The notes under the pieces were generated by a model, which was not told the origin of the DNA, did no database searches, and saw only the letters and a program-made list of their open reading frames with translations. This document shows positions 1-64,000 of a DNA stretch of 64,000 bases, piece after piece. The stretch comes from Meiothermus sp. (GTDB lineage: Bacteria; Deinococcota; Deinococci; Deinococcales; Thermaceae), in contig NZ_JANWVH010000003.1 of the NCBI RefSeq assembly GCF_025056915.1, positions 1-64,000 of the forward strand. Reading direction: 5' to 3'. How positions within the stretch are numbered: the stretch's first letter is position 1; the number at the start of each line of letters is the position of its first letter. A program made the position numbers and the translations under genes.

Positions 1-82
1 GCCGCCTGGAAACTCGAAAACATGCGTCTCGGCCCAGACGCATTCTTGTTTTCGTGGGCGGCCACGTCTTTGAAGGGCGCGG
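1..82 (+). repeat. Dispersed hairpin repeat, copy A (truncated by window edge)
   Basis: GCCGCC..CGAAAAC.TGCGTCT-cggccc-AGACGCA..GTTTTCG..GGCGGC nested stems, then GTCTTTGAAGGGCGCGGTA; matches copies at 25271, 48369 and 58581. Confidence 0.85.
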
Positions 83-231
83 TAAAAGGGCAGCTTGTGA
101 AATTTGAACTTTTGGACTCAGCGCAAGTGGTCTTTGTAATCGAAGGGGAAAAGCGCTGTTTGGGAGGCCACGTAAAGGCCAATAGTCTCTTTTGAGTTTT
201 TGATTATCGTTCGGATTAATGTAACGAACCG

Positions 232-247
232 ACCCCCAACTGGGGGT
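232..247. promoter_or_regulatory. Palindrome ACCCCCA-AC-TGGGGGT upstream of first pilin cassette
   Basis: Perfect 7+2+7 inverted repeat; similar element at 4694-4710 ahead of second cassette. Confidence 0.5.
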
Positions 248-260
248 TCTTGGCATTTGC

Positions 261-758
261 GTGTCAATCCAGACTGAAGCAGGTATGCATAAACCATCTG
301 AGGCATCCTGTTGGCACATAAAAAACCCCAGAGGGTTCACCTTGCTGGAACTTTTGGTGGTCATGGCGATTCTGGGAGTAGCGGCTGGTCTTGGTATTGC
401 GCAGTTGCGCAACCTGGGTGAACGTCAGCAAGCAGCTGCGACGGTGGACCAGATTCGCCAGCTTTTTTGGCAGGGGGCCACTGCGGCTGCTAGCCGTGGG
501 GGCACCAACTTCCTGCTGGTGCGAAGCGGTAACACCCTGCGGGTGCAGTCCCAGACCGATGGAAGTATCTTGCGAAGCGTCACCCTACCGGCGGGCGTTA
601 CCTGTAGCCTGAGCGATGGTACGCTTGCCACTTTTACCTCGCCGGGCAAGGTCAATTATTCCAGCAGCTTTCCTGCCAATCGCCAGTTCACCGTCTCGGC
701 CAATGGGCGAACCTTTACCCTGACCGCAACCCTTATTGGGGAGGTGCGTCGGCAATGA
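261..758 (+). CDS. Prepilin-like protein, GspH/FimT type
   Basis: ORF with class III leader ..PRG|FTLLELLVVMAILG; true start may be 285. Confidence 0.85.
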   Translation: MSIQTEAGMHKPSEASCWHIKNPRGFTLLELLVVMAILGVAAGLGIAQLRNLGERQQAAATVDQIRQLFWQGATAAASRGGTNFLLVRSGNTLRVQSQTDGSILRSVTLPAGVTCSLSDGTLATFTSPGKVNYSSSFPANRQFTVSANGRTFTLTATLIGEVRRQ

Positions 759-1231
759 AAAACAAAGGCCTGACTTTTGTTGAAGTGATTGTAGCGGCTG
801 GGGCCCTGGCTATCGTGCTGGGTCTGTTTACTACCTTGCTGGTGGGGAACATGCGCCAGACCAGCGTGGTAGGAGGGCGTGCCCAGGCCAACCAGCTGGC
901 TATTTTTCTGGGTCGGCAAATCCTCGAGGCCGATGATAGGGCTCTACCTCCATCTAACAGCAGTCTTAGCTGGAACTATGGTCAACTGAACAACTCGAGT
1001 ACCGGCTTTGCCAGCCTTACTGCCGAACAGCAGTTCGGCAACATCGCCCTCTACCGGGCAAGCATCACCAATCAGGGGGTTCCTTCTTGGGCCGGTAGTG
1101 GTTGGCAGGTCAACCAGTACCGCATAGAGGTTTGCTGGCGAAGCCCGGAGGGTGAACAGTGTGTGCGTCAGGCCATCATCGGCCCCTCGCCTGCTCAGGC
1201 GGGCAGCGAGATCGTGACCAATATCAACTAG
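755..1231 (+). CDS. Prepilin-like protein (PilV/type II pseudopilin)
   Basis: MKNKG|LTFVEVIVAAGALAIVLG leader; overlaps previous gene by 4 nt. Confidence 0.85.
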   Translation: MKNKGLTFVEVIVAAGALAIVLGLFTTLLVGNMRQTSVVGGRAQANQLAIFLGRQILEADDRALPPSNSSLSWNYGQLNNSSTGFASLTAEQQFGNIALYRASITNQGVPSWAGSGWQVNQYRIEVCWRSPEGEQCVRQAIIGPSPAQAGSEIVTNIN

Positions 1232-1240
1232 GAGGTTATC

Positions 1241-2107
1241 TTGCGTCCCCAAGCTTTTACGGTGCTCGAGCTGTTGCTGGCTCTGCTGGTGCTGGTGATA
1301 GTAATGTCCATTGCCTTCAACACCAGCATTCAGGGCCTTCAACTCAACCAGTCGAACGAAGCCATCAGCACGGCTCAGAACAAAGCCCGGCGGGTGCTGG
1401 AAGTGCTCAGCCAGGATTTGCGTACAGCCGCCTTTGCCATCGTAACCAATGCTCCTTTCAACAGCAACACCACCAGTATCTCTTTCGCCCAGGTGGCCGG
1501 CGGCGCCGGCTATACGGTGAGCGCAGTGGCAGGTAGCACCCTTACGCTGGTCAGCAACTCCGCCACCCTGGCCAGCGAGATTCCCGTGGGGAGCCGACTG
1601 GTGGTTGTGGATGGCAATGGCAACGCCGTACTGACCCGCACCAGCAGCCTGCCCGTAGCGAGCGGTTTGAGTACGTACACCCTGACCACCACCTGCAACA
1701 ACCTCCCCGTCACCGCAACCTCGCAGACCCTGGCCTCGGTCATAAACCTGATGGGATATAGCTACGATACGGCTAACCAGAAGCTGGTTTATCAGGTTCA
1801 AGGGGATGCAGCTACAACCGATGTGGCCTTTGATGTGACCAACTTTCGCATTGACTACGTCTATCAGCGCCGCACGAGTACCGCAGTTACTGAGGAGCGC
1901 AACCCCAGTGGCTATCTGGTCAGTGGTCGCGTGCAGCCCTACTTTACCAGTGGTGGAGCGGAGTTCTTCCTGCGTCGCGTGCAATTCACCCTGGGTATCC
2001 AGATACCCCTACGGGGACGGAATGTCGAGCGTACCTACACAGGACAGGTAGATATGATCAACACCCTTTACTACCAAGCAAAGGTGGTGAATGTATGCAA
2101 CCCATGA
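1241..2107 (+). CDS. Prepilin-like protein, PilW type
   Basis: QA|FTVLELLLALLVLVIVMS N-terminus; TTG start. Confidence 0.8.
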   Translation: MRPQAFTVLELLLALLVLVIVMSIAFNTSIQGLQLNQSNEAISTAQNKARRVLEVLSQDLRTAAFAIVTNAPFNSNTTSISFAQVAGGAGYTVSAVAGSTLTLVSNSATLASEIPVGSRLVVVDGNGNAVLTRTSSLPVASGLSTYTLTTTCNNLPVTATSQTLASVINLMGYSYDTANQKLVYQVQGDAATTDVAFDVTNFRIDYVYQRRTSTAVTEERNPSGYLVSGRVQPYFTSGGAEFFLRRVQFTLGIQIPLRGRNVERTYTGQVDMINTLYYQAKVVNVCNP

Positions 2108-4008
2108 AGCACCCCCAGGGCATTGCCATTGTGGTGGCCCTGACCGTTATCTTGTTGCTAAGCGTAATCAGCGGCCTTATTTTCACCCGAACCATGAACG
2201 ACCTGCGCACCAGTCGGGACAACACCGCACTGGCCCAGGCCATTAACCTGGCCCGGGGGGGAGCTGTGGCCGCTTCGGCCTTGCTATCCAACGAAGTGCG
2301 GGCCAGCTTAGAGAGCATTGCCCGCTCTGCCAACCCCAGCGCGGGCGGCATCAGCACCAGCGATGTCTGGTACTACGGGGGCAATAGCACCCAGCCCATC
2401 CCGGCCACGGTTGCTACACGACTGGCCATCCTGGCCGCCAATCTACAGACCAGTGTCAACAGCACGATTTGCAGTCGAAACTTTGCCCCAGATGGCTCTG
2501 GGGCCACTGTGCAGGTGCGAATCTTCTTTACCACGGCAGCGGCCTGTGGCCAGGCTTTCCCCTCAGCCGCCCAGCTACCCTCGGGGTATGTGGTGGATAA
2601 CGACAACAACCCCAACACGCCGCTCACCCGCCAGGTGCAAGGTTATGCGCTGCCCTACGTAATGGTGGTGACTGCCTCGCCCGGCACTCCCTACCAGCGC
2701 AACGTTCTGGTACAGGGTGAGTATCGCTTTTTGCTGACCAACGGTAGCTTTGCCCGTTATGCCCTGTTTACCAACCAGCACCGAACCCGTTCCAACACAG
2801 CAGTCTGGTTTACCGGCAGTACGCTGTTTGATGGGCCGGTGCATACCAACGAACGCTTCCGGTTTTCCTTCAATCCGTGGTTTGGGGGCTATGTGACCAG
2901 TGCGGGTTGCTCCGATGCCGGGGCAAGCAGTTGTAATGGCACTATCAGTCCTGGGGCCCATTTTGGCTCGGGTAACAACACCACCTTCCTTTCACCCTCC
3001 CAGATGGCCAACCCCAATGCCCCTACCTGGACCAGCGGGGGTATCACCCATGCGCCTGTATTCGAGGGCAATCCCAAGGTCAACTGGCAGGAACCTTTTA
3101 TTCCCATGCCGGTCAACGCCCAGAATCAGCGTGACGCGGCAACCGTGGGGGGACTTCTTCTCAACTTCAATGTGGCCCGCCTAACCCTGTATGCTGGCGA
3201 TGCGACCGGAGCGCGCCCGACCTGTAATAGTTCCGGGGTGTGCAGCCCGGCTACCTCGACGCATCAGTATATTGAGGTTTGTCGTACCGCAGCCTGCACC
3301 GGTAGCGACCGTATTCTTTACCGCTATGCAGCCGACGGCATCCTCTACCGTCACAACGGGAGCTGGCCTGGCGTGGTGGAGCGGGCCAGTTTCAACGGGA
3401 TGATCTTTGCTGAAGGGAGCATCAGCAACCTTACGGGCCCGGCTCGCACCGATAGCACCGACCCGGACACGGCGCCTCCTGCCCTGGCCCATTTCGCCCA
3501 GCTGACCGTGGCCAATGCTGGCAGCGGACGCAATATTCAGATTCAGGGCGATTTGAAGTATCAGAACCCTGCTTGCAGCGGGAACCCGTCCCGGAGCGGC
3601 AACACTGTTACCCGTGCCACCTGTAATAACCTTACGGCGGACAACATCCTGGGGGTGTATAGCCAGGATGGGGATATTCTGCTGGGCGACGGCACCAACA
3701 ACTCCCTGCAAGACCTCACCGTGCACGGGGTGCTCATGACCTCCAGAGGCGAGGTTGCCGTGCAGAATTTCAGCACTATTGCGCCGCGGGGTTCCATTCG
3801 ACTGCAAGGAGGTATTATCCAGTACACCTACGGAGCCTTCGGTCAGTTCAATAGTTCTACCGGAACCATGACGCAAGGCTACGCCCGCCAGTTCACCTAC
3901 GATCCCCGGATGCAAGACCGCGCACCCCCTTTTTTTCCAACGACCGGAGTTGTGCAGGTCAGTGTGGCCACCCCCCTCAGCTTCGGCCAGCGAGAGCAGG
4001 TGTATTAG
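2095..4008 (+). CDS. Large PilX/ComZ-like minor pilin (DUF4900-like)
   Basis: Hydrophobic pilin helix QG|IAIVVALTVILLLSVISG without Glu5; long beta-rich C-terminal part; same gene order as recalled Thermus pilA1-A2-A3-comZ. Confidence 0.75.
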   Translation: MQPMKHPQGIAIVVALTVILLLSVISGLIFTRTMNDLRTSRDNTALAQAINLARGGAVAASALLSNEVRASLESIARSANPSAGGISTSDVWYYGGNSTQPIPATVATRLAILAANLQTSVNSTICSRNFAPDGSGATVQVRIFFTTAAACGQAFPSAAQLPSGYVVDNDNNPNTPLTRQVQGYALPYVMVVTASPGTPYQRNVLVQGEYRFLLTNGSFARYALFTNQHRTRSNTAVWFTGSTLFDGPVHTNERFRFSFNPWFGGYVTSAGCSDAGASSCNGTISPGAHFGSGNNTTFLSPSQMANPNAPTWTSGGITHAPVFEGNPKVNWQEPFIPMPVNAQNQRDAATVGGLLLNFNVARLTLYAGDATGARPTCNSSGVCSPATSTHQYIEVCRTAACTGSDRILYRYAADGILYRHNGSWPGVVERASFNGMIFAEGSISNLTGPARTDSTDPDTAPPALAHFAQLTVANAGSGRNIQIQGDLKYQNPACSGNPSRSGNTVTRATCNNLTADNILGVYSQDGDILLGDGTNNSLQDLTVHGVLMTSRGEVAVQNFSTIAPRGSIRLQGGIIQYTYGAFGQFNSSTGTMTQGYARQFTYDPRMQDRAPPFFPTTGVVQVSVATPLSFGQREQVY

Positions 4009-4036
4009 AGGCGAACGCAGTTATAGTAAATGACGG

Positions 4037-4621
4037 ATGCGCCTGCTGATTGCCGACGACCACCCCCTGTTCCGCGTGGGCCTGCGGGCCGCCCTCGAGC
4101 GCGAGGGGTTCGAGGTGGTGGGGGAGGCCAACGATGGCCAGGAAGCCCTGAACCTGTGCTTGCAACTGCTGCCGGACGGGGTGGTCCTGGATGTGCGGAT
4201 GCCGCACATGGACGGGATTACCACCACACGTATGCTTCGTGAGCATCGCTACCTGGGCCTGATTGCCCTCCTGACCACCTTCAACGAGCCGGTCTTGGTT
4301 CAGCAGGCGGCCTATGCAGGCGCCGATGCCTACTGGTCGAAGGAGCTACCCCCCGAGGCCCTGGCCGAGCGCCTGCGCCGGCTCAGCCTGGGGCAAGAGC
4401 CCCGCCTGCGGGCGCCCGAGCTGCCCAAACTGACCGTGCGTGAGCAGGAGGTCTTGCAGTGGATGGCCCAGGGGCTTTCGACCAAAGAAATCGCCCGCCA
4501 TCTGCACATTTCGCCCGAAACCGTCAAGGATCACCTGGTGCGGCTCTACGAGAAACTCGAGGCCCGCAACCGCGTGGAGGCCCTCGAGCGCGCCCGCAGC
4601 CTGGGGCTGCTCAGCATTTGA
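4037..4621 (+). CDS. NarL/LuxR-family response regulator
   Basis: Receiver (DDHPLFRVGLRAALE..VVLDVRMPHMDG..K) plus LuxR HTH (LTVREQEVLQWMAQGLSTKEIARHLHISPETVKDHL). Confidence 0.92.
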   Translation: MRLLIADDHPLFRVGLRAALEREGFEVVGEANDGQEALNLCLQLLPDGVVLDVRMPHMDGITTTRMLREHRYLGLIALLTTFNEPVLVQQAAYAGADAYWSKELPPEALAERLRRLSLGQEPRLRAPELPKLTVREQEVLQWMAQGLSTKEIARHLHISPETVKDHLVRLYEKLEARNRVEALERARSLGLLSI

Positions 4622-4692
4622 GGATTCCGGGCATGGCTCTCGCTGCGTTCGGCCCGATATAGGCCCCCCTTTTTTCGAAGCTGCCCGAGCCT

Positions 4693-4711
4693 CACCCCCC
4701 AAATGGGGGTG
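4693..4711. promoter_or_regulatory. Palindrome CACCCCC-CAAAT-GGGGGTG upstream of second pilin cassette
   Basis: Inverted repeat resembling 232-247. Confidence 0.5.
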
Positions 4712-4770
4712 TTAGAATTCAAGGGGCTTGCACATCATTCAAGTAGGTTTGAAAGACGCGGAGGCATTCT

Positions 4771-6879
4771 ATGCCTAACACCAAGGGAATTACGCTGGTT
4801 TCGACGCTGGTGTTCATGTTTATCGTGATTATTCTGGTCAGTGTGGCCTCCCTCACCTCGCTCAACAACCGCCGCAACGCCCAGGATGCGCTGCGCACCT
4901 CGCAGGCCCAGTTTGCCGCCGAGGCGGGCCTCGAGCGGGCGGTGGCCCGGCTGTGGCACCAGGTGCTTTCGGAGGCCACCTCCTCCAGTGTGACCGGCTA
5001 CCGGCAGGCCCTGGAGCGGATGGGCCTGACCAATGGAACCACCATCAGTAGCCTGTTTGGTCAGCCCCAAAACCTTGGGGATGGAAGCCGCTTTGAGGTG
5101 CGGGTCTCCAGGCGTGACACCACCACCCCCGCCGGTGAACCCCAGATCGAGCTCACCGTCGTTTCGACCGGCACCCTCGCCGATGGAACCACCCGCCGCT
5201 TGCAGCAGGTATTCCGAGTTGCGCGGGCCCCATTTCCCTTCGATTATCCCTTTCTGACCAACAAAGCCGACTGCATTTTTTGCCACCTCGAGGTGCGCAG
5301 CATGGACGCCTTCCGGGGCGACCCCAACCCCAACGACCCCAGCACCTGGTGGCGGCGAATCAAGGTGGGGGTGCTGGAAGACCTGGTCATGCGCGATGAG
5401 CAGGAGGCGGGCATTGTGCACGGCTCGCTGGTCACCCGGGGCACCGTGCGCCAGCAGTATAGCGGTCGCCTCGAGCCCTCTACCCGCTACTTCACCACCC
5501 TCGAGCCAGGCCAGACCCGAATCCGTTCGGCCACGCCCATCCGCCCCACCCCCGCCGACTGCCGCCAGCCCAGCAACTGCGCCACCACCCAGAACCTGTA
5601 CTACAACTACCCGGACGGCAGCAACCTGGCTGCCTTCGGCAACCGCTACCCCGATGGCGAGCTACCCGACTTTTTCCCGCTGCCCATCCCCGACGATAAC
5701 AACAACCGCCTGATTGACGATGCCGAGTGGCTCGATGAGGTTCAGGCCAGCCTGGAAAACCGCAACGAAAACTATTTTGCGGGCAGCATCACCGCTCCTG
5801 CACGGGTCAACCCCAGCGACATCGCCTGGCCTGGGGGTTCCGCGCTGCAAACGCTCGACTCGGCAGCACTGGGCCTCTCCCGCAACAACGTCATCCTGGA
5901 CGGCTCGGTAACCCCCATCACCCTGAGCGGAACGGTGTTCATCAACGGCGACGTGGTCATCCGAGGCCGGGTGCGGGGCAGTGGAACCATCCTGGCTCGA
6001 GGCAATGTGTACATCCTCGGCGACCTGACCTACGACTGCGGGCAGGGCAGCACCCCGCAAGCCTGCGACTACCGGGAGCCGAGCCGCTTGCCGCAGCTCA
6101 ACCTGATTGCCGGGGGCAATACCCTGATGGGGGATTTCCTGAGTATAGATACTTTTACAGCGGAAAATCTCAACCTGCTCCAGGCCAATCGAATTCAACT
6201 GCCCATGGGGGCCTGTCGGGCCAACCCGGCGCAGCCTGGGTGTGGGAGCGGCGCATCGGTAACCTGGCAGCGTGATCCCCTCTACCGGCCCAACCTGACC
6301 CTGACCGAGGTGACCAACTTCAACCGCAGTGAGTTGCAGCGCTGGTTGCGCAACAACGCCTACCGGCCTCGCTTTTACACCTATGGCGAAAACGAGGTTT
6401 ACTTTGGCGATGGCTGTGAGCACGACCCCACGCGTTACAGCAGCTACCAGACCCTCCGGGCGGGGGCCCGGGTGCACACCTGCCAGGGGGATCGCTCGCT
6501 GGGCAGCGTAACGCTGAGCCAGGCTCAGGTGAACGCAATTCAAAGCCGCGCGGTGAGGTACGAGGTGACCTCGAGCTTCTTCGACAACACCTCCCTCAAG
6601 CAGCTCTGGAACGACTCGGCGCGCAACCGTCCGGCTGGCCCCCTTCGCACCGACGGGCTGCTCTACTCGGCCAACGCCATTTTCAGCGTGATTCAGAACG
6701 GTCGCGGCTACAACCTGGGGGGGCGCTGGGACCTGCGAGGGGCCCTGGTGGCGGCGGACACCGGCGTGCTGGCGCCGGTCAAGCTCGACATCTACCACGA
6801 TGCCCGTCTGCGGCCCCGCATTCCGGGGGGTCAGCAGGCCCAGCTCAGCCGGGGTATATGGGAAGTGGTGGGCCAGTGA
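4771..6879 (+). CDS. Large PilX-like pilin (DUF4900-like) with one CXXCH motif
   Basis: KG|ITLVSTLVFMFIVIILVSVASLTS pilin N-terminus; CIFCH at 5272-5286. Confidence 0.75.
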   Translation: MPNTKGITLVSTLVFMFIVIILVSVASLTSLNNRRNAQDALRTSQAQFAAEAGLERAVARLWHQVLSEATSSSVTGYRQALERMGLTNGTTISSLFGQPQNLGDGSRFEVRVSRRDTTTPAGEPQIELTVVSTGTLADGTTRRLQQVFRVARAPFPFDYPFLTNKADCIFCHLEVRSMDAFRGDPNPNDPSTWWRRIKVGVLEDLVMRDEQEAGIVHGSLVTRGTVRQQYSGRLEPSTRYFTTLEPGQTRIRSATPIRPTPADCRQPSNCATTQNLYYNYPDGSNLAAFGNRYPDGELPDFFPLPIPDDNNNRLIDDAEWLDEVQASLENRNENYFAGSITAPARVNPSDIAWPGGSALQTLDSAALGLSRNNVILDGSVTPITLSGTVFINGDVVIRGRVRGSGTILARGNVYILGDLTYDCGQGSTPQACDYREPSRLPQLNLIAGGNTLMGDFLSIDTFTAENLNLLQANRIQLPMGACRANPAQPGCGSGASVTWQRDPLYRPNLTLTEVTNFNRSELQRWLRNNAYRPRFYTYGENEVYFGDGCEHDPTRYSSYQTLRAGARVHTCQGDRSLGSVTLSQAQVNAIQSRAVRYEVTSSFFDNTSLKQLWNDSARNRPAGPLRTDGLLYSANAIFSVIQNGRGYNLGGRWDLRGALVAADTGVLAPVKLDIYHDARLRPRIPGGQQAQLSRGIWEVVGQ

Positions 6880-7331
6880 AAAGACTCTGCCCAAAGGGCG
6901 TCAGCCTGGTTGAGTTCCTGATTGTGCTGGCGGTGCTCGGCATCCTGCTGGGGGTGGGCTTGGTTTCGTTGCGGGCCTACCAGCAAAGCCTGGTGATTCG
7001 TGAAGCGGCGACCTTGGTGGCGACCGAGCTGCAAAGCATCCGCCAGCAGGCCCGGCGGCAGTCGGTCAACTTTTCCTTTCAGGCCAGCCCCAGCACCAGC
7101 AGCTACCGCGTGGGTCGCACCAGCCAGCTGGCCTCCCTCCCGAGCAAATCGCTGCCCTCAGGGGTGGTGTTTCAAAGCGTACCCTCGGGCGGTACCGTCC
7201 GATTCGATGCCCCCTATGGCATTGTGACCAGCGGAGCCAACAGCAGCTTCGTCTTGCGGGGGCCGGGCAACAGGGTGCTGAACGTCCACGTGGTGGGTCG
7301 AACCGGAAAGGTGGTGGTGCGTGCGCCGTAG
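6858..7331 (+). CDS. Prepilin-like protein, GspH/FimT type
   Basis: PKG|VSLVEFLIVLAVLGILLGVG. Confidence 0.85.
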   Translation: MGSGGPVKRLCPKGVSLVEFLIVLAVLGILLGVGLVSLRAYQQSLVIREAATLVATELQSIRQQARRQSVNFSFQASPSTSSYRVGRTSQLASLPSKSLPSGVVFQSVPSGGTVRFDAPYGIVTSGANSSFVLRGPGNRVLNVHVVGRTGKVVVRAP

Positions 7332-7695
7332 CGGTTTTTCTTTTGTGGAGGTGATGGTCGCTCTGGCCATTCTCTCCCTGACCATTTTGATTTTGACCTA
7401 TTTTGGCTCGAGCTTCACCCTCACCCGCAACGCCCAGATTGACACCCAGGCCCAGGCCTTTGCCCGGAGCTACTTCGACACCGTGCGGGCCAACTGGTCG
7501 AGCAAACAGGCTTTCAATGCTGCGGTGTTGCCCACGCTCACCCCGCCCAGCGGGTTCAGCAACCCCACGGCCAGCCTGAGCGCCGTCCAGACCATCGGAA
7601 CCCAGGTGGTGCTGCGCCGGATCACCCTGCAGTTCACCGGCCCGCAGAACCGCTCTTACCGCTTCTCCACCGAGGTGGTTCTGCCTCCTTTGTAG
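7321..7695 (+). CDS. Prepilin-like protein, PilV type
   Basis: RSG|FSFVEVMVALAILSLTIL. Confidence 0.85.
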   Translation: MRRSGFSFVEVMVALAILSLTILILTYFGSSFTLTRNAQIDTQAQAFARSYFDTVRANWSSKQAFNAAVLPTLTPPSGFSNPTASLSAVQTIGTQVVLRRITLQFTGPQNRSYRFSTEVVLPPL

Positions 7696-7702
7696 AGGTT
7701 GC

Positions 7703-8520
7703 ATGCGAACAACAGGCCTTACCCTCATTGAAATGCTGATTGCGGCCCTGGTGGGCGTGGCCATCCTGGGCTTGATTGCGGCCGGACTGCGCAGCAGCAG
7801 CGACAGCCTTCGGTTTGTGCAAAACTCCCAGCTCCTCACCGAAGACCTGCGCAACGCGGGCAACCTGGTGAGCGATTACATCGCCAAGGCCGCTTTTATC
7901 TATCCCCCCGGGGTGACCCTGACCATCGGCAGCACCGGGGGCTACACGGTGCGAAACCCCAACACCAACAACAATACCTGGCGCATCGGCCAAGACCCGG
8001 CCATTGCGCTGTTGTGGCCGCCCACGGTGGAGAATGGGGTGGAGGTGGTCAAGTTTGTGATGATCTACCCCCTCAACCGCGGCTGGGTGGTGAGCCAGGC
8101 CACAGGCGCCGAAAACCCCGGCCCCGACCCCGCCAACAACAACAAGTGGCTGCTGTACATCTATGAGCGCAACCTCCAGGTTGGCTCCAGCCGGCTTCCC
8201 AACGGACTGCCGCTCACCATTCCCACCGACCTGAGCGGTAGCTCGGGCAACCTGCTGGCCGACTATGTGCAGCCGGGGGGCTTTGCGGTGAGCTATAGCG
8301 ACTGCCTGGGCTTCGACGAAAATGGCCTGGCCACCGCAGCCCCCTGCCCCCCAACCCCCCCGACGCCCCTCCGTGCCGAGCACAGCGCCGCACGGGTGCG
8401 TTTTTCCCTGCAGGGTGAGATCCGCCAGGGTGGGCGGGACGCCCGCGTGCCCGCAAGCCCCCTTCGCTTTGAAGCGGCCCCCCGCAACCTGCCTCTTCGG
8501 CTGACCGAGGTTACCCTCAA

Positions 8521-8524
<4 letters not shown>
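7703..8524 (+). CDS. Prepilin-like protein, PilW type
   Basis: [21 protein letters not shown]. Confidence 0.85.
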
Positions 8525-10320
<1,796 letters not shown>

Positions 10321-10595
10321 AACCCACCATTGTAGCGGATGCTAGGGCAAACTCTGTAAGGAAGGCCGTGGCCGGGATCGCTCAAGGCCCGGGGCCCGAA
10401 GCGGAACGCTTCACGACCTGCAAGATGCGCCCTCAAACCCGCCAGGTGCGCCGGTGGAAATCTGCAAAAGTAAGCCCAGGCATCGGCTTCGCCGTGCGGG
10501 CGGAATCCGGCTCGAGCATTGACACGCCCATCTGGGTTTTGTAATGATGAGCACGACGTTTTGTTGGAATCCAGGCTCCAGAGGGAGGTTCGACC

Positions 10596-11435
10596 ATGAA
10601 ACGACTGTGGATGGCAGGTCTAGCAGCTCTTGCTTCGCTGGGAATGGCCCAGACCAAGATTGGCAACTGTGAGGTGACCGGCCAGAAGGGGCAGTTCCCC
10701 ATTCGTCCGGCCATCGCCGGTCAGCTCACGGTGCAGACCAACCTGCCGGGGCCGGGCTTCTGGAACGGCGACAGCCCCGCGACCATCAAGGACGGCTTCG
10801 AGTACTGCCTGGCTGCCAACATCGCCCACCGCGCCGGGCTGGACAAGGTGGTGGTGCAGAACGTGGCCTGGGATGCTTTGATTGCCGGCCAGACCCGCAA
10901 CTTCGACTTTGCCCTCTCGCAAATCACCATCACCGAGGCCCGCAAGCGGGTGGTGGACTTCTCCCGGCCCTACTTCTCCTCCGACATCGGCGTGCTGGTG
11001 CGCTCCGCCGATAAAGCCAAGTTCAACAGCCCGGCCAGCCTCAAAACGGCTCGGTTGGGTGTTCAGCAGGCCACCACGGCGGCCAAGTTCCTGAGCGAGA
11101 CCCTGAAGCACCCGCAAAACCTGACCCGGGTCTTCCCCGATGTGGCGGCAGGCTTTACCGCCCTCAGGGCCGGGCAGATTGATGCCTTCATCATTGACAC
11201 CTCGATTGTGCTGTCCGAGGCCGGCAAGTCGGGTGGGGCGCTGGCGGTGGTGGGGCAGTTCCAGACCGGCGAGAACTACGGCGCGCTGTTTGCCAAGGGC
11301 AACCCCAACCGGGCGCAGATTGACAAAATCCTGGAGGCGCTGGAAAAAGACGGCACCCTCAAAAAGCTCTCCCAGACCTACCTGGCCAAGGAATGGGGCA
11401 TTGACCCCACTTCGGTGCCGCTCTGGCGGCCCTAG
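10596..11435 (+). CDS. ABC transporter substrate-binding protein, polar amino acid type
   Basis: Signal peptide; SBP_bac_3-like (DFALSQITITEARKRVVDFSRPYFSSDIGVLV). Confidence 0.9.
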   Translation: MKRLWMAGLAALASLGMAQTKIGNCEVTGQKGQFPIRPAIAGQLTVQTNLPGPGFWNGDSPATIKDGFEYCLAANIAHRAGLDKVVVQNVAWDALIAGQTRNFDFALSQITITEARKRVVDFSRPYFSSDIGVLVRSADKAKFNSPASLKTARLGVQQATTAAKFLSETLKHPQNLTRVFPDVAAGFTALRAGQIDAFIIDTSIVLSEAGKSGGALAVVGQFQTGENYGALFAKGNPNRAQIDKILEALEKDGTLKKLSQTYLAKEWGIDPTSVPLWRP

Positions 11436-11575
11436 CCCTGGACCATCGTTCATGGTCCATAGTTCTTGGGCTGCAACTTGAGACCCGTGGCCTTGGGGGC
11501 GTAATCAAGCGGCGATGTTCCAGCTCGGGGGTGCAGGGATGCGCCCCCGGCTTTTTCCGGTAAAATCGCTTATCC

Positions 11576-12682
11576 ATGAGGGAGCCGGGTTCAAACAGCA
11601 AGGAAGTGCGGCGACGTAATCCGACCCTGCCTCGGGATGGCTCTGGATTTGCTTGGCTGGCGCTAACGCTGGCCATTTTGCTCTGGCTGGCGACGGTTTG
11701 GGTCATGTGGCAGGTCAAGCAGGTCATGACCGCCAATGGTTTTCAGGCGCTCTGGGCCGATATATTGCTGGGGCTGGTGGCGATTTTACCCCTGGGGCTT
11801 TTGTTTCCGGCCAGCCAAAGCCTACGTCAGTCGGGGGCGGCCCGGCGGGCCTTGCAGAGCGAAAACCTGATTGCCGCCCGGGTACATGGCTCAGAAGCCC
11901 ACACCTGGGCCTGGTTTACCCTGGGCTACGCCGGGGCGCTTTTGCTGTTTCTGCTGTTTGTGCTGTTTTTTATCGCCAACAACGTGGCGGTTGGGCGCAC
12001 GTTTTTCCAGCTCGAGCTGATTGCCAACTCCTTTGGCCTGATTCTGCAAGCCTTCTGGATTAATGTGGTGATTTTCCTGTTCGCCGGTTTTTTTTCCCTG
12101 GTCTGGGGCCTGGTGGTGGCCATTGCCAAGCTCCTGCCCGGCAAACCGGCCCAGCCCATTCGCTTTATTGCCACCTTTTACACCGATGCCTTCCTGAGCC
12201 TGCCCTCCATCATTGTGATTTACCTGATTGGCTTTGGCCTGCCCCTCACCGGGATTGGCTTTTTTCGCAACCTGCCTCTAGAAGCCCTGGCGGTGCTGGC
12301 CCTGACCCTGACCTACGGCGCCTACATGGCCGAGGTCTACCGGGCAGGCCTCGAGAGCATCCACCCCAGCCAGTGGGCTGCGGCCCGCAGCCTGGGCCTC
12401 TCCTACGGCCAGACCCTGCGCTTTGTGATCATCCCGCAGGCGGTGCGGCGCATCATTCCGCCCCTGCTCAACAACTTCATCGGGATGCAAAAAGATACCG
12501 CGCTGGTCAACGTGGTGGGGGTCATTGATGCCTTCAACCAGGCCCGCATCATTGCCTCCAACGACTTCAACCTCTCCGCCGTGACCACCGTGGCCATCCT
12601 GTTTATCCTGATCACCATCCCCCAGACCCGGCTGGTGGATCGGCTGGTGGAGCGCGACCGGGCCCGTTTCCGCCAGGGTTAG
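11576..12682 (+). CDS. ABC transporter permease, polar amino acid type (HisM-like)
   Basis: Multiple TM helices; EVYRAGLESIHPSQWAAARSLGLSYGQTLRFVIIPQAVRRIIPPLLN permease loop. Confidence 0.93.
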   Translation: MREPGSNSKEVRRRNPTLPRDGSGFAWLALTLAILLWLATVWVMWQVKQVMTANGFQALWADILLGLVAILPLGLLFPASQSLRQSGAARRALQSENLIAARVHGSEAHTWAWFTLGYAGALLLFLLFVLFFIANNVAVGRTFFQLELIANSFGLILQAFWINVVIFLFAGFFSLVWGLVVAIAKLLPGKPAQPIRFIATFYTDAFLSLPSIIVIYLIGFGLPLTGIGFFRNLPLEALAVLALTLTYGAYMAEVYRAGLESIHPSQWAAARSLGLSYGQTLRFVIIPQAVRRIIPPLLNNFIGMQKDTALVNVVGVIDAFNQARIIASNDFNLSAVTTVAILFILITIPQTRLVDRLVERDRARFRQG

Positions 12683-12857
12683 CGAGGATGAAGGCCATGA
12701 ACCCTCTCCTGCCGCCTACCCTGGCCCTTCGTGCGGGGAGGGCTTCTGGGCCCGGCCTGGTCAGGGGTACTGCTGAGGAGCAGCCCAGGCTTTCGGCCAG
12801 TGAAGTTTGGCCGTTCTCTGGCCGCAGGGGCCGGGCTTTTGACTGGGAGGGCGCTGC

Positions 12858-13601
12858 ATGAGCTTCCTGGAAATCAAGAACGTACGCAAGCGTTTTGGCG
12901 CCAACGAGGTGCTGCGCGGCCTCAACCTGAGCGTGGAGGAACACCAGGTGGTCTGCCTGATTGGGCCGTCGGGCTGTGGCAAATCCACCTTGCTACGTTG
13001 TGTGAATGGCCTCGAGGAGATTCAGGGCGGCGAGATTCGGTTGCATGGCGACCGCATCACCGGGCCGGGGGTGGATCTGAACGCCCTGCGGCGCGATGTG
13101 GGGATCGTGTTTCAAAGCTTCAACCTGTTCCCCCACATGACCGTGCTGCAAAACATTACCCTGGCCCCCACGCAGGTGCTCCGAATGCCGGAGGCCGAGG
13201 CCCAGGAGAAGGCCCTGGCCCTGCTGCGGCGCATTGGCCTGGAGCACAAGGCCCGGGCTTACCCCGACCAGCTCTCGGGCGGCCAGCAGCAGCGGGTGGC
13301 GATTGTGCGGGCGCTGGCCATGGAGCCTATGCTGCTCTTGCTGGACGAGATTACCTCGGCCCTCGACCCCGAGCTGGTCTCGGAGGTGCTGAACCTGCTG
13401 CGTGAGCTGGCCCAGGAGGGCATGACCATGATTCTGGCCACCCACGAGATGGGCTTTGCCAAGGAGGTGGCCAGCAAGGTCTGCTTCATGTACGAAGGGG
13501 TGGTGCACGAAGAGGGCCCCCCCGAGCAGATTTTTGCCCACCCCCGGCACGAGCGCACCCAGCAGTTCCTGTCCAGCATCATCGAGGCCGGGCGGCTATG
13601 A
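12858..13601 (+). CDS. ABC transporter ATP-binding protein, polar amino acid type (GlnQ-like)
   Basis: Walker A GPSGCGKST, LSGGQQQRVAIVRAL, LLLLDEITSALDPE. Confidence 0.95.
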   Translation: MSFLEIKNVRKRFGANEVLRGLNLSVEEHQVVCLIGPSGCGKSTLLRCVNGLEEIQGGEIRLHGDRITGPGVDLNALRRDVGIVFQSFNLFPHMTVLQNITLAPTQVLRMPEAEAQEKALALLRRIGLEHKARAYPDQLSGGQQQRVAIVRALAMEPMLLLLDEITSALDPELVSEVLNLLRELAQEGMTMILATHEMGFAKEVASKVCFMYEGVVHEEGPPEQIFAHPRHERTQQFLSSIIEAGRL

Positions 13602-13604
13602 AAA

Positions 13605-13626
13605 AAACCCAGGTTTCCCTGGGTTT
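13605..13626 (-). terminator. Intrinsic terminator for tRNA-Asn
   Basis: AAACCCAGG-TTTC-CCTGGGTTT; T-tract on minus strand from A run at 13601-13607. Confidence 0.7.
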
Positions 13627-13629
13627 GCT

Positions 13630-13704
13630 GGCTCCGCGAGCAGGGCTCGAACCTGCGACCATTCGATTAACAGTCGAACGCTCTACCAGCTGAGCTATCG
13701 CGGA
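13630..13704 (-). tRNA. tRNA-Asn(GTT)
   Basis: Minus strand TCCGCGATAGCTCAGCTGGTAGAGCGTTCGACTGTTAATCG..GGTTCGAGCCCTGCTCGCGGAGCCA; anticodon GTT. Confidence 0.95.
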
Positions 13705-13981
13705 ACGCCTCGCCGATAGGCAGATAAAAATATAGCAGAGCCTGGTATAGTTGGCAAGCACGCCTGACCTCAGGCCCGTTTGGTGTGCGGTTCCATCCGG
13801 GTCTTGTCTGTTCAGCCGGCGATTTTCCTGATTCCAAGCGGCCTTCGGGGAACCGGCCTGGGGAGCGGGGTTAACCGCTCAGGAAGAGAGAGGGAAAATG
13901 AGCCTGGGCTGACCTTTGCCAAACCAGCCTGGATTGAATAGAGTAAGAGCTTGCTGATATTGGTTGAATAGGAGTATTGGC

Positions 13982-15334
13982 ATGGCAACCACCCTAGAGG
14001 GCCGCGTACCCCCCCACAACATAGATGCCGAGGCCAGCGTGCTGGGCTCGGTGCTGCTGGACAGCGAGGTGCTGGACAGGCTCGAGGGCCTGCTGGCTGC
14101 CGATGCCTTTTACAAAGAGGCCCACCGCAAAATCTGGGAGGCCATGGTGGCGCTGCGGGCCCGGCGCGACCCGGTGGACCTGGTGACGCTCTCGGAGCAG
14201 CTCAGGCAAAGTGGGGAGCTCGAGAACATCGGCGGGCTCTCGTATTTGGTGGGGCTTTCGGAACACACCCCCACGGCGGCCTACGCCGACTACTACGGGC
14301 GGATTGTGGCCGAGAAGTGGACCCTGCGCAAGCTGATTGCAGCGGCGGGCGAGGCCATGAAGATGGCCTACGACGAAGAGGGGAGCCTCGAGGACATCCT
14401 CGACACCGCCGGACGCAAGGTGCTCGAGGTCTCCACCCAGGGGGCCCGCTCGGAGTTCCAGACCATGAAGGAACTCGTCCACCAGACCTTCGAGCACATC
14501 CAGTTGCTCTACGAGAACAAGGGCCAGGTGGACGGCATCAAGAGCGGTTTCCGCGAGCTCGACGCCCTGATTGGCGGCCTCACCAGCGGCTCGCTCAACA
14601 TCATTGCGGCCCGGCCCAGCATGGGCAAGACCAGCTTTGCCCTGACCATTGCGCAAAACGTGGCGCTGCGGGGCGAGGGGGCTGGGGTGGCCATCTTCTC
14701 GCTGGAGATGCCCGCCGTGCAACTGGTCACCCGCATGCTCTGCTCCGAGGCCCGCATTGACATGAACCGGCTGCGCCAGGGCCAGCTCACCGACCGCGAC
14801 TTTTCCCGCCTGGTGGACGTGGCCGGGCGCATCTCCGAGGCGGCCATCCTGATTGACGACACCTCCGACATGACCCTGATGGAACTGCGCGCCCGCGCCC
14901 GCCGCCTGCACGCCCAGCACAAGCTGGGGCTGATTGTGATTGACTACCTGCAGCTGATGTCCGGCCCCGGCGGTGGCAAAAACGGCGGCGAGAACCGCCA
15001 GCAGGAGATTGCCCAGATTTCCAGGGGCCTTAAGGGACTGGCCCGCGAGCTGGGCGTGCCGGTGATTGCCCTCTCGCAGCTCTCCCGGGCGGTGGAGTCG
15101 CGCCCCAACAAGAGGCCCATGCTCTCCGACCTGAGGGAAAGCGGGAGCATCGAGCAGGACGCCGACCTGGTGATGTTCATCTACCGCGACGAGTACTACA
15201 ACCCCCACTCCGAAAAAGCCGGCATCGCCGAGATTATCATCGGCAAGCAGCGCAACGGCCCCACCGGCACCGTGGAGCTACAGTTCCACGCCCAGCACGT
15301 GCGCTTCAACGACCTGGCCAAGGACGAAATTTGA
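13982..15334 (+). CDS. dnaB: Replicative DNA helicase
   Basis: MATTLEGRVPPHNIDAEASVLGSVLLD; ARPSMGKTSFALTIA; IVIDYLQLM. Confidence 0.97.
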   Translation: MATTLEGRVPPHNIDAEASVLGSVLLDSEVLDRLEGLLAADAFYKEAHRKIWEAMVALRARRDPVDLVTLSEQLRQSGELENIGGLSYLVGLSEHTPTAAYADYYGRIVAEKWTLRKLIAAAGEAMKMAYDEEGSLEDILDTAGRKVLEVSTQGARSEFQTMKELVHQTFEHIQLLYENKGQVDGIKSGFRELDALIGGLTSGSLNIIAARPSMGKTSFALTIAQNVALRGEGAGVAIFSLEMPAVQLVTRMLCSEARIDMNRLRQGQLTDRDFSRLVDVAGRISEAAILIDDTSDMTLMELRARARRLHAQHKLGLIVIDYLQLMSGPGGGKNGGENRQQEIAQISRGLKGLARELGVPVIALSQLSRAVESRPNKRPMLSDLRESGSIEQDADLVMFIYRDEYYNPHSEKAGIAEIIIGKQRNGPTGTVELQFHAQHVRFNDLAKDEI

Positions 15335-15370
15335 CCCTGCCCAAAGGCCACCGGCGGCTACACTGCAAGG

Positions 15371-15973
15371 GTGCGGCTGGTCTGGCTCCTCATCGTCCTG
15401 GCGGGCAGCACCTTCTGGTTCATCCGGGAGGTGCAGGCCCGGCCCATTGCCCGCCCGCCGGGGGTGCTGGCCCCCTATGCGCCTTTCCAGGCCCCGCTGA
15501 GGCCACAGAGCGAGGTGCGGCTGGAGAAACCCGGCTATCAGTTCAGGCCGGTGGCCCATTTCGAGCTCGAGGCCCGCGTGCTCTCCAAACGTCTCTACCG
15601 CTACGATGCCGCCGCGGCCATTGCCCCGGTGGACCTGGCCCTGGGCTGGGGCCGGATGTCCGATACCGCCGTGCTTCGCCGGCTGAGCATCCGCCAGTCG
15701 GATCGCTTCTACTTCTACGCCTGGCGCGGGGAGCCCCCCATCCCGGCAGAGGAAATAGTGGTCAGCAGCGCCAACATGCACCTGATTCCGGGCAACGACC
15801 AGATTCGGCTGCGCCTGGAGCGGGTTAAGCCCGGCCACCTGGTGCGCATCCAGGGCTTTTTGGTCAACGTGACGGGCCCCCGGGGCTTCTACTGGAACAC
15901 CTCCACCGTGCGCCACGACAGCGGCAACGGGGCCTGCGAGATTGTCTGGGTGGCCGACCTGGCGGTGCGGTAG
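15371..15973 (+). CDS. Uncharacterized membrane-anchored/secreted protein
   Basis: GTG start 6 nt after TACACT; N-terminal TM; SSANMHLIPGNDQIRLRLERVKPGHLVRIQGFLV. Confidence 0.75.
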   Translation: MRLVWLLIVLAGSTFWFIREVQARPIARPPGVLAPYAPFQAPLRPQSEVRLEKPGYQFRPVAHFELEARVLSKRLYRYDAAAAIAPVDLALGWGRMSDTAVLRRLSIRQSDRFYFYAWRGEPPIPAEEIVVSSANMHLIPGNDQIRLRLERVKPGHLVRIQGFLVNVTGPRGFYWNTSTVRHDSGNGACEIVWVADLAVR

Positions 15974-16100
15974 GCGGAGGGCCAAACGAGCCGGAAATCC
16001 GGGCCAGCCAGGCTTCATCCACGGGTTGCGTTTGGGCCGCCGATGCCGCCGTTTTGGGTTGATCCAAAAGCTCCATAATACACCTTATCCGCCATGGAGC

Positions 16101-16117
16101 GTATGTTATTTACATAA
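16101..16117. promoter_or_regulatory. RDRM-like palindrome in uvrA promoter
   Basis: GTATGTTATTTACATAA; upstream of -10 TATAGT (16133-16138). Confidence 0.6.
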
Positions 16118-16144
16118 CCCAGGCCTGGGTGTTATAGTGCACGG

Positions 16145-19084
16145 ATGGACAGAATTATCGTCCGGGGAGCCAAAGAGCATAACCTGAAGAACATTACCGT
16201 TGAACTGCCTCGGGGGCAGTTCATCGTCATTACGGGGGTCTCGGGCTCGGGCAAGAGCACCCTGGCCTTCGACACCATTTACGCCGAGGGGCAGCGCCGG
16301 TATGTGGAGAGCCTTTCGTCGTATGCGAGGCAGTTTTTGGGGGTGATGGAAAAGCCCGATGTGGAGAGCATCGAGGGGCTTTCCCCGGCCATCTCCATTG
16401 ACCAGAAGACCACCTCGCACAACCCGCGCTCCACGGTGGGTACGGTCACCGAGGTACACGACTACCTGCGCCTCCTGTTTGCTCGGGTGGGCACCGCCTA
16501 CTGCCCCCACTGCGGGCGGCCCATCGAGCGGCAGTCGGCCTCGGAGATTACCGACCGGCTTTTCCAGAAGCCCGAGGGCACCAAGGCCATCCTGATGGCC
16601 CCGGTGGTGCGGGGGCGCAAGGGCGAGTACCGCAAGGAGTTCCAGCAACTGCAAAAAGAGGGCTACGCGCGGGTGCGGGTAGATGGGGTGATCTACACCC
16701 TGGAAGAAGCCCTGGGGCTCAGGCTGGAGAAATACGAGAAGCACGACATTGACCTGGTGGTGGATCGGGTGGTCTTGAAGCCGGAGGAGCGCGCGCGCAT
16801 CGCCGAGTCGGTGGAGCTGGCGCTGTTGCGCGGCGAGGGGCTGATGCGGGTTTTGTACCCCGAAACGGGCTCCGAGGAGCTTTTCTCGGAAAAGTTTGCC
16901 TGCCCGGAGCACGGGAGCGTGCTGGAGGAGTTGGAGCCCCGCATCTTCTCCTTCAACGCGCCCTACGGGGCCTGCCCGGACTGCTCGGGCCTGGGCTACA
17001 ACCAGGTCTTCGACCCCGAGCTGATTGTGAACCCCGAGCTCTCGCTGGCCGAGGGGGCCATCATCCCCTGGAGCAAGGGCCGCGACAACGGCAAGGGCTA
17101 CCTGTGGGATCGGCTGCGGGCCCTCTCCGAGCACCTGGGCTTCGACATGAAGACCCCCTTCAAGCAGCTCTCGCCGGAGGCCCAGCAGGCGGTCTTGCAC
17201 GGCCTGCCCGAGCCTTTCGAGGTGGTCTTCCGGCGCAACGGGCGTGAGACCATGCGCTTCATGGTGAGCTACGAGGGGGTGATTCCCTGGCTCGAGAACC
17301 GCTACCACGAGACCGAGTCCGAAGGGTTGCGCGAGGCCCTGGAGGCCTACATGACCCTCAAGGCCTGCCCGGCCTGCGGAGGTACGCGCTACAAGCGGGA
17401 GGTGCTCTCGGTGCGGGTGGGCCAGTTCAACATTGCCGAGGTCTCCAACCTGCCGGTGCGCGAGGCCAAGCAATTCTTCCAGGCGGTGGCCCACAACAAC
17501 CTGCTGGAGGTGGGGGAGCGGCTCAGGCCCTTTCGCATCCCCCTCGAGGGCCTGGCCGAGCCCCGGGAGCTGCGCAACCTGAACGAGTTCCAGATGCAGG
17601 TGGCGGCCCCCATCTGGCGCGAGATTTACAGCCGGTTGGGTTTTCTGGAGGATGTGGGCCTGGACTACCTGACCCTCGACCGTGCAGCCAACACCCTCTC
17701 GGGCGGCGAGGCCCAGCGCATCCGGCTGGCCACCCAGGTGGGCTCCGGCCTGACCGGGGTGCTCTACGTGCTGGACGAGCCTTCCATCGGGCTGCACCCC
17801 CGCGACAACCAGCGCCTGTTGGCCACCCTCAAAAAGCTGCGCGACCTGGGCAACACCCTCTTGGTGGTGGAGCACGACGAAGAGACCATGCGCGAGGCCG
17901 ACTGGATTGTGGACATGGGGCCGGGGGCCGGGGTGCACGGCGGCGAGGTGGTGGCCGAGGGGCGGCTGGAAGACATCCTGGCCCACCCCACAAGCCTGAC
18001 CGGGGCCTATCTGCGGGGCACCAAGCACATTCCCGTGCCCAAAACCCGGCGCAAGGGCAACGGCAAGTGGCTGGTGGTCAAGGGGGCCCGCGAGCACAAC
18101 CTCAAGGGGGTCAACCTGCGGATTCCCCTGGGCAAGTTTGTGGCCATCACCGGCCCCTCGGGGTCCGGTAAGTCTACGTTGGTTCACGACATCCTGTACG
18201 CGGCGCTGGCTCGAGACCTGATGCGGGCCAAGGCCATCCCAGGCCGCTTCGAGGGCCTCGAGGGCATGGAGCACCTCGACAAGGTCATCGAGATTGACCA
18301 GTCGCCCATTGGCCGCACCCCCCGCTCCAACCCTGCTACCTACACCGGCATTTTCGACGAAATTCGGGACCTCTTCTCCAAGACCCCCGAGGCCCGCAAG
18401 CGCGGCTACGAGGCCGGGCGCTTCAGCTTCAACGTCAAAGGCGGGCGTTGCGAGGCCTGTGGGGGCGACGGCACCAAAAAAATCGAGATGCTCTTCCTGC
18501 CCGACCTGTACGTGCAGTGCGAGGTCTGCAAGGGCAAACGCTACAACAAGGAAACCCTGGAAGTTAAGCTGCGCGGCAAGAACATCGCCGATGTGCTGGA
18601 CATGACCGTGGAGGAGGCCCTCGGCTTCTTTGAAAACATTCCCACCATCGCCCGCAAGCTGCAACTGATGGTGGACGTGGGCCTGGGCTACATGAAGCTG
18701 GGCCAGCCCTCGCCCACCCTCTCGGGCGGCGAGGCCCAGCGCATCAAGCTCTCCACCGAACTAGGCCGCCGCTCCACCGGGCGCACCCTCTACATTCTCG
18801 ACGAGCCCACCACCGGCCTGCACTTCGAGGACACCGCCAAGCTGCTCTCCGTGCTGCACCGCCTGGTGGACGGGGGCAATACGGTGGTGGTGATTGAGCA
18901 CAACATGGACGTGGTCAAGACCGCCGACTGGGTGGTGGACCTGGGGCCCGAAGGCGGCGCCCGCGGCGGCCAGATTGTGGCCGAAGGGACCCCCGAGGAG
19001 GTAGCCCAGACCCATAGCCCCACCGGAGCCTTCCTGGCCCGGATTCCCGAGATCAGGCAAAAGGTGGGGGTGGCGGCAGACTAA
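16145..19084 (+). CDS. uvrA: Excinuclease ABC subunit A
   Basis: Full-length UvrA: two ABC cassettes, zinc-finger cysteines ([34 protein letters not shown]). Confidence 0.98.
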
Positions 19085-19701
19085 ACCAAAGGGGTGCTCA
19101 GGCCGTAGGCCTCCAGCATCCGAAACATCAGCTCGCGGGCTTCTTCATCGTCGGCATAGTTGACGGTGTCGCTGGAAATGACCAGCACCGGGGAGAGGTC
19201 GTAGGCCCCGACCCAGGCCTCGTAGAGCTGGTTGAGCGAGGCCAGGTACTCGGTGGGAATGCTTCGCTCATAGTCCCGCCCCCGGCGGGCGATGTGGGCT
19301 TGCAGGGTTTCGACCGAGGCCCGCACGTAAATCAGCAGGTCGGGTTTGCGCAGCGCCGGCGCAATGCCTTCGTAGAGGGCCAGGTAGGTTTGCCAGTCCC
19401 GCTCGGAGAGGTGGCCCTCGAGCCACAGGTTCTGGGCGAAGATAAAGGCGTCCTCGAACACCGTGCGGTCCTGCACCACGTGCAAGGCGGGGTTGATTTG
19501 CTTCAGGTGCTGCGCCAGCCGCTTGGCCAGGAAAAACACCTGCGACTGGAAGGCCCAGCGCCCCATGTCGGCGTAGAAGTCGGCCAGGTAGGGGTTCTCG
19601 TCTACGGCCTCGTAGACCGGCAAAAGCCCATAGCGTTCGGCCAGCAGCTGGGTCAGGGTGGACTTGCCGGAGCCGATGTTTCCTGCAATGGCGAGGTACA
19701 T
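19081..19701 (-). CDS. Deoxynucleoside kinase (dAK/dGK family)
   Basis: [17 protein letters not shown]-loop; [18 protein letters not shown]. Confidence 0.9.
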
Positions 19702-19755
19702 GGTGGTTGAAGGTTCTGAGTGGGCCGGAGGCCAGGGTGGATTAAGAAGCGCTTT

Positions 19756-20412
19756 TCAAGAGGGCTCGAGGCGGGCCGGGCTCGAGGCAGGGCCAGTTCG
19801 ACCCGCCTCGCTGGCCGGGATGGCCAGCCTTTCCTGCACGCGCCGCACAATCCAGTCCCGGTCGGCTTCGCGCTCGGCAAAGTCGAACTCCTGGGTATCC
19901 AGAACCCACAAGGGATGTGGATAGGTGGCAAAGTGGCGTTCGTAGAACTCGCTCAGGCGGGCCAGGTACTCAGGTTCCATCTGCTTTTCGAAGACGCGCC
20001 CCCGGCGGCGGATGCGCTCCAGTATCACCGGCAAGGGGGCCCGCAGGTAGAGGGTCAGGTCGGGGGTGGGCAGCTTGGGCGAGAGGTGGGCGTAGAGGTC
20101 GTGGTACAGCGCCCACTCGGCCCCGCTCAGGTTCATGGCGGCGAAGATGGCGTCCTTGTCGAAAAGGTAGTCGGCCACCACCCCCCGGGCAAACAGGCTG
20201 GGCTGGGCGAGGGTTTGCAACTGCTTGTAGCGCGAGAGCAGAAAGAACACCTGCACCTTGAAGCCGTAGCGGGCCGGGTCTTGGTAGAAAAGCGGCAGGA
20301 AGGGGTTATCCTCCACCACCTCATGCAGGCTCTCGGCCCCCAGCCGCTCGGCCAGCAGCCGGGCCAGGGTGGTCTTGCCCACCCCAATCACTCCCTCAAT
20401 GGCGATATACAT
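19756..20412 (-). CDS. Deoxynucleoside kinase (dAK/dGK family), paralog
   Basis: MYIAIEGVIGVGKTTLARLLAERLG; VADYLFDKDAIFAAMNL. Confidence 0.9.
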   Translation of the reverse strand: MYIAIEGVIGVGKTTLARLLAERLGAESLHEVVEDNPFLPLFYQDPARYGFKVQVFFLLSRYKQLQTLAQPSLFARGVVADYLFDKDAIFAAMNLSGAEWALYHDLYAHLSPKLPTPDLTLYLRAPLPVILERIRRRGRVFEKQMEPEYLARLSEFYERHFATYPHPLWVLDTQEFDFAEREADRDWIVRRVQERLAIPASEAGRTGPASSPARLEPS

Positions 20413-20517
20413 CTGCTTAAGGCTAAAAGCTAAACGACTAAAGCGGAAGACTTGACATCTTCAAGCCAGGCGCTAAAGGCCTGGAGCAAGCGTTCAGCCC
20501 TGGGCTTGAAAGGGCCT

Positions 20518-21585
20518 CTAGCGTCTGGCAACCATGGTCAGGGTCACATCCAGCCGCCGCCCGTTGCGCCAGATGGTCAGGTTGACCCGGTCACCCGGGC
20601 GGTAGCGGGCGATGGTCTGGGTTACCTCGCCGGCGTTGCGCATGGTGCGGCCATTCACGGCCAGGATGACATCGCCCAGGCTGACCAGCTTGCCGCGCTG
20701 GTCGCGCTGGGCCGGGCGCAGGCCGGCGCGCGCGGCGGGGCTGCCGGGCTGCACCTTTTCAATCATGGCCCCACGGGTGGAGAGCAGGCCCACCCGCCCC
20801 AGCAGAATGGGGTCGAGTTCGCCCAGGTCGAGCAGGGTGGCCCCCAGGTTGCCCCGCTGGGGCACCCCGAAGCGCTCGAGGTCGCTCACACTCTGCCGCA
20901 CCAAATCGCCCGGAATGGCCACCCCCACCCCGCCCACCCCGCTCAGGTCGCCCAGGGTGGCGTTGGCCACCCCCACCACCCGGCCCTGCAAATCGAGCAC
21001 CGGGCCTCCGGAGTTGCCCTGCACAATGCGGGCATCGGTGAAGAGCAAATCGCCGATTTCCGCGCCCACCTCGGGGTCGAGGTCGTTTTTCTCGGCGGCG
21101 GTGGGGCCGGTTCCGGCCAGAATGCCATAGGAGGCCAGGTTGCGCTGGCCAAAGGGGCTGCCAATCACCACCAGCCCCATCCCCACCGGCAGGTTTTGCG
21201 AACTGCTGAAGGATAGCTGGGCCGGGGCGGTCACCCCCTGTACGGTCAGGATGGCAATATCAATGCCCTTGTCCACCGCAAACACCTGGGCCGGGAAGGA
21301 GCGCCCGTCGAACAGCTCCACGCTGATATCGCGTAAATCCTGCACCACGTGGTAGTTGGTGATGATGCGGCTGGGCGCATAAAAAAACCCCGACCCGTTG
21401 GTGGGGCCTTCGTTGCCGGTCTGGGGGTCGCGCAGGATGCCAGATATCTTGACCACAGCGGGTAAAGCCCTGCGAATGACCTCCACCCGGGCCACCTCCT
21501 CGGGGGTGGTCAGGCGGGGTGCCTGGGCAAGGGCCGGGGTCAGCGCCAACAGGGTGAGGAGGGCAATCGTGCGCATCGTCAACAA
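20518..21585 (-). CDS. Trypsin-like serine protease with PDZ domain (HtrA/DegP-like)
   Basis: Signal peptide; ITNYHVV, DIAILTV, GNSGGPVLD triad; C-terminal PDZ. Confidence 0.93.
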   Translation of the reverse strand: MLTMRTIALLTLLALTPALAQAPRLTTPEEVARVEVIRRALPAVVKISGILRDPQTGNEGPTNGSGFFYAPSRIITNYHVVQDLRDISVELFDGRSFPAQVFAVDKGIDIAILTVQGVTAPAQLSFSSSQNLPVGMGLVVIGSPFGQRNLASYGILAGTGPTAAEKNDLDPEVGAEIGDLLFTDARIVQGNSGGPVLDLQGRVVGVANATLGDLSGVGGVGVAIPGDLVRQSVSDLERFGVPQRGNLGATLLDLGELDPILLGRVGLLSTRGAMIEKVQPGSPAARAGLRPAQRDQRGKLVSLGDVILAVNGRTMRNAGEVTQTIARYRPGDRVNLTIWRNGRRLDVTLTMVARR

Positions 21586-21726
21586 ACCGTTTTCATTCTC
21601 ATATGCGCTGGGTGAGTAATCAATAGCTGCTCAGAAACCGCCCGAAGAGGGGTTATCTCCCTGGAACGGGATTCTGCGGTCGAACAGGCGCTCTGGCGGT
21701 GTTCAAGAAACCTTAATCTGCCCAAT

Positions 21727-23568
21727 CTACATGACTTCGGGTGCTTGCAAGCCCAGCAGTTCCAGCCCTTGCCCAAGCGTCTGCCGCAGGGCCCGAACCA
21801 GTTTCAGGCGCACGCCGCGCAGCCCCTGGGGGGCGGTCAGAACCGGGGTGGCCGGCTTTCCATCCGGGGTTTTGGCGTTGTAGAAGCTGTTCCAGGCGGC
21901 GGCCAGCTCGAGCAGGTACTGGGCCAGGATGTGCGGGGCCTGGTTTCGGGCGGCATCCTGAATGGCTTGGGGGAAGCGCAGCAGATTTTTGGCCAGGGCG
22001 ATTTCATGGGCGGTGGCCTGGCTGTAATCGGCCTCCTCGTGCAAAACCCCCTGTTCCTCGGCTTTGCGCAGGATGGCACCGGCCCGCGCGTAGGCGTACT
22101 GGATGTAGGGGCCGGTGTCGCCCTCGAGGCTCAGGGCTTGCTCGTAGCGGAAATCAATCTGCTTTTTGGCCTCGGTTTTGAGCATGGCGAAGCGCACCGC
22201 GCCCACCCCAATCTGCTCGGCGGCCTCTGCCGGGCTGGGGTGGTCGGGGTTCTTCTCGGCCATCACCGCCCGCACCCGCCGGACGGCCTCGTCCATCACC
22301 TCGTCCACGCTGACCACGATGCCCTTGCGACCGGACATCTGACGGCCCTCGAGCAGCACCGTCTCGTAGGCTAGGTGGAAGCATTTTTCGGCCAGGTCGT
22401 GCCGGCCCTCGACCTCGAGCGAGGCCTGAACCACCCGCAGGGCATGGCTCTGCCGAGCGTCCACCACGTTGATGGTCTCGCGGGCTCCCCCAAAGGACAT
22501 CCGCGCCCCCTCTGGATGGGTGCTGTAGAGCCGGGCGCCGCTGGGCTGGGTGTCGTACTCCACAAACTTGAGGCCCTGTAAAAGCCCCATCTTCCAAAAC
22601 TGCAGGGCGATGTCCTTGGCGGTGTAGGTGCTGGTGCCGTTGGAGCGGATCAGCACCAGGTAGGGGTCTTCCAGGCCCGGAATGAAGGCGCTGGTGTCCA
22701 TCACCAAAGCCCCGGCGTACTTGCCCTCGGTAGGCCGCAAGACGTAAGGGGAGTCCTCCAGGGCCTGCATGGCCTGGCCCAAAAGCCCCTCCCGCACGAT
22801 GTCCGACTCCCACACCAGGGCGTCGTACTCGGCCCCCAGGCGGTACATGGTTTGCAGCTGGGCCCGCAAAATGCGCTCGACCTCGCCGCGCAGCTCGCCG
22901 GCCTCGAGGCGGTGCAGGGTCTCCTGCACGCCTTGTTCGATGGCCGCTTTCTTCTGGGGGTCTTCCATTTCCTGGTGCAGCCGCACGTAGGCCTGGCCCA
23001 CCCAGTGGTCGTACTTGGCCCCGGCGGGCGGGTTTTCCAGGCCAAAGTACTTCAGGGCAAACAGGCTCTCGGCGGCTTGCCGTCCGGTGTCGTCAATGTA
23101 GTTCATCACCTCCACGCTGCGCCCGGCAAAGCGCAGGATGCGGGCCAGCGAGTCGCCCAGGCAGATGTTGCGCAGGTGACCCACGTGCAGTTCCTTGTTG
23201 GGGTTGACCGAGGTGTGCTCCAGGAGCACCTTGCCCTCGGTTGGCGGGAAGGGGGTCAGGGGTAAGGTGGCCGTCTGCACCAAGAAAGCGGGGTCTAGCT
23301 CAAAGTTAAGGTACCCGCCGACCACAAAGGTGCGCCTGACCCAGGAGGGTTGCTGGATGTTCTGCGCTAAGTCGGCGGCAATCTGCGGGGGAGCCTTGCG
23401 CAGGGTGCGGGCCAGGCTCATGGCAATGGGCGTGCCATAGTCACCTTCCTTGCCCGCCGGGGTTTCCTGCACGATGATTTCAGGCCATTCGCTCAGCCCC
23501 AAAGCTTGCAGGGCCTGGGCGAGGGTCTCCTTGAGCAGGGCTTTGATATCGGGGCGATGGGCTAACAC
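21727..23568 (-). CDS. argS: Arginyl-tRNA synthetase
   Basis: VLLEHTSVNPNKELHVGHLRN class I motif; GTG start inferred at 23568. Confidence 0.96.
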   Translation of the reverse strand: MLAHRPDIKALLKETLAQALQALGLSEWPEIIVQETPAGKEGDYGTPIAMSLARTLRKAPPQIAADLAQNIQQPSWVRRTFVVGGYLNFELDPAFLVQTATLPLTPFPPTEGKVLLEHTSVNPNKELHVGHLRNICLGDSLARILRFAGRSVEVMNYIDDTGRQAAESLFALKYFGLENPPAGAKYDHWVGQAYVRLHQEMEDPQKKAAIEQGVQETLHRLEAGELRGEVERILRAQLQTMYRLGAEYDALVWESDIVREGLLGQAMQALEDSPYVLRPTEGKYAGALVMDTSAFIPGLEDPYLVLIRSNGTSTYTAKDIALQFWKMGLLQGLKFVEYDTQPSGARLYSTHPEGARMSFGGARETINVVDARQSHALRVVQASLEVEGRHDLAEKCFHLAYETVLLEGRQMSGRKGIVVSVDEVMDEAVRRVRAVMAEKNPDHPSPAEAAEQIGVGAVRFAMLKTEAKKQIDFRYEQALSLEGDTGPYIQYAYARAGAILRKAEEQGVLHEEADYSQATAHEIALAKNLLRFPQAIQDAARNQAPHILAQYLLELAAAWNSFYNAKTPDGKPATPVLTAPQGLRGVRLKLVRALRQTLGQGLELLGLQAPEVM

Positions 23569-23617
23569 CGCAATAGGATAGCAGAAAGATTCACCTTGGC
23601 CCGCCAGGGGCGTTAGT

Positions 23618-24745
23618 ATGGGCCCTGTGAAGCCCATCGAACACCTGCAACCCCAACTGCCGGCCATCCTGCAAGACCTGGAGGCCATTGTGACCCTCGA
23701 GGCCCCCTCCCACGACCTTCCCGGTCTGGACAGGGTAGCCCGCTGGATTGCGGCCCAGTTTGCGCCCTTTGGCAGCCTCGAGCGCCAGGAGACCCCCAAC
23801 GGCCCCATGCTCCGGGTACAGGTGCCGGGCAGCGGCAAGAAGGTCTTGGTGCTCTGCCACTTCGACACCGTGCACCCGGTGGGGGCTTTTGCGGTGCCCT
23901 GGAAGGTGGAGGGGGAACGGGCCTACGGCCCCGGCGTCTACGACATGAAGGGCAACATCGTGCAGCTTCTGTGGGCCTTGCGCACCAACGCGGCCCTGGG
24001 GCTCAGCCGGCCCAGCCTCGAGCTCCTCTTCACCCCGGACGAAGAGGTGGGTTCGCAGGCCTCGCGGGCGGCCATCGAGGCCGGGGCTCGGCGCAACGAC
24101 CTGGTGCTGGTGCTGGAGGCCCCTATGGGCAACGGCGACCTTAAGGTGGCCCGCAAAGGGGTGGGCCAGTACCGCCTCACCGCCCACGGCAAGCCCGCCC
24201 ACCAGGGGGTTGAACCGGAAAAGGGCATCAATGCGATTGTCGAGCTGGCCCATCAGATTCCCAGGATTGTGGCCCTGCAAGACTGGAACCAGGGCACCAC
24301 CCTGGGGCCCAACGTGGTCAAAGGCGGCACCACCAGCAACGTGGTGGCGGCCACGGCCTGGGTGGACATAGACCTGCGGGTCTGGACCATGGCCGAAGCC
24401 GAACGGGTGGAGCGCGAGCTTCGGGCCTTGCAGCCGGTGCTGCCTGGCGCGTCCCTGTCGCTCGAGGGCGGCCTGAACCGGCCCCCCATGGAGCCCTCGC
24501 CAGCCTCGCTCGAGCTTTTCGAGCTGGCCCGGCGCATCGGGGCCGAGGTGGGGCTGCAACTGGGCCCTGGGCGGGTGGGGGGCGGCTCCGATGGCAACTT
24601 TACGGCGGCGCTGGGCGTGCCCACCCTGGACGGGCTGGGCCTGTTCGGCGAGGCCGCCCACCAGCTCACCGAAAACGTCTATATCCCGCAAATTCCGGCC
24701 CGCATTGCGCTTTTGTGCGGCCTTCTGGACGAGCTTTCCCGATGA
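23618..24745 (+). CDS. M20 family metallopeptidase (glutamate carboxypeptidase-like)
   Basis: VLCHFDTVHPVG, GPGVYDMKGNI, TPDEEVGS, GGGSDGNFTAALGVPTLDGLG. Confidence 0.92.
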   Translation: MGPVKPIEHLQPQLPAILQDLEAIVTLEAPSHDLPGLDRVARWIAAQFAPFGSLERQETPNGPMLRVQVPGSGKKVLVLCHFDTVHPVGAFAVPWKVEGERAYGPGVYDMKGNIVQLLWALRTNAALGLSRPSLELLFTPDEEVGSQASRAAIEAGARRNDLVLVLEAPMGNGDLKVARKGVGQYRLTAHGKPAHQGVEPEKGINAIVELAHQIPRIVALQDWNQGTTLGPNVVKGGTTSNVVAATAWVDIDLRVWTMAEAERVERELRALQPVLPGASLSLEGGLNRPPMEPSPASLELFELARRIGAEVGLQLGPGRVGGGSDGNFTAALGVPTLDGLGLFGEAAHQLTENVYIPQIPARIALLCGLLDELSR

Positions 24746-25218
24746 AGCTTTCCCCCAGCGCACAAAAGGTGCAGGATGCCCTGCAACAGCGGGGCTTTGG
24801 TCATCTGCAGGTGCAGGAGCTGACCGCCTCGACCCGCACCGCCCAGGAGGCCGCCCATGCAGTGGGTTGTAACGTGGGCCAGATTGTCAAATCGCTGATT
24901 TTTCGAGGGGCCACCAGCGGGCAACCCTATCTACTGCTGGTTTCAGGGGTCAACCGGGTGAACACCCACCGGATCGAAGCAGACCTGGGGGAAAAGCTGG
25001 TCAAGCCCGATGCCGATTACGTTCGCAGCGTGACCGGGTTTGCCATTGGTGGGGTGCCGCCGGTGGGTCATGCCCAACCGCTAAAGGCCCTGGTGGATTC
25101 CGACCTGTTGCAGTACGAGCGCATCTACGCTGCTGCCGGAACCCCTTTTGCGCTGTTTGGGCTTACCCCAGACGAACTGCTGGCCCTGACCGAGGGCCGC
25201 GTCACGCAACTCACCTGA
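24742..25218 (+). CDS. YbaK/ProX-like aminoacyl-tRNA deacylase
   Basis: QIVKSLIFRG.., SVTGFAIGGVPPVGH. Confidence 0.9.
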   Translation: MKLSPSAQKVQDALQQRGFGHLQVQELTASTRTAQEAAHAVGCNVGQIVKSLIFRGATSGQPYLLLVSGVNRVNTHRIEADLGEKLVKPDADYVRSVTGFAIGGVPPVGHAQPLKALVDSDLLQYERIYAAAGTPFALFGLTPDELLALTEGRVTQLT

Positions 25219-25270
25219 GCCAGGCGCTCATCCACCAGGAAACCCTCTTTGCATGAACACCCTGCTGACC

Positions 25271-25462
25271 AGAGCGCTCTTCACATATTTAGAGCCATTC
25301 GACTATAAGAAAGCCTTGTCCTGGACAACAGTGGCCGCCTGGAAACTCGAACACATGCGTCTCGGCCCAGACGCAACGCAGACAAGCGTGCCTCACCGAG
25401 GTGAGGCACGTCTCTTTGTCCCTTCTCGTTTTCGTGGGCGGCCACGTCTGTGAAGGGCGCGA
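25271..25462 (+). repeat. Dispersed hairpin repeat, copy B (full length)
   Basis: AGAGCGCTCTTCACA ... TGTGAAGGGCGCGATA ends; internal stems TGCGTCT/AGACGCA, GTGCCTCAC/GTGAGGCAC, GTGGCCGCC/GGCGGCCAC. Confidence 0.93.
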
Positions 25463-25576
25463 TATGCGAGCGGTGAGGCAGGGAGCGGGGTGGTAGAGGA
25501 CAGGTGCTACCCTCGCCCGACCACCTCCTCTCGCCTTGTGTATCGTTGAAAGTTGCCTGTACACCCGAAGCTGGTT

Positions 25577-26407
25577 CTAGAGGTGCCGCTCGAGCCACTC
25601 GCTGATGTCCTGCAAAACCTGGGCTTTGTCCAGGTCATTGTGGGGCTCGTGAAAACCGCCGGGGTAGATGCGCAACTCCTTGTCGGTGAAGGGAATTTCT
25701 CTGAACAGCCAGCGGGCCCCCTCGGCCTTGTTGATGCTGTCGGCTTCACCGTGCAGGATGAGCAGGGGGTCGCGGATGTCCTTAACGCCCGCTTTGACCA
25801 ACTCGATGGTTTGCAGCACCTCGGTGCCCCAGCGGGCGCTGACCCGGTTATGCACCAGTGGGTCGCTGCGGTAGGCCCGCACCACCTCGTTATCGCGGGA
25901 GAGGGCCTTTACGTCCAAATTCAACCGGAGGGGTGCGGTGGGCCAGATTTGGGAAAGCAGGCGGGCTACCCAGACCAGAAGTGGAGAAGCCGGCTGACCG
26001 GGCTCAATCAGAACCCCACTCACGATGGCCCCCCGCAAACCGGGGGGCTGCTTTTCCAGATAGTCCAGCACAATCAGGCTTCCCATGCTGTGGCCGTAAA
26101 GGAACATGGGAAGAGGGGGTTCACGGGTCTCCACAAAATTGCGAAACAGCGTGAGGTCAAGCCAGTAATCATGCCAGCTGTCAATGTGCCCGCGCTGCCC
26201 GGGGGAGCGGCCATGCCCCCGAAGGTCGGGGATGTACACGGCATAGCCTTGGGGAACCAGATGCTTGATCAGGTTGGTATAGCGTCCGCTGTGCTCGCCG
26301 AACCCATGCATGACCAGCAGCAGAGCCCGGGGCCGCTCGGGCCGCCAGGCCTGATAGAACAATCTTTCTCCACCTGAACCCGTGAAAATACCTTCCTCAC
26401 CTTGCAT
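25577..26407 (-). CDS. Alpha/beta hydrolase (monoacylglycerol lipase-like)
   Basis: LLLVMHGFGEHSGRY, LYGHSMGSLI, LILHGEAD. Confidence 0.92.
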   Translation of the reverse strand: MQGEEGIFTGSGGERLFYQAWRPERPRALLLVMHGFGEHSGRYTNLIKHLVPQGYAVYIPDLRGHGRSPGQRGHIDSWHDYWLDLTLFRNFVETREPPLPMFLYGHSMGSLIVLDYLEKQPPGLRGAIVSGVLIEPGQPASPLLVWVARLLSQIWPTAPLRLNLDVKALSRDNEVVRAYRSDPLVHNRVSARWGTEVLQTIELVKAGVKDIRDPLLILHGEADSINKAEGARWLFREIPFTDKELRIYPGGFHEPHNDLDKAQVLQDISEWLERHL

Positions 26408-26420
26408 AGTACCGGAAGCA

Positions 26421-26960
26421 TTATACGCGCCGGATTGACAAAATTTTGACCGGCTCCAGGATCCACTGACCCTGCACGGGGGGCGTATCGCCCCCTGTGG
26501 GCCGCTGTTGAATTTGCCGCACAACCTCCATACCCCGAACCACCCTTCCAAAGGCGGCAAAGCCCTGTCCATCCGGGTTGCGCTTGCCGCCGTAGTCCAG
26601 CTCAGGCTGATTCCCAATGCAGATAAAGAACTCCGAATGGGCCGAGTCCGGCTCCAGGCGGGCCATCGAAAGGGTACCGTCCAGGTGACGGAGGCCCGTC
26701 TGGGCAGTGGTTTCCAGGGGGATGGGGGGCAGCTTGGCCGGATGCTCGCCCATCCCCAGCCCGCCCTGGATCACCTCGATCTTGACCGGGCTCTGGGCCT
26801 GGTTATCGAGCCGCACGGCGCGGTAGAACGTTGCACCCTGGTAGCGGTTTTCATCCACATAGCGCAAGAAGTTGGCCACCGTAATGGGGGCCTGGCCGGG
26901 GAAGAGCTCGAGCACCATCTCGCCCAGCTCGGTTTGTATCGAAACTCTTGGGTTTTCCAT
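26421..26960 (-). CDS. Peptidylprolyl isomerase, cyclophilin type
   Basis: VSIQTELGEMVLELFPGQAPITVANFLRYVD; SEFFICIGNQPELD. Confidence 0.93.
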   Translation of the reverse strand: MENPRVSIQTELGEMVLELFPGQAPITVANFLRYVDENRYQGATFYRAVRLDNQAQSPVKIEVIQGGLGMGEHPAKLPPIPLETTAQTGLRHLDGTLSMARLEPDSAHSEFFICIGNQPELDYGGKRNPDGQGFAAFGRVVRGMEVVRQIQQRPTGGDTPPVQGQWILEPVKILSIRRV

Positions 26961-27011
26961 GGACCGCCGACTTCCTTTCCGGCGCTTGCCAGGACTAAAG
27001 CGTTGGCAACT

Positions 27012-28145
27012 TCAGGGCAGACGGGGGCCTTGCCAATCCGCCGGACGTTCAGAAAGGCCCAGGCGCCAGGCCACTCCCTGGGCACAGCGTTCGGCGGCTC
27101 TTCCGTCGCCATAGGGATTGGGCCGATTGCGCATGGCCTCGAGGGCCGCCTCATCCGAGAGCAGGGTGTCAATGGTGGCATAGACCTGCTCAGGGTCGGT
27201 GCCGGCCAGCTTCAGGGCTCCCACCGCCAGCCCCTCGGGCCGCTCGGTCACGTTGCGCAACACCACCACCGGCACCCCCAGGGTGGCCCCGCTCTCCTGT
27301 ACGCCCCCGGAGTCGGTGACCAACAGGGTGGAGCGTTTCATCAGGCCGGCCATTGCGCCAAATTCCAGTGGTTCCAGCAACTCGAAGTTGGACAGCCCCT
27401 CCAGCTCGGGGTAGACCGCTTCGCGCACGGCGGGGTTCAGGTGCACCGGATAGACAAAGTGGCACTCGGGGTGGGCCTTAGCAACCCGTGCCAGAGCCGC
27501 TGCCAGCTCGCGCATGAAGGGGAGGTTCTCCCGCCGGTGCATGGTCACCCCCACAATGCGCTTGCCTTCGGGTAGAGGCGGGGGGGTGCCGCGTTGGCTG
27601 GCATACAGCACGGCATCCACCTCGGTCTGTCCGGTCACGATGATGTTTTGCGCGGGCTTGCCCTCGCGCAACAGGTTTTCCCTGGAAGTAGGGGTCGGGG
27701 GCAGGTCCAGGTCGGTGAGCACGTCGGTCAGGCGGCGGTTGGCCTCCTCGGGGAAAGGCTCTTGCATATTGAAGCTACGCAGGCCTGCCTCTACGTGGGC
27801 TACCGGAATTTGCTCGAAGAAAGCCGCCAGGGTCACGGCAAAGGTGGTCAGGGTGTCGCCGTGCACCATCACATAGTCGGCTTGCAGTTCCCTCAGTTTG
27901 TCGGCTGCCGCAGGCACGATGCGCCCCATCAGGGCCGGCAGGGTCTGGCGGTCGGTCATCACCTGAAGGTCTGCGTCGGGTACGAGGTCGAACACCCGCA
28001 AGGCGTCCTCGAGCTGCGTGCGGTGCTGCCCGGTTGAAAGCACGATGGTCTCGATGCCAGCCTGCTTACGCAGGGCAAAGATCACCGGGGCCATCTTGAT
28101 GGCCTCGGGGCGGGTGCCAAAGGCCAGCACTACCCGCTTGCGCAT
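27012..28145 (-). CDS. wecB: UDP-N-acetylglucosamine 2-epimerase (non-hydrolysing)
   Basis: [54 protein letters not shown]. Confidence 0.96.
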
Positions 28146-28611
28146 GGGGTCTCCTGGTTATTGCTGTATAAAGAAAAAGCATTCATGCCGCAACACAGTG
28201 TACACACTCCAGAGGCACGGAAGGCGGGTGGGGTTTGTGCTTCTATTTGGGTGTTGTACCCAGTCTGTGAGGTTGGTTATGGTCGAAATTCGGTGCGCCA
28301 GCAAACTTCTAAAAGCCTACATGCCAGATTGGACGAGTTGGTCATCGGACTTGACCGACCGAAGGCAGCGCGCTGGAAGATATAATCACCAGAATTTTGC
28401 GGACTATCCCTATAAGGCCAGCATCAGCCAGAAAGTCGAGTTACTTCTAGCAAACCTTGGCCGGGTGATTGTTTGTACTGCTCAGGATGCAAATTTCGGG
28501 GTTGAGCGTTTCTTGTAAGAATACAAGATGGGCGTTAACCCGTCGTTACTGCGTTAAGGATGGTGAATTTTCCATAGCATTTTGACAGGGATGCCCTAGC
28601 ATTCTCCTAAG

Positions 28612-28627
28612 CGCACACCGGTGTGCG
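28612..28627. promoter_or_regulatory. Perfect 16-bp palindrome CGCACACCGGTGTGCG upstream of wbaP-like gene
   Basis: Self-complementary; 41 bp upstream of start codon and downstream of TTGACA at 28582. Confidence 0.55.
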
Positions 28628-28668
28628 TAGACTTTTACATAAAACAACCATTGAGTGGAAGGGTCATT

Positions 28669-30141
28669 ATGGCGCAATGGGGAATCACTTGGGCGGCCAG
28701 CCAAAGAGAGGATTTGCGCGCAAATAACGTGCGAAACAGGCGAGCCCCGGCTTGGGTGCCGATTATTCTGTGGTTGACGGATGTGCTGGCCCTCGAGCTC
28801 TCCCTCGGCCTAGCCATCCTGGTGCGTGAGACCCTTCTGACCTGGTGGCCCAACGGGCTAACTTGGAGTGATTACGCCCTTTTGGCTTTCATCATCGCAA
28901 CCTTTCCTTTGGGTTACATGTTCTGGGCGCTCTATCCTGGTTACGGGATTCATCCGGTCGAGCGAATGCGCCGAACCTTCCTTATAACGGTGCTGTTATT
29001 TCTAACCGCGCTGCTGATCTTTGCCATCCTACCGGCCACTCGCCCCTTAGGAGCAATTCTCGTTGCAACTGGCGCATTTGCCGTTTTTTTGGTGCCGATT
29101 CTAAATGCCTTGGCGCGTGAACTGCTGATCCGGGCCGGATGGTGGGGTTATCCAGTGGTGATTCTGGGAGCGGGCTTGATTGGCGCAATGGTGGTCAGGG
29201 CATTACGCCATGAACGGTACCTGGGCCTGGTGCCGGTGGCATTTCTGGACGACGACCCACAGAAACAGGGTCGGCTCGTCGAAGGGGTGCCCGTGCTGGG
29301 GCCGCTCAGTATGGCCGAGCAAGTGAGCAGACAGGGGGTGCGGGAAGCCCTGGTGGCTATTTCGAGCATTGGTCGGGCAGAACTCAAAGAACTTGTACAC
29401 AGGTTGCCTTTTTTCCACGTCACGGTCATACCCGATTTGGGCGAGCCCACCATTGACTGGTTTTCGGTGCGAAGCCTGGGGCGGATACATGGCGTGGCGG
29501 TTCGTAAAAATCTGCTGCTTCCCCGGAACCGGGTCATGAAGTGGTGGATGGATCGGTTGCTGGGCTGGCCGCTATTTGTGCTCAGCCTGCCGCTGATCTG
29601 GCTGCTGGCTTTGTGGGTGCGCCTGGTCAGCCCCGGCTCGCCTTACTTCACCCAGACCCGCGAAGGTCTTGGGGGCCGGTCCATCAACATCCTCAAGCTG
29701 CGCACCATGTACCCCGATGCCGACCAGCGCCTCGAGCGTTACCTGGCCGAGAACCCCGAGGCCAAGGCCGAGTGGGAGCGCTCCTTTAAGCTCAAGCGCG
29801 ACCCGCGCATCCTGCCTGGGGTGGGCCACTTTCTGCGCAAGACCAGCCTGGACGAGTTGCCCCAACTCTATAACGTGGTGCGGGGGGAGATGAGCCTGGT
29901 CGGGCCGCGGCCCTTTCCGGCTTACCACCTCGAGCGCTTCTCGCCAGAGTTCCGCCAGCTGCGCCATAGCGTGTTGCCGGGCATAACCGGCTTCTGGCAG
30001 GTGCTGGCCCGCTCCGACAGCGACCTCAAACTTCAGGAAGAACTGGACACCTACTACATCCGCAACTGGTCGCCCTGGCTGGACGTGTATCTGCTATTTC
30101 GCACCGTGCTGGCCGTGCTGGGTTCCAAGGGGGCGTATTGA
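28669..30141 (+). CDS. Undecaprenyl-phosphate sugar phosphotransferase (WbaP-like)
   Basis: N-terminal TM helices, CoA-binding-like region, C-terminal transferase (LGGRSINILKLRTMYPDAD..KTSLDELPQLYNVVRGEMSLVGPRPF). Confidence 0.94.
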   Translation: MAQWGITWAASQREDLRANNVRNRRAPAWVPIILWLTDVLALELSLGLAILVRETLLTWWPNGLTWSDYALLAFIIATFPLGYMFWALYPGYGIHPVERMRRTFLITVLLFLTALLIFAILPATRPLGAILVATGAFAVFLVPILNALARELLIRAGWWGYPVVILGAGLIGAMVVRALRHERYLGLVPVAFLDDDPQKQGRLVEGVPVLGPLSMAEQVSRQGVREALVAISSIGRAELKELVHRLPFFHVTVIPDLGEPTIDWFSVRSLGRIHGVAVRKNLLLPRNRVMKWWMDRLLGWPLFVLSLPLIWLLALWVRLVSPGSPYFTQTREGLGGRSINILKLRTMYPDADQRLERYLAENPEAKAEWERSFKLKRDPRILPGVGHFLRKTSLDELPQLYNVVRGEMSLVGPRPFPAYHLERFSPEFRQLRHSVLPGITGFWQVLARSDSDLKLQEELDTYYIRNWSPWLDVYLLFRTVLAVLGSKGAY

Positions 30142-30921
30142 ATGAAAGAGTTGGCCATTGAGCGAACCAATGTGCTGGGCGTGGGCATCAGCGCCATCAA
30201 CATCCCGATGGCGCTCGAGGCCCTCGAGGACTTTATCCAGCGAAAGCATCGCACCTACGTGTGCATTACCGGGGTGCACGGGGTGATGGAGAGCCAGGCC
30301 GACCCCGAACTGCGCAAAATCCACAACCAGGCGGGCCTGGTCACCCCCGACGGGATGCCCATGGTCTGGCTGAGTCGCCTGGCCGGGCACAAGCACGTAG
30401 ACCGGGTATACGGCCCCGACCTGATGCTGGCCGTTTGCCAGGCTTCCTTGCACAAGGGATACCGTCACTTTTTCTACGGCGGCCACGAGGGGGTTCCCGA
30501 ACTTTTGCGGGACAGGCTACAGGAGAGGTTTCCGGGCCTGCAGGTGGTCGGCACCTACTCGCCTCCCTTCCGCCCCCTTACCCCGGAGGAGGACGCCGCC
30601 ATTGTGGCCCAGATCAATGAGGCCCGGCCCGACATCGTGTGGGTGGGTCTCAGCACCCCCAAGCAGGAACGCTGGATGGCCACCCACCTGGGCAAAATTG
30701 AGGCGCCGGTGATGATCGGGGTGGGAGCCGCCTTCGACTTTCACGCGGGCCTCAAGCCCCAGGCCCCCCGCTGGATGCAACGCAGCGGTCTGGAGTGGTT
30801 GTTCCGCATGCTCTCCGAACCCCGGCGGCTGGCCCGGCGTTACCTGCAAAATAACCCCAAGTTTGTGATGGCAGTGCTGATGCAAATGCTGGGCCTGCGT
30901 CGCTACAAGTTAGATACCTGA
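30142..30921 (+). CDS. WecG/TagA/CpsF family glycosyltransferase
   Basis: VTPDGMPMVWLSRLAG..RVYGPDLM; PDIVWVGLSTPKQERWM. Confidence 0.95.
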   Translation: MKELAIERTNVLGVGISAINIPMALEALEDFIQRKHRTYVCITGVHGVMESQADPELRKIHNQAGLVTPDGMPMVWLSRLAGHKHVDRVYGPDLMLAVCQASLHKGYRHFFYGGHEGVPELLRDRLQERFPGLQVVGTYSPPFRPLTPEEDAAIVAQINEARPDIVWVGLSTPKQERWMATHLGKIEAPVMIGVGAAFDFHAGLKPQAPRWMQRSGLEWLFRMLSEPRRLARRYLQNNPKFVMAVLMQMLGLRRYKLDT

Positions 30922-30932
30922 GGAGGAAAGGC

Positions 30933-31922
30933 ATGAAAACAGCTCTCGTTTGTGGTGCAGGTGGATTCATCGGTGGGCATTTGGTCAAGAAACTCAAAGC
31001 CCAGGGCTACTGGGTACGCGGGGTGGATCTCAAACGGCATGAGTTTTCGGAAAGCCCGGCTGACGAGTTTGTGGTGGGCGACCTGCGCGACCCCCGTCTG
31101 GTGGCCGAGGTGATTGACCGGAAGTTTGACGAGGTCTATCAGCTGGCCGCCGACATGGGGGGGGCCGGTTTTGTTTTCACCGGCGAGAACGACGCCGCCA
31201 TCATGCACAACTCAGCCCTGATAAACCTGAACGTGCTGGAGGAGCTGCACCACAAGGGCGTGGGGAAGGTCTTCTACTCCTCTTCAGCCTGCATGTACCC
31301 TGAGTACAACCAGCTCGACCCCTCCAAGCCCGTAACCGCCGAGGACTCGGCCTACCCGGCCATGCCCGACAGCGAGTATGGCTGGGAGAAGCTCTTCAGC
31401 GAGCGTCTCTACTTCGCCTACCACCGCAACTACGGAATCGATGTGCGGGTGGCCCGTTTTCACAATATCTTTGGACCGGAAGGCACCTGGGAAGGAGGGC
31501 GCGAGAAGGCCCCCGCCGCCATGTGCCGCAAAGTGGCCGAGGCGCCAGAGGGGGGGGTCATTGAGGTCTGGGGCCCCGGTACCCAAACCCGCTCCTTCCT
31601 GTACGTGGACGAGTGCCTGGAAGCCATCGAACGCTTTATGAACAGCGACTATATTGGCCCTCTCAACATTGGCTCGGAGGAGATGATCAGCATCAACGAC
31701 CTGGCCCGCATGACCATCGAAATCTCCGGCAAGAACCTCACCATCCGCAACGTTCCGGGCCCCGTCGGAGTCCAGGGGCGTAACTCAGACAACACCCGTA
31801 TCCGTGAGAAGCTGGGCTGGGCCCCGCACCGCCCGCTGCGCGAGGGCATGGAGCGCACCTACGCCTGGGTGGCCGAGCAGGTGGCCAAGAAACGGAAAGC
31901 CCAAGAGGCTCTGGTGCGATAA
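30933..31922 (+). CDS. NAD-dependent epimerase/dehydratase (GDP-mannose 3,5-epimerase-like)
   Basis: VCGAGGFIGGHLVKKLKAQGYWVRGVDLK; ADMGGAGFVFTGENDAAIMHNS; YGWEKL. Confidence 0.92.
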   Translation: MKTALVCGAGGFIGGHLVKKLKAQGYWVRGVDLKRHEFSESPADEFVVGDLRDPRLVAEVIDRKFDEVYQLAADMGGAGFVFTGENDAAIMHNSALINLNVLEELHHKGVGKVFYSSSACMYPEYNQLDPSKPVTAEDSAYPAMPDSEYGWEKLFSERLYFAYHRNYGIDVRVARFHNIFGPEGTWEGGREKAPAAMCRKVAEAPEGGVIEVWGPGTQTRSFLYVDECLEAIERFMNSDYIGPLNIGSEEMISINDLARMTIEISGKNLTIRNVPGPVGVQGRNSDNTRIREKLGWAPHRPLREGMERTYAWVAEQVAKKRKAQEALVR

Positions 31923-31941
31923 GGCATTTCTGGGCATGGCG

Positions 31942-31963
31942 CCCCGACTTTGGTCGGGGTTTC
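31942..31963 (+). terminator. Intrinsic terminator
   Basis: CCCCGAC-TTTG-GTCGGGG followed by TTTCTT. Confidence 0.75.
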
Positions 31964-32018
31964 TTGCGCTTCTAACCCAATTTTCAAGCCGATCCGTCAA
32001 GCTACGAGGGTGCACTGG

Positions 32019-32675
32019 ATGGGTTTTTTTGTGCTTATTCTGGTCTTATTTTCGCTGGTCATGGCGCAGCAACTGCGTTTTATCCCCACCCAGCCGTACG
32101 CAACCCAGCGGGGCGCGTGCATTCCGGCGCCGGCTCCCCGAAATCCCACCGAGCAGTCTAAGTGGGAGGAGTGGCCGGGCTACCGCGAGCGCATTGCGGC
32201 CCTGGCCCCGCATCTTTCGGGTGAACCCGACCCGGTTTTGCTGATGCCGGTGCAGGGGGTGCGGGTGCGGCAGATTTGGGACAGCTTCGGGGCTTTGCGC
32301 CCCGGAGGCCGCCGCCATGAGGGGCAGGACATCTTCGCCCGGCGGGGCACCCCGGTTTACTCGGCCACCGAAGGCTATGTGCTGCGGATGGCGTATGGCC
32401 CGGTGGGGGGGTTGCAAATTTTCGTGCTGGGGGCTGGTGAGAAGCGCTACTACTACGCGCACCTCGAGCGTTTTGCACCCGGCCTGCGGGAGGGCGACTG
32501 GGTCACGCCGCAAACCCTGTTGGGCTACGTGGGCAACACCGGCATCGCCCGGGGCACACCGCCCCACCTGCATTTTGGCCTCTACGAGGGCGGGCGCGAA
32601 ACCTGCAACTACCGGGCTCTCGACCCCCTCCCCCTGCTGCGCGACCGCGACTGGCAAACCCTTGCAAGGCGGTAA
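32019..32675 (+). CDS. M23 family metallopeptidase (LytM-like)
   Basis: HEGQDIF (HxxxD) and PPHLHFG (HxH); N-terminal signal/TM. Confidence 0.9.
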   Translation: MGFFVLILVLFSLVMAQQLRFIPTQPYATQRGACIPAPAPRNPTEQSKWEEWPGYRERIAALAPHLSGEPDPVLLMPVQGVRVRQIWDSFGALRPGGRRHEGQDIFARRGTPVYSATEGYVLRMAYGPVGGLQIFVLGAGEKRYYYAHLERFAPGLREGDWVTPQTLLGYVGNTGIARGTPPHLHFGLYEGGRETCNYRALDPLPLLRDRDWQTLARR

Positions 32676-32690
32676 GGAGTTCAACCCTTC

Positions 32691-33305
32691 GTGAAAAACA
32701 CCCTGGCCTTCCTGTTGCTGCTGGCCTTGAGCGCCTGCGTGTGGCCGCGCTCGAGCCCGCCAAATCCTGGGAGCGAAGCCCCCGACGAAAGCCCCGGAAC
32801 TGGTTGGACCCGCCTTGACGACTATGGTCGCCTGCTGGCCCAGCCGCCCGATGGCGAACTCCTGATGCCGGTGCGGGGGGTGCAGGTGCGCCAGGTAACC
32901 GATACCTTTCTGGCGCCCCGCCCGGGTGGGCGGTTGCACGAAGGCCAGGACATCTTTGCGCCCAGGGGAACCCCCGTCTACGCGGCCACCGAAGGTGTGG
33001 TTGTCCGGATGGGTTATGGGCAGCTGGGGGGCTTGTTTGTGATGGTTCTGGGGCCAGGGGGGCGGCGTTACTACTATGCCCACCTCGACCGACATGCCGA
33101 GGGCCTGCAAGAAGGCGACTGGGTGAGCCGACAGACCCTTTTGGGCTATGTGGGCAATACCGGCAACGCCCGCGCCACGCCCCCGCACCTGCACTTTGGG
33201 GTGTACGGCAGCCGATGGCGTCTGGATGACCGGGTGATTAATCCCCTGCCCTTGTTGGCCAACCGTAACTGGCAGACCCTGGACGAGAAAGCGAACGACC
33301 CCTAG
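32691..33305 (+). CDS. M23 family metallopeptidase, lipoprotein paralog
   Basis: Lipobox LLLALSAC; HEGQDIFAPRGTPVYAATEG, PPHLHFG. Confidence 0.9.
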   Translation: MKNTLAFLLLLALSACVWPRSSPPNPGSEAPDESPGTGWTRLDDYGRLLAQPPDGELLMPVRGVQVRQVTDTFLAPRPGGRLHEGQDIFAPRGTPVYAATEGVVVRMGYGQLGGLFVMVLGPGGRRYYYAHLDRHAEGLQEGDWVSRQTLLGYVGNTGNARATPPHLHFGVYGSRWRLDDRVINPLPLLANRNWQTLDEKANDP

Positions 33306-33497
33306 CAAAAGGCCGAAAGCCAAAAGCTTCGAGTTGAACCCTCAAAGAGGAATGCACCATGATCGCAGCCCGGCTCCCGAGGCTTCGACGCTGCAACTTT
33401 CGGCAAAATGCCACTTTCTTGAAGGCAGCGGCGGGCAACGGGGGTTTGGGATTGGGGCACAGGGTTTGATGCCAGCTTTGCTTGAACCCTTTGCATA

Positions 33498-34652
33498 CTA
33501 GCCGGCTCTGGGCCGCAGCAGGCCGGCCAGCAAGGCAATCACCACCGCCAGACCCGCCACCAGAGCAAACGACACCCGCAGCGAGGTGGAGTGGGCAACC
33601 AACCCAATGACCGGAGGCCCCGCCAGAAAGCCCAGGTAGCCAAGGGTTGCCACCGAAGCCAGGGCCACGCCGGGTTGCACCCCCGGCACACGCCCTGCCG
33701 CGCTAAAAGCCAGGGGAAACAGGGTGCAGTAGCCCAGCCCAACCATCACAAAGCCCAGCAAGGCGACCTCTGGGCGGGCTGCCAGCAGGGTCATGACGAA
33801 GCCACTTGCGGCCAGGAGACCGCCCCCTCTGGCCAGGGCAACCGGGCCGAAGCGGTCGGTGAGGGCATCGCCGGTCAGGCGCCCCACGACCATGGCCACC
33901 GAAAAGGCCGAGAAGGCCAGTGCTGCCACGGCCTCACTGCTGCCGATTTCCTGCTTCATGAACACCGCGCTCCAGTCGGCCACTGCGCCTTCGCCCAGCC
34001 CGGTGCAGAACACAATTAAGCCCAGGCCCAGGAGCACGCCCCGGGGCCACACAAAGCGAGGCCCAGTTGGGGCGGGCCGAACCTCCAGCAGTTGACGGGA
34101 GGCCCAGAGCATTGCCAGCCCTGAGGCCAGCGCCATCCATGTGAAAAAGGGGAGCGGTGCGATTGCGGCGGCAGCCGCCGCCCCCCCCAGAGCGGCCCCC
34201 ACCAGGCCCCCCAGGCTGAAGAGCGCGTGAAAACTGGACATGATGGGCCTTGCGTAGCGCTTCTCGGCCTCCACAGCCTGGGCATTCATCGAGATGTCCA
34301 TGGCGGCGTTGGTGAAGCCAAACACAAAAAGCGCCAGGGCCAGCGTCCAGCCGCTGGGAGCCAGGGCCAGGAGGGGGAGCGAAAGGCAGTTGCTCAGGGC
34401 CGCCAGCGTCACCACCGGGCGGCTGCCCCAGTGGGCAATCAGCCAGCCGGTCAGGGGCATGGCCAGCACCAGCCCTACGGGGCCACCCAGCAACACCAAC
34501 CCCAACTCGCCGGTATTGAGGCCCAGATTTTGCTTAATGGCCGGAATGCGCGAAACCCAGGCAGCCAGGATGAAGCCGCAAACAAAGAAAGTCAGGTAGA
34601 TGGCGAGTCTGGCCAGGGGCAGGTGTTCTGGTCTGCGGGGTGTTGCACTCAT
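33498..34652 (-). CDS. MFS transporter
   Basis: 12-TM-like hydrophobic profile; N-terminal AWVSRIPAIKQNLGLNTGELGLVLL. Confidence 0.9.
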   Translation of the reverse strand: MSATPRRPEHLPLARLAIYLTFFVCGFILAAWVSRIPAIKQNLGLNTGELGLVLLGGPVGLVLAMPLTGWLIAHWGSRPVVTLAALSNCLSLPLLALAPSGWTLALALFVFGFTNAAMDISMNAQAVEAEKRYARPIMSSFHALFSLGGLVGAALGGAAAAAAIAPLPFFTWMALASGLAMLWASRQLLEVRPAPTGPRFVWPRGVLLGLGLIVFCTGLGEGAVADWSAVFMKQEIGSSEAVAALAFSAFSVAMVVGRLTGDALTDRFGPVALARGGGLLAASGFVMTLLAARPEVALLGFVMVGLGYCTLFPLAFSAAGRVPGVQPGVALASVATLGYLGFLAGPPVIGLVAHSTSLRVSFALVAGLAVVIALLAGLLRPRAG

Positions 34653-34747
34653 AGCATCGATCCTCTCAATGGCTAGATTCGCTGGCTGAAGGCTTCGGTC
34701 AAGGCCCTGCTTTGATAAGCAACCGACGAAGCCACTGGACATTGGGC

Positions 34748-35248
34748 TTATCGGGTCAACCTCTCGATCAGGTCTCGGTGCTGGGGGAACTGCTGGGCCA
34801 GTTGCGCCCGCTGGGCCAGCTCAAAGTCGGCGAAGTCGAAACCGGGGGCTATGGTGCAGCCGACCAGGGCGAAGGTCTGGGGTGCATCCAGGCTGGCGGC
34901 AAACCAGTAACCCGCTGGAACAACTTGCTGAAAGGACTGGCCCTGGCCGGGGTCTGGGCCCAGATGCAGACGGGAGAGTTCCCCTAAAGGCGAAATGAGC
35001 CATAAAGTCAGCGAACTGCCGGTATAGAAGTGCCAGACCTCATCGCTCGTGAGCCGATGAAAAGCCGAAAAATCGGGGTGTTCCAGCAAGAAGTAGATGG
35101 CGGTTGAAAAAGGCCGCTGGCCCTTGTAGCGGTGGGGCAGGTGGGGTTCGGCGATGGCCTCGTCGGCCTTATAGGTTTGCCGATAGAACCCACCCTCCGG
35201 GTGCGCCGCCAACCCCAGATAATCCACCCAAAATTTCGCGCTATGCAT
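34748..35248 (-). CDS. Cupin, DUF985 family
   Basis: HPEGGFYRQTYKAD; TAIYFLLEHPDFSAFHRLTSDEVWHFY. Confidence 0.92.
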   Translation of the reverse strand: MHSAKFWVDYLGLAAHPEGGFYRQTYKADEAIAEPHLPHRYKGQRPFSTAIYFLLEHPDFSAFHRLTSDEVWHFYTGSSLTLWLISPLGELSRLHLGPDPGQGQSFQQVVPAGYWFAASLDAPQTFALVGCTIAPGFDFADFELAQRAQLAQQFPQHRDLIERLTR

Positions 35249-35352
35249 ACTGATTCCACTCCTTTGCGGCTTGATGGTCTGGAACGAGGGGCGAGAACAT
35301 TTGCAAGCAGCGTCTTCGATCAATGCAAGCGCATGGTCAGACGAACTGGGGC

Positions 35353-35871
35353 CTAACGACGGCGCTTCGCCGAGCGCAGCAGGCTACCTGAATCGGGCCA
35401 GATGCCATCGGCGATCAGGTGTAGCCACTGCGAGGCATAATACCCCAGTACCCATGCCCACAAAATTTCCTGGGGAGGGGCTTTGAGCCGGGCTTGAAGG
35501 TTGAAGCTGAGTCCCAGGTAGTCTGCGATAGCGGTGAGGCCCCAGTACAGCACCACCCCCATTGCCCCCAGGTACAACAGGCGCGTTAGAGGGCCCACAA
35601 TCCAGGTGTGGGAAAGCCCCCGGTGGGCAAACATCCAGCCGTAGGGAACCCAAAACCAGCCCAACCAACCCCAGCGCCCCTTGGCCCGCACCTGCTGTTC
35701 GGCCAGGTCTAGATCGGGGGTAATCAGAAATGTTCCGATCAAGAAACTGCCAACAAAGGCCACTGCGACCGGTTGGGAGATGTCAACTTCCTTTTGGTAG
35801 ACCCAGTAAGCGGCGGAGGCCAACCCCAACACACCCATATTGATGGCTTCGTGAACGCGACCCGAAGGCAT
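35353..35871 (-). CDS. DUF2227-type putative metal-binding membrane protein
   Basis: MPSGRVHEAINMGVL..TPDLDLAEQQ..HRGLSHTWIVGPLTRLLYL. Confidence 0.8.
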   Translation of the reverse strand: MPSGRVHEAINMGVLGLASAAYWVYQKEVDISQPVAVAFVGSFLIGTFLITPDLDLAEQQVRAKGRWGWLGWFWVPYGWMFAHRGLSHTWIVGPLTRLLYLGAMGVVLYWGLTAIADYLGLSFNLQARLKAPPQEILWAWVLGYYASQWLHLIADGIWPDSGSLLRSAKRRR

Positions 35872-36499
35872 TTGCGTAGTTTACAAGTTTGTGTCGAGGG
35901 GTATGGCGACAAGCGAACCACACCTAAGGCCTACGAACCCACAGGCTGCAAACCCAAGTCGAAGGCTTCAACAACAGGAATCTGATGCCCCACCCTTCCA
36001 TTCACCTGCCTGGCCTTGAAGAATGCCGCTGCCTGCTTGGAAGGGCAGGCGCATGGTTTAGGGCCTTGATGAACCTTGTGATGCCATCTTTGACCCAACA
36101 ATGTGCGAACTGAAGGTGCGATGTGGCAAGGGGCAATCGGTAGAGACCCCTACGTTACCTGCAACCAACCGCCCCCTTCTTGAAAGCAGCCTGAACGCAC
36201 AAAGTTGGTATAAATCGCTGCAACCGCCGGTTCCTGCGTTTTGCCGAAAGCTCGGAATCGTCTCGAGGTTGCACCCCATCCACACCCGCTGCATACTTTT
36301 GCAAACCATTTTCGATAATTTTGTCCTTGTCAGAAAATATGGCACTGTGCGGGTCTTTGAAGTAAGCCGAACCCGCTGGCGGGAGTATCGAACCAAATTC
36401 GTAAAACCCTGTCTGAGACAGCTTTGCAAGATATGACCAACTTGCTGCGGGGTCTCGGTCTCATCTACATCCCCAGGGGTTCTGCTACACTCTACAGGC

Positions 36500-37063
36500 G
36501 TGACCGTGGAGGCTCGGACTGCCCCCAAACGCGAAGTGATCCTCGAGGCAACCATCCGAGTTCTAAGAGACCGGGGGTTGTCGGGCCTGAAAGTCGAGGA
36601 AGTAGCCAGGGAAGCCGAAGTCGGCAAGGGCACAGTTTACCTTTATTTCCAGGATAAACAAGACCTGCTGAAGGCGCTGGTGGAGCACCACACGTTTTCT
36701 TACTACCAGAAAGTAGAGAAAGTGGTGAACCAGAGCGCTTCTTTCCGAGACCGACTGGCCGAAGTGTTGCGGCTTCGCATCGCTTGGGTGGAGGAGTGGC
36801 GCGGTTTGTGGGCGGCGGTGGCCCGGGAGGCCCATCCCGAGGACACCACCGGCTGGCTCAAGGGCATGCACGAGCATTACCAACATTTGCTTGAAAAGCT
36901 GGTGCAGGACGGCAAGGCCAGGGGCGAGGTGCGCCCCGAGCTGGATACCAGCCTGACGGCAGCCAGCATTGCAGCCCTGGCCTGCAACCCGCAGCTCGAG
37001 TTTCCACGGGAAGCCTACCTCGAGCACCTGCTTGGGGTCTTGTTGAAAGGAGTGGCGTTGTGA
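36500..37063 (+). CDS. TetR/AcrR family transcriptional regulator
   Basis: LEATIRVLRDRGLSGLKVEEVAREAEVGKGTVYLYFQDKQDLLKALV; GTG start 8 nt after TACACT. Confidence 0.93.
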   Translation: MTVEARTAPKREVILEATIRVLRDRGLSGLKVEEVAREAEVGKGTVYLYFQDKQDLLKALVEHHTFSYYQKVEKVVNQSASFRDRLAEVLRLRIAWVEEWRGLWAAVAREAHPEDTTGWLKGMHEHYQHLLEKLVQDGKARGEVRPELDTSLTAASIAALACNPQLEFPREAYLEHLLGVLLKGVAL

Positions 37064-37554
37064 GCGAATACCGTCCAGGAGATAAGGTTGTTTTGCCGCC
37101 GTATGGCGTAGGTGTGGTGGCGGGCATCGCCCAGCGTTCGGTTGCCGGTTCGGACAAATCGTATTATCAGGTCGACTTTCCCGGAACCCGTTCCAAGGCT
37201 TACGTGCCCGTAGAAGCCCCGCAAACGACCCGCCTGCGTCGGGCCTTGTCACCGGATCAGGTGAATGAAATTCTGGCCCTGCTGCGCGAGGGCCGCCTGC
37301 CCCTGCCCCGCCAGTGGGCCGCCCGTCACCGCAAGACCACCGAAATTCTGGCCGACGGCGACCCCTTCCGCATCGCCACCCTGGCCGGCCAGCTCCGGGC
37401 CTGGGAACTCGAAAAGGGCCTGCCCGACCTCGACCGCCAGGCCCTGCGCCGGGCGCTGCACCTGCTGGCCGAGGAGATTTCCCAGGTGATGGAAATAACC
37501 CTGGACGAAGCCCGCAAGCTATTCGAAGAGACGGTGGGCGAGAGCCTCAACTGA
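37060..37554 (+). CDS. CarD family transcriptional regulator
   Basis: YRPGDKVVLPPYGVGVVAGI..KSYYQVDFPGTRSKAYVPVEA. Confidence 0.93.
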   Translation: MSEYRPGDKVVLPPYGVGVVAGIAQRSVAGSDKSYYQVDFPGTRSKAYVPVEAPQTTRLRRALSPDQVNEILALLREGRLPLPRQWAARHRKTTEILADGDPFRIATLAGQLRAWELEKGLPDLDRQALRRALHLLAEEISQVMEITLDEARKLFEETVGESLN

Positions 37555-37577
37555 ACCCAAGTCCGGCCCAAGGACAA

Positions 37578-37601
37578 GGCCCCCTCAAGGGGGCCTTTTT
37601 T
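37578..37601 (+). terminator. Intrinsic terminator downstream of carD
   Basis: GGCCCCCT-CA-AGGGGGCC-TTTTTT. Confidence 0.9.
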
Positions 37602-37647
37602 GCTGGCCCGTGCTGGATAATTATTCGCCGAACGGTATAATCCCTGC

Positions 37648-39096
37648 ATGAAGCAGATGGCGGGCTGGTTCACGGGCTACCAGAGCCCGGTATTCGACGA
37701 GGTATTCGAGGCCGAAGGCAGACCGCGCCGGCACTATGTGGAGATAGTGAACCGCTTTAACGAGCTGGGGCTCGAGGATTTCCAGCGCCGCCGGGCCCTG
37801 ACCGAACTGGCCTTCCGCAACCAGGGCATTACCTTCCAGGTTTACGGCGACCCCTCGGCGGCGGAGCGGCCCTTCCCACTGGATATTTTTCCACGGGTGA
37901 TTCCCGCCGCCGAGTGGCAGGTGGTCGAACAGGGCCTGATTCAGCGGGTCAAGGCGCTCAATTTATTTCTGAACGACATATACAACGGCCAGCATATCCT
38001 CTCAGACAATGTGCTGCCGCCGGGGCTGGTGCTCAAGCACCCGCAGTACTACCGGCAGGTTCACGGGGTCAAGCTGCCGCATGCGGCCTTTACCCATGTG
38101 GCCGGGATAGACCTGGTGCGCGATGAGCAGGGGCAGTACCGGGTTCTGGAGGACAACCTGCGCACCCCCTCGGGGGTTTCGTATGTGCTTTCCAACCGCC
38201 GGGTGATGAGCCGGGCCTTTCCCCAGCTGCTTTCCAAAGCCCGGGTGCGCCTGGTGGAGGATTACCCCGATATGCTGCTGAGCACCCTCAAAAGCCTCTC
38301 GCCCCGCGATGTGGCCGAGCCCTGCGTGGTGGTGCTGACCCCAGGCCCTTTCAACAGCGCCTACTTTGAACACATGTTCCTGGCGCAGCAGATGGGGGTG
38401 GAGCTGGTAGAGGGCTCGGACTTGTTTGTGGACGAGGGGCGGGTCTGGATGCGGACCACCGCCGGGCGGCAGCAGGTGGATGTGATTTACCGGCGCATTG
38501 ACGACGACTTCTTAGACCCCACGGCCTTCCGGCCCGACTCGGTGCTGGGGGTGCCGGGCCTGGTCAGGGTTTACCGGGAGGGCCGGGTGGCCATTGCCAA
38601 TGCCATCGGCAATGGGGTGGCCGACGACAAGGCGCTGTACGCCTATGTGCCGCGCATAATCAAGTATTACCTCAACCAGGAGCCCATTCTGCCCAATGTA
38701 CAGACCTATCTGGGGGCCGAACCCGATGGAGCCGACTACATCCTCTCCCACGCGGCTGAACTGGTCATCAAGAAGGTGGATCAGTCGGGGGGGTACGGGA
38801 TGCTGATTGGGCCACAGGCCAGCAAGGCCCAGCTGGCCGAATACCTGAAGCAGGTGCGGGCCGAGCCCCATAATTTTGTGGCCCAGCCGGTGGTGGGGCT
38901 TTCGACCAGCCCCACCTATGCCGAGGACACCCAGACCTTTGAGCCGCGCCACATTGACCTTCGCCCGTTTGTGCTGGTAGGGGAGCGCATCCGGGTGCTG
39001 CCGGGTGGGCTCACTCGGGTGGCGCTGCGGCGGGGTTCGCTGGTGGTGAACTCCTCGCAGGGAGGGGGGTCGAAGGACACCTGGGTGCTGTCGTGA
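37648..39096 (+). CDS. Circularly permuted ATP-grasp protein (DUF404/DUF407)
   Basis: YRVLEDNLRTPSGVSYVLSNRRVMSRAFP; leaderless promoter TATAAT-N6-ATG. Confidence 0.93.
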   Translation: MKQMAGWFTGYQSPVFDEVFEAEGRPRRHYVEIVNRFNELGLEDFQRRRALTELAFRNQGITFQVYGDPSAAERPFPLDIFPRVIPAAEWQVVEQGLIQRVKALNLFLNDIYNGQHILSDNVLPPGLVLKHPQYYRQVHGVKLPHAAFTHVAGIDLVRDEQGQYRVLEDNLRTPSGVSYVLSNRRVMSRAFPQLLSKARVRLVEDYPDMLLSTLKSLSPRDVAEPCVVVLTPGPFNSAYFEHMFLAQQMGVELVEGSDLFVDEGRVWMRTTAGRQQVDVIYRRIDDDFLDPTAFRPDSVLGVPGLVRVYREGRVAIANAIGNGVADDKALYAYVPRIIKYYLNQEPILPNVQTYLGAEPDGADYILSHAAELVIKKVDQSGGYGMLIGPQASKAQLAEYLKQVRAEPHNFVAQPVVGLSTSPTYAEDTQTFEPRHIDLRPFVLVGERIRVLPGGLTRVALRRGSLVVNSSQGGGSKDTWVLS

Positions 39097-39188
39097 GCGG
39101 GGCAGGGGGGCGAGGCGAGAAGTGATGAAGCGAGCTTATTTCTGGGCTGCTGGACCATTGCTCTCCTTGAGCGTCAAACGGAGTCGCC

Positions 39189-40109
39189 ATGTTGAGCCGA
39201 ATCGCTGAAAACCTCTACTGGCTGGGGCGTTACGTTGAGCGAGCCGAGAACACGGCGCGGTGGTTGGATGTGAACTACTATGCGGTGGCCGAAGCCCCGG
39301 TGGAGGGTATTGCGCCCGGCTGGTGGGGGCGCATCTTGCGGGCTTTGGAGGTGGAGAACCTCGAGCCCAGCGAAGAAACCGTGGTGCAGTGGCTGGCCTT
39401 CGATTTGCAAAACCCCAGCAGCATCCGCAACTGCATCTGGCGGGTGCGGGAAAATGCCCGCACCACCCGCTTTCACCTGAACCTGGAGATCTGGGAGGAG
39501 GTCAACCGACTCTACAACCAGTGCTACCACAACACCGAGCAGGTGATGGCCCAGGAAAGCCTGCACGAGTATTGCGTAACGGTACGGGAGGCCAGCCATC
39601 AGATGATGGGCATTGCCGAAACGACCCTGCCGCGCGACCTCGGTTTTTACTTTATGCGCTTGGGCCGCTACCTCGAGCGGGCCGATAACATGCTGCGGGT
39701 GTTGCAGGCGTACATTGGCGGGGGCGAACTATCCAGGGAAATCGAGGTGCAGAACCACTTCAACCGCTCGCTCCTGCGCAGCGTGGGGGCGCTGGAAGCC
39801 TACCGCAAGGTTTATCACACCACCCTCGAGCTACCCCGCATCGGCGAGTTCCTGCTTTTGAACAGCGATTTTCCCCGCAGTGTGCGCTTTTGTGTGGATG
39901 GCCTCAAGCGGGCTGCCGAAGCGGTGCGCCGCCACAGCGATGGGGTGGGCGGGGAGGCCGTCCGCAAGGTGGGCAAGCTCGCGGCCACGTTGGAGTATCT
40001 GGAAAACGCCAACCAGGTCTTCAAAAAACGCGACCCCGACCTGGAGGAGTTGCTGGAAGAACTGGCCGACATTCACGCAGAGCTGAGCCGGGTGTACTTT
40101 GGCTACTGA
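39189..40109 (+). CDS. Alpha-E domain protein (DUF403)
   Basis: MLSRIAENLYWLGRYVERAENTARWLDVN..FYFMRLGRYLERADNMLRVL. Confidence 0.95.
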   Translation: MLSRIAENLYWLGRYVERAENTARWLDVNYYAVAEAPVEGIAPGWWGRILRALEVENLEPSEETVVQWLAFDLQNPSSIRNCIWRVRENARTTRFHLNLEIWEEVNRLYNQCYHNTEQVMAQESLHEYCVTVREASHQMMGIAETTLPRDLGFYFMRLGRYLERADNMLRVLQAYIGGGELSREIEVQNHFNRSLLRSVGALEAYRKVYHTTLELPRIGEFLLLNSDFPRSVRFCVDGLKRAAEAVRRHSDGVGGEAVRKVGKLAATLEYLENANQVFKKRDPDLEELLEELADIHAELSRVYFGY

Positions 40110-40172
40110 CCCTCACGCATAAGAGACCCCCGACCCTCCGCTGCCCTTGCCGCCTGTAGGTGCCAACTTTAC

Positions 40173-40273
40173 CGCGCTCTTCACAGATGTGGCCGTCCTC
40201 CAGGCGGTCACTGTTCGGTTCAGGGCAGGTCTTTCTCGAAGTCGAATGGCTCAAAATGGGCGAAGAGCGCTCT
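40173..40273 (-). repeat. Dispersed hairpin repeat, copy C (internally deleted)
   Basis: GCGCTCTTCACAGATGTGGCCGTC ... TTTCTCGAAGTCGAATGGCTC ... CGAAGAGCGCTCT. Confidence 0.88.
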
Positions 40274-41114
40274 AGCCTGTGGCCAGCGGTGTTTGCAGGG
40301 CCTCGACCCTGACCAGTACATTCAGGCTTTCCTTACCTCCCCCGCGTCGCAGCCCTTTGAGGGGTGGGCAGTCGTCGTAGTCGCGCCCGTGAGCTTTTTT
40401 GACGTACTGTTCGGTGACGATGGAGTTGTTGGTGGGGTCGTAACCATACCAGCCCGAGCCGGGCACAAAGGCTTCGACCCAGGCGTGGCTGCCCTCTGAA
40501 CCCACCCCCGTGGCCAGATACCCCGAAACATAGCGGGCCGGAATGCCCACGCTGCGCAGGACGGCCAGCATGGCCTGGGCGTAGTCCTGGCAGACTCCGG
40601 CCCGGCCCTCGACAAACTGGATGAGAGGTGTGTCAACCTGGGTGGCTTTGGTGTCGTACTTGAAAATGCGGCTCAGGTGCTCGGTGACCTCCAGCAGGTA
40701 GCCGTGCAGGTCTTCGCGGGGGTTGGGGCGGCGCAGCGCCAGAAGCTCGAGCCAGTTGTGGTGCAGCGGTACGCGGGGGGTGGGCGCGAGGAATTCAAAA
40801 AAGCGAGACTCGAGGCTGCTCAACACCTGAACCGGCACCGGGTTTGGCTTGGGAACTGCGAAGGTAACCACTTTGGCCTGCATCTCGACCCGCAGCTGCT
40901 TGTGAGGCCTGGTCACTTGAAAATCGTAGACCCGGTTGTGGAAGTAGTCCTGTCGGCTGCGGGGCAGCGAGTCGGGCGAGATGTTCAGGCGAAACTCCAG
41001 AAGCCCCTGGCGGTGGTCGTCTACCGGATAGAGCCACAGCTCGTTGAAGGAGTCCCAGGCATCGTCGGGGTAGAAATACTCGGTCAGGTGGTATACCGAT
41101 AGCAACACAACCAA
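40272..41114 (-). CDS. Transglutaminase-like protein with N-terminal beta region
   Basis: EGRAGVCQDYAQAMLAVLRSVGIPARYVSGYL; GSHAWVEAFVPGSGWYGYDPTNN. Confidence 0.95.
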   Translation of the reverse strand: MVVLLSVYHLTEYFYPDDAWDSFNELWLYPVDDHRQGLLEFRLNISPDSLPRSRQDYFHNRVYDFQVTRPHKQLRVEMQAKVVTFAVPKPNPVPVQVLSSLESRFFEFLAPTPRVPLHHNWLELLALRRPNPREDLHGYLLEVTEHLSRIFKYDTKATQVDTPLIQFVEGRAGVCQDYAQAMLAVLRSVGIPARYVSGYLATGVGSEGSHAWVEAFVPGSGWYGYDPTNNSIVTEQYVKKAHGRDYDDCPPLKGLRRGGGKESLNVLVRVEALQTPLATG

Positions 41115-41246
41115 CAGCCTAGCAAAAAATGAATCCGAGGGGGGTTTGAGGCCCTGGCTTCAGGTGTAGAGCCGCCCCTTGCCTGCGGAGAAATTGAGCG
41201 CCTGAAGCAGAAACAATGGCCCTGGCGCGTATGCCCGAAAGCCCGC

Positions 41247-42197
41247 TCACGACTCGAGCCTTGCCTCCACGTCGTCCCGCCAGGGCAGCGAGGACTGAGC
41301 CCCGACCCGGGTGGCGGCCAGGGCCCCGGCCACGCAGCCGCGCCGCACGGCCTGGGGCAGGGCCTTCCCTTCGCAGATGGCGGTGGCCAGCGCCCCGATA
41401 AAAGCATCCCCAGCGCCGGTGGTGTCTACCGCTTCAACCTTGAGAACCGGCTGATGGCCCGAACCCTCGGGCCCTACCCATACGGCCCCTTGCTCGCCAA
41501 GCGTAATCACCACGGTCGGGGTTTTCTCCGCCAGTACCCGGGCGACCTCGAGGGCCATTTCGGGTGAGTCGGGCCGAACCCCGGTCAGGCCCAGGGCTTC
41601 GCTTTCGTTGATCACCAGGATATCCACGTGCTCGAGCAGCTTTTCCGGCAATTTCTGCGCGGGCGCGGCGTTCAGGATGACCCTGGCCCCGGCCTGGCGG
41701 CCCAACTCGGCGGCGCGGCGCACGGTATCGAGGGGAATCTCGAGTTGCAGCACCACCACCCGAGCGCCTTCAAACTCCGCGGGCGAAAGGTTTTCGGGCC
41801 GGAGGCGGTGGTTGGCCCCCGGTGAGACGATGATGGTGTTTTGCCCCTCGTCATTCACGGCAATAAAAGCCACGCCGGTGGGGGCTGCGATGGGAATGGT
41901 CGCGTTTACGTTGATGCCCTCGCGCTTGAGGGCATTGCGGAGCTGGTTGCCAAACTCATCCTGTCCCACCCGGCCAATCAGCCGCACCCCACCCGGCTGG
42001 GCAACGACTGCCGAAGCCCCTTTTGCCGGGGGCTGGCTGCGTCCCAGCATGCGCGCAGCAGCCACGGCCTGGTTGGCCCCCTTGCCGCCGTGATGGGTCT
42101 CGTAGTCGGAGCCCAGCAGGGTTTCGCCCGGAACCGGGTGCCGCCTGACCCTCACGACCAGATCCATGTTGATACTTCCGACCACGACAATGCTCAT
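41247..42197 (-). CDS. rbsK: Ribokinase
   Basis: GSINMDLVVRVRRHPVPGETLLGSDYETHHGGKGANQAVAAAR; VDTTGAGDAFIGAL. Confidence 0.94.
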   Translation of the reverse strand: MSIVVVGSINMDLVVRVRRHPVPGETLLGSDYETHHGGKGANQAVAAARMLGRSQPPAKGASAVVAQPGGVRLIGRVGQDEFGNQLRNALKREGINVNATIPIAAPTGVAFIAVNDEGQNTIIVSPGANHRLRPENLSPAEFEGARVVVLQLEIPLDTVRRAAELGRQAGARVILNAAPAQKLPEKLLEHVDILVINESEALGLTGVRPDSPEMALEVARVLAEKTPTVVITLGEQGAVWVGPEGSGHQPVLKVEAVDTTGAGDAFIGALATAICEGKALPQAVRRGCVAGALAATRVGAQSSLPWRDDVEARLES

Positions 42198-42330
42198 GGC
42201 TCATAGCTTACAAGGGCCCGAAGCCCAGGGCTAAAAGCTGAAAGCCCAGGTAAGTCGAGCAGGGCTGCATCTTGCGCGATAGGCGATTAGGGGTTGAAGG
42301 CCGGAGGGCGTTCTGGCTACAGGCCATCGG

Positions 42331-43266
42331 CTATGCATTTTGATAGCGACCGATGCGCTCCACGAGCAGGTCGTAAAAGCCCTCTGCGTCAATCTCCAGG
42401 CCCACCTCGCAGTTGGGTTGCTTGCCGGTCACGTGCCAGTAGTCGCAGACCGTGCGCCCGAAGGCCAGCCCCTCGTTGGCCTCGATTTCCACATTGAACA
42501 GGGCGGTCTTGAACAGGTCGGGCCGCAGCAGGTAGGCCACCGCACAGGCATCGTGGATGGGGGCGCCGTCCCACTTGTAGCGCTGGCGGTGGTGTTCGCG
42601 GAAAAACTCGAGCAACTCCGCCGTGAAAGCCCCAACCCGGGTGCCCAGGGCGCGGAAGCGCTCCACCCGGGCCGGGTGGGCCACGGTCTGATGGGTCAGG
42701 TTAAGGCCCATCATGACCAGCGGAACCCCGGCCTCAAAAACAATTTTGGCCGCGTGGGGGTCGCACAGAATGTTAAACTCGGCGCTCGGCGACCAGTTGC
42801 CGATGTCAATGGAGCCGCCCATCAGCACGATTTCCCTGATTTGCGGAACGATGCGGGGCTCCAAGCGCATGGCCAGGGCAATGTTGGTCAGGGCCCCCAC
42901 CGGCACCAGGGTTACCTGGCCGGGGTGCTTGAGCACCTGCCGGATGATGAAATGGACGGCGTGTTCTGGCTCGGCCTGGCCGGTGGGGGTGGGGAGGTGG
43001 GGGCCTTCCAACCCCGAGACCCCGTGGACGGCCTCGGCGCTGATGCGGTTGCGCACCAGGGGGCGGTCGGCGCCGGCGTAAATGGGCACCGTTTTGCCCA
43101 GCAGTTCCCGCACCACCAGGGCATTGCGGGTGGTGCGCTCGAGGCTCACGTTGCCGTAGACGGTGGTGATGCCCAAGACCTCGAGTTCCTCGCTGGCCAG
43201 GGCCAGCATGATGGCGATGGCGTCGTCGTGTCCGGGGTCGCAGTCGAGGATGATTTTGCGCGGCAC
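42331..43266 (-). CDS. Nucleoside hydrolase (ribonucleoside hydrolase family)
   Basis: KIILDCDPGHDDAIAIMLAL; ALTNIALAMRLEP; HDACAVAYLL. Confidence 0.93.
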   Translation of the reverse strand: MPRKIILDCDPGHDDAIAIMLALASEELEVLGITTVYGNVSLERTTRNALVVRELLGKTVPIYAGADRPLVRNRISAEAVHGVSGLEGPHLPTPTGQAEPEHAVHFIIRQVLKHPGQVTLVPVGALTNIALAMRLEPRIVPQIREIVLMGGSIDIGNWSPSAEFNILCDPHAAKIVFEAGVPLVMMGLNLTHQTVAHPARVERFRALGTRVGAFTAELLEFFREHHRQRYKWDGAPIHDACAVAYLLRPDLFKTALFNVEIEANEGLAFGRTVCDYWHVTGKQPNCEVGLEIDAEGFYDLLVERIGRYQNA

Positions 43267-43345
43267 GACCCACAGCTTACCGCAAAAAACCGGTTGTGCA
43301 GCGTTGGGGGGGGGTAGCCGGTGGCCCAAAGTGTACAATCGCTTC

Positions 43346-44362
43346 ATGCGCAGGTGGATTGGCCTGTGGGCGCTGGCCTGGGGCCTGGCCGGTTGCACCG
43401 AGCCTTCGCCGGTGGGCTTGGGCGGGTGGGAATCGGTGCAGACCCTTTATCGGGATGCATTTTTGCTAAGGGAGAAAGTCGCGTACCGCAGCGGGGGCCT
43501 GAAGGTTTTCGGGCAGGTGTGCCGCCCCAACCGCCAGGGACAGTTTCCCATCGTGCTCTGGAACCACGGGGGCTTTGAGGGTCTCCAGGTAGAGGATGAG
43601 AATCTTTGTCAGAACCTGGCTCTTTTGGGGTATGTGGTCTTGATGTCTTCCTATCGCGGCGAGGATGGTTCCGAGGGGGCCATTGAGGTCTGCCAGGGCG
43701 AGGTGGACGATGTATTGGAGATGCTGGCCATTGGGCGCACCATGCCCTACGCCAATCCCAGCCGGGTGGCGGTAGCAGGGGGTTCGCACGGGGGCTGCAT
43801 TGCCCTGCGGGCGGTGCAGAAGGGTGCGCCAGCCCAGGTTTTAATTGATATTTTCGGGCCTACCGACTGGGCCACGGAGTACCGCCAACTGGAGCAACTG
43901 GCCGCCTCCAGCGACCCGCTCAAGAAGCAGCTGGCCCAGCAACTCGGCGACATCATTCGCAGCCGCCTTGGCGGCACGCCGGCCCAGGTGCCCGGGCGCT
44001 ACCGGGAGCGCTCCCCCGTGGCTGATGCGGCCAGCCTGCGCAACTGGCCCGGTTCGGTTCTGGTGGTGCACGGGGCTTTGGACTGGGTGGTGCCGCCGGA
44101 ACAGTCCTGTAATCTGGCCCAAGCGGTGGGGGGGTTCACCCACTTCCGAATTACCCGCACCGGTGCCACCTCGAGCACCGCGCCTGCCGGGTGCGCGGGG
44201 GCGGGGCTGAGCTGGAGCGGGGGTGAGGTGCCCAGGGGGCAGTGGGCGGGAAGGCGCTACCTGCTGGTCTACGACGAGTTCGGCCACGGCGACGGCGAGC
44301 AGGCCGGTCTGGCTGTGCTGGATGCGCTCAACTATCTGGGTAGCAAATTCCCGGCCAACTGA
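43346..44362 (+). CDS. Alpha/beta hydrolase / prolyl-oligopeptidase-like lipoprotein
   Basis: Lipobox AWGLAGC; VAVAGGSHGGCIALRAV; leaderless TACAAT-N6-ATG. Confidence 0.85.
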   Translation: MRRWIGLWALAWGLAGCTEPSPVGLGGWESVQTLYRDAFLLREKVAYRSGGLKVFGQVCRPNRQGQFPIVLWNHGGFEGLQVEDENLCQNLALLGYVVLMSSYRGEDGSEGAIEVCQGEVDDVLEMLAIGRTMPYANPSRVAVAGGSHGGCIALRAVQKGAPAQVLIDIFGPTDWATEYRQLEQLAASSDPLKKQLAQQLGDIIRSRLGGTPAQVPGRYRERSPVADAASLRNWPGSVLVVHGALDWVVPPEQSCNLAQAVGGFTHFRITRTGATSSTAPAGCAGAGLSWSGGEVPRGQWAGRRYLLVYDEFGHGDGEQAGLAVLDALNYLGSKFPAN

Positions 44363-44403
44363 TGGGCAAGGGCGGGCTGAGTGCAGTACGGTACAATTGC
44401 TTC

Positions 44404-44667
44404 ATGCTCGAGGTCAAAGAGGCGGTCAAAATCGCCACCGAATACATCCAGACCCTGTTTAGCGAAAAGCAGATTCCCGAGCTGCGGCTCGAGGAGGTCG
44501 AACTCTCGCCCGACAACCAGTTCTGGGAGGTGACCCTCTCCTTTGTGGTGCGCGAACCCACCGCCTACCTGAGCTTAGGCGATGCGGCCCGCACCCGCGA
44601 GTACAAGATTTTCCGCATCAACGCCGAGACCGGACAGGTGCAGAGCATGAAGATTCGCAAGGTTTAG
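44404..44667 (+). CDS. Small hypothetical protein
   Basis: ORF MLEVKEAVKIATEYIQTLF..; leaderless TACAAT-N6-ATG; stop codon overlaps repeat D. Confidence 0.75.
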   Translation: MLEVKEAVKIATEYIQTLFSEKQIPELRLEEVELSPDNQFWEVTLSFVVREPTAYLSLGDAARTREYKIFRINAETGQVQSMKIRKV

Positions 44668-44769
44668 AGCGCTCTTCGCACATTTAGAGCCTTTCGACTA
44701 TAAGAAAGCTTTGTCCTGGACAAAAGAGTGGCCGTCTGGATGGGCGGCCACGTCCGTGAAGGGCGCGAT
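44666..44769 (+). repeat. Dispersed hairpin repeat, copy D (internally deleted)
   Basis: AGAGCGCTCTTCGCACATTTAGAGCC..TTTGTCCTGGACAAA..GTGGCCGTCTGGATGGGCGGCCAC..GTGAAGGGCGCGATA. Confidence 0.92.
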
Positions 44770-44840
44770 AGGCCCCCGGCTTTGCGGGCGTTTTGACCCA
44801 CGGCTATCGGCTTTGGGCCATCAGCGATACACTGGCTTGC

Positions 44841-45941
44841 ATGCGACCGGCCTGGCTGGAAGTTAATTTCGATTCCCTGGCCCACAACTTCCATCTCTTG
44901 CGCAGAAGCGCAGGAAACGTGGCATTGATTGGGGTGGTCAAGGCCAACGCCTACGGCCACGGGGCGGTTGAGGTGGGCAAGGAGCTGCTGCGCCTGGGGG
45001 CCTGGGGGCTGGCCGTGGCCACTACCGAGGAAGCCCGCGAGCTTCGGAAGGCCGGCATTGTGGCCCGCATTTTGTTGATGGGGAGCCTGCACCCCCAGCA
45101 AGCCAGGGAAGTGCTCGAGCTCGACCTGATTCCTTCGATTTCGACCCTCGAGAGCGCCCAGGCCCTCAACGCGCTGGGCAAAAACGTGGCGGTGCACCTC
45201 GAGTTCGATACCGGCATGGGCCGGGTGGGTTTCCAGCCCGAGGAAGCACCCCTGGTCAAGGAACGCTTCGCCTGCTTCGAAAACCTGCTCATTCAGGGCA
45301 TCTACTCGCACTTTGCCGATGCCGAGGAGGATGAACCCTGGACCAGGGAACAAATCGGCCAGTTTCAGCGGGTGCAGCAGGTTTTTGGGCCAGGCTACTT
45401 TTACCACCTGTGCAACACCGCCGGAACCGTCAACTATGGTGAGTATGGCCTCAGTGCGGTGCGGCCCGGGATCGGCTTGTACGGCCTGCTGCCCAACCTG
45501 GGCCTGCGCCCCATTGCCCGCCTGCTGGCCAAACCCACCCAGGTCAAGGAACTTCCGCCGGGGCGCAGAATCGGCTACAGCGGCCTGTACACCACCCAGG
45601 GCCGCGAGTGGATTGCCACCCTGCCGGTGGGGTATGCCGATGGCATGCCCCGGCTGGTATTCAACCGGGCTACGGTTCGTTTTTACCCAGAGCGCGGAGC
45701 CCCCTGCATCTGTCCGGTGGTGGGGCGGGTCTCGATGGACCAGATTACGGTGAAGATTCCCGCGCCGGTGGGGCTCGATCAGGTGTTCGAAGTGGTCACC
45801 CCCGACTTTAGCCCCACCAGCAGCCTGTGGGGCTGGGCCGAGCTGACCGGCACCGTGAGCTACGAACCGGCGGTGCGGCTTTCGCCCCGGTTGCCCAGGG
45901 TCTATGTGCGCGATGGGGTTGAGGTCACGCGGGTAGAGTAG
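44841..45941 (+). CDS. alr: Alanine racemase
   Basis: RPAWLEVNFDSLAHNFHLLRRSAG..GVVKANAYGHGAVEVGKELL; VSMDQITVKI. Confidence 0.96.
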   Translation: MRPAWLEVNFDSLAHNFHLLRRSAGNVALIGVVKANAYGHGAVEVGKELLRLGAWGLAVATTEEARELRKAGIVARILLMGSLHPQQAREVLELDLIPSISTLESAQALNALGKNVAVHLEFDTGMGRVGFQPEEAPLVKERFACFENLLIQGIYSHFADAEEDEPWTREQIGQFQRVQQVFGPGYFYHLCNTAGTVNYGEYGLSAVRPGIGLYGLLPNLGLRPIARLLAKPTQVKELPPGRRIGYSGLYTTQGREWIATLPVGYADGMPRLVFNRATVRFYPERGAPCICPVVGRVSMDQITVKIPAPVGLDQVFEVVTPDFSPTSSLWGWAELTGTVSYEPAVRLSPRLPRVYVRDGVEVTRVE

Positions 45942-46013
45942 AGGTTTTTGAAGGGTTGAGCGAAACCACTTTTGCTTTTTGATACTGTGGGGAAAATCAG
46001 ATATGTGGTTGCG

Positions 46014-46334
46014 ATGAAAGCCATCAAGCTGTTTCAGGGGTATCTATGGCACCCCAAAGACCTGGCCTTCGACCCCCGCGAGGCCCTTCCCCGCCAGCTC
46101 GGGGCGGTGCATGTGCTCATAGACAAAGTGCGGGCCCCCATGACCTTCTTTGAGGATGGCACCCCCACCGAGACCCAGCAGTTCTACCAGGTGACGCTGC
46201 TGGTGCGAACCGAGCAGGAACCGGCCTCGCTGAAACCCCTGGCCGAGTCGGTGAGCCGGGAACTCGGGCCTTACCTCGAGGCCACCCCAAAGGAGGTAGG
46301 CTGGCAACTGCTGGAAGATTTGCGGCCCATCTGA
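46014..46334 (+). CDS. Small hypothetical protein
   Basis: ORF MKAIKLFQGYLWHPKDLAFDPREALPRQLG..; no clear family. Confidence 0.65.
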   Translation: MKAIKLFQGYLWHPKDLAFDPREALPRQLGAVHVLIDKVRAPMTFFEDGTPTETQQFYQVTLLVRTEQEPASLKPLAESVSRELGPYLEATPKEVGWQLLEDLRPI

Positions 46335-46684
46335 GGTTGGGTAGTTGGTGAAGCCAGTGCTTTCGCTGTTCCGCTCATCCGTCGTGCTGCGGAAAACTGA
46401 AGTTGAAGGTCGCAAGCCCTGCCAGCCGATAGCGGACGGTTTACAGTCGGTAGCCCAACGAGCGCAAGCAAGCCTTGACGGTTAACTGTGGCTTGCCCAC
46501 TCGAAAAGCCCTTTGTGAGCTTAAGAAGCATTGCAGATTCACCCAACCCTGATTGAGGCAGTAGTTTCAAGATTTCCTGTCCCGATGAACGAAATCTGGC
46601 CAAAAAGCTCAAAGTTGGCTTAAGGTCTCCTCATGCAACAAGGGGGGGCCGCCCTCTTAGACTATCGGGGCGGGTGTTTGAGCA

Positions 46685-48100
46685 ATGAACAAAAACTTTA
46701 GCCGAGTTTTCCTGGCCCTGGGCTTTGCCGTACTCCTGACGGCTTGTAGCAGCCTCGAGGCCCCAGTCCCCACCCCGCCCACCCCAACCCCTACCCCAAC
46801 ACCCCCCCCTTCGCCCGCCCCCACCCCAACCCCGCCTGCAGGCAAGACCATTACCTATCAGTCCAGCAACGAAAACTTCCTCAATCCCGAGCGTGGCTTT
46901 TATGTCAGCATTCCCCTCACCGAGGAGACCAACCTGAGCTGGGTCAAGCCCCAACACCAGGTGACGGTGGTGCACTCGTATGTGCGGCTCGATGCCTACC
47001 GCACCTCACCGGTGCCCCAAACCTATATTGCGCAGGTGACGCGGGGTCTCGAGGCGGCCCGGCGGGCTGGGCTCAAGGTGGTGCTCCGCTTTGCCTACAA
47101 CTTCGGCTTCGAGGCCGATGCGCCCCTGGACTGGGTGCTGCGCCATATCGAGCAGTTCCAGCCCGTGTTGCGCGACTACAAGGACGTCATCCTGGTGCTT
47201 CAGGCCGGCTTTATTGGGGCCTGGGGCGAGTGGCATGCGTCCACCAACGGCCTGACCTCGCTGGCCAACAAGCGAACCATTCTCAACGCACTGCTGGCCG
47301 CGACGCCCACCGACCGCATGGTGCAGTTGCGCTACCCCGGCGATCTGCTGGCCCTTTACCCTACACCGGTGGATAGCAGTACCGCCTACAGCGGGAGCAA
47401 CCAGGCCCGCGTGGGCCACCACAACGACTGCTTTTTGTCGGGCCCCGACGACACCGGCACCTACAACCCCATCAGCCAGAAAAGCGCCATGCAAAGCTAT
47501 CTGGATCGCATGACCGAGTTTACCGCGGTGGGTGGGGAAACCTGCCAGGTCAATCCCTCGCAGCACCGCACCGACTGCTCCACGGCCCTGGCCGAGATGC
47601 GTCGCTTCCGCTGGAGCTACCTCAACCTGACCTTCTACCGCCCCGCCATAGACCGCTGGCGGGCCGAGGGCTGCTTCGACGAGATTGCCCGACGCTTGGG
47701 CTACCGCTTCCGCCTGGTGCGGGCCGTGGTTCCCGAGCAGGTGAGCCGCAGTGGGCGCTTGCAGATGAGCCTCGAGATTGCCAACGAGGGCTTCGCCACC
47801 CCCTTCAACCCCCGCCCGGTGCAGCTGGTGTTGCGGGCCCGGGGTACCCAGACCGTCTATACGGTGGCGGTGGACAGCGATCCCCGCCGCTGGACGGCTG
47901 GGCAGACCACCACCGTCACAGTGGATGCGGCCCTGCCCGCCAACCTGCCTGCCGGGGACTACGACCTGCTGCTGCACCTGCCCGATGCTGTGAGCGGACT
48001 CTCGAGCCGCCCCGAGTATGCCATCCGGCTGGCCAACCAGAACACCTGGGAAGCCAGCACCGGCTACAACAACCTGCAAACCATCCTGAGAGTTGAATAG
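46685..48100 (+). CDS. DUF4832/DUF4874-like lipoprotein
   Basis: Lipobox LLTAC; Pro/Thr linker; NFLNPERGFYVSIPL..VVLRFAYNFG..QAGFIGAWGEWHAS. Confidence 0.85.
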   Translation: MNKNFSRVFLALGFAVLLTACSSLEAPVPTPPTPTPTPTPPPSPAPTPTPPAGKTITYQSSNENFLNPERGFYVSIPLTEETNLSWVKPQHQVTVVHSYVRLDAYRTSPVPQTYIAQVTRGLEAARRAGLKVVLRFAYNFGFEADAPLDWVLRHIEQFQPVLRDYKDVILVLQAGFIGAWGEWHASTNGLTSLANKRTILNALLAATPTDRMVQLRYPGDLLALYPTPVDSSTAYSGSNQARVGHHNDCFLSGPDDTGTYNPISQKSAMQSYLDRMTEFTAVGGETCQVNPSQHRTDCSTALAEMRRFRWSYLNLTFYRPAIDRWRAEGCFDEIARRLGYRFRLVRAVVPEQVSRSGRLQMSLEIANEGFATPFNPRPVQLVLRARGTQTVYTVAVDSDPRRWTAGQTTTVTVDAALPANLPAGDYDLLLHLPDAVSGLSSRPEYAIRLANQNTWEASTGYNNLQTILRVE

Positions 48101-48368
48101 GGATATCGAGAATTCCGGAACCTTCCAGGCGCACATTGGCACGGGTGCCCTGGTCTGAAAGAAAAGCACCGTTTCCGGCTTTGCCTGTGACCCAAGCGAG
48201 CCTGCTGCCCTCAGGCAGCGCCGAGCGTGCCGTTCGGATTGCGGCAGCATGGGCTTGACCCTGGCTTTTGTGGTTGTGCATGGGGATGAGGTCTTCGGCC
48301 TTGTGGGCTGCCCGAAAGAGGTGGCCTGGCAGACCCGCCACCATCCCCGGCGGGCCGCAGCATGAGCT

Positions 48369-48557
48369 ATCGCGACAGACGTGGCCGCCCACGAAAACGA
48401 GAAGGGACAAAGAGACACGCCTCACCGAGGTGAGGCACGCTTGTCTGCGTTGCGTCTGGCCCGAGACGCATGTTTTCGAGTTTCCAGGCGGCCACTGTTC
48501 GGTTCAGAACCAGGCTTTCTCGAACTCGAATGGCTCCTAATATGTGAAGAGCGCTCT
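48369..48557 (-). repeat. Dispersed hairpin repeat, copy E (near full length)
   Basis: ATCGCGACAGACGTGGCCGCC..GGTGAGGCACGC..GGCCACTGTTCGGTTCAGAACC..GTGAAGAGCGCTCT. Confidence 0.93.
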
Positions 48558-48562
48558 AAATT

Positions 48563-49099
48563 TCAGGCTGTTTGCAGGATGGGAATCTCGGATAAAGCCG
48601 TGAGGGGGAGCTTGCTGGTGCCCTGGTGGAAGGCTGCCAGGCGGGCGACCACGTTGGCCCCCGCTTTTTTGGCCACTTTTTCCAGGGCCATCATGGTTCC
48701 CCCGGACGAGACCACATCAAAGATCAGGGCTACGTTGTGCCCCAGCAGCTTTTCAGCCATGCGGCTATCCAGCCAGAGGGTCTCGGTCACGCCCAGCGTC
48801 AGCGATTCCACCTCCTGGATGATGGGGTCTTGCATGTAGGGTCGGCGTTTGCGACGCACCACCACGTAAGGTTTGCCAGAGATGGCGCTCATGGCATGGG
48901 CCAGCACAATGGGGGAGGTCTCGAGGGTCAGCAGGGTATCGGTCTCGGGGGGCAGGTGCTTGACCAGGGCCTCCGCCGCAGCCTGCACCAGCTCCACATC
49001 GCCCATAATCTCGACCAGGGGGATATGCACGCCGGGCAGGGTCTCGACCACCGGTACGTGACGGGTTATTTTTCCAATCGTGATGGGATAGGTTTCCAT
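48563..49099 (-). CDS. Phosphoribosyltransferase-like protein with degenerate PRPP loop
   Basis: Paralog of next gene; VALIFDVVSSGGTMMAL. Confidence 0.85.
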   Translation of the reverse strand: METYPITIGKITRHVPVVETLPGVHIPLVEIMGDVELVQAAAEALVKHLPPETDTLLTLETSPIVLAHAMSAISGKPYVVVRRKRRPYMQDPIIQEVESLTLGVTETLWLDSRMAEKLLGHNVALIFDVVSSGGTMMALEKVAKKAGANVVARLAAFHQGTSKLPLTALSEIPILQTA

Positions 49100-49258
49100 A
49101 GGTTTGCGCTCCTTGTTACACCAAGGCCATAGCTTATTCGAACACCATGAGTATACGTGTGAATGGGCTTGTACAGGGGTTATCCGACCCTCTTGCGCTT
49201 CCGCCAGACCTCAGCTGGCCGGAAGGGAAGCCAGCCCTGGTATCTCGGTTCCAGCCAA

Positions 49259-49795
49259 TCAGTCAGGTTTGAACAGGGGCAGGTGCCCCAGTGCAATCAC
49301 ATCGTCTCGAGGGGAACCCTCGGTGAATACCGCCATCACCGCCCCCACCACCCCGCCCACGTCGGTGATGAGGTCGGACAGGCCCTTCAGGGTGCTACCC
49401 GTCGAAACCACGTCGTCTACAATGGCGACCTTCTTGCCTTTGAGCAGCGGGACGTCGGTGCCGTCCAGTACCAAAAGCTGCGGCTTCCCGGTGGTGATGG
49501 AGATGACCGTGCGGGAAACAGGGTTAATCATGTAGGGTTTCTCGGTCTTGCGGGCGACCACGTAGGGCCTGCCGGTCAAGCGTGAGAGCGCATGGGCCAG
49601 CGGCACCGCCTTGACCTCGGGCGTGACCAGGGTGTCAATATCGGCGGGCATGCGCTGGGCCAGGGCGGCTGCGGCCTCTTCGACCACCTCGGTATCGCCC
49701 AGCATATTGAAGAGGGCCACCGAGACCTCCGGGCCCACCTGAACCACCGGCAGCTCCCGATGAACGCCGGCAATCTTCACGGGATATGTTCTCAC
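49259..49795 (-). CDS. Phosphoribosyltransferase (adenine/xanthine PRT-like)
   Basis: [21 protein letters not shown]-binding motif; [15 protein letters not shown]. Confidence 0.9.
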
Positions 49796-49877
49796 GCCCC
49801 CTAGTTTATCGGGTTCGGGGCCCTGCGGACAGGGGAACTTTCAGGCCGACCTCAGCCAGGCCGCGTATACTCAGGGC

Positions 49878-50309
49878 ATGGTGCCTGCTCGCATCGAAGG
49901 CATGGGGGTTGACCCCGGCAACGGCAACCTGATTGTAATGCTCAGGGCCGAAAACAACCTGTTTTTACCGGTGGTCATCGGGGCCTTGGAGACGCAGAAC
50001 ATCATGATTCACCTCTCCGGTGAAAAGCCCCCCCGACCTCTGGGGCCCGACCTTTTCTACAACACCCTGGAACTGCTCGGTGTGAAGGTGCTGCGCCTGG
50101 AAATTGTCGAGCTCAAAGAGGGCACCTTCTACGGGCGGCTGGTGCTGGAACAACGCGGTCTGGAGTACGAGATTGACTGCCGCCCCTCCGACGGCATGGC
50201 CCTGGCGATCCGGGCCAATGCCCCCATTCTGATTGCCGAGGATGTGCTCAAGGTGGCCGGCGTCAGCGAGGCGCAGATCAACCGGCAGGGCGGAACTCCC
50301 AAAGCCTAG
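49878..50309 (+). CDS. Bifunctional nuclease family protein (DUF151)
   Basis: LPVVIGALETQNIMIHLSGEKPPRPLGPDLFYNTLELLG; CRPSDGMALAIRANAPILIAEDVL. Confidence 0.93.
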   Translation: MVPARIEGMGVDPGNGNLIVMLRAENNLFLPVVIGALETQNIMIHLSGEKPPRPLGPDLFYNTLELLGVKVLRLEIVELKEGTFYGRLVLEQRGLEYEIDCRPSDGMALAIRANAPILIAEDVLKVAGVSEAQINRQGGTPKA

Positions 50310-50323
50310 CGCCCGGAGGCCAG

Positions 50324-51088
50324 ATGCGCAAACTTCTTGGGTGGCTGGTTTTTGGCCTTTGCCTGAGCGCCGCTGCCCAGCGGGTAGCGGTCATTGGCGA
50401 CTGGGGTGCGGAAAGCCCGCACCGGCCCCTGGTGGCTGCGGCCCTGCGCGAACAACATCAGCAGAGCGCGCTGGACGCTTTGCTTACGGTGGGCGATAAC
50501 TTTTACCCGCGGGGGGAGCCCATCCTGAAATATCTCCAGGACTTACCCCCGGTTCGCATCTTCCCGGCTTTTGGCAACCACGACGCACCGGCCCTGCAGA
50601 AGCAGCTCGAGCTTTTCAAGGTCAAGCAACCTTACTACACCGTCCGGCTGGGGAGCGTTGAAGTGTTTGTGCTGTACTCAGAGGACTTCGGCCTGGCCCA
50701 GCGGCGCTGGCTCGAGGCTGCCCTGAAAGCCTCCGGGGCACCCTGGAAGATTGTTGCGCTGCACCGTCCCCTCTATTCCTCCGGGCCGCATGGGGGTGCC
50801 CGCAGCCTGCGACAGGCCCTCGAGCCCCTTTTCACCCGGTACCGCGTATCGCTGGTGCTATCCGGCCACGAGCATAGCTACGAGCGGCTCGAGGCCCGGG
50901 GCATCGTCCATATTGTCACGGGCGGTGGCGGTGCCTGGTTGCGCGGGTTTGTCAGCGTGCGACCAGAGAGCAAAGTACGGCTCAAAAGCCCCCACTTCCT
51001 CATCCTGGAAGCCAGCGCAGAACGGCTGAGGGTGGTGGCCTACAACGAAAAAAACACCGTGATTGACCAGGTGCAGCTCGGGCAATAG
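50324..51088 (+). CDS. Metallophosphoesterase (acid phosphatase-like), secreted
   Basis: VIGDWGAESPH, VGDNFYPRG, FGNHD, LVLSGHEHSYER. Confidence 0.92.
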   Translation: MRKLLGWLVFGLCLSAAAQRVAVIGDWGAESPHRPLVAAALREQHQQSALDALLTVGDNFYPRGEPILKYLQDLPPVRIFPAFGNHDAPALQKQLELFKVKQPYYTVRLGSVEVFVLYSEDFGLAQRRWLEAALKASGAPWKIVALHRPLYSSGPHGGARSLRQALEPLFTRYRVSLVLSGHEHSYERLEARGIVHIVTGGGGAWLRGFVSVRPESKVRLKSPHFLILEASAERLRVVAYNEKNTVIDQVQLGQ

Positions 51089-51227
51089 AACGACCGGGCG
51101 CAGGTCTCAACCCGGCGATTGCTTTAGGGGGTGTTCGGTTTGCGCCCCTGAAGAGACCGCCGAATTCTTCAATTGCAGGCGGTCAAATGGGCTTTATCCG
51201 CACGGGTGTCGTGTTTGGCTAAACAAA

Positions 51228-51257
51228 CAGGGCGCTACTTCCACGAGTAGCGCCCTG
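51228..51257 (-). terminator. Hairpin terminator for tRNA-Ile
   Basis: CAGGGCGCTACT-TCCACG-AGTAGCGCCCTG; minus-strand tail TTTGTTT. Confidence 0.7.
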
Positions 51258-51261
51258 GACT

Positions 51262-51338
51262 TGGTGGGCGATCCGGGACTCGAACCCGGGACCTCACGCT
51301 TATCAGGCGTGTGCTCTAACCAGCTGAGCTAACCGCCC
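51262..51338 (-). tRNA. tRNA-Ile(GAT)
   Basis: Minus strand GGGCGGTTAGCTCAGCTGGTTAGAGCACACGCCTGATAAGCG..TTCGAGTCCCGGATCGCCCACCA. Confidence 0.96.
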
Positions 51339-51460
51339 CCGCAGCGAGTAATGAGTATAGCGGTGGCCTGGCGGGAGGTCAAGCCAACGTGTTGACGATT
51401 CGGCCCCGGGTCGCTAGACTTGACTGTGCGCCTGCGGCCCTGGCCCAGGTTCCACAGTTT

Positions 51461-51537
51461 CGAGGCGTAGCGCAGCCTGGTAGCGCACACCTTTGGGGTG
51501 GGTGTGGTCGGAGGTTCAAATCCTCTCGCCTCGACCA
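51461..51537 (+). tRNA. tRNA-Pro(TGG)
   Basis: CGAGGCGTAGCGCAGCCTGGTAGCGCACACCTTTGGGGTGGGTGT..GGTTCAAATCCTCTCGCCTCGACCA. Confidence 0.95.
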
Positions 51538-51546
51538 GAATCAGCG

Positions 51547-51592
51547 CCGTTCGGGAAAGACTCCAAACCGAGTCCAACCCGAACGGTTTTTT
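51547..51592 (+). terminator. Intrinsic terminator of tRNA-Pro
   Basis: CCGTTCGGG ... nested GACTC/GAGTC ... CCCGAACGG-TTTTTT. Confidence 0.85.
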
Positions 51593-51747
51593 GACCAGTA
51601 GCGTAGCGCCTTCAATCCCACCTGCCCAGTACATCAAGATAGAAGGCCTGCCAGACCAGCTCCTCACGTGCCAAAGCAGTTCGGGGGAAGTTTCGCAGTA
51701 ATGCCCCGGTAACAGCCCTACCCTACCCTGATCTAAAGGAGGGCCCT

Positions 51748-52194
51748 ATGACCACGCAGCTTGGGCGTTGGGAGCACTTTGATCACCAGGCCGACGTGGG
51801 GGTGCGGGGTATCGGCCCGACGCTGGATGCTGCCTTTGAACAGGTCGCCCTGGCCCTCACTGCTGTGGTCACCGACCCCGCCCGGGTGCGGCCCATCCAG
51901 GCGGTGGAGATCGAGTGCGAGGCCAGCCGGGTCTCGCTCCTGCTGGTGAACTGGCTCAACCGGCTCGTTTACGAGATGGCCACCCGCCATATGCTTTTTG
52001 GCCGTTTTGAGGTACATGTGAGCCCACCCGACCTGGGGGGTACGCTGAGCCTGTACGCGCGGGCCTGGGGGGAGCCTGTGGACCCCGAGCGGCACCAGCC
52101 CGCGGTGGAGGTGAAGGGGGCCACCTACAGCGAACTCGAGGTCGCCAAGAACCCGGCGGGCCACTGGGTGGTGCAGTGTGTGGTGGACGTTTGA
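51748..52194 (+). CDS. Archease
   Basis: WEHFDHQADVGVRGIGPTLDAAFEQVALAL; C-terminal ATYSELEVAKNPAGHWVVQCVVDV. Confidence 0.95.
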   Translation: MTTQLGRWEHFDHQADVGVRGIGPTLDAAFEQVALALTAVVTDPARVRPIQAVEIECEASRVSLLLVNWLNRLVYEMATRHMLFGRFEVHVSPPDLGGTLSLYARAWGEPVDPERHQPAVEVKGATYSELEVAKNPAGHWVVQCVVDV

Positions 52195-52203
52195 GGAGGG
52201 GGT

Positions 52204-53631
52204 ATGGACACAACCCGTCTCATGCAAAAAAGCGAGTTTGAGTGGTGGCTCGAGGCCACCCCGCCCATGCGCGTACCGGGCATTTTATACGCCAGCGAAG
52301 CCCTGCTGCGGGAGATGGACGACAAGGTGCTGGAGCAGATGGCCAACGTGGCCAGCCTGCCGGGGATTGTGCAGGCTGTGTATGCCATGCCGGATGCCCA
52401 CTGGGGGTACGGCTTTCCCATTGGGGGCGTGGCCGCCTTCCGGGAGGACGACGGCGTGGTCTCGGCAGGGGGGGTGGGGTTCGACATCTCCTGTGGGGTG
52501 CGGACCCTGCACACTGGCCTGACCGTAGAGGACCTTGCGCCGCTCAAGGCAGACCTGGCCCAGGGCCTCTTTCGCCATGTGCCGGCAGGGGTGGGCAGCG
52601 TGGGCAAGATTCATCTGGAGCCGGATGAACTCGATGCCATGCTGCAAGGCGGGGCCGAGTGGGCGGTGAAGCGGGGCTATGGAAGGCGCGAAGACCTCGA
52701 GCGCATCGAGGAGCATGGCCGCATGGAAGGGGCCCGGCCCGAGATGGTCTCCGAGCAGGCCAAGCGGCGGCAGGCCGACGAGATGGGCACCCTGGGCTCG
52801 GGCAACCACTACCTCGAGGTGCAACAGGTCACCGAGGTGTATGACCCAAGCGTGGCCGATGCCTTTGGGGTGGCGGTGGGCGATGTGCTGGTGAGCATCC
52901 ACAGCGGTTCGAGGGGGCTGGGCCACCAGGTCGCCACCGACTACGGCAGGCGCATGATTGAGGCCGCCCACCGGTACGGCCTGGAGCTGGCCGACCTTGA
53001 GCTGGCCTGTGCCCCCATCCAGTCCGAGGAGGGCCAGGCCTACCTGGGGGCCATGCGGGCCGCCATCAACTGCGCTCTGGCCAACCGGCAGATTCTGACC
53101 CACCTGGCCCGCGAGGCCTTCGCCTACCTGCTGCCCAGGGCCGACTTGCGCCTGATTTACGATGTTTCGCACAACACCGCCAAGCTCGAGACCCACCTCG
53201 TGAACGGGCAGCCCCAGCGGCTCTACGTTCACCGCAAGGGCGCCACCCGCGCCCTGGGCCCCGGCCACCCCGACCTTCCCGATGCTTTCAGGGCGGTGGG
53301 CCAGCCGGTCTTGATTGGGGGCACCATGGGCACCGCCTCGTACATCCTGGTGGGCACCCCCGAGAGCGAGGCCCGCTCCTTCAGCTCCTCCTGCCACGGG
53401 GCCGGGCGGGCCATGAGCCGCCACCAGGCCCTCAAGCAGTGGCGGGGGCGCGAGCTGGTCAAGCAACTCGGCGAACGCGGGGTAATCGTGCGGAGCCCCT
53501 CCCCCAGGGGCGTGGCCGAGGAAGCCCCCGGCGCCTACAAGGACGTGACCGCCGTGGTGGACGCCGCTCACGCCGCCGGGCTCTCGCGCAAGGTAGCCCG
53601 GCTCGAGCCCCTCATCTGCATCAAGGGTTAA
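52204..53631 (+). CDS. rtcB: RNA-splicing ligase RtcB
   Basis: MPDAHWGYGFPIGGVAAF; GGVGFDISCGVR; GSGNHYLEVQ; SSCHGAGRAMSR. Confidence 0.98.
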   Translation: MDTTRLMQKSEFEWWLEATPPMRVPGILYASEALLREMDDKVLEQMANVASLPGIVQAVYAMPDAHWGYGFPIGGVAAFREDDGVVSAGGVGFDISCGVRTLHTGLTVEDLAPLKADLAQGLFRHVPAGVGSVGKIHLEPDELDAMLQGGAEWAVKRGYGRREDLERIEEHGRMEGARPEMVSEQAKRRQADEMGTLGSGNHYLEVQQVTEVYDPSVADAFGVAVGDVLVSIHSGSRGLGHQVATDYGRRMIEAAHRYGLELADLELACAPIQSEEGQAYLGAMRAAINCALANRQILTHLAREAFAYLLPRADLRLIYDVSHNTAKLETHLVNGQPQRLYVHRKGATRALGPGHPDLPDAFRAVGQPVLIGGTMGTASYILVGTPESEARSFSSSCHGAGRAMSRHQALKQWRGRELVKQLGERGVIVRSPSPRGVAEEAPGAYKDVTAVVDAAHAAGLSRKVARLEPLICIKG

Positions 53632-54218
53632 GGTTGTTCCTTCAACCACTGCCGGAACTGCTCAATTTCGCGGCTCTGTACCGATATAACGCCCTGGCAA
53701 AAGCGCTTGAGTTCGGCCCGTGCGGCTTGCTTTAAGCACGCTCTGGACATCTCCACCGCGTCTTGATGGTGGGGAATCATGCCCTCCAGAAAGGCCCGGT
53801 CTACCGGCATCTCATGGCCGGGCATGGTCTGCATGCCCATCAAGGAAGCCTCCATCATGGGCTTCATGTCGGCCCGCATCATCTGCAGGTAGCGCTGGCT
53901 GGGGGCTACGCCATACCAGGCTTTGAGCCAGCCGGTCAGTTGCGCTATTTCCCTGTTCTGCACGGCCACAATTGCCTGGGCCGCCTTGCGGATGCGGGCA
54001 TCCCTGGAAACCTTCAGTATGGCCCCCGCCATCTCCACCGCCCCCTTGTGATGCTCGATCATCATGGACATGTAGGCGATGTCGAAGTTGCGCCCGGAAA
54101 GCTTTTGGAGCTCGTTCATGGACTGCATGGCCATGCTGCCGTGGCCACTGTGGTCGGTCTGGGCCAGGCCCCACCCGAGCAGCAGGGCCGCTAGAAAGCC
54201 GAAGATTCCTCTGTGCAT
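53628..54218 (-). CDS. DUF305 family protein, secreted
   Basis: FDIAYMSMMIEHHKGAVEMA; FLEGMIPHHQDAVEMS. Confidence 0.94.
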   Translation of the reverse strand: MHRGIFGFLAALLLGWGLAQTDHSGHGSMAMQSMNELQKLSGRNFDIAYMSMMIEHHKGAVEMAGAILKVSRDARIRKAAQAIVAVQNREIAQLTGWLKAWYGVAPSQRYLQMMRADMKPMMEASLMGMQTMPGHEMPVDRAFLEGMIPHHQDAVEMSRACLKQAARAELKRFCQGVISVQSREIEQFRQWLKEQP

Positions 54219-54245
54219 GTTTCCTCCTCAAGCAGCGGTGAAGGC

Positions 54246-56741
<2,496 letters not shown>

Positions 56742-56785
56742 AACGCCAATAGCCGATAGTCAATAGCCAGAAAGACCTGAGGCCG

Positions 56786-57070
56786 CTACCGATACTTCAG
56801 CACTTCCATCAGTTCCTCGACCATCTGCTTGGCATCGCCCCGCAGGGCGGCGCTGGCCACGTGGTGCTCGAGGTGGCTCTTGAGCACCATATCCCCCACC
56901 TTGTCCAGTGCACCCTGCACGGCCTTGATTTGTTTGAGCACGTCCACGCAGTAAGGCTCGCCCTCGAGCATCTTGAGGATGGCCTCGAGGTGTCCCTTGG
57001 CCGAGAGCAGGCGGTTGCGGGCCTCCTGCTGCACCTTGGGGTCGAGGTGCAGGGGGTGTGGGTGCATCAT
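56786..57070 (-). CDS. csoR: CsoR family copper-sensing repressor
   Basis: RLLSAKGHLEAILKMLEGEPYCVDVLKQIKAVQGAL..LKSHLEHHVASA. Confidence 0.94.
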   Translation of the reverse strand: MMHPHPLHLDPKVQQEARNRLLSAKGHLEAILKMLEGEPYCVDVLKQIKAVQGALDKVGDMVLKSHLEHHVASAALRGDAKQMVEELMEVLKYR

Positions 57071-57267
57071 CAGGCCACCCGGGCCGTGTAGCCCTCTTCC
57101 CGCACGGCCTCGATTAGCTTTTCTACCGGCGCCGTCCCAACTACCCTGGCCCTTCCCTCTTGCAGCGAGACCTCTACCTGCTCTACCCCTGGCACGCTCT
57201 TAAGCGCCTCGGTAACGTGACGAACACAGTTATTACAGCTCATGCCTTCGATTTTGAGTTGAACCAT
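57070..57267 (-). CDS. copZ: Heavy-metal-associated copper chaperone (CopZ-like)
   Basis: MVQLKIEGMSCNNCVRHVTEALKSVPGVEQVEVSL. Confidence 0.94.
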   Translation of the reverse strand: MVQLKIEGMSCNNCVRHVTEALKSVPGVEQVEVSLQEGRARVVGTAPVEKLIEAVREEGYTARVA

Positions 57268-57288
57268 GACAACCTCCCCAGACCCCAG

Positions 57289-57316
57289 TATACCCACCCC
57301 CCCTGGGGAGGGGTAT
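57289..57316. promoter_or_regulatory. Probable CsoR operator overlapping the copZ-csoR-copA promoter
   Basis: TACCCACCCCCCCTGGGGAGGGGTA inverted repeat abutting minus-strand -10 TATACT (57287-57292). Confidence 0.75.
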
Positions 57317-57791
57317 GGACAGAAGTCACTTTCCACGAACGTCCTTGGCCGAACCTTGGGGGGCACCTTTGGACGCTCCTCAAGGCCCACTTATACCGAC
57401 TTCAGGCGTCCAACTACAGGATGGGAGTGGGGGGTGGGTCTCCAACTCCTGCGCCCTAACCCCTGCTTCAACGCACCGCTTCATACAGTAGCAAGGTTAG
57501 TATTACCGTGTCGCATAAAAGCCCGTACAACCACACCCGCATGGTGGGGGAATCAGGTCAATCCTGGCCTGGACTCGCCTGGTTCCTCCCCCACCTCGTA
57601 GGGTTGCAGACCCGGCCCTTCATGCAACCAGCAGATGAGGGGTCTTGTCCGATACCCTCCCCAACCCTTTCTACGCGCTAGGGAGGGGCTCGAGGGCGAC
57701 CACTCTTTGGAATCTGTGGGAGGGTATGGGTAACTTTACGACTGTGTACAAAGTCGGCGTTACCCGGCAAGCCACTTTGCCAGGCCGGATC

Positions 57792-58397
57792 TTACCGCAC
57801 GGGGTTCTCCGGCCCCCGGCCCCGGTAGGCATCCACAAAAGCTGCCGCCAGCGCGGCGTTCCAGGTGTCCAGGCGCAGGAGCTTGTTCCAGGCGGTCAGT
57901 TCGATGGTCTGGCCCAGCCCTGGCTTGGGCACCACCACCAGGCCGTCCCACTGCCCGGTAAAGCGGCGCTGCCAGCTACGAATTTGGTTCAAGGCTTCCG
58001 CCGAAGGCGTATCGTAGTAGATGACCACATTGCCATGTTCCAGGGCGTGCACCAGCTTTTCTTTGGGCTCAGGCCGTTCGTAGAAGCCAGGGTTGGTCCA
58101 GTTGGGCCAGTGCACCCCGGAGGTAGGGGGGTCGGTGGCATACTGCACCGGGGTGCCCAGGTTGATGTGGCCCCGTCCGGCGTCGGCATGGCTGATGACC
58201 TGAGCCTCCAACTCCGGCTGGCCCTGGGCAATGAGGGCATCAAACTCACCAGCCGACCGCCCCTGCCACCAGAAAAACCCGCCCAGCAACACCGCCAAAA
58301 CACCCCCTGCGCCCCAGACCCAGGGCATGGGCGAGGGCTTGGGTTGTGAGCGGTACCCGGAGGCCGATTTTTTCTTCTTTTTGGCCTGGTTCGCCAT
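57792..58397 (-). CDS. DUF3105 family protein
   Basis: N-terminal TM; YATDPPTSGVHWPNWTNPGFYERPEPKEKLVHALEHGNVVIYY. Confidence 0.93.
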   Translation of the reverse strand: MANQAKKKKKSASGYRSQPKPSPMPWVWGAGGVLAVLLGGFFWWQGRSAGEFDALIAQGQPELEAQVISHADAGRGHINLGTPVQYATDPPTSGVHWPNWTNPGFYERPEPKEKLVHALEHGNVVIYYDTPSAEALNQIRSWQRRFTGQWDGLVVVPKPGLGQTIELTAWNKLLRLDTWNAALAAAFVDAYRGRGPENPVR

Positions 58398-58580
58398 CGC
58401 TTCCCCCTGAACCTCTAGCTTAGGGGTACTTTAGAATCTCGAGTACCCCATCATCCCACATTCTCAGCGCAGGCAGCTCTGCTTCAGCCTGACCCTCAAC
58501 GCTCCGGCGCTTCCTTTAGTTCTGCGCCGTACAGCTTGAAGATGGGCCTACGGGACTCACAAACGCACTCAGCAAAGCTT

Positions 58581-58772
58581 ATCGCGCCCTTCACAGACGT
58601 GGTCGCCCACGAAAACGAGAAGGGACAAAGAGACGTGCCCACCGAGGTAAGGCACGCTTGTCTGCGTTGCGTCTGGGCCGAGACGCATGTGTTCGAGTTT
58701 CCAGGCGGCCACTGTTCTCTTGAGAACCAGGCTTTCTCGAACTCGAGTGGCTCACCATATGTGAAGAGCGCT
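58581..58772 (-). repeat. Dispersed hairpin repeat, copy F (full length)
   Basis: ATCGCGCCCTTCACAGACGTGG ... CATATGTGAAGAGCGCT; same internal arms as B and E. Confidence 0.93.
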
Positions 58773-58776
58773 TTGG

Positions 58777-58807
58777 ACCACCTCCGGTATGCCAGGGGTG
58801 GTTTTTT
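58777..58807 (+). terminator. Terminator/attenuator-like hairpin upstream of VIT-family gene
   Basis: ACCACC..GGTGGT followed by TTTTT. Confidence 0.55.
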
Positions 58808-58877
58808 GGTCTGGTTACCGCTCAAGGGGGTCTTTTTTCTACCCCGGGAGTGCTACCTTTGAGGCAGGAGGTGCTTT

Positions 58878-59582
58878 ATGTATGCCCGAACCCATATCGA
58901 ACAACACTTCACCGGCTCTGAGACCATCCGGGATGTGGTAATTGGAATGTCCGACGGACTTACGGTGCCGTTTGCCCTGGCTGCGGGGTTATCGGGCGCA
59001 GTGGACAACAGTTTTGTGGTCTTGATTGCCGGCATCGCCGAGGTAGCTGCGGGCTCCATTGCGATGGGGCTGGGCGGTTTTCTGGCAGCCCGCAGTGAGG
59101 CTGACCACTACAAAGCCGAGCTCGAGCGTGAATGGCGCGAAGTGAGGGAGCTGCCCGAACGGGAGACCGAAGAGGTGCGGGCAGTATTCAGAAGGTATGG
59201 GCTGGATGGCGAGCCCCTGGAACAAGCCACCCGGGCCGTCACGGCCCAACCCCAGGCCTGGGTGGATTTCATGATGAAAGAGGAACTGGGCCTGGAAAAA
59301 CCCAACCCCAAACGGGCCCTGACCAGTGCCCTCACCATTGGCGGCTCGTACATCGTGGGGGGCGCCATTCCGCTGATACCGTATGCGCTTCGGCTGCCGA
59401 TGACGAGCGCGCTCTTGTGGAGCGTGGCGGTGACCCTGGTGGCGCTGGCGGTGTTTGGGGCAATCAAAGCTCGCTTTACCGGCATCAGCATGTTCAAAGG
59501 CGCCTGGCAGACGGCCCTGGTGGGGGGTCTGGCCGCAGGGGTGGCGTTTGCGATTGCGCGGCTGGTGAGCGGGTTGGAGTAG
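58878..59582 (+). CDS. VIT1/CCC1 family Fe/Mn transporter-like protein
   Basis: IRDVVIGMSDGLTVPFALAAGLSGA; IAEVAAGSIAMGLGGFLAARSEADHY. Confidence 0.94.
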   Translation: MYARTHIEQHFTGSETIRDVVIGMSDGLTVPFALAAGLSGAVDNSFVVLIAGIAEVAAGSIAMGLGGFLAARSEADHYKAELEREWREVRELPERETEEVRAVFRRYGLDGEPLEQATRAVTAQPQAWVDFMMKEELGLEKPNPKRALTSALTIGGSYIVGGAIPLIPYALRLPMTSALLWSVAVTLVALAVFGAIKARFTGISMFKGAWQTALVGGLAAGVAFAIARLVSGLE

Positions 59583-59607
59583 GCGCGATGGGCGGCCTGG
59601 CTCGCTC

Positions 59608-60093
59608 CTACGGACGCCAGATGCCCATGACCCGCCGCAACCCAATCAGCTCGCCGGTATGGTAGGCGTTGTGGGCAGCCACGATGTGAATTTCACGCAG
59701 GAGGTGGTGCCGGTGCCTGCCGCTGTTGGGCAGGGGGGCCAGCAAATCCACTGCCGGATTCTGCACGAGGGCCACCAGTTCTTGCCGGTCTGCCAAAAAC
59801 TGCTTTACGCTTGCATTCCAGCCCGCAAGGTCGGTGGTGGCCCTGGCAGCGGGCCAGTAGTCCTCGGGGAAGGTGGGCCAGCGGTACTGCTCGGAAGCGA
59901 TATAGTCGAGGATGTCCTTTTGCGCCAGCCGCAGGTGCTCGACCAGATGCCAGAAGGTGTAGGGGCACCCCGGGGGCCGGGTGTTGATGTGCTCCTCTGG
60001 AAAGTCCGCCACCGCATCCTCGAAATCGGCGTGGGCTTGCCGGAGGGTGAGCAGGTTGACCAGTTGCTTTCTGAGCTCGAGGTCTGGGTTCAT
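59608..60093 (-). CDS. DinB family protein
   Basis: LTLRQAHADFEDAVADFPEEHINTRPPGCPYTFWHLVEHLRLAQKDIL..HNAYHTGELIGLRRVMG. Confidence 0.9.
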   Translation of the reverse strand: MNPDLELRKQLVNLLTLRQAHADFEDAVADFPEEHINTRPPGCPYTFWHLVEHLRLAQKDILDYIASEQYRWPTFPEDYWPAARATTDLAGWNASVKQFLADRQELVALVQNPAVDLLAPLPNSGRHRHHLLREIHIVAAHNAYHTGELIGLRRVMGIWRP

Positions 60094-60107
60094 ACGCATC
60101 TCCCGGG

Positions 60108-60722
60108 CTAAGGCCGGGGCCGCTTGATGGTCTCGACATGGGCCCCGTTGTGCAGCACGGCGGTGAAAAGCTCCCACAAAGGCACCGCCAGCTCGGGCTC
60201 GGTGGTGAGCTCGGTAAAGCGAAAATAGGCCGCGTCGCCCGAGGGCAGCACGAAGGTGGGCGTACCGAACACGGCCCGCTCCGCCGCCTCTTCCAGGTCG
60301 CGGGCCAGCTCGCTGCGGCGGGCCTCTTCGTCTTCCAGGTCGGCCAGGAAGCGCTCCAGGTCCAGACCGGCCCGACCGACGGCCTCCACCAGGGTCTGGT
60401 CGTCCCCCAGCATGCGCCGTTCCTGGTGGCGCAGGCGAAAGAGCTCGAGGGCAAAGCGCAGATGCGCGGCCTTTCCCTGCTGCCGGGCCGCGTGCGAGGC
60501 CAGAAAGGCCCGCAGCGACTTTGGCCCATCCAGGGGCTGCTCAACCAGCTTCCAGGCCGGGGCCTGGCGCGGCAGGCCCGCATTTGCTGGATGGTTGCCC
60601 TGCTCCAGGCTAAAGTGCCGCAGCTCCAAGTCGAGCCCCAGCTGGGGGGCCACCACCGCGGCCAGCTCGAGGCCCCGCCAGGCAAAGGGGCACAAGTAGT
60701 CGAGGTACACCAAGGTCTGCAT
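60108..60722 (-). CDS. DsbA family oxidoreductase
   Basis: VYLDYLCPFAWRGLELAAVV; VFGTPTFVLPSGDAAYF. Confidence 0.87.
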   Translation of the reverse strand: MQTLVYLDYLCPFAWRGLELAAVVAPQLGLDLELRHFSLEQGNHPANAGLPRQAPAWKLVEQPLDGPKSLRAFLASHAARQQGKAAHLRFALELFRLRHQERRMLGDDQTLVEAVGRAGLDLERFLADLEDEEARRSELARDLEEAAERAVFGTPTFVLPSGDAAYFRFTELTTEPELAVPLWELFTAVLHNGAHVETIKRPRP

Positions 60723-61693
60723 CAGTCCCCAAAGTACTCGTAGGTCTGGGGGCCTTCCAGGCCCAGCATCAGGTCGAGGTTTTGCACCGCGGCCCCCGAA
60801 GCGCCCTTACCCAGGTTGTCGAAGCGGGCCACCAAAAGGGCCTGTTCGCGCGCGGGGTTCTCGAAGACGAAGAGCTCCATGCGGTTGGTGCCGTTGAGGG
60901 CCTGGGGGTCGAGCACCGGGTGGTGCGCTCCGTAGGTCTCCAGGGGCATCACCTGCACAAAGCGCTGGCCCCGGTAGCGCTCTGCCAGGGCTTCGTGCAG
61001 CTCCACGGCCCTCACCTTGTGGGGCAGGGCCCAAAGGTGTACGGGGATGAAGTCCAGCATGCCCTGACGGAAGCGGGCCACCGCCGGGGTGAAGAGGGGG
61101 GGGTGCTCGAGGCCCGAGTAAAGCGTCATTTCGGGCACGTGTTTGTGGGTCAGCTCGAGGCCATAAGCCCGGTAGTCGCCGGAGAGCCGGTGTTCACCCC
61201 GCCCCTCCATGGCCTCAATAAGCTGCCGCCCGCCGCCGGAGTAGCCCGAGATGGCGTGCACCGAGGCCGCGAAGCTTCGGGGCAGCAGCCCCGCCTCCAC
61301 CAGGGGTCGCAGCAGGGCAATCACCCCCGTGGGGTAGCAACCGGGGTTGGAGACAAAGCGGGCCCGGCGAATCCGCTCCGGCTGCTCGGGGTCAAGCTCG
61401 GGGAAGCCATACACCCAGCCCTCGGCCACCCGGTGGGCCGAACTCGCATCCAGGATGCGGGTCTCGGGGTTCTCCAGCAGGCCCAGCGTGGCTTTGGCCA
61501 GCTCGTCGTGCAGGCACAGGATGGCCACGTCCACCGCGTTCAGGAGGCGCTTGCGCTCGGCCTCGTCCTTGCGCTTGGCGGGGTCAATGGAGAGGAGCTC
61601 CACATCGCTTCGGTGCTGCAAACGCGCCCGGATTTGCAGGCCGGTGGTGCCGGCCTCGCCGTCTATGAATACTTTGGGTTTATGCATATCCAA
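60722..61693 (-). CDS. argC: N-acetyl-gamma-glutamyl-phosphate reductase
   Basis: [46 protein letters not shown]. Confidence 0.95.
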
Positions 61694-61699
61694 ACCTTT

Positions 61700-62341
61700 T
61701 TAGCCCAACCGAGCCGAAACCACCATCCAGCGCAGGTTGGGCCCCTCGAAGCCGTCCAAAGTGACCCGGACAAACACGGCCAGGCTCGAGCCCAGCACGA
61801 AAACGCTGTGAATCTCGTAGTCGTAGGCGCAGGCCCTTGAAGCAGGCAGGCGGGTGTCGCGCTGCAGGGCTTTTCCGTCCAGCCTTAGCTCGAGCAGCCT
61901 CGAGGGCTGGGTAAGGCAGCTTGGCTCCCTGGGGGCCTCCGAGGTGGTCAGCTCCAGACGGCGGGGCCGGCCCAGCGCGGTGAATTCCACCCTCTGGACG
62001 GGCGCGTTCTTGCCCGCGACCGGCGCAAAACGCCCCTGGTTGCCCTGCACAATCCCGTACCGGGCCAGCGCAGCCCGGCTCTGGGCCAGAACCTTCCCGC
62101 GGGCCTCGGCGGAGGTTCCCCCGCCCTGCTCGACCACCTTGGCCGAGTGAAGGAGGGTGTTTCGCGCCACATCTACAACATATAGCTCGGCGTAGGGAAA
62201 CCCCGAGCCGTCTTGAACCCCGTACTGCTCAAAGGCCAGGTACTTCCCATCGCGCGAGAAGCCCCAGAACTCGAGGGTGGCCGCATCCCCGGCGCGGGCC
62301 AGCCCCAAAAGGAACCACAAGAGGAGTGCGAGGCCCCGCAT
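61700..62341 (-). CDS. DUF2259-like predicted secreted protein
   Basis: Signal peptide; LEFWGFSRDGKYLAFEQYGVQDGSGFPYAELYVVDV. Confidence 0.82.
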   Translation of the reverse strand: MRGLALLLWFLLGLARAGDAATLEFWGFSRDGKYLAFEQYGVQDGSGFPYAELYVVDVARNTLLHSAKVVEQGGGTSAEARGKVLAQSRAALARYGIVQGNQGRFAPVAGKNAPVQRVEFTALGRPRRLELTTSEAPREPSCLTQPSRLLELRLDGKALQRDTRLPASRACAYDYEIHSVFVLGSSLAVFVRVTLDGFEGPNLRWMVVSARLG

Positions 62342-62345
62342 CGGC

Positions 62346-63287
62346 TTACCCCAGCAGATGATACAGAAGGGCCTTCTGGGCGTGCAGGCGGTTTTCGGCC
62401 TGGTCGAAGACCCGAGACTTGGGGTGCAAAGTGGCCTCCTCGACCACCTCCTCGCCGTAGTGGGCGGGCAGGCAGTGCAGGAAAATGCCGTCGGGGTCAA
62501 TCAGCTCGAGCATGGCCGGGTTGACCTGAAAGCCGGTGAAATCCTTGATTTTGCGCTTCTGGCTGGCCTCGGCCTCCTGGCCCATGGAGACCCAAACATC
62601 GGTGTAGAGCACCTGGGCCCCTTCAGCCGCCGCGCGGGGGTCGTGGGTGAGGGTGATGTCGGCCCCCAGCTTGAGGGCTTCCATGTAGATGACCGCGTTG
62701 GGTTCGTAGCCCCGGGGGGTGGCGATGGTCAGCTTGACCCCCGAGAGCACCGCGCACTGGATGTGGGCGTTGGCCATGTTGTTGCCGTCGCCGATGTAGG
62801 CCACCTTGAGGCCCCGGGTATCGGGAAAGGTTTCCTCGATGGTCTGGTAGTCGGCCAGAAGCTGCACCGGGTGCAGCAGGTCGGAGAGGCCGTTGATGAC
62901 CGGCTTGGAGGAGTAGCGGGCCAGTTCCTCGAGGGTGGAGTGCAGGTAGACCCGGGCCATGATGCCCTCCACCCAGCGCTCCAGGTTCAGGGCGATGTCC
63001 CGCACCGGCTCGCGGGTGCCCAGGCCAATCTCGGCATTGGTCAGGTTCACCGCATGGCCCCCCAGCTGGTTCATGGCCACCTCGAAGGTGGTGCGGGTGC
63101 GCAGGGAGGGCTTCTCGAAGATCATGGCCAGGGTCTGGCCCTCGAGGGGGCGCTGGCCCTTGAAGGCCCCCCGCTTCATGGCGTGGGCGGTGTCCAGCAC
63201 GGCGCGGTACTCGGCGGGCGAAAGGTCGAGGTTGGAAAGGAAGTCGCGGCCCTTCAGACTTGCAATCGGTTTGTTCACTTCAACCAC
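62346..63287 (-). CDS. argF: Ornithine carbamoyltransferase
   Basis: MIFEKPSLRTRTTFEVAMNQLGG; YIGDGNNMANAHIQC; FLHCLPAHYGEEV; GTG start inferred. Confidence 0.96.
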   Translation of the reverse strand: MVEVNKPIASLKGRDFLSNLDLSPAEYRAVLDTAHAMKRGAFKGQRPLEGQTLAMIFEKPSLRTRTTFEVAMNQLGGHAVNLTNAEIGLGTREPVRDIALNLERWVEGIMARVYLHSTLEELARYSSKPVINGLSDLLHPVQLLADYQTIEETFPDTRGLKVAYIGDGNNMANAHIQCAVLSGVKLTIATPRGYEPNAVIYMEALKLGADITLTHDPRAAAEGAQVLYTDVWVSMGQEAEASQKRKIKDFTGFQVNPAMLELIDPDGIFLHCLPAHYGEEVVEEATLHPKSRVFDQAENRLHAQKALLYHLLG

Positions 63288-63354
63288 TGGTGGCCTCCCG
63301 CTGGTGGATGTGTATAAAAACACAACAACGGAGTTTGATTATACGTTGACCGAT

Positions 63355-63987
63355 TCAAAGGGTCTCGAGGGCAATCTCGACCATCTGGTTAAAGGTTTCC
63401 TGCCGTTCATGGGGGGTGGTCTGCTCCCGTGTGATCAGGTGGTCGCTGATGGTCAGAACGGTCAGGGCCTGAACCCCAAACTTGGCGGCCAGGGTGTATA
63501 GCCCTGCCGCTTCCATCTCTACCGCCAGCACCCCAAACTGGGCCCAGATTCGGTAGGCATCCGGCTGGTCGTGGTAAAAGGTGTCGGTTGAGAGCACATT
63601 CCCCACCCGCACCGGCATGGCCCTGGCCTGGGCGTGCTCGTAGGCCCGGCGCATCAGCTCAAAGTCTGCGATGGGCGCAAAGTTCTGTCCCCCAAAGCGC
63701 AGGTTGTTGATGGAGGAATCGGTACAGGCGGCCTGCGCGATCACCACGTCGCGCAGCCGCAGATGCTCGGTGATGGCCCCTGCGGTGCCTACCCGAATCA
63801 GGGTTTTGCAGCCGTAAAACTGAATAAGCTCGTGGATGTAAATGCTGGCCGAGGGGATGCCCATCCCGGTGCCCTGCACACTCACCCGTTTGCCTTTGTA
63901 GGTTCCGGTGTAGCCAAACATATTGCGAACCTGGTTGTAGAGCACCGCATTTTCCAGAAAGTTCTCTGCAATGTACTTGGCCCGCAA
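63355..63987 (-). CDS. deoD: Purine-nucleoside phosphorylase (deoD type), possibly truncated by window edge
   Basis: [51 protein letters not shown]. Confidence 0.95.
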
Positions 63988-64000
63988 GGGGTCTCCCGGG

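Follow-up and report, generated by a model that had tools for sequence, protein, structure and literature searches.

Whether a type IV pilin can itself carry a covalently attached heme is the question raised by one gene in a 64,000-nucleotide stretch of Meiothermus DNA (the window), which comes from a 3.0-Mb genome in 191 contigs with M. rufus and M. hypogaeus as close relatives. An earlier note on this DNA had drawn attention to a CXXCH sequence, the signature of heme c attachment, in a 702-aa pilin-like protein, and the reading frame confirms it: TGCATTTTTTGCCAC at 5272-5286 (+) reads in frame as C168-I-F-C171-H172 (Table 1). The window contains four copies of the degenerate DNA pattern for CXXCH where shuffles predict 4.4, and because it is no commoner than chance it is conservation alone that gives the motif its weight. 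Shuffling the residues of the 702-aa protein, which has 10 Cys and 6 His, produced a CXXCH in 16 of 20,000 shuffles. The protein begins with a prepilin-like N-terminus, MPNTKGITLVSTLVFMFIVIILVSVA, and continues into a long hydrophobic helix (residues 5-68 in an AlphaFold2 model), the combination expected of a type IV minor pilin. The label "PilX-like" given to it earlier is best taken as approximate, since the match to the Pfam family PilX_N, although present, scores 19.5 bits and falls under the curated cut-off of 25.5.

Table 1. Position and basis of the features discussed (window coordinates; residue numbers refer to the 702-aa protein)
Feature	Position	Strand	Basis
Companion 637-aa DUF4900 large pilin, upstream minor-pilin cluster	2095..4008	+	Pfam DUF4900, E 4e-28
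NarL-type response regulator, directly upstream	4037..4621	+	Pfam Response_reg and GerE
702-aa large minor pilin, family A	4771..6879	+	ORF; PilX_N-like N-terminus, predicted ComZ-like beta-solenoid
CXXCH, predicted heme c attachment site	5272..5286	+	in-frame reading
Probable disulfide C264-C270, independent of CXXCH	5560..5580	+	conserved 22/22; presence and absence in homologues (see text)
EF-hand-like calcium loop, predicted, D308-D-N-N-N-R-L-I-D-D-A-E319 (DDNNNRLIDDAE)	5692..5727	+	regular expression
Second probable disulfide, C423-C432, in the solenoid	6037..6066	+	conservation 1.00 and 0.95 (39 sequences); kept in L028
Small minor pilin, GspH-like, second operon gene	6858..7331	+	Pfam N_methyl over cut-off, weak GspH match
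Small minor pilin, third operon gene	7321..7695	+	Pfam N_methyl over cut-off
273-aa minor pilin, fourth operon gene	7703..8524	+	pilin-like N-terminus; same order in other genomes

Homologues were gathered from 111 genomes of the order and from one Deinococcus plasmid. All three residues of the motif are present in 38 of 39 aligned sequences (the window protein counted), a set that includes near-identical members and hence fewer than 39 independent lineages. Identity to the window protein among the homologues with CXXCH ranges from 89% down to 21%, with a median of about 32%, and the motif columns lie within the 24 best conserved of 542. Loss of the His or a Cys from orthologues had been named in advance as grounds for abandoning the heme proposal; the motif is instead retained through two divergent families. 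Family A comprises the Meiothermus orthologues (68–89% identity to the window protein), which include those of the named type strains M. rufus and M. hypogaeus, two genomes from another genus of the same taxonomic family (48–50%), single genomes at about 41–42%, a group near 30%, three proteins as long as 1111–1171 aa (26–30%) and a member from Deinococcus sp. KNUC1210 (35%). The divergent paralogues of family B have about 700–780 aa and are 21–25% identical to the window protein, and among them the motif is invariant (12/12 sequences). Comparison of the family profiles by hhalign, which superposes the CXXCH columns exactly (probability 99.9, E 3.8e-34), establishes at the sequence level that A and B are homologous. 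The two residues between the cysteines vary (IF, VF, LF, VL, SL, SF, VM, MY, IY and MF), which is what a heme attachment signature would lead one to expect. The DNA count, as high in the window as in its shuffles, had suggested a chance motif without function, but its retention by 38 of 39 members of two families at such low median identity refutes that reading, to which we give a negligible probability; heme c attachment is clearly likelier than a chance motif.

Searches for relatives beyond Deinococcota among plasmids, with three different queries and likewise with family B, returned one Deinococcus record only, no relatives were found in viral contigs, and a single scan of genome contigs gave matches in Meiothermus only. 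The Deinococcus record (L058:9001-11202) is the 431-kb plasmid unnamed7 of Deinococcus sp. KNUC1210, on which the family A gene lies together with three pilin genes. It is annotated there as a "polymer-forming cytoskeletal protein" with a start at 9040, which is probably too late because homology begins 5' of that position. In one genome (G042) the family B gene is broken over two contigs (G042:C67:10-2013 and G042:C156:3-1046); the larger piece contains one in-frame TAG, and either an assembly break or a decaying gene would give this pattern.

The sole exception among the 39 sequences proved informative. In L028 (G073:C43, 27% identity) the segment NGVFSN stands in place of C-X-X-C-H, so that G, S and N replace both cysteines and the histidine, yet C264, C270, C423 and C432 are all kept, as are the operon and the calcium-like loop described below; the same genome encodes, in addition, a family B protein in which CXXCH is present. 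The converse pattern is seen in L051-L053, where CXXCH is kept and C264/C270 are absent. Together these cases show that the motif evolves as a single unit apart from the other cysteines, and pairing of C168 or C171 with C264/C270 or with C423/C432 is unlikely, given that the sets are gained and lost separately. The joint loss also bears on the main rival to heme c, in which no heme is present: C168 and C171 would be joined in a disulfide, structural or redox-active, or would share a metal ion, for example zinc, with H172 and a fourth ligand. The other conserved cysteine pairs indicate that the protein folds in an oxidizing compartment, which speaks for this rival, but an invariant histidine beside the second cysteine would then be needless, and neither form of this rival readily explains why Cys, Cys and His disappeared together. 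For a metal site, no fourth conserved Cys or His is lost along with the motif, although Asp or Glu ligands could still serve.

The calcium-like loop in family A resembles an EF-hand, with the canonical ligand positions 1, 3, 5, 9 and 12 filled in the 702-aa protein, and a regular expression recovered it from 24 of 26 family A sequences; Pfam returned no EF-hand match. In family B a D-x-D-x-DG-x-x-DF pattern is found in 11 of 13 sequences. From these sequence patterns only, a calcium site in the same chain is predicted for both families. Retention of the loop in L028, which has no CXXCH, implies that the calcium site and the heme site need not occur together.

To place the motif within the protein, we modeled the 702-aa chain with AlphaFold2 from a 25-sequence alignment (mean pLDDT 88.4, pTM 0.82). 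In a block with a pLDDT of 92, strands 161-167 and 173-177 form a beta-hairpin, and CIFCH makes the turn that joins them. The CXXCH of cytochromes c usually begins a helix, whereas here it is modeled in a hairpin turn, which resembles a zinc-knuckle-like turn and in this respect favors the disulfide or metal alternative. No cytochrome c domain was matched by Pfam in any of 23 members, and outside CXXCH no Met or His that might serve as distal heme ligand is conserved through family A; both results lend the same alternative some weight. A heme at this site would accordingly be five-coordinate, unusually ligated or supplied with its second ligand by a partner pilin. A model of family B was left unused owing to low confidence in the CXXCH region (pLDDT about 45–50). 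A Foldseek search with the 702-aa model gave ComZ (6qvi) as the only strong PDB match (E 3.4e-07, probability 1.00), and the architecture is predicted to be ComZ-like, a pilin domain with an inserted beta-solenoid. The global TM-score against 6qvi is low (0.15/0.19), which means that domain placement relative to ComZ differs or is uncertain. By sequence, a PDB search found no solved relative and there was no significant match to ComZ.

We then considered whether heme could be attached. Until a type IV pilin is assembled, its C-terminal portion lies in the periplasm, a topology that suits cytochrome c maturation; the earlier claim that export permits such maturation thus holds, with export deduced from the pilin N-terminus. 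The check for a maturation system was also positive, as contig C136 carries CcmH and two Cytochrom_C_asm proteins (CcmC/CcmF-like, open frames of 230 and 701 aa), from which it follows that this Meiothermus genome encodes components of Ccm (System I). As CcmH was found in 108 of the 111 genomes of the order, Ccm is a necessary but not a discriminating condition. System I is reported to recognize little beyond CXXCH itself, and peptides of 12 residues containing the motif are modified (PMC3601427). With Ccm present and expected to act on an exported CXXCH, a heme-free disulfide or metal site becomes harder to maintain, and we consider it unlikely, though it deserves the most serious attention among the alternatives. 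Of the features that identify a c-type cytochrome, the protein thus has the CXXCH in an exported chain, conservation of the motif as a unit and the maturation genes, but neither a recognized cytochrome c domain nor a conserved Met/His distal ligand, and the heme c proposal of the earlier note is strengthened on the first three counts and weakened on the last two.

The gene neighborhood bears on where such a heme would sit. The 702-aa gene heads a four-gene operon in which three small minor pilins follow (6858-8524), so that the protein is encoded with other minor pilins; the last of these, of 273 aa, has no Pfam match. The combination of a large CXXCH pilin with small minor pilins recurs in several other genomes, including that on the Deinococcus plasmid, and the family B gene heads or sits within a similar pilin set (L146, L154). 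This arrangement of one large and several small minor pilins places families A and B in the position of a large GspK/PilX-type subunit, and from this position together with the resemblance to ComZ we infer a location at the pilus tip. Upstream of the response regulator and the 702-aa gene there is another cluster of minor pilins, the one that contains the DUF4900 protein. In the Meiothermus genome G040 (L146:5935-13221) the family A and B genes are about 3 kb apart, with the family B gene among the small pilins of the neighboring cluster; the 637-aa DUF4900 protein has no match in this genome, as if family B had replaced it.

The DUF4900 pilins and the ComZ-like large pilins served as controls. 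The companion 637-aa protein is without CXXCH, as the earlier note had stated, and a check of 29 sequences of its family, itself among them, found the motif in none. The companion is nonetheless encoded in a neighboring minor-pilin cluster, and in its family a hairpin ALFTNxH...WFT lies at a seemingly equivalent place. The motif is likewise absent from the ComZ-like large pilins examined (560-631 aa in Thermus, 587-612 aa in Meiothermus). These two sister families rule out that CXXCH is common to all large pilins and make it a property of families A and B.

Genes for response regulators or histidine kinases adjoin the pilin clusters in the window (4037-4621, +) and at L146, L148 and L149, and in G026, G034 and G040 such genes are neighbors of family A or B. 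They raise the alternative that the heme is redox-active and the tip serves extracellular electron transfer, or senses redox state or surface contact through the neighboring two-component system. A motif that stays whole across such divergent proteins would fit this function, as would the response regulator gene immediately before the 702-aa gene and the kinase and regulator genes near families A and B elsewhere. However, one heme per tip complex makes a conducting chain impossible, two-component genes flank clusters for other reasons too and nothing links a kinase to the pilin, and TfcP, the nearest published case, is judged to stand outside electron transport (PMC8833165); we regard this alternative as quite improbable. 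A broader version, in which A and B are an old Deinococcota lineage of cytochrome pilins with one covalent, redox-active heme c at the solenoid base, a tip that senses or exchanges electrons and a calcium site in the same chain, seems to us somewhat less remote but still doubtful. In G005 a fused cytochrome c (CBB3-like)/copper type II monooxygenase gene (L152:5099-6640) ends 13 bases before the CXXCH pilin. It was considered as a redox partner and set aside, as the arrangement is missing in G006 and G007.

Taken together, these data favor a reading that makes the 702-aa protein the large, tip-located member of a minor-pilin complex, with a single heme c attached by Ccm, acting as a structural or redox-responsive element and not as a wire; we give this a probability of roughly 0.6. 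The protein would occupy the GspK/PilX position in a tip complex with the three small minor pilins of its operon and would be built like ComZ of Thermus, as a pilin stem into which a beta-solenoid is inserted. System I would add the heme in the periplasm, once the chain is inserted in the membrane but not yet assembled into the pilus; C168 and C171 would hold it, and H172 would be its proximal ligand. Such a heme would be placed at the turn of the hairpin that leads the chain into the solenoid. We favor a structural or redox-responsive role over conduction since each chain has one heme and in view of the TfcP precedent, in which the heme of the Myxococcus protein is thought to stabilize it and a role in electron transport is judged absent (PMC8833165). 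The case is directly testable, with one gene, one site, a culturable genus and, in L028, a natural homologue without the site. If it is true, substrates of Ccm may hide in proteins without a cytochrome domain that are annotated as "polymer-forming cytoskeletal protein".

Among known systems, the grouping of the 702-aa gene with three smaller pilins in one operon recalls the GspH-I-J-K arrangement, and the 702-aa family gives weak matches to the N-terminal regions of PilX_N or GspK, all below curated cut-offs. To our knowledge, neither a solenoid insert nor a CXXCH is a feature of the GspK or PilX families. TfcP of Myxococcus xanthus is the only pilus-linked single-heme cytochrome that we found in the open-access literature, and it likewise has a single CXXCH and a link to type IV minor pilins, with which it shares an operon. 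TfcP is a separate protein, a cytochrome c that is soluble in the periplasm, has the cytochrome c fold and a His/Cys-ligated heme, and is not in the pilus (PMC8833165). The 702-aa protein does not answer to that description, to which a type I signal peptide also belongs: its CXXCH lies inside a pilin, behind a pilin N-terminus and with no cytochrome domain. A further parallel is calcium, which is bound by PilY1, the tip component that TfcP serves (PMC8833165), and for which family A has the EF-hand-like loop in the same chain. In the open-access papers searched we found no heme c pilin; a paper on a "pilin-cytochrome" (PMC7829351) was ruled out as precedent since the cytochromes there are separate and multiheme. 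The closest structural relative remains ComZ of Thermus thermophilus (PDB 6QVI), with its pilin helix, inserted beta-solenoid and proposed pilus-tip location (PMC6561018), and the 702-aa protein shares with it a large size, an N-terminal pilin helix and the inserted solenoid, differing in the CXXCH. Solenoid tip pilins of the ComZ type are thus already known, and what would be new is the predicted covalent heme on one of them, a heme c borne by the type IV pilin itself at the likely tip of the pilus.
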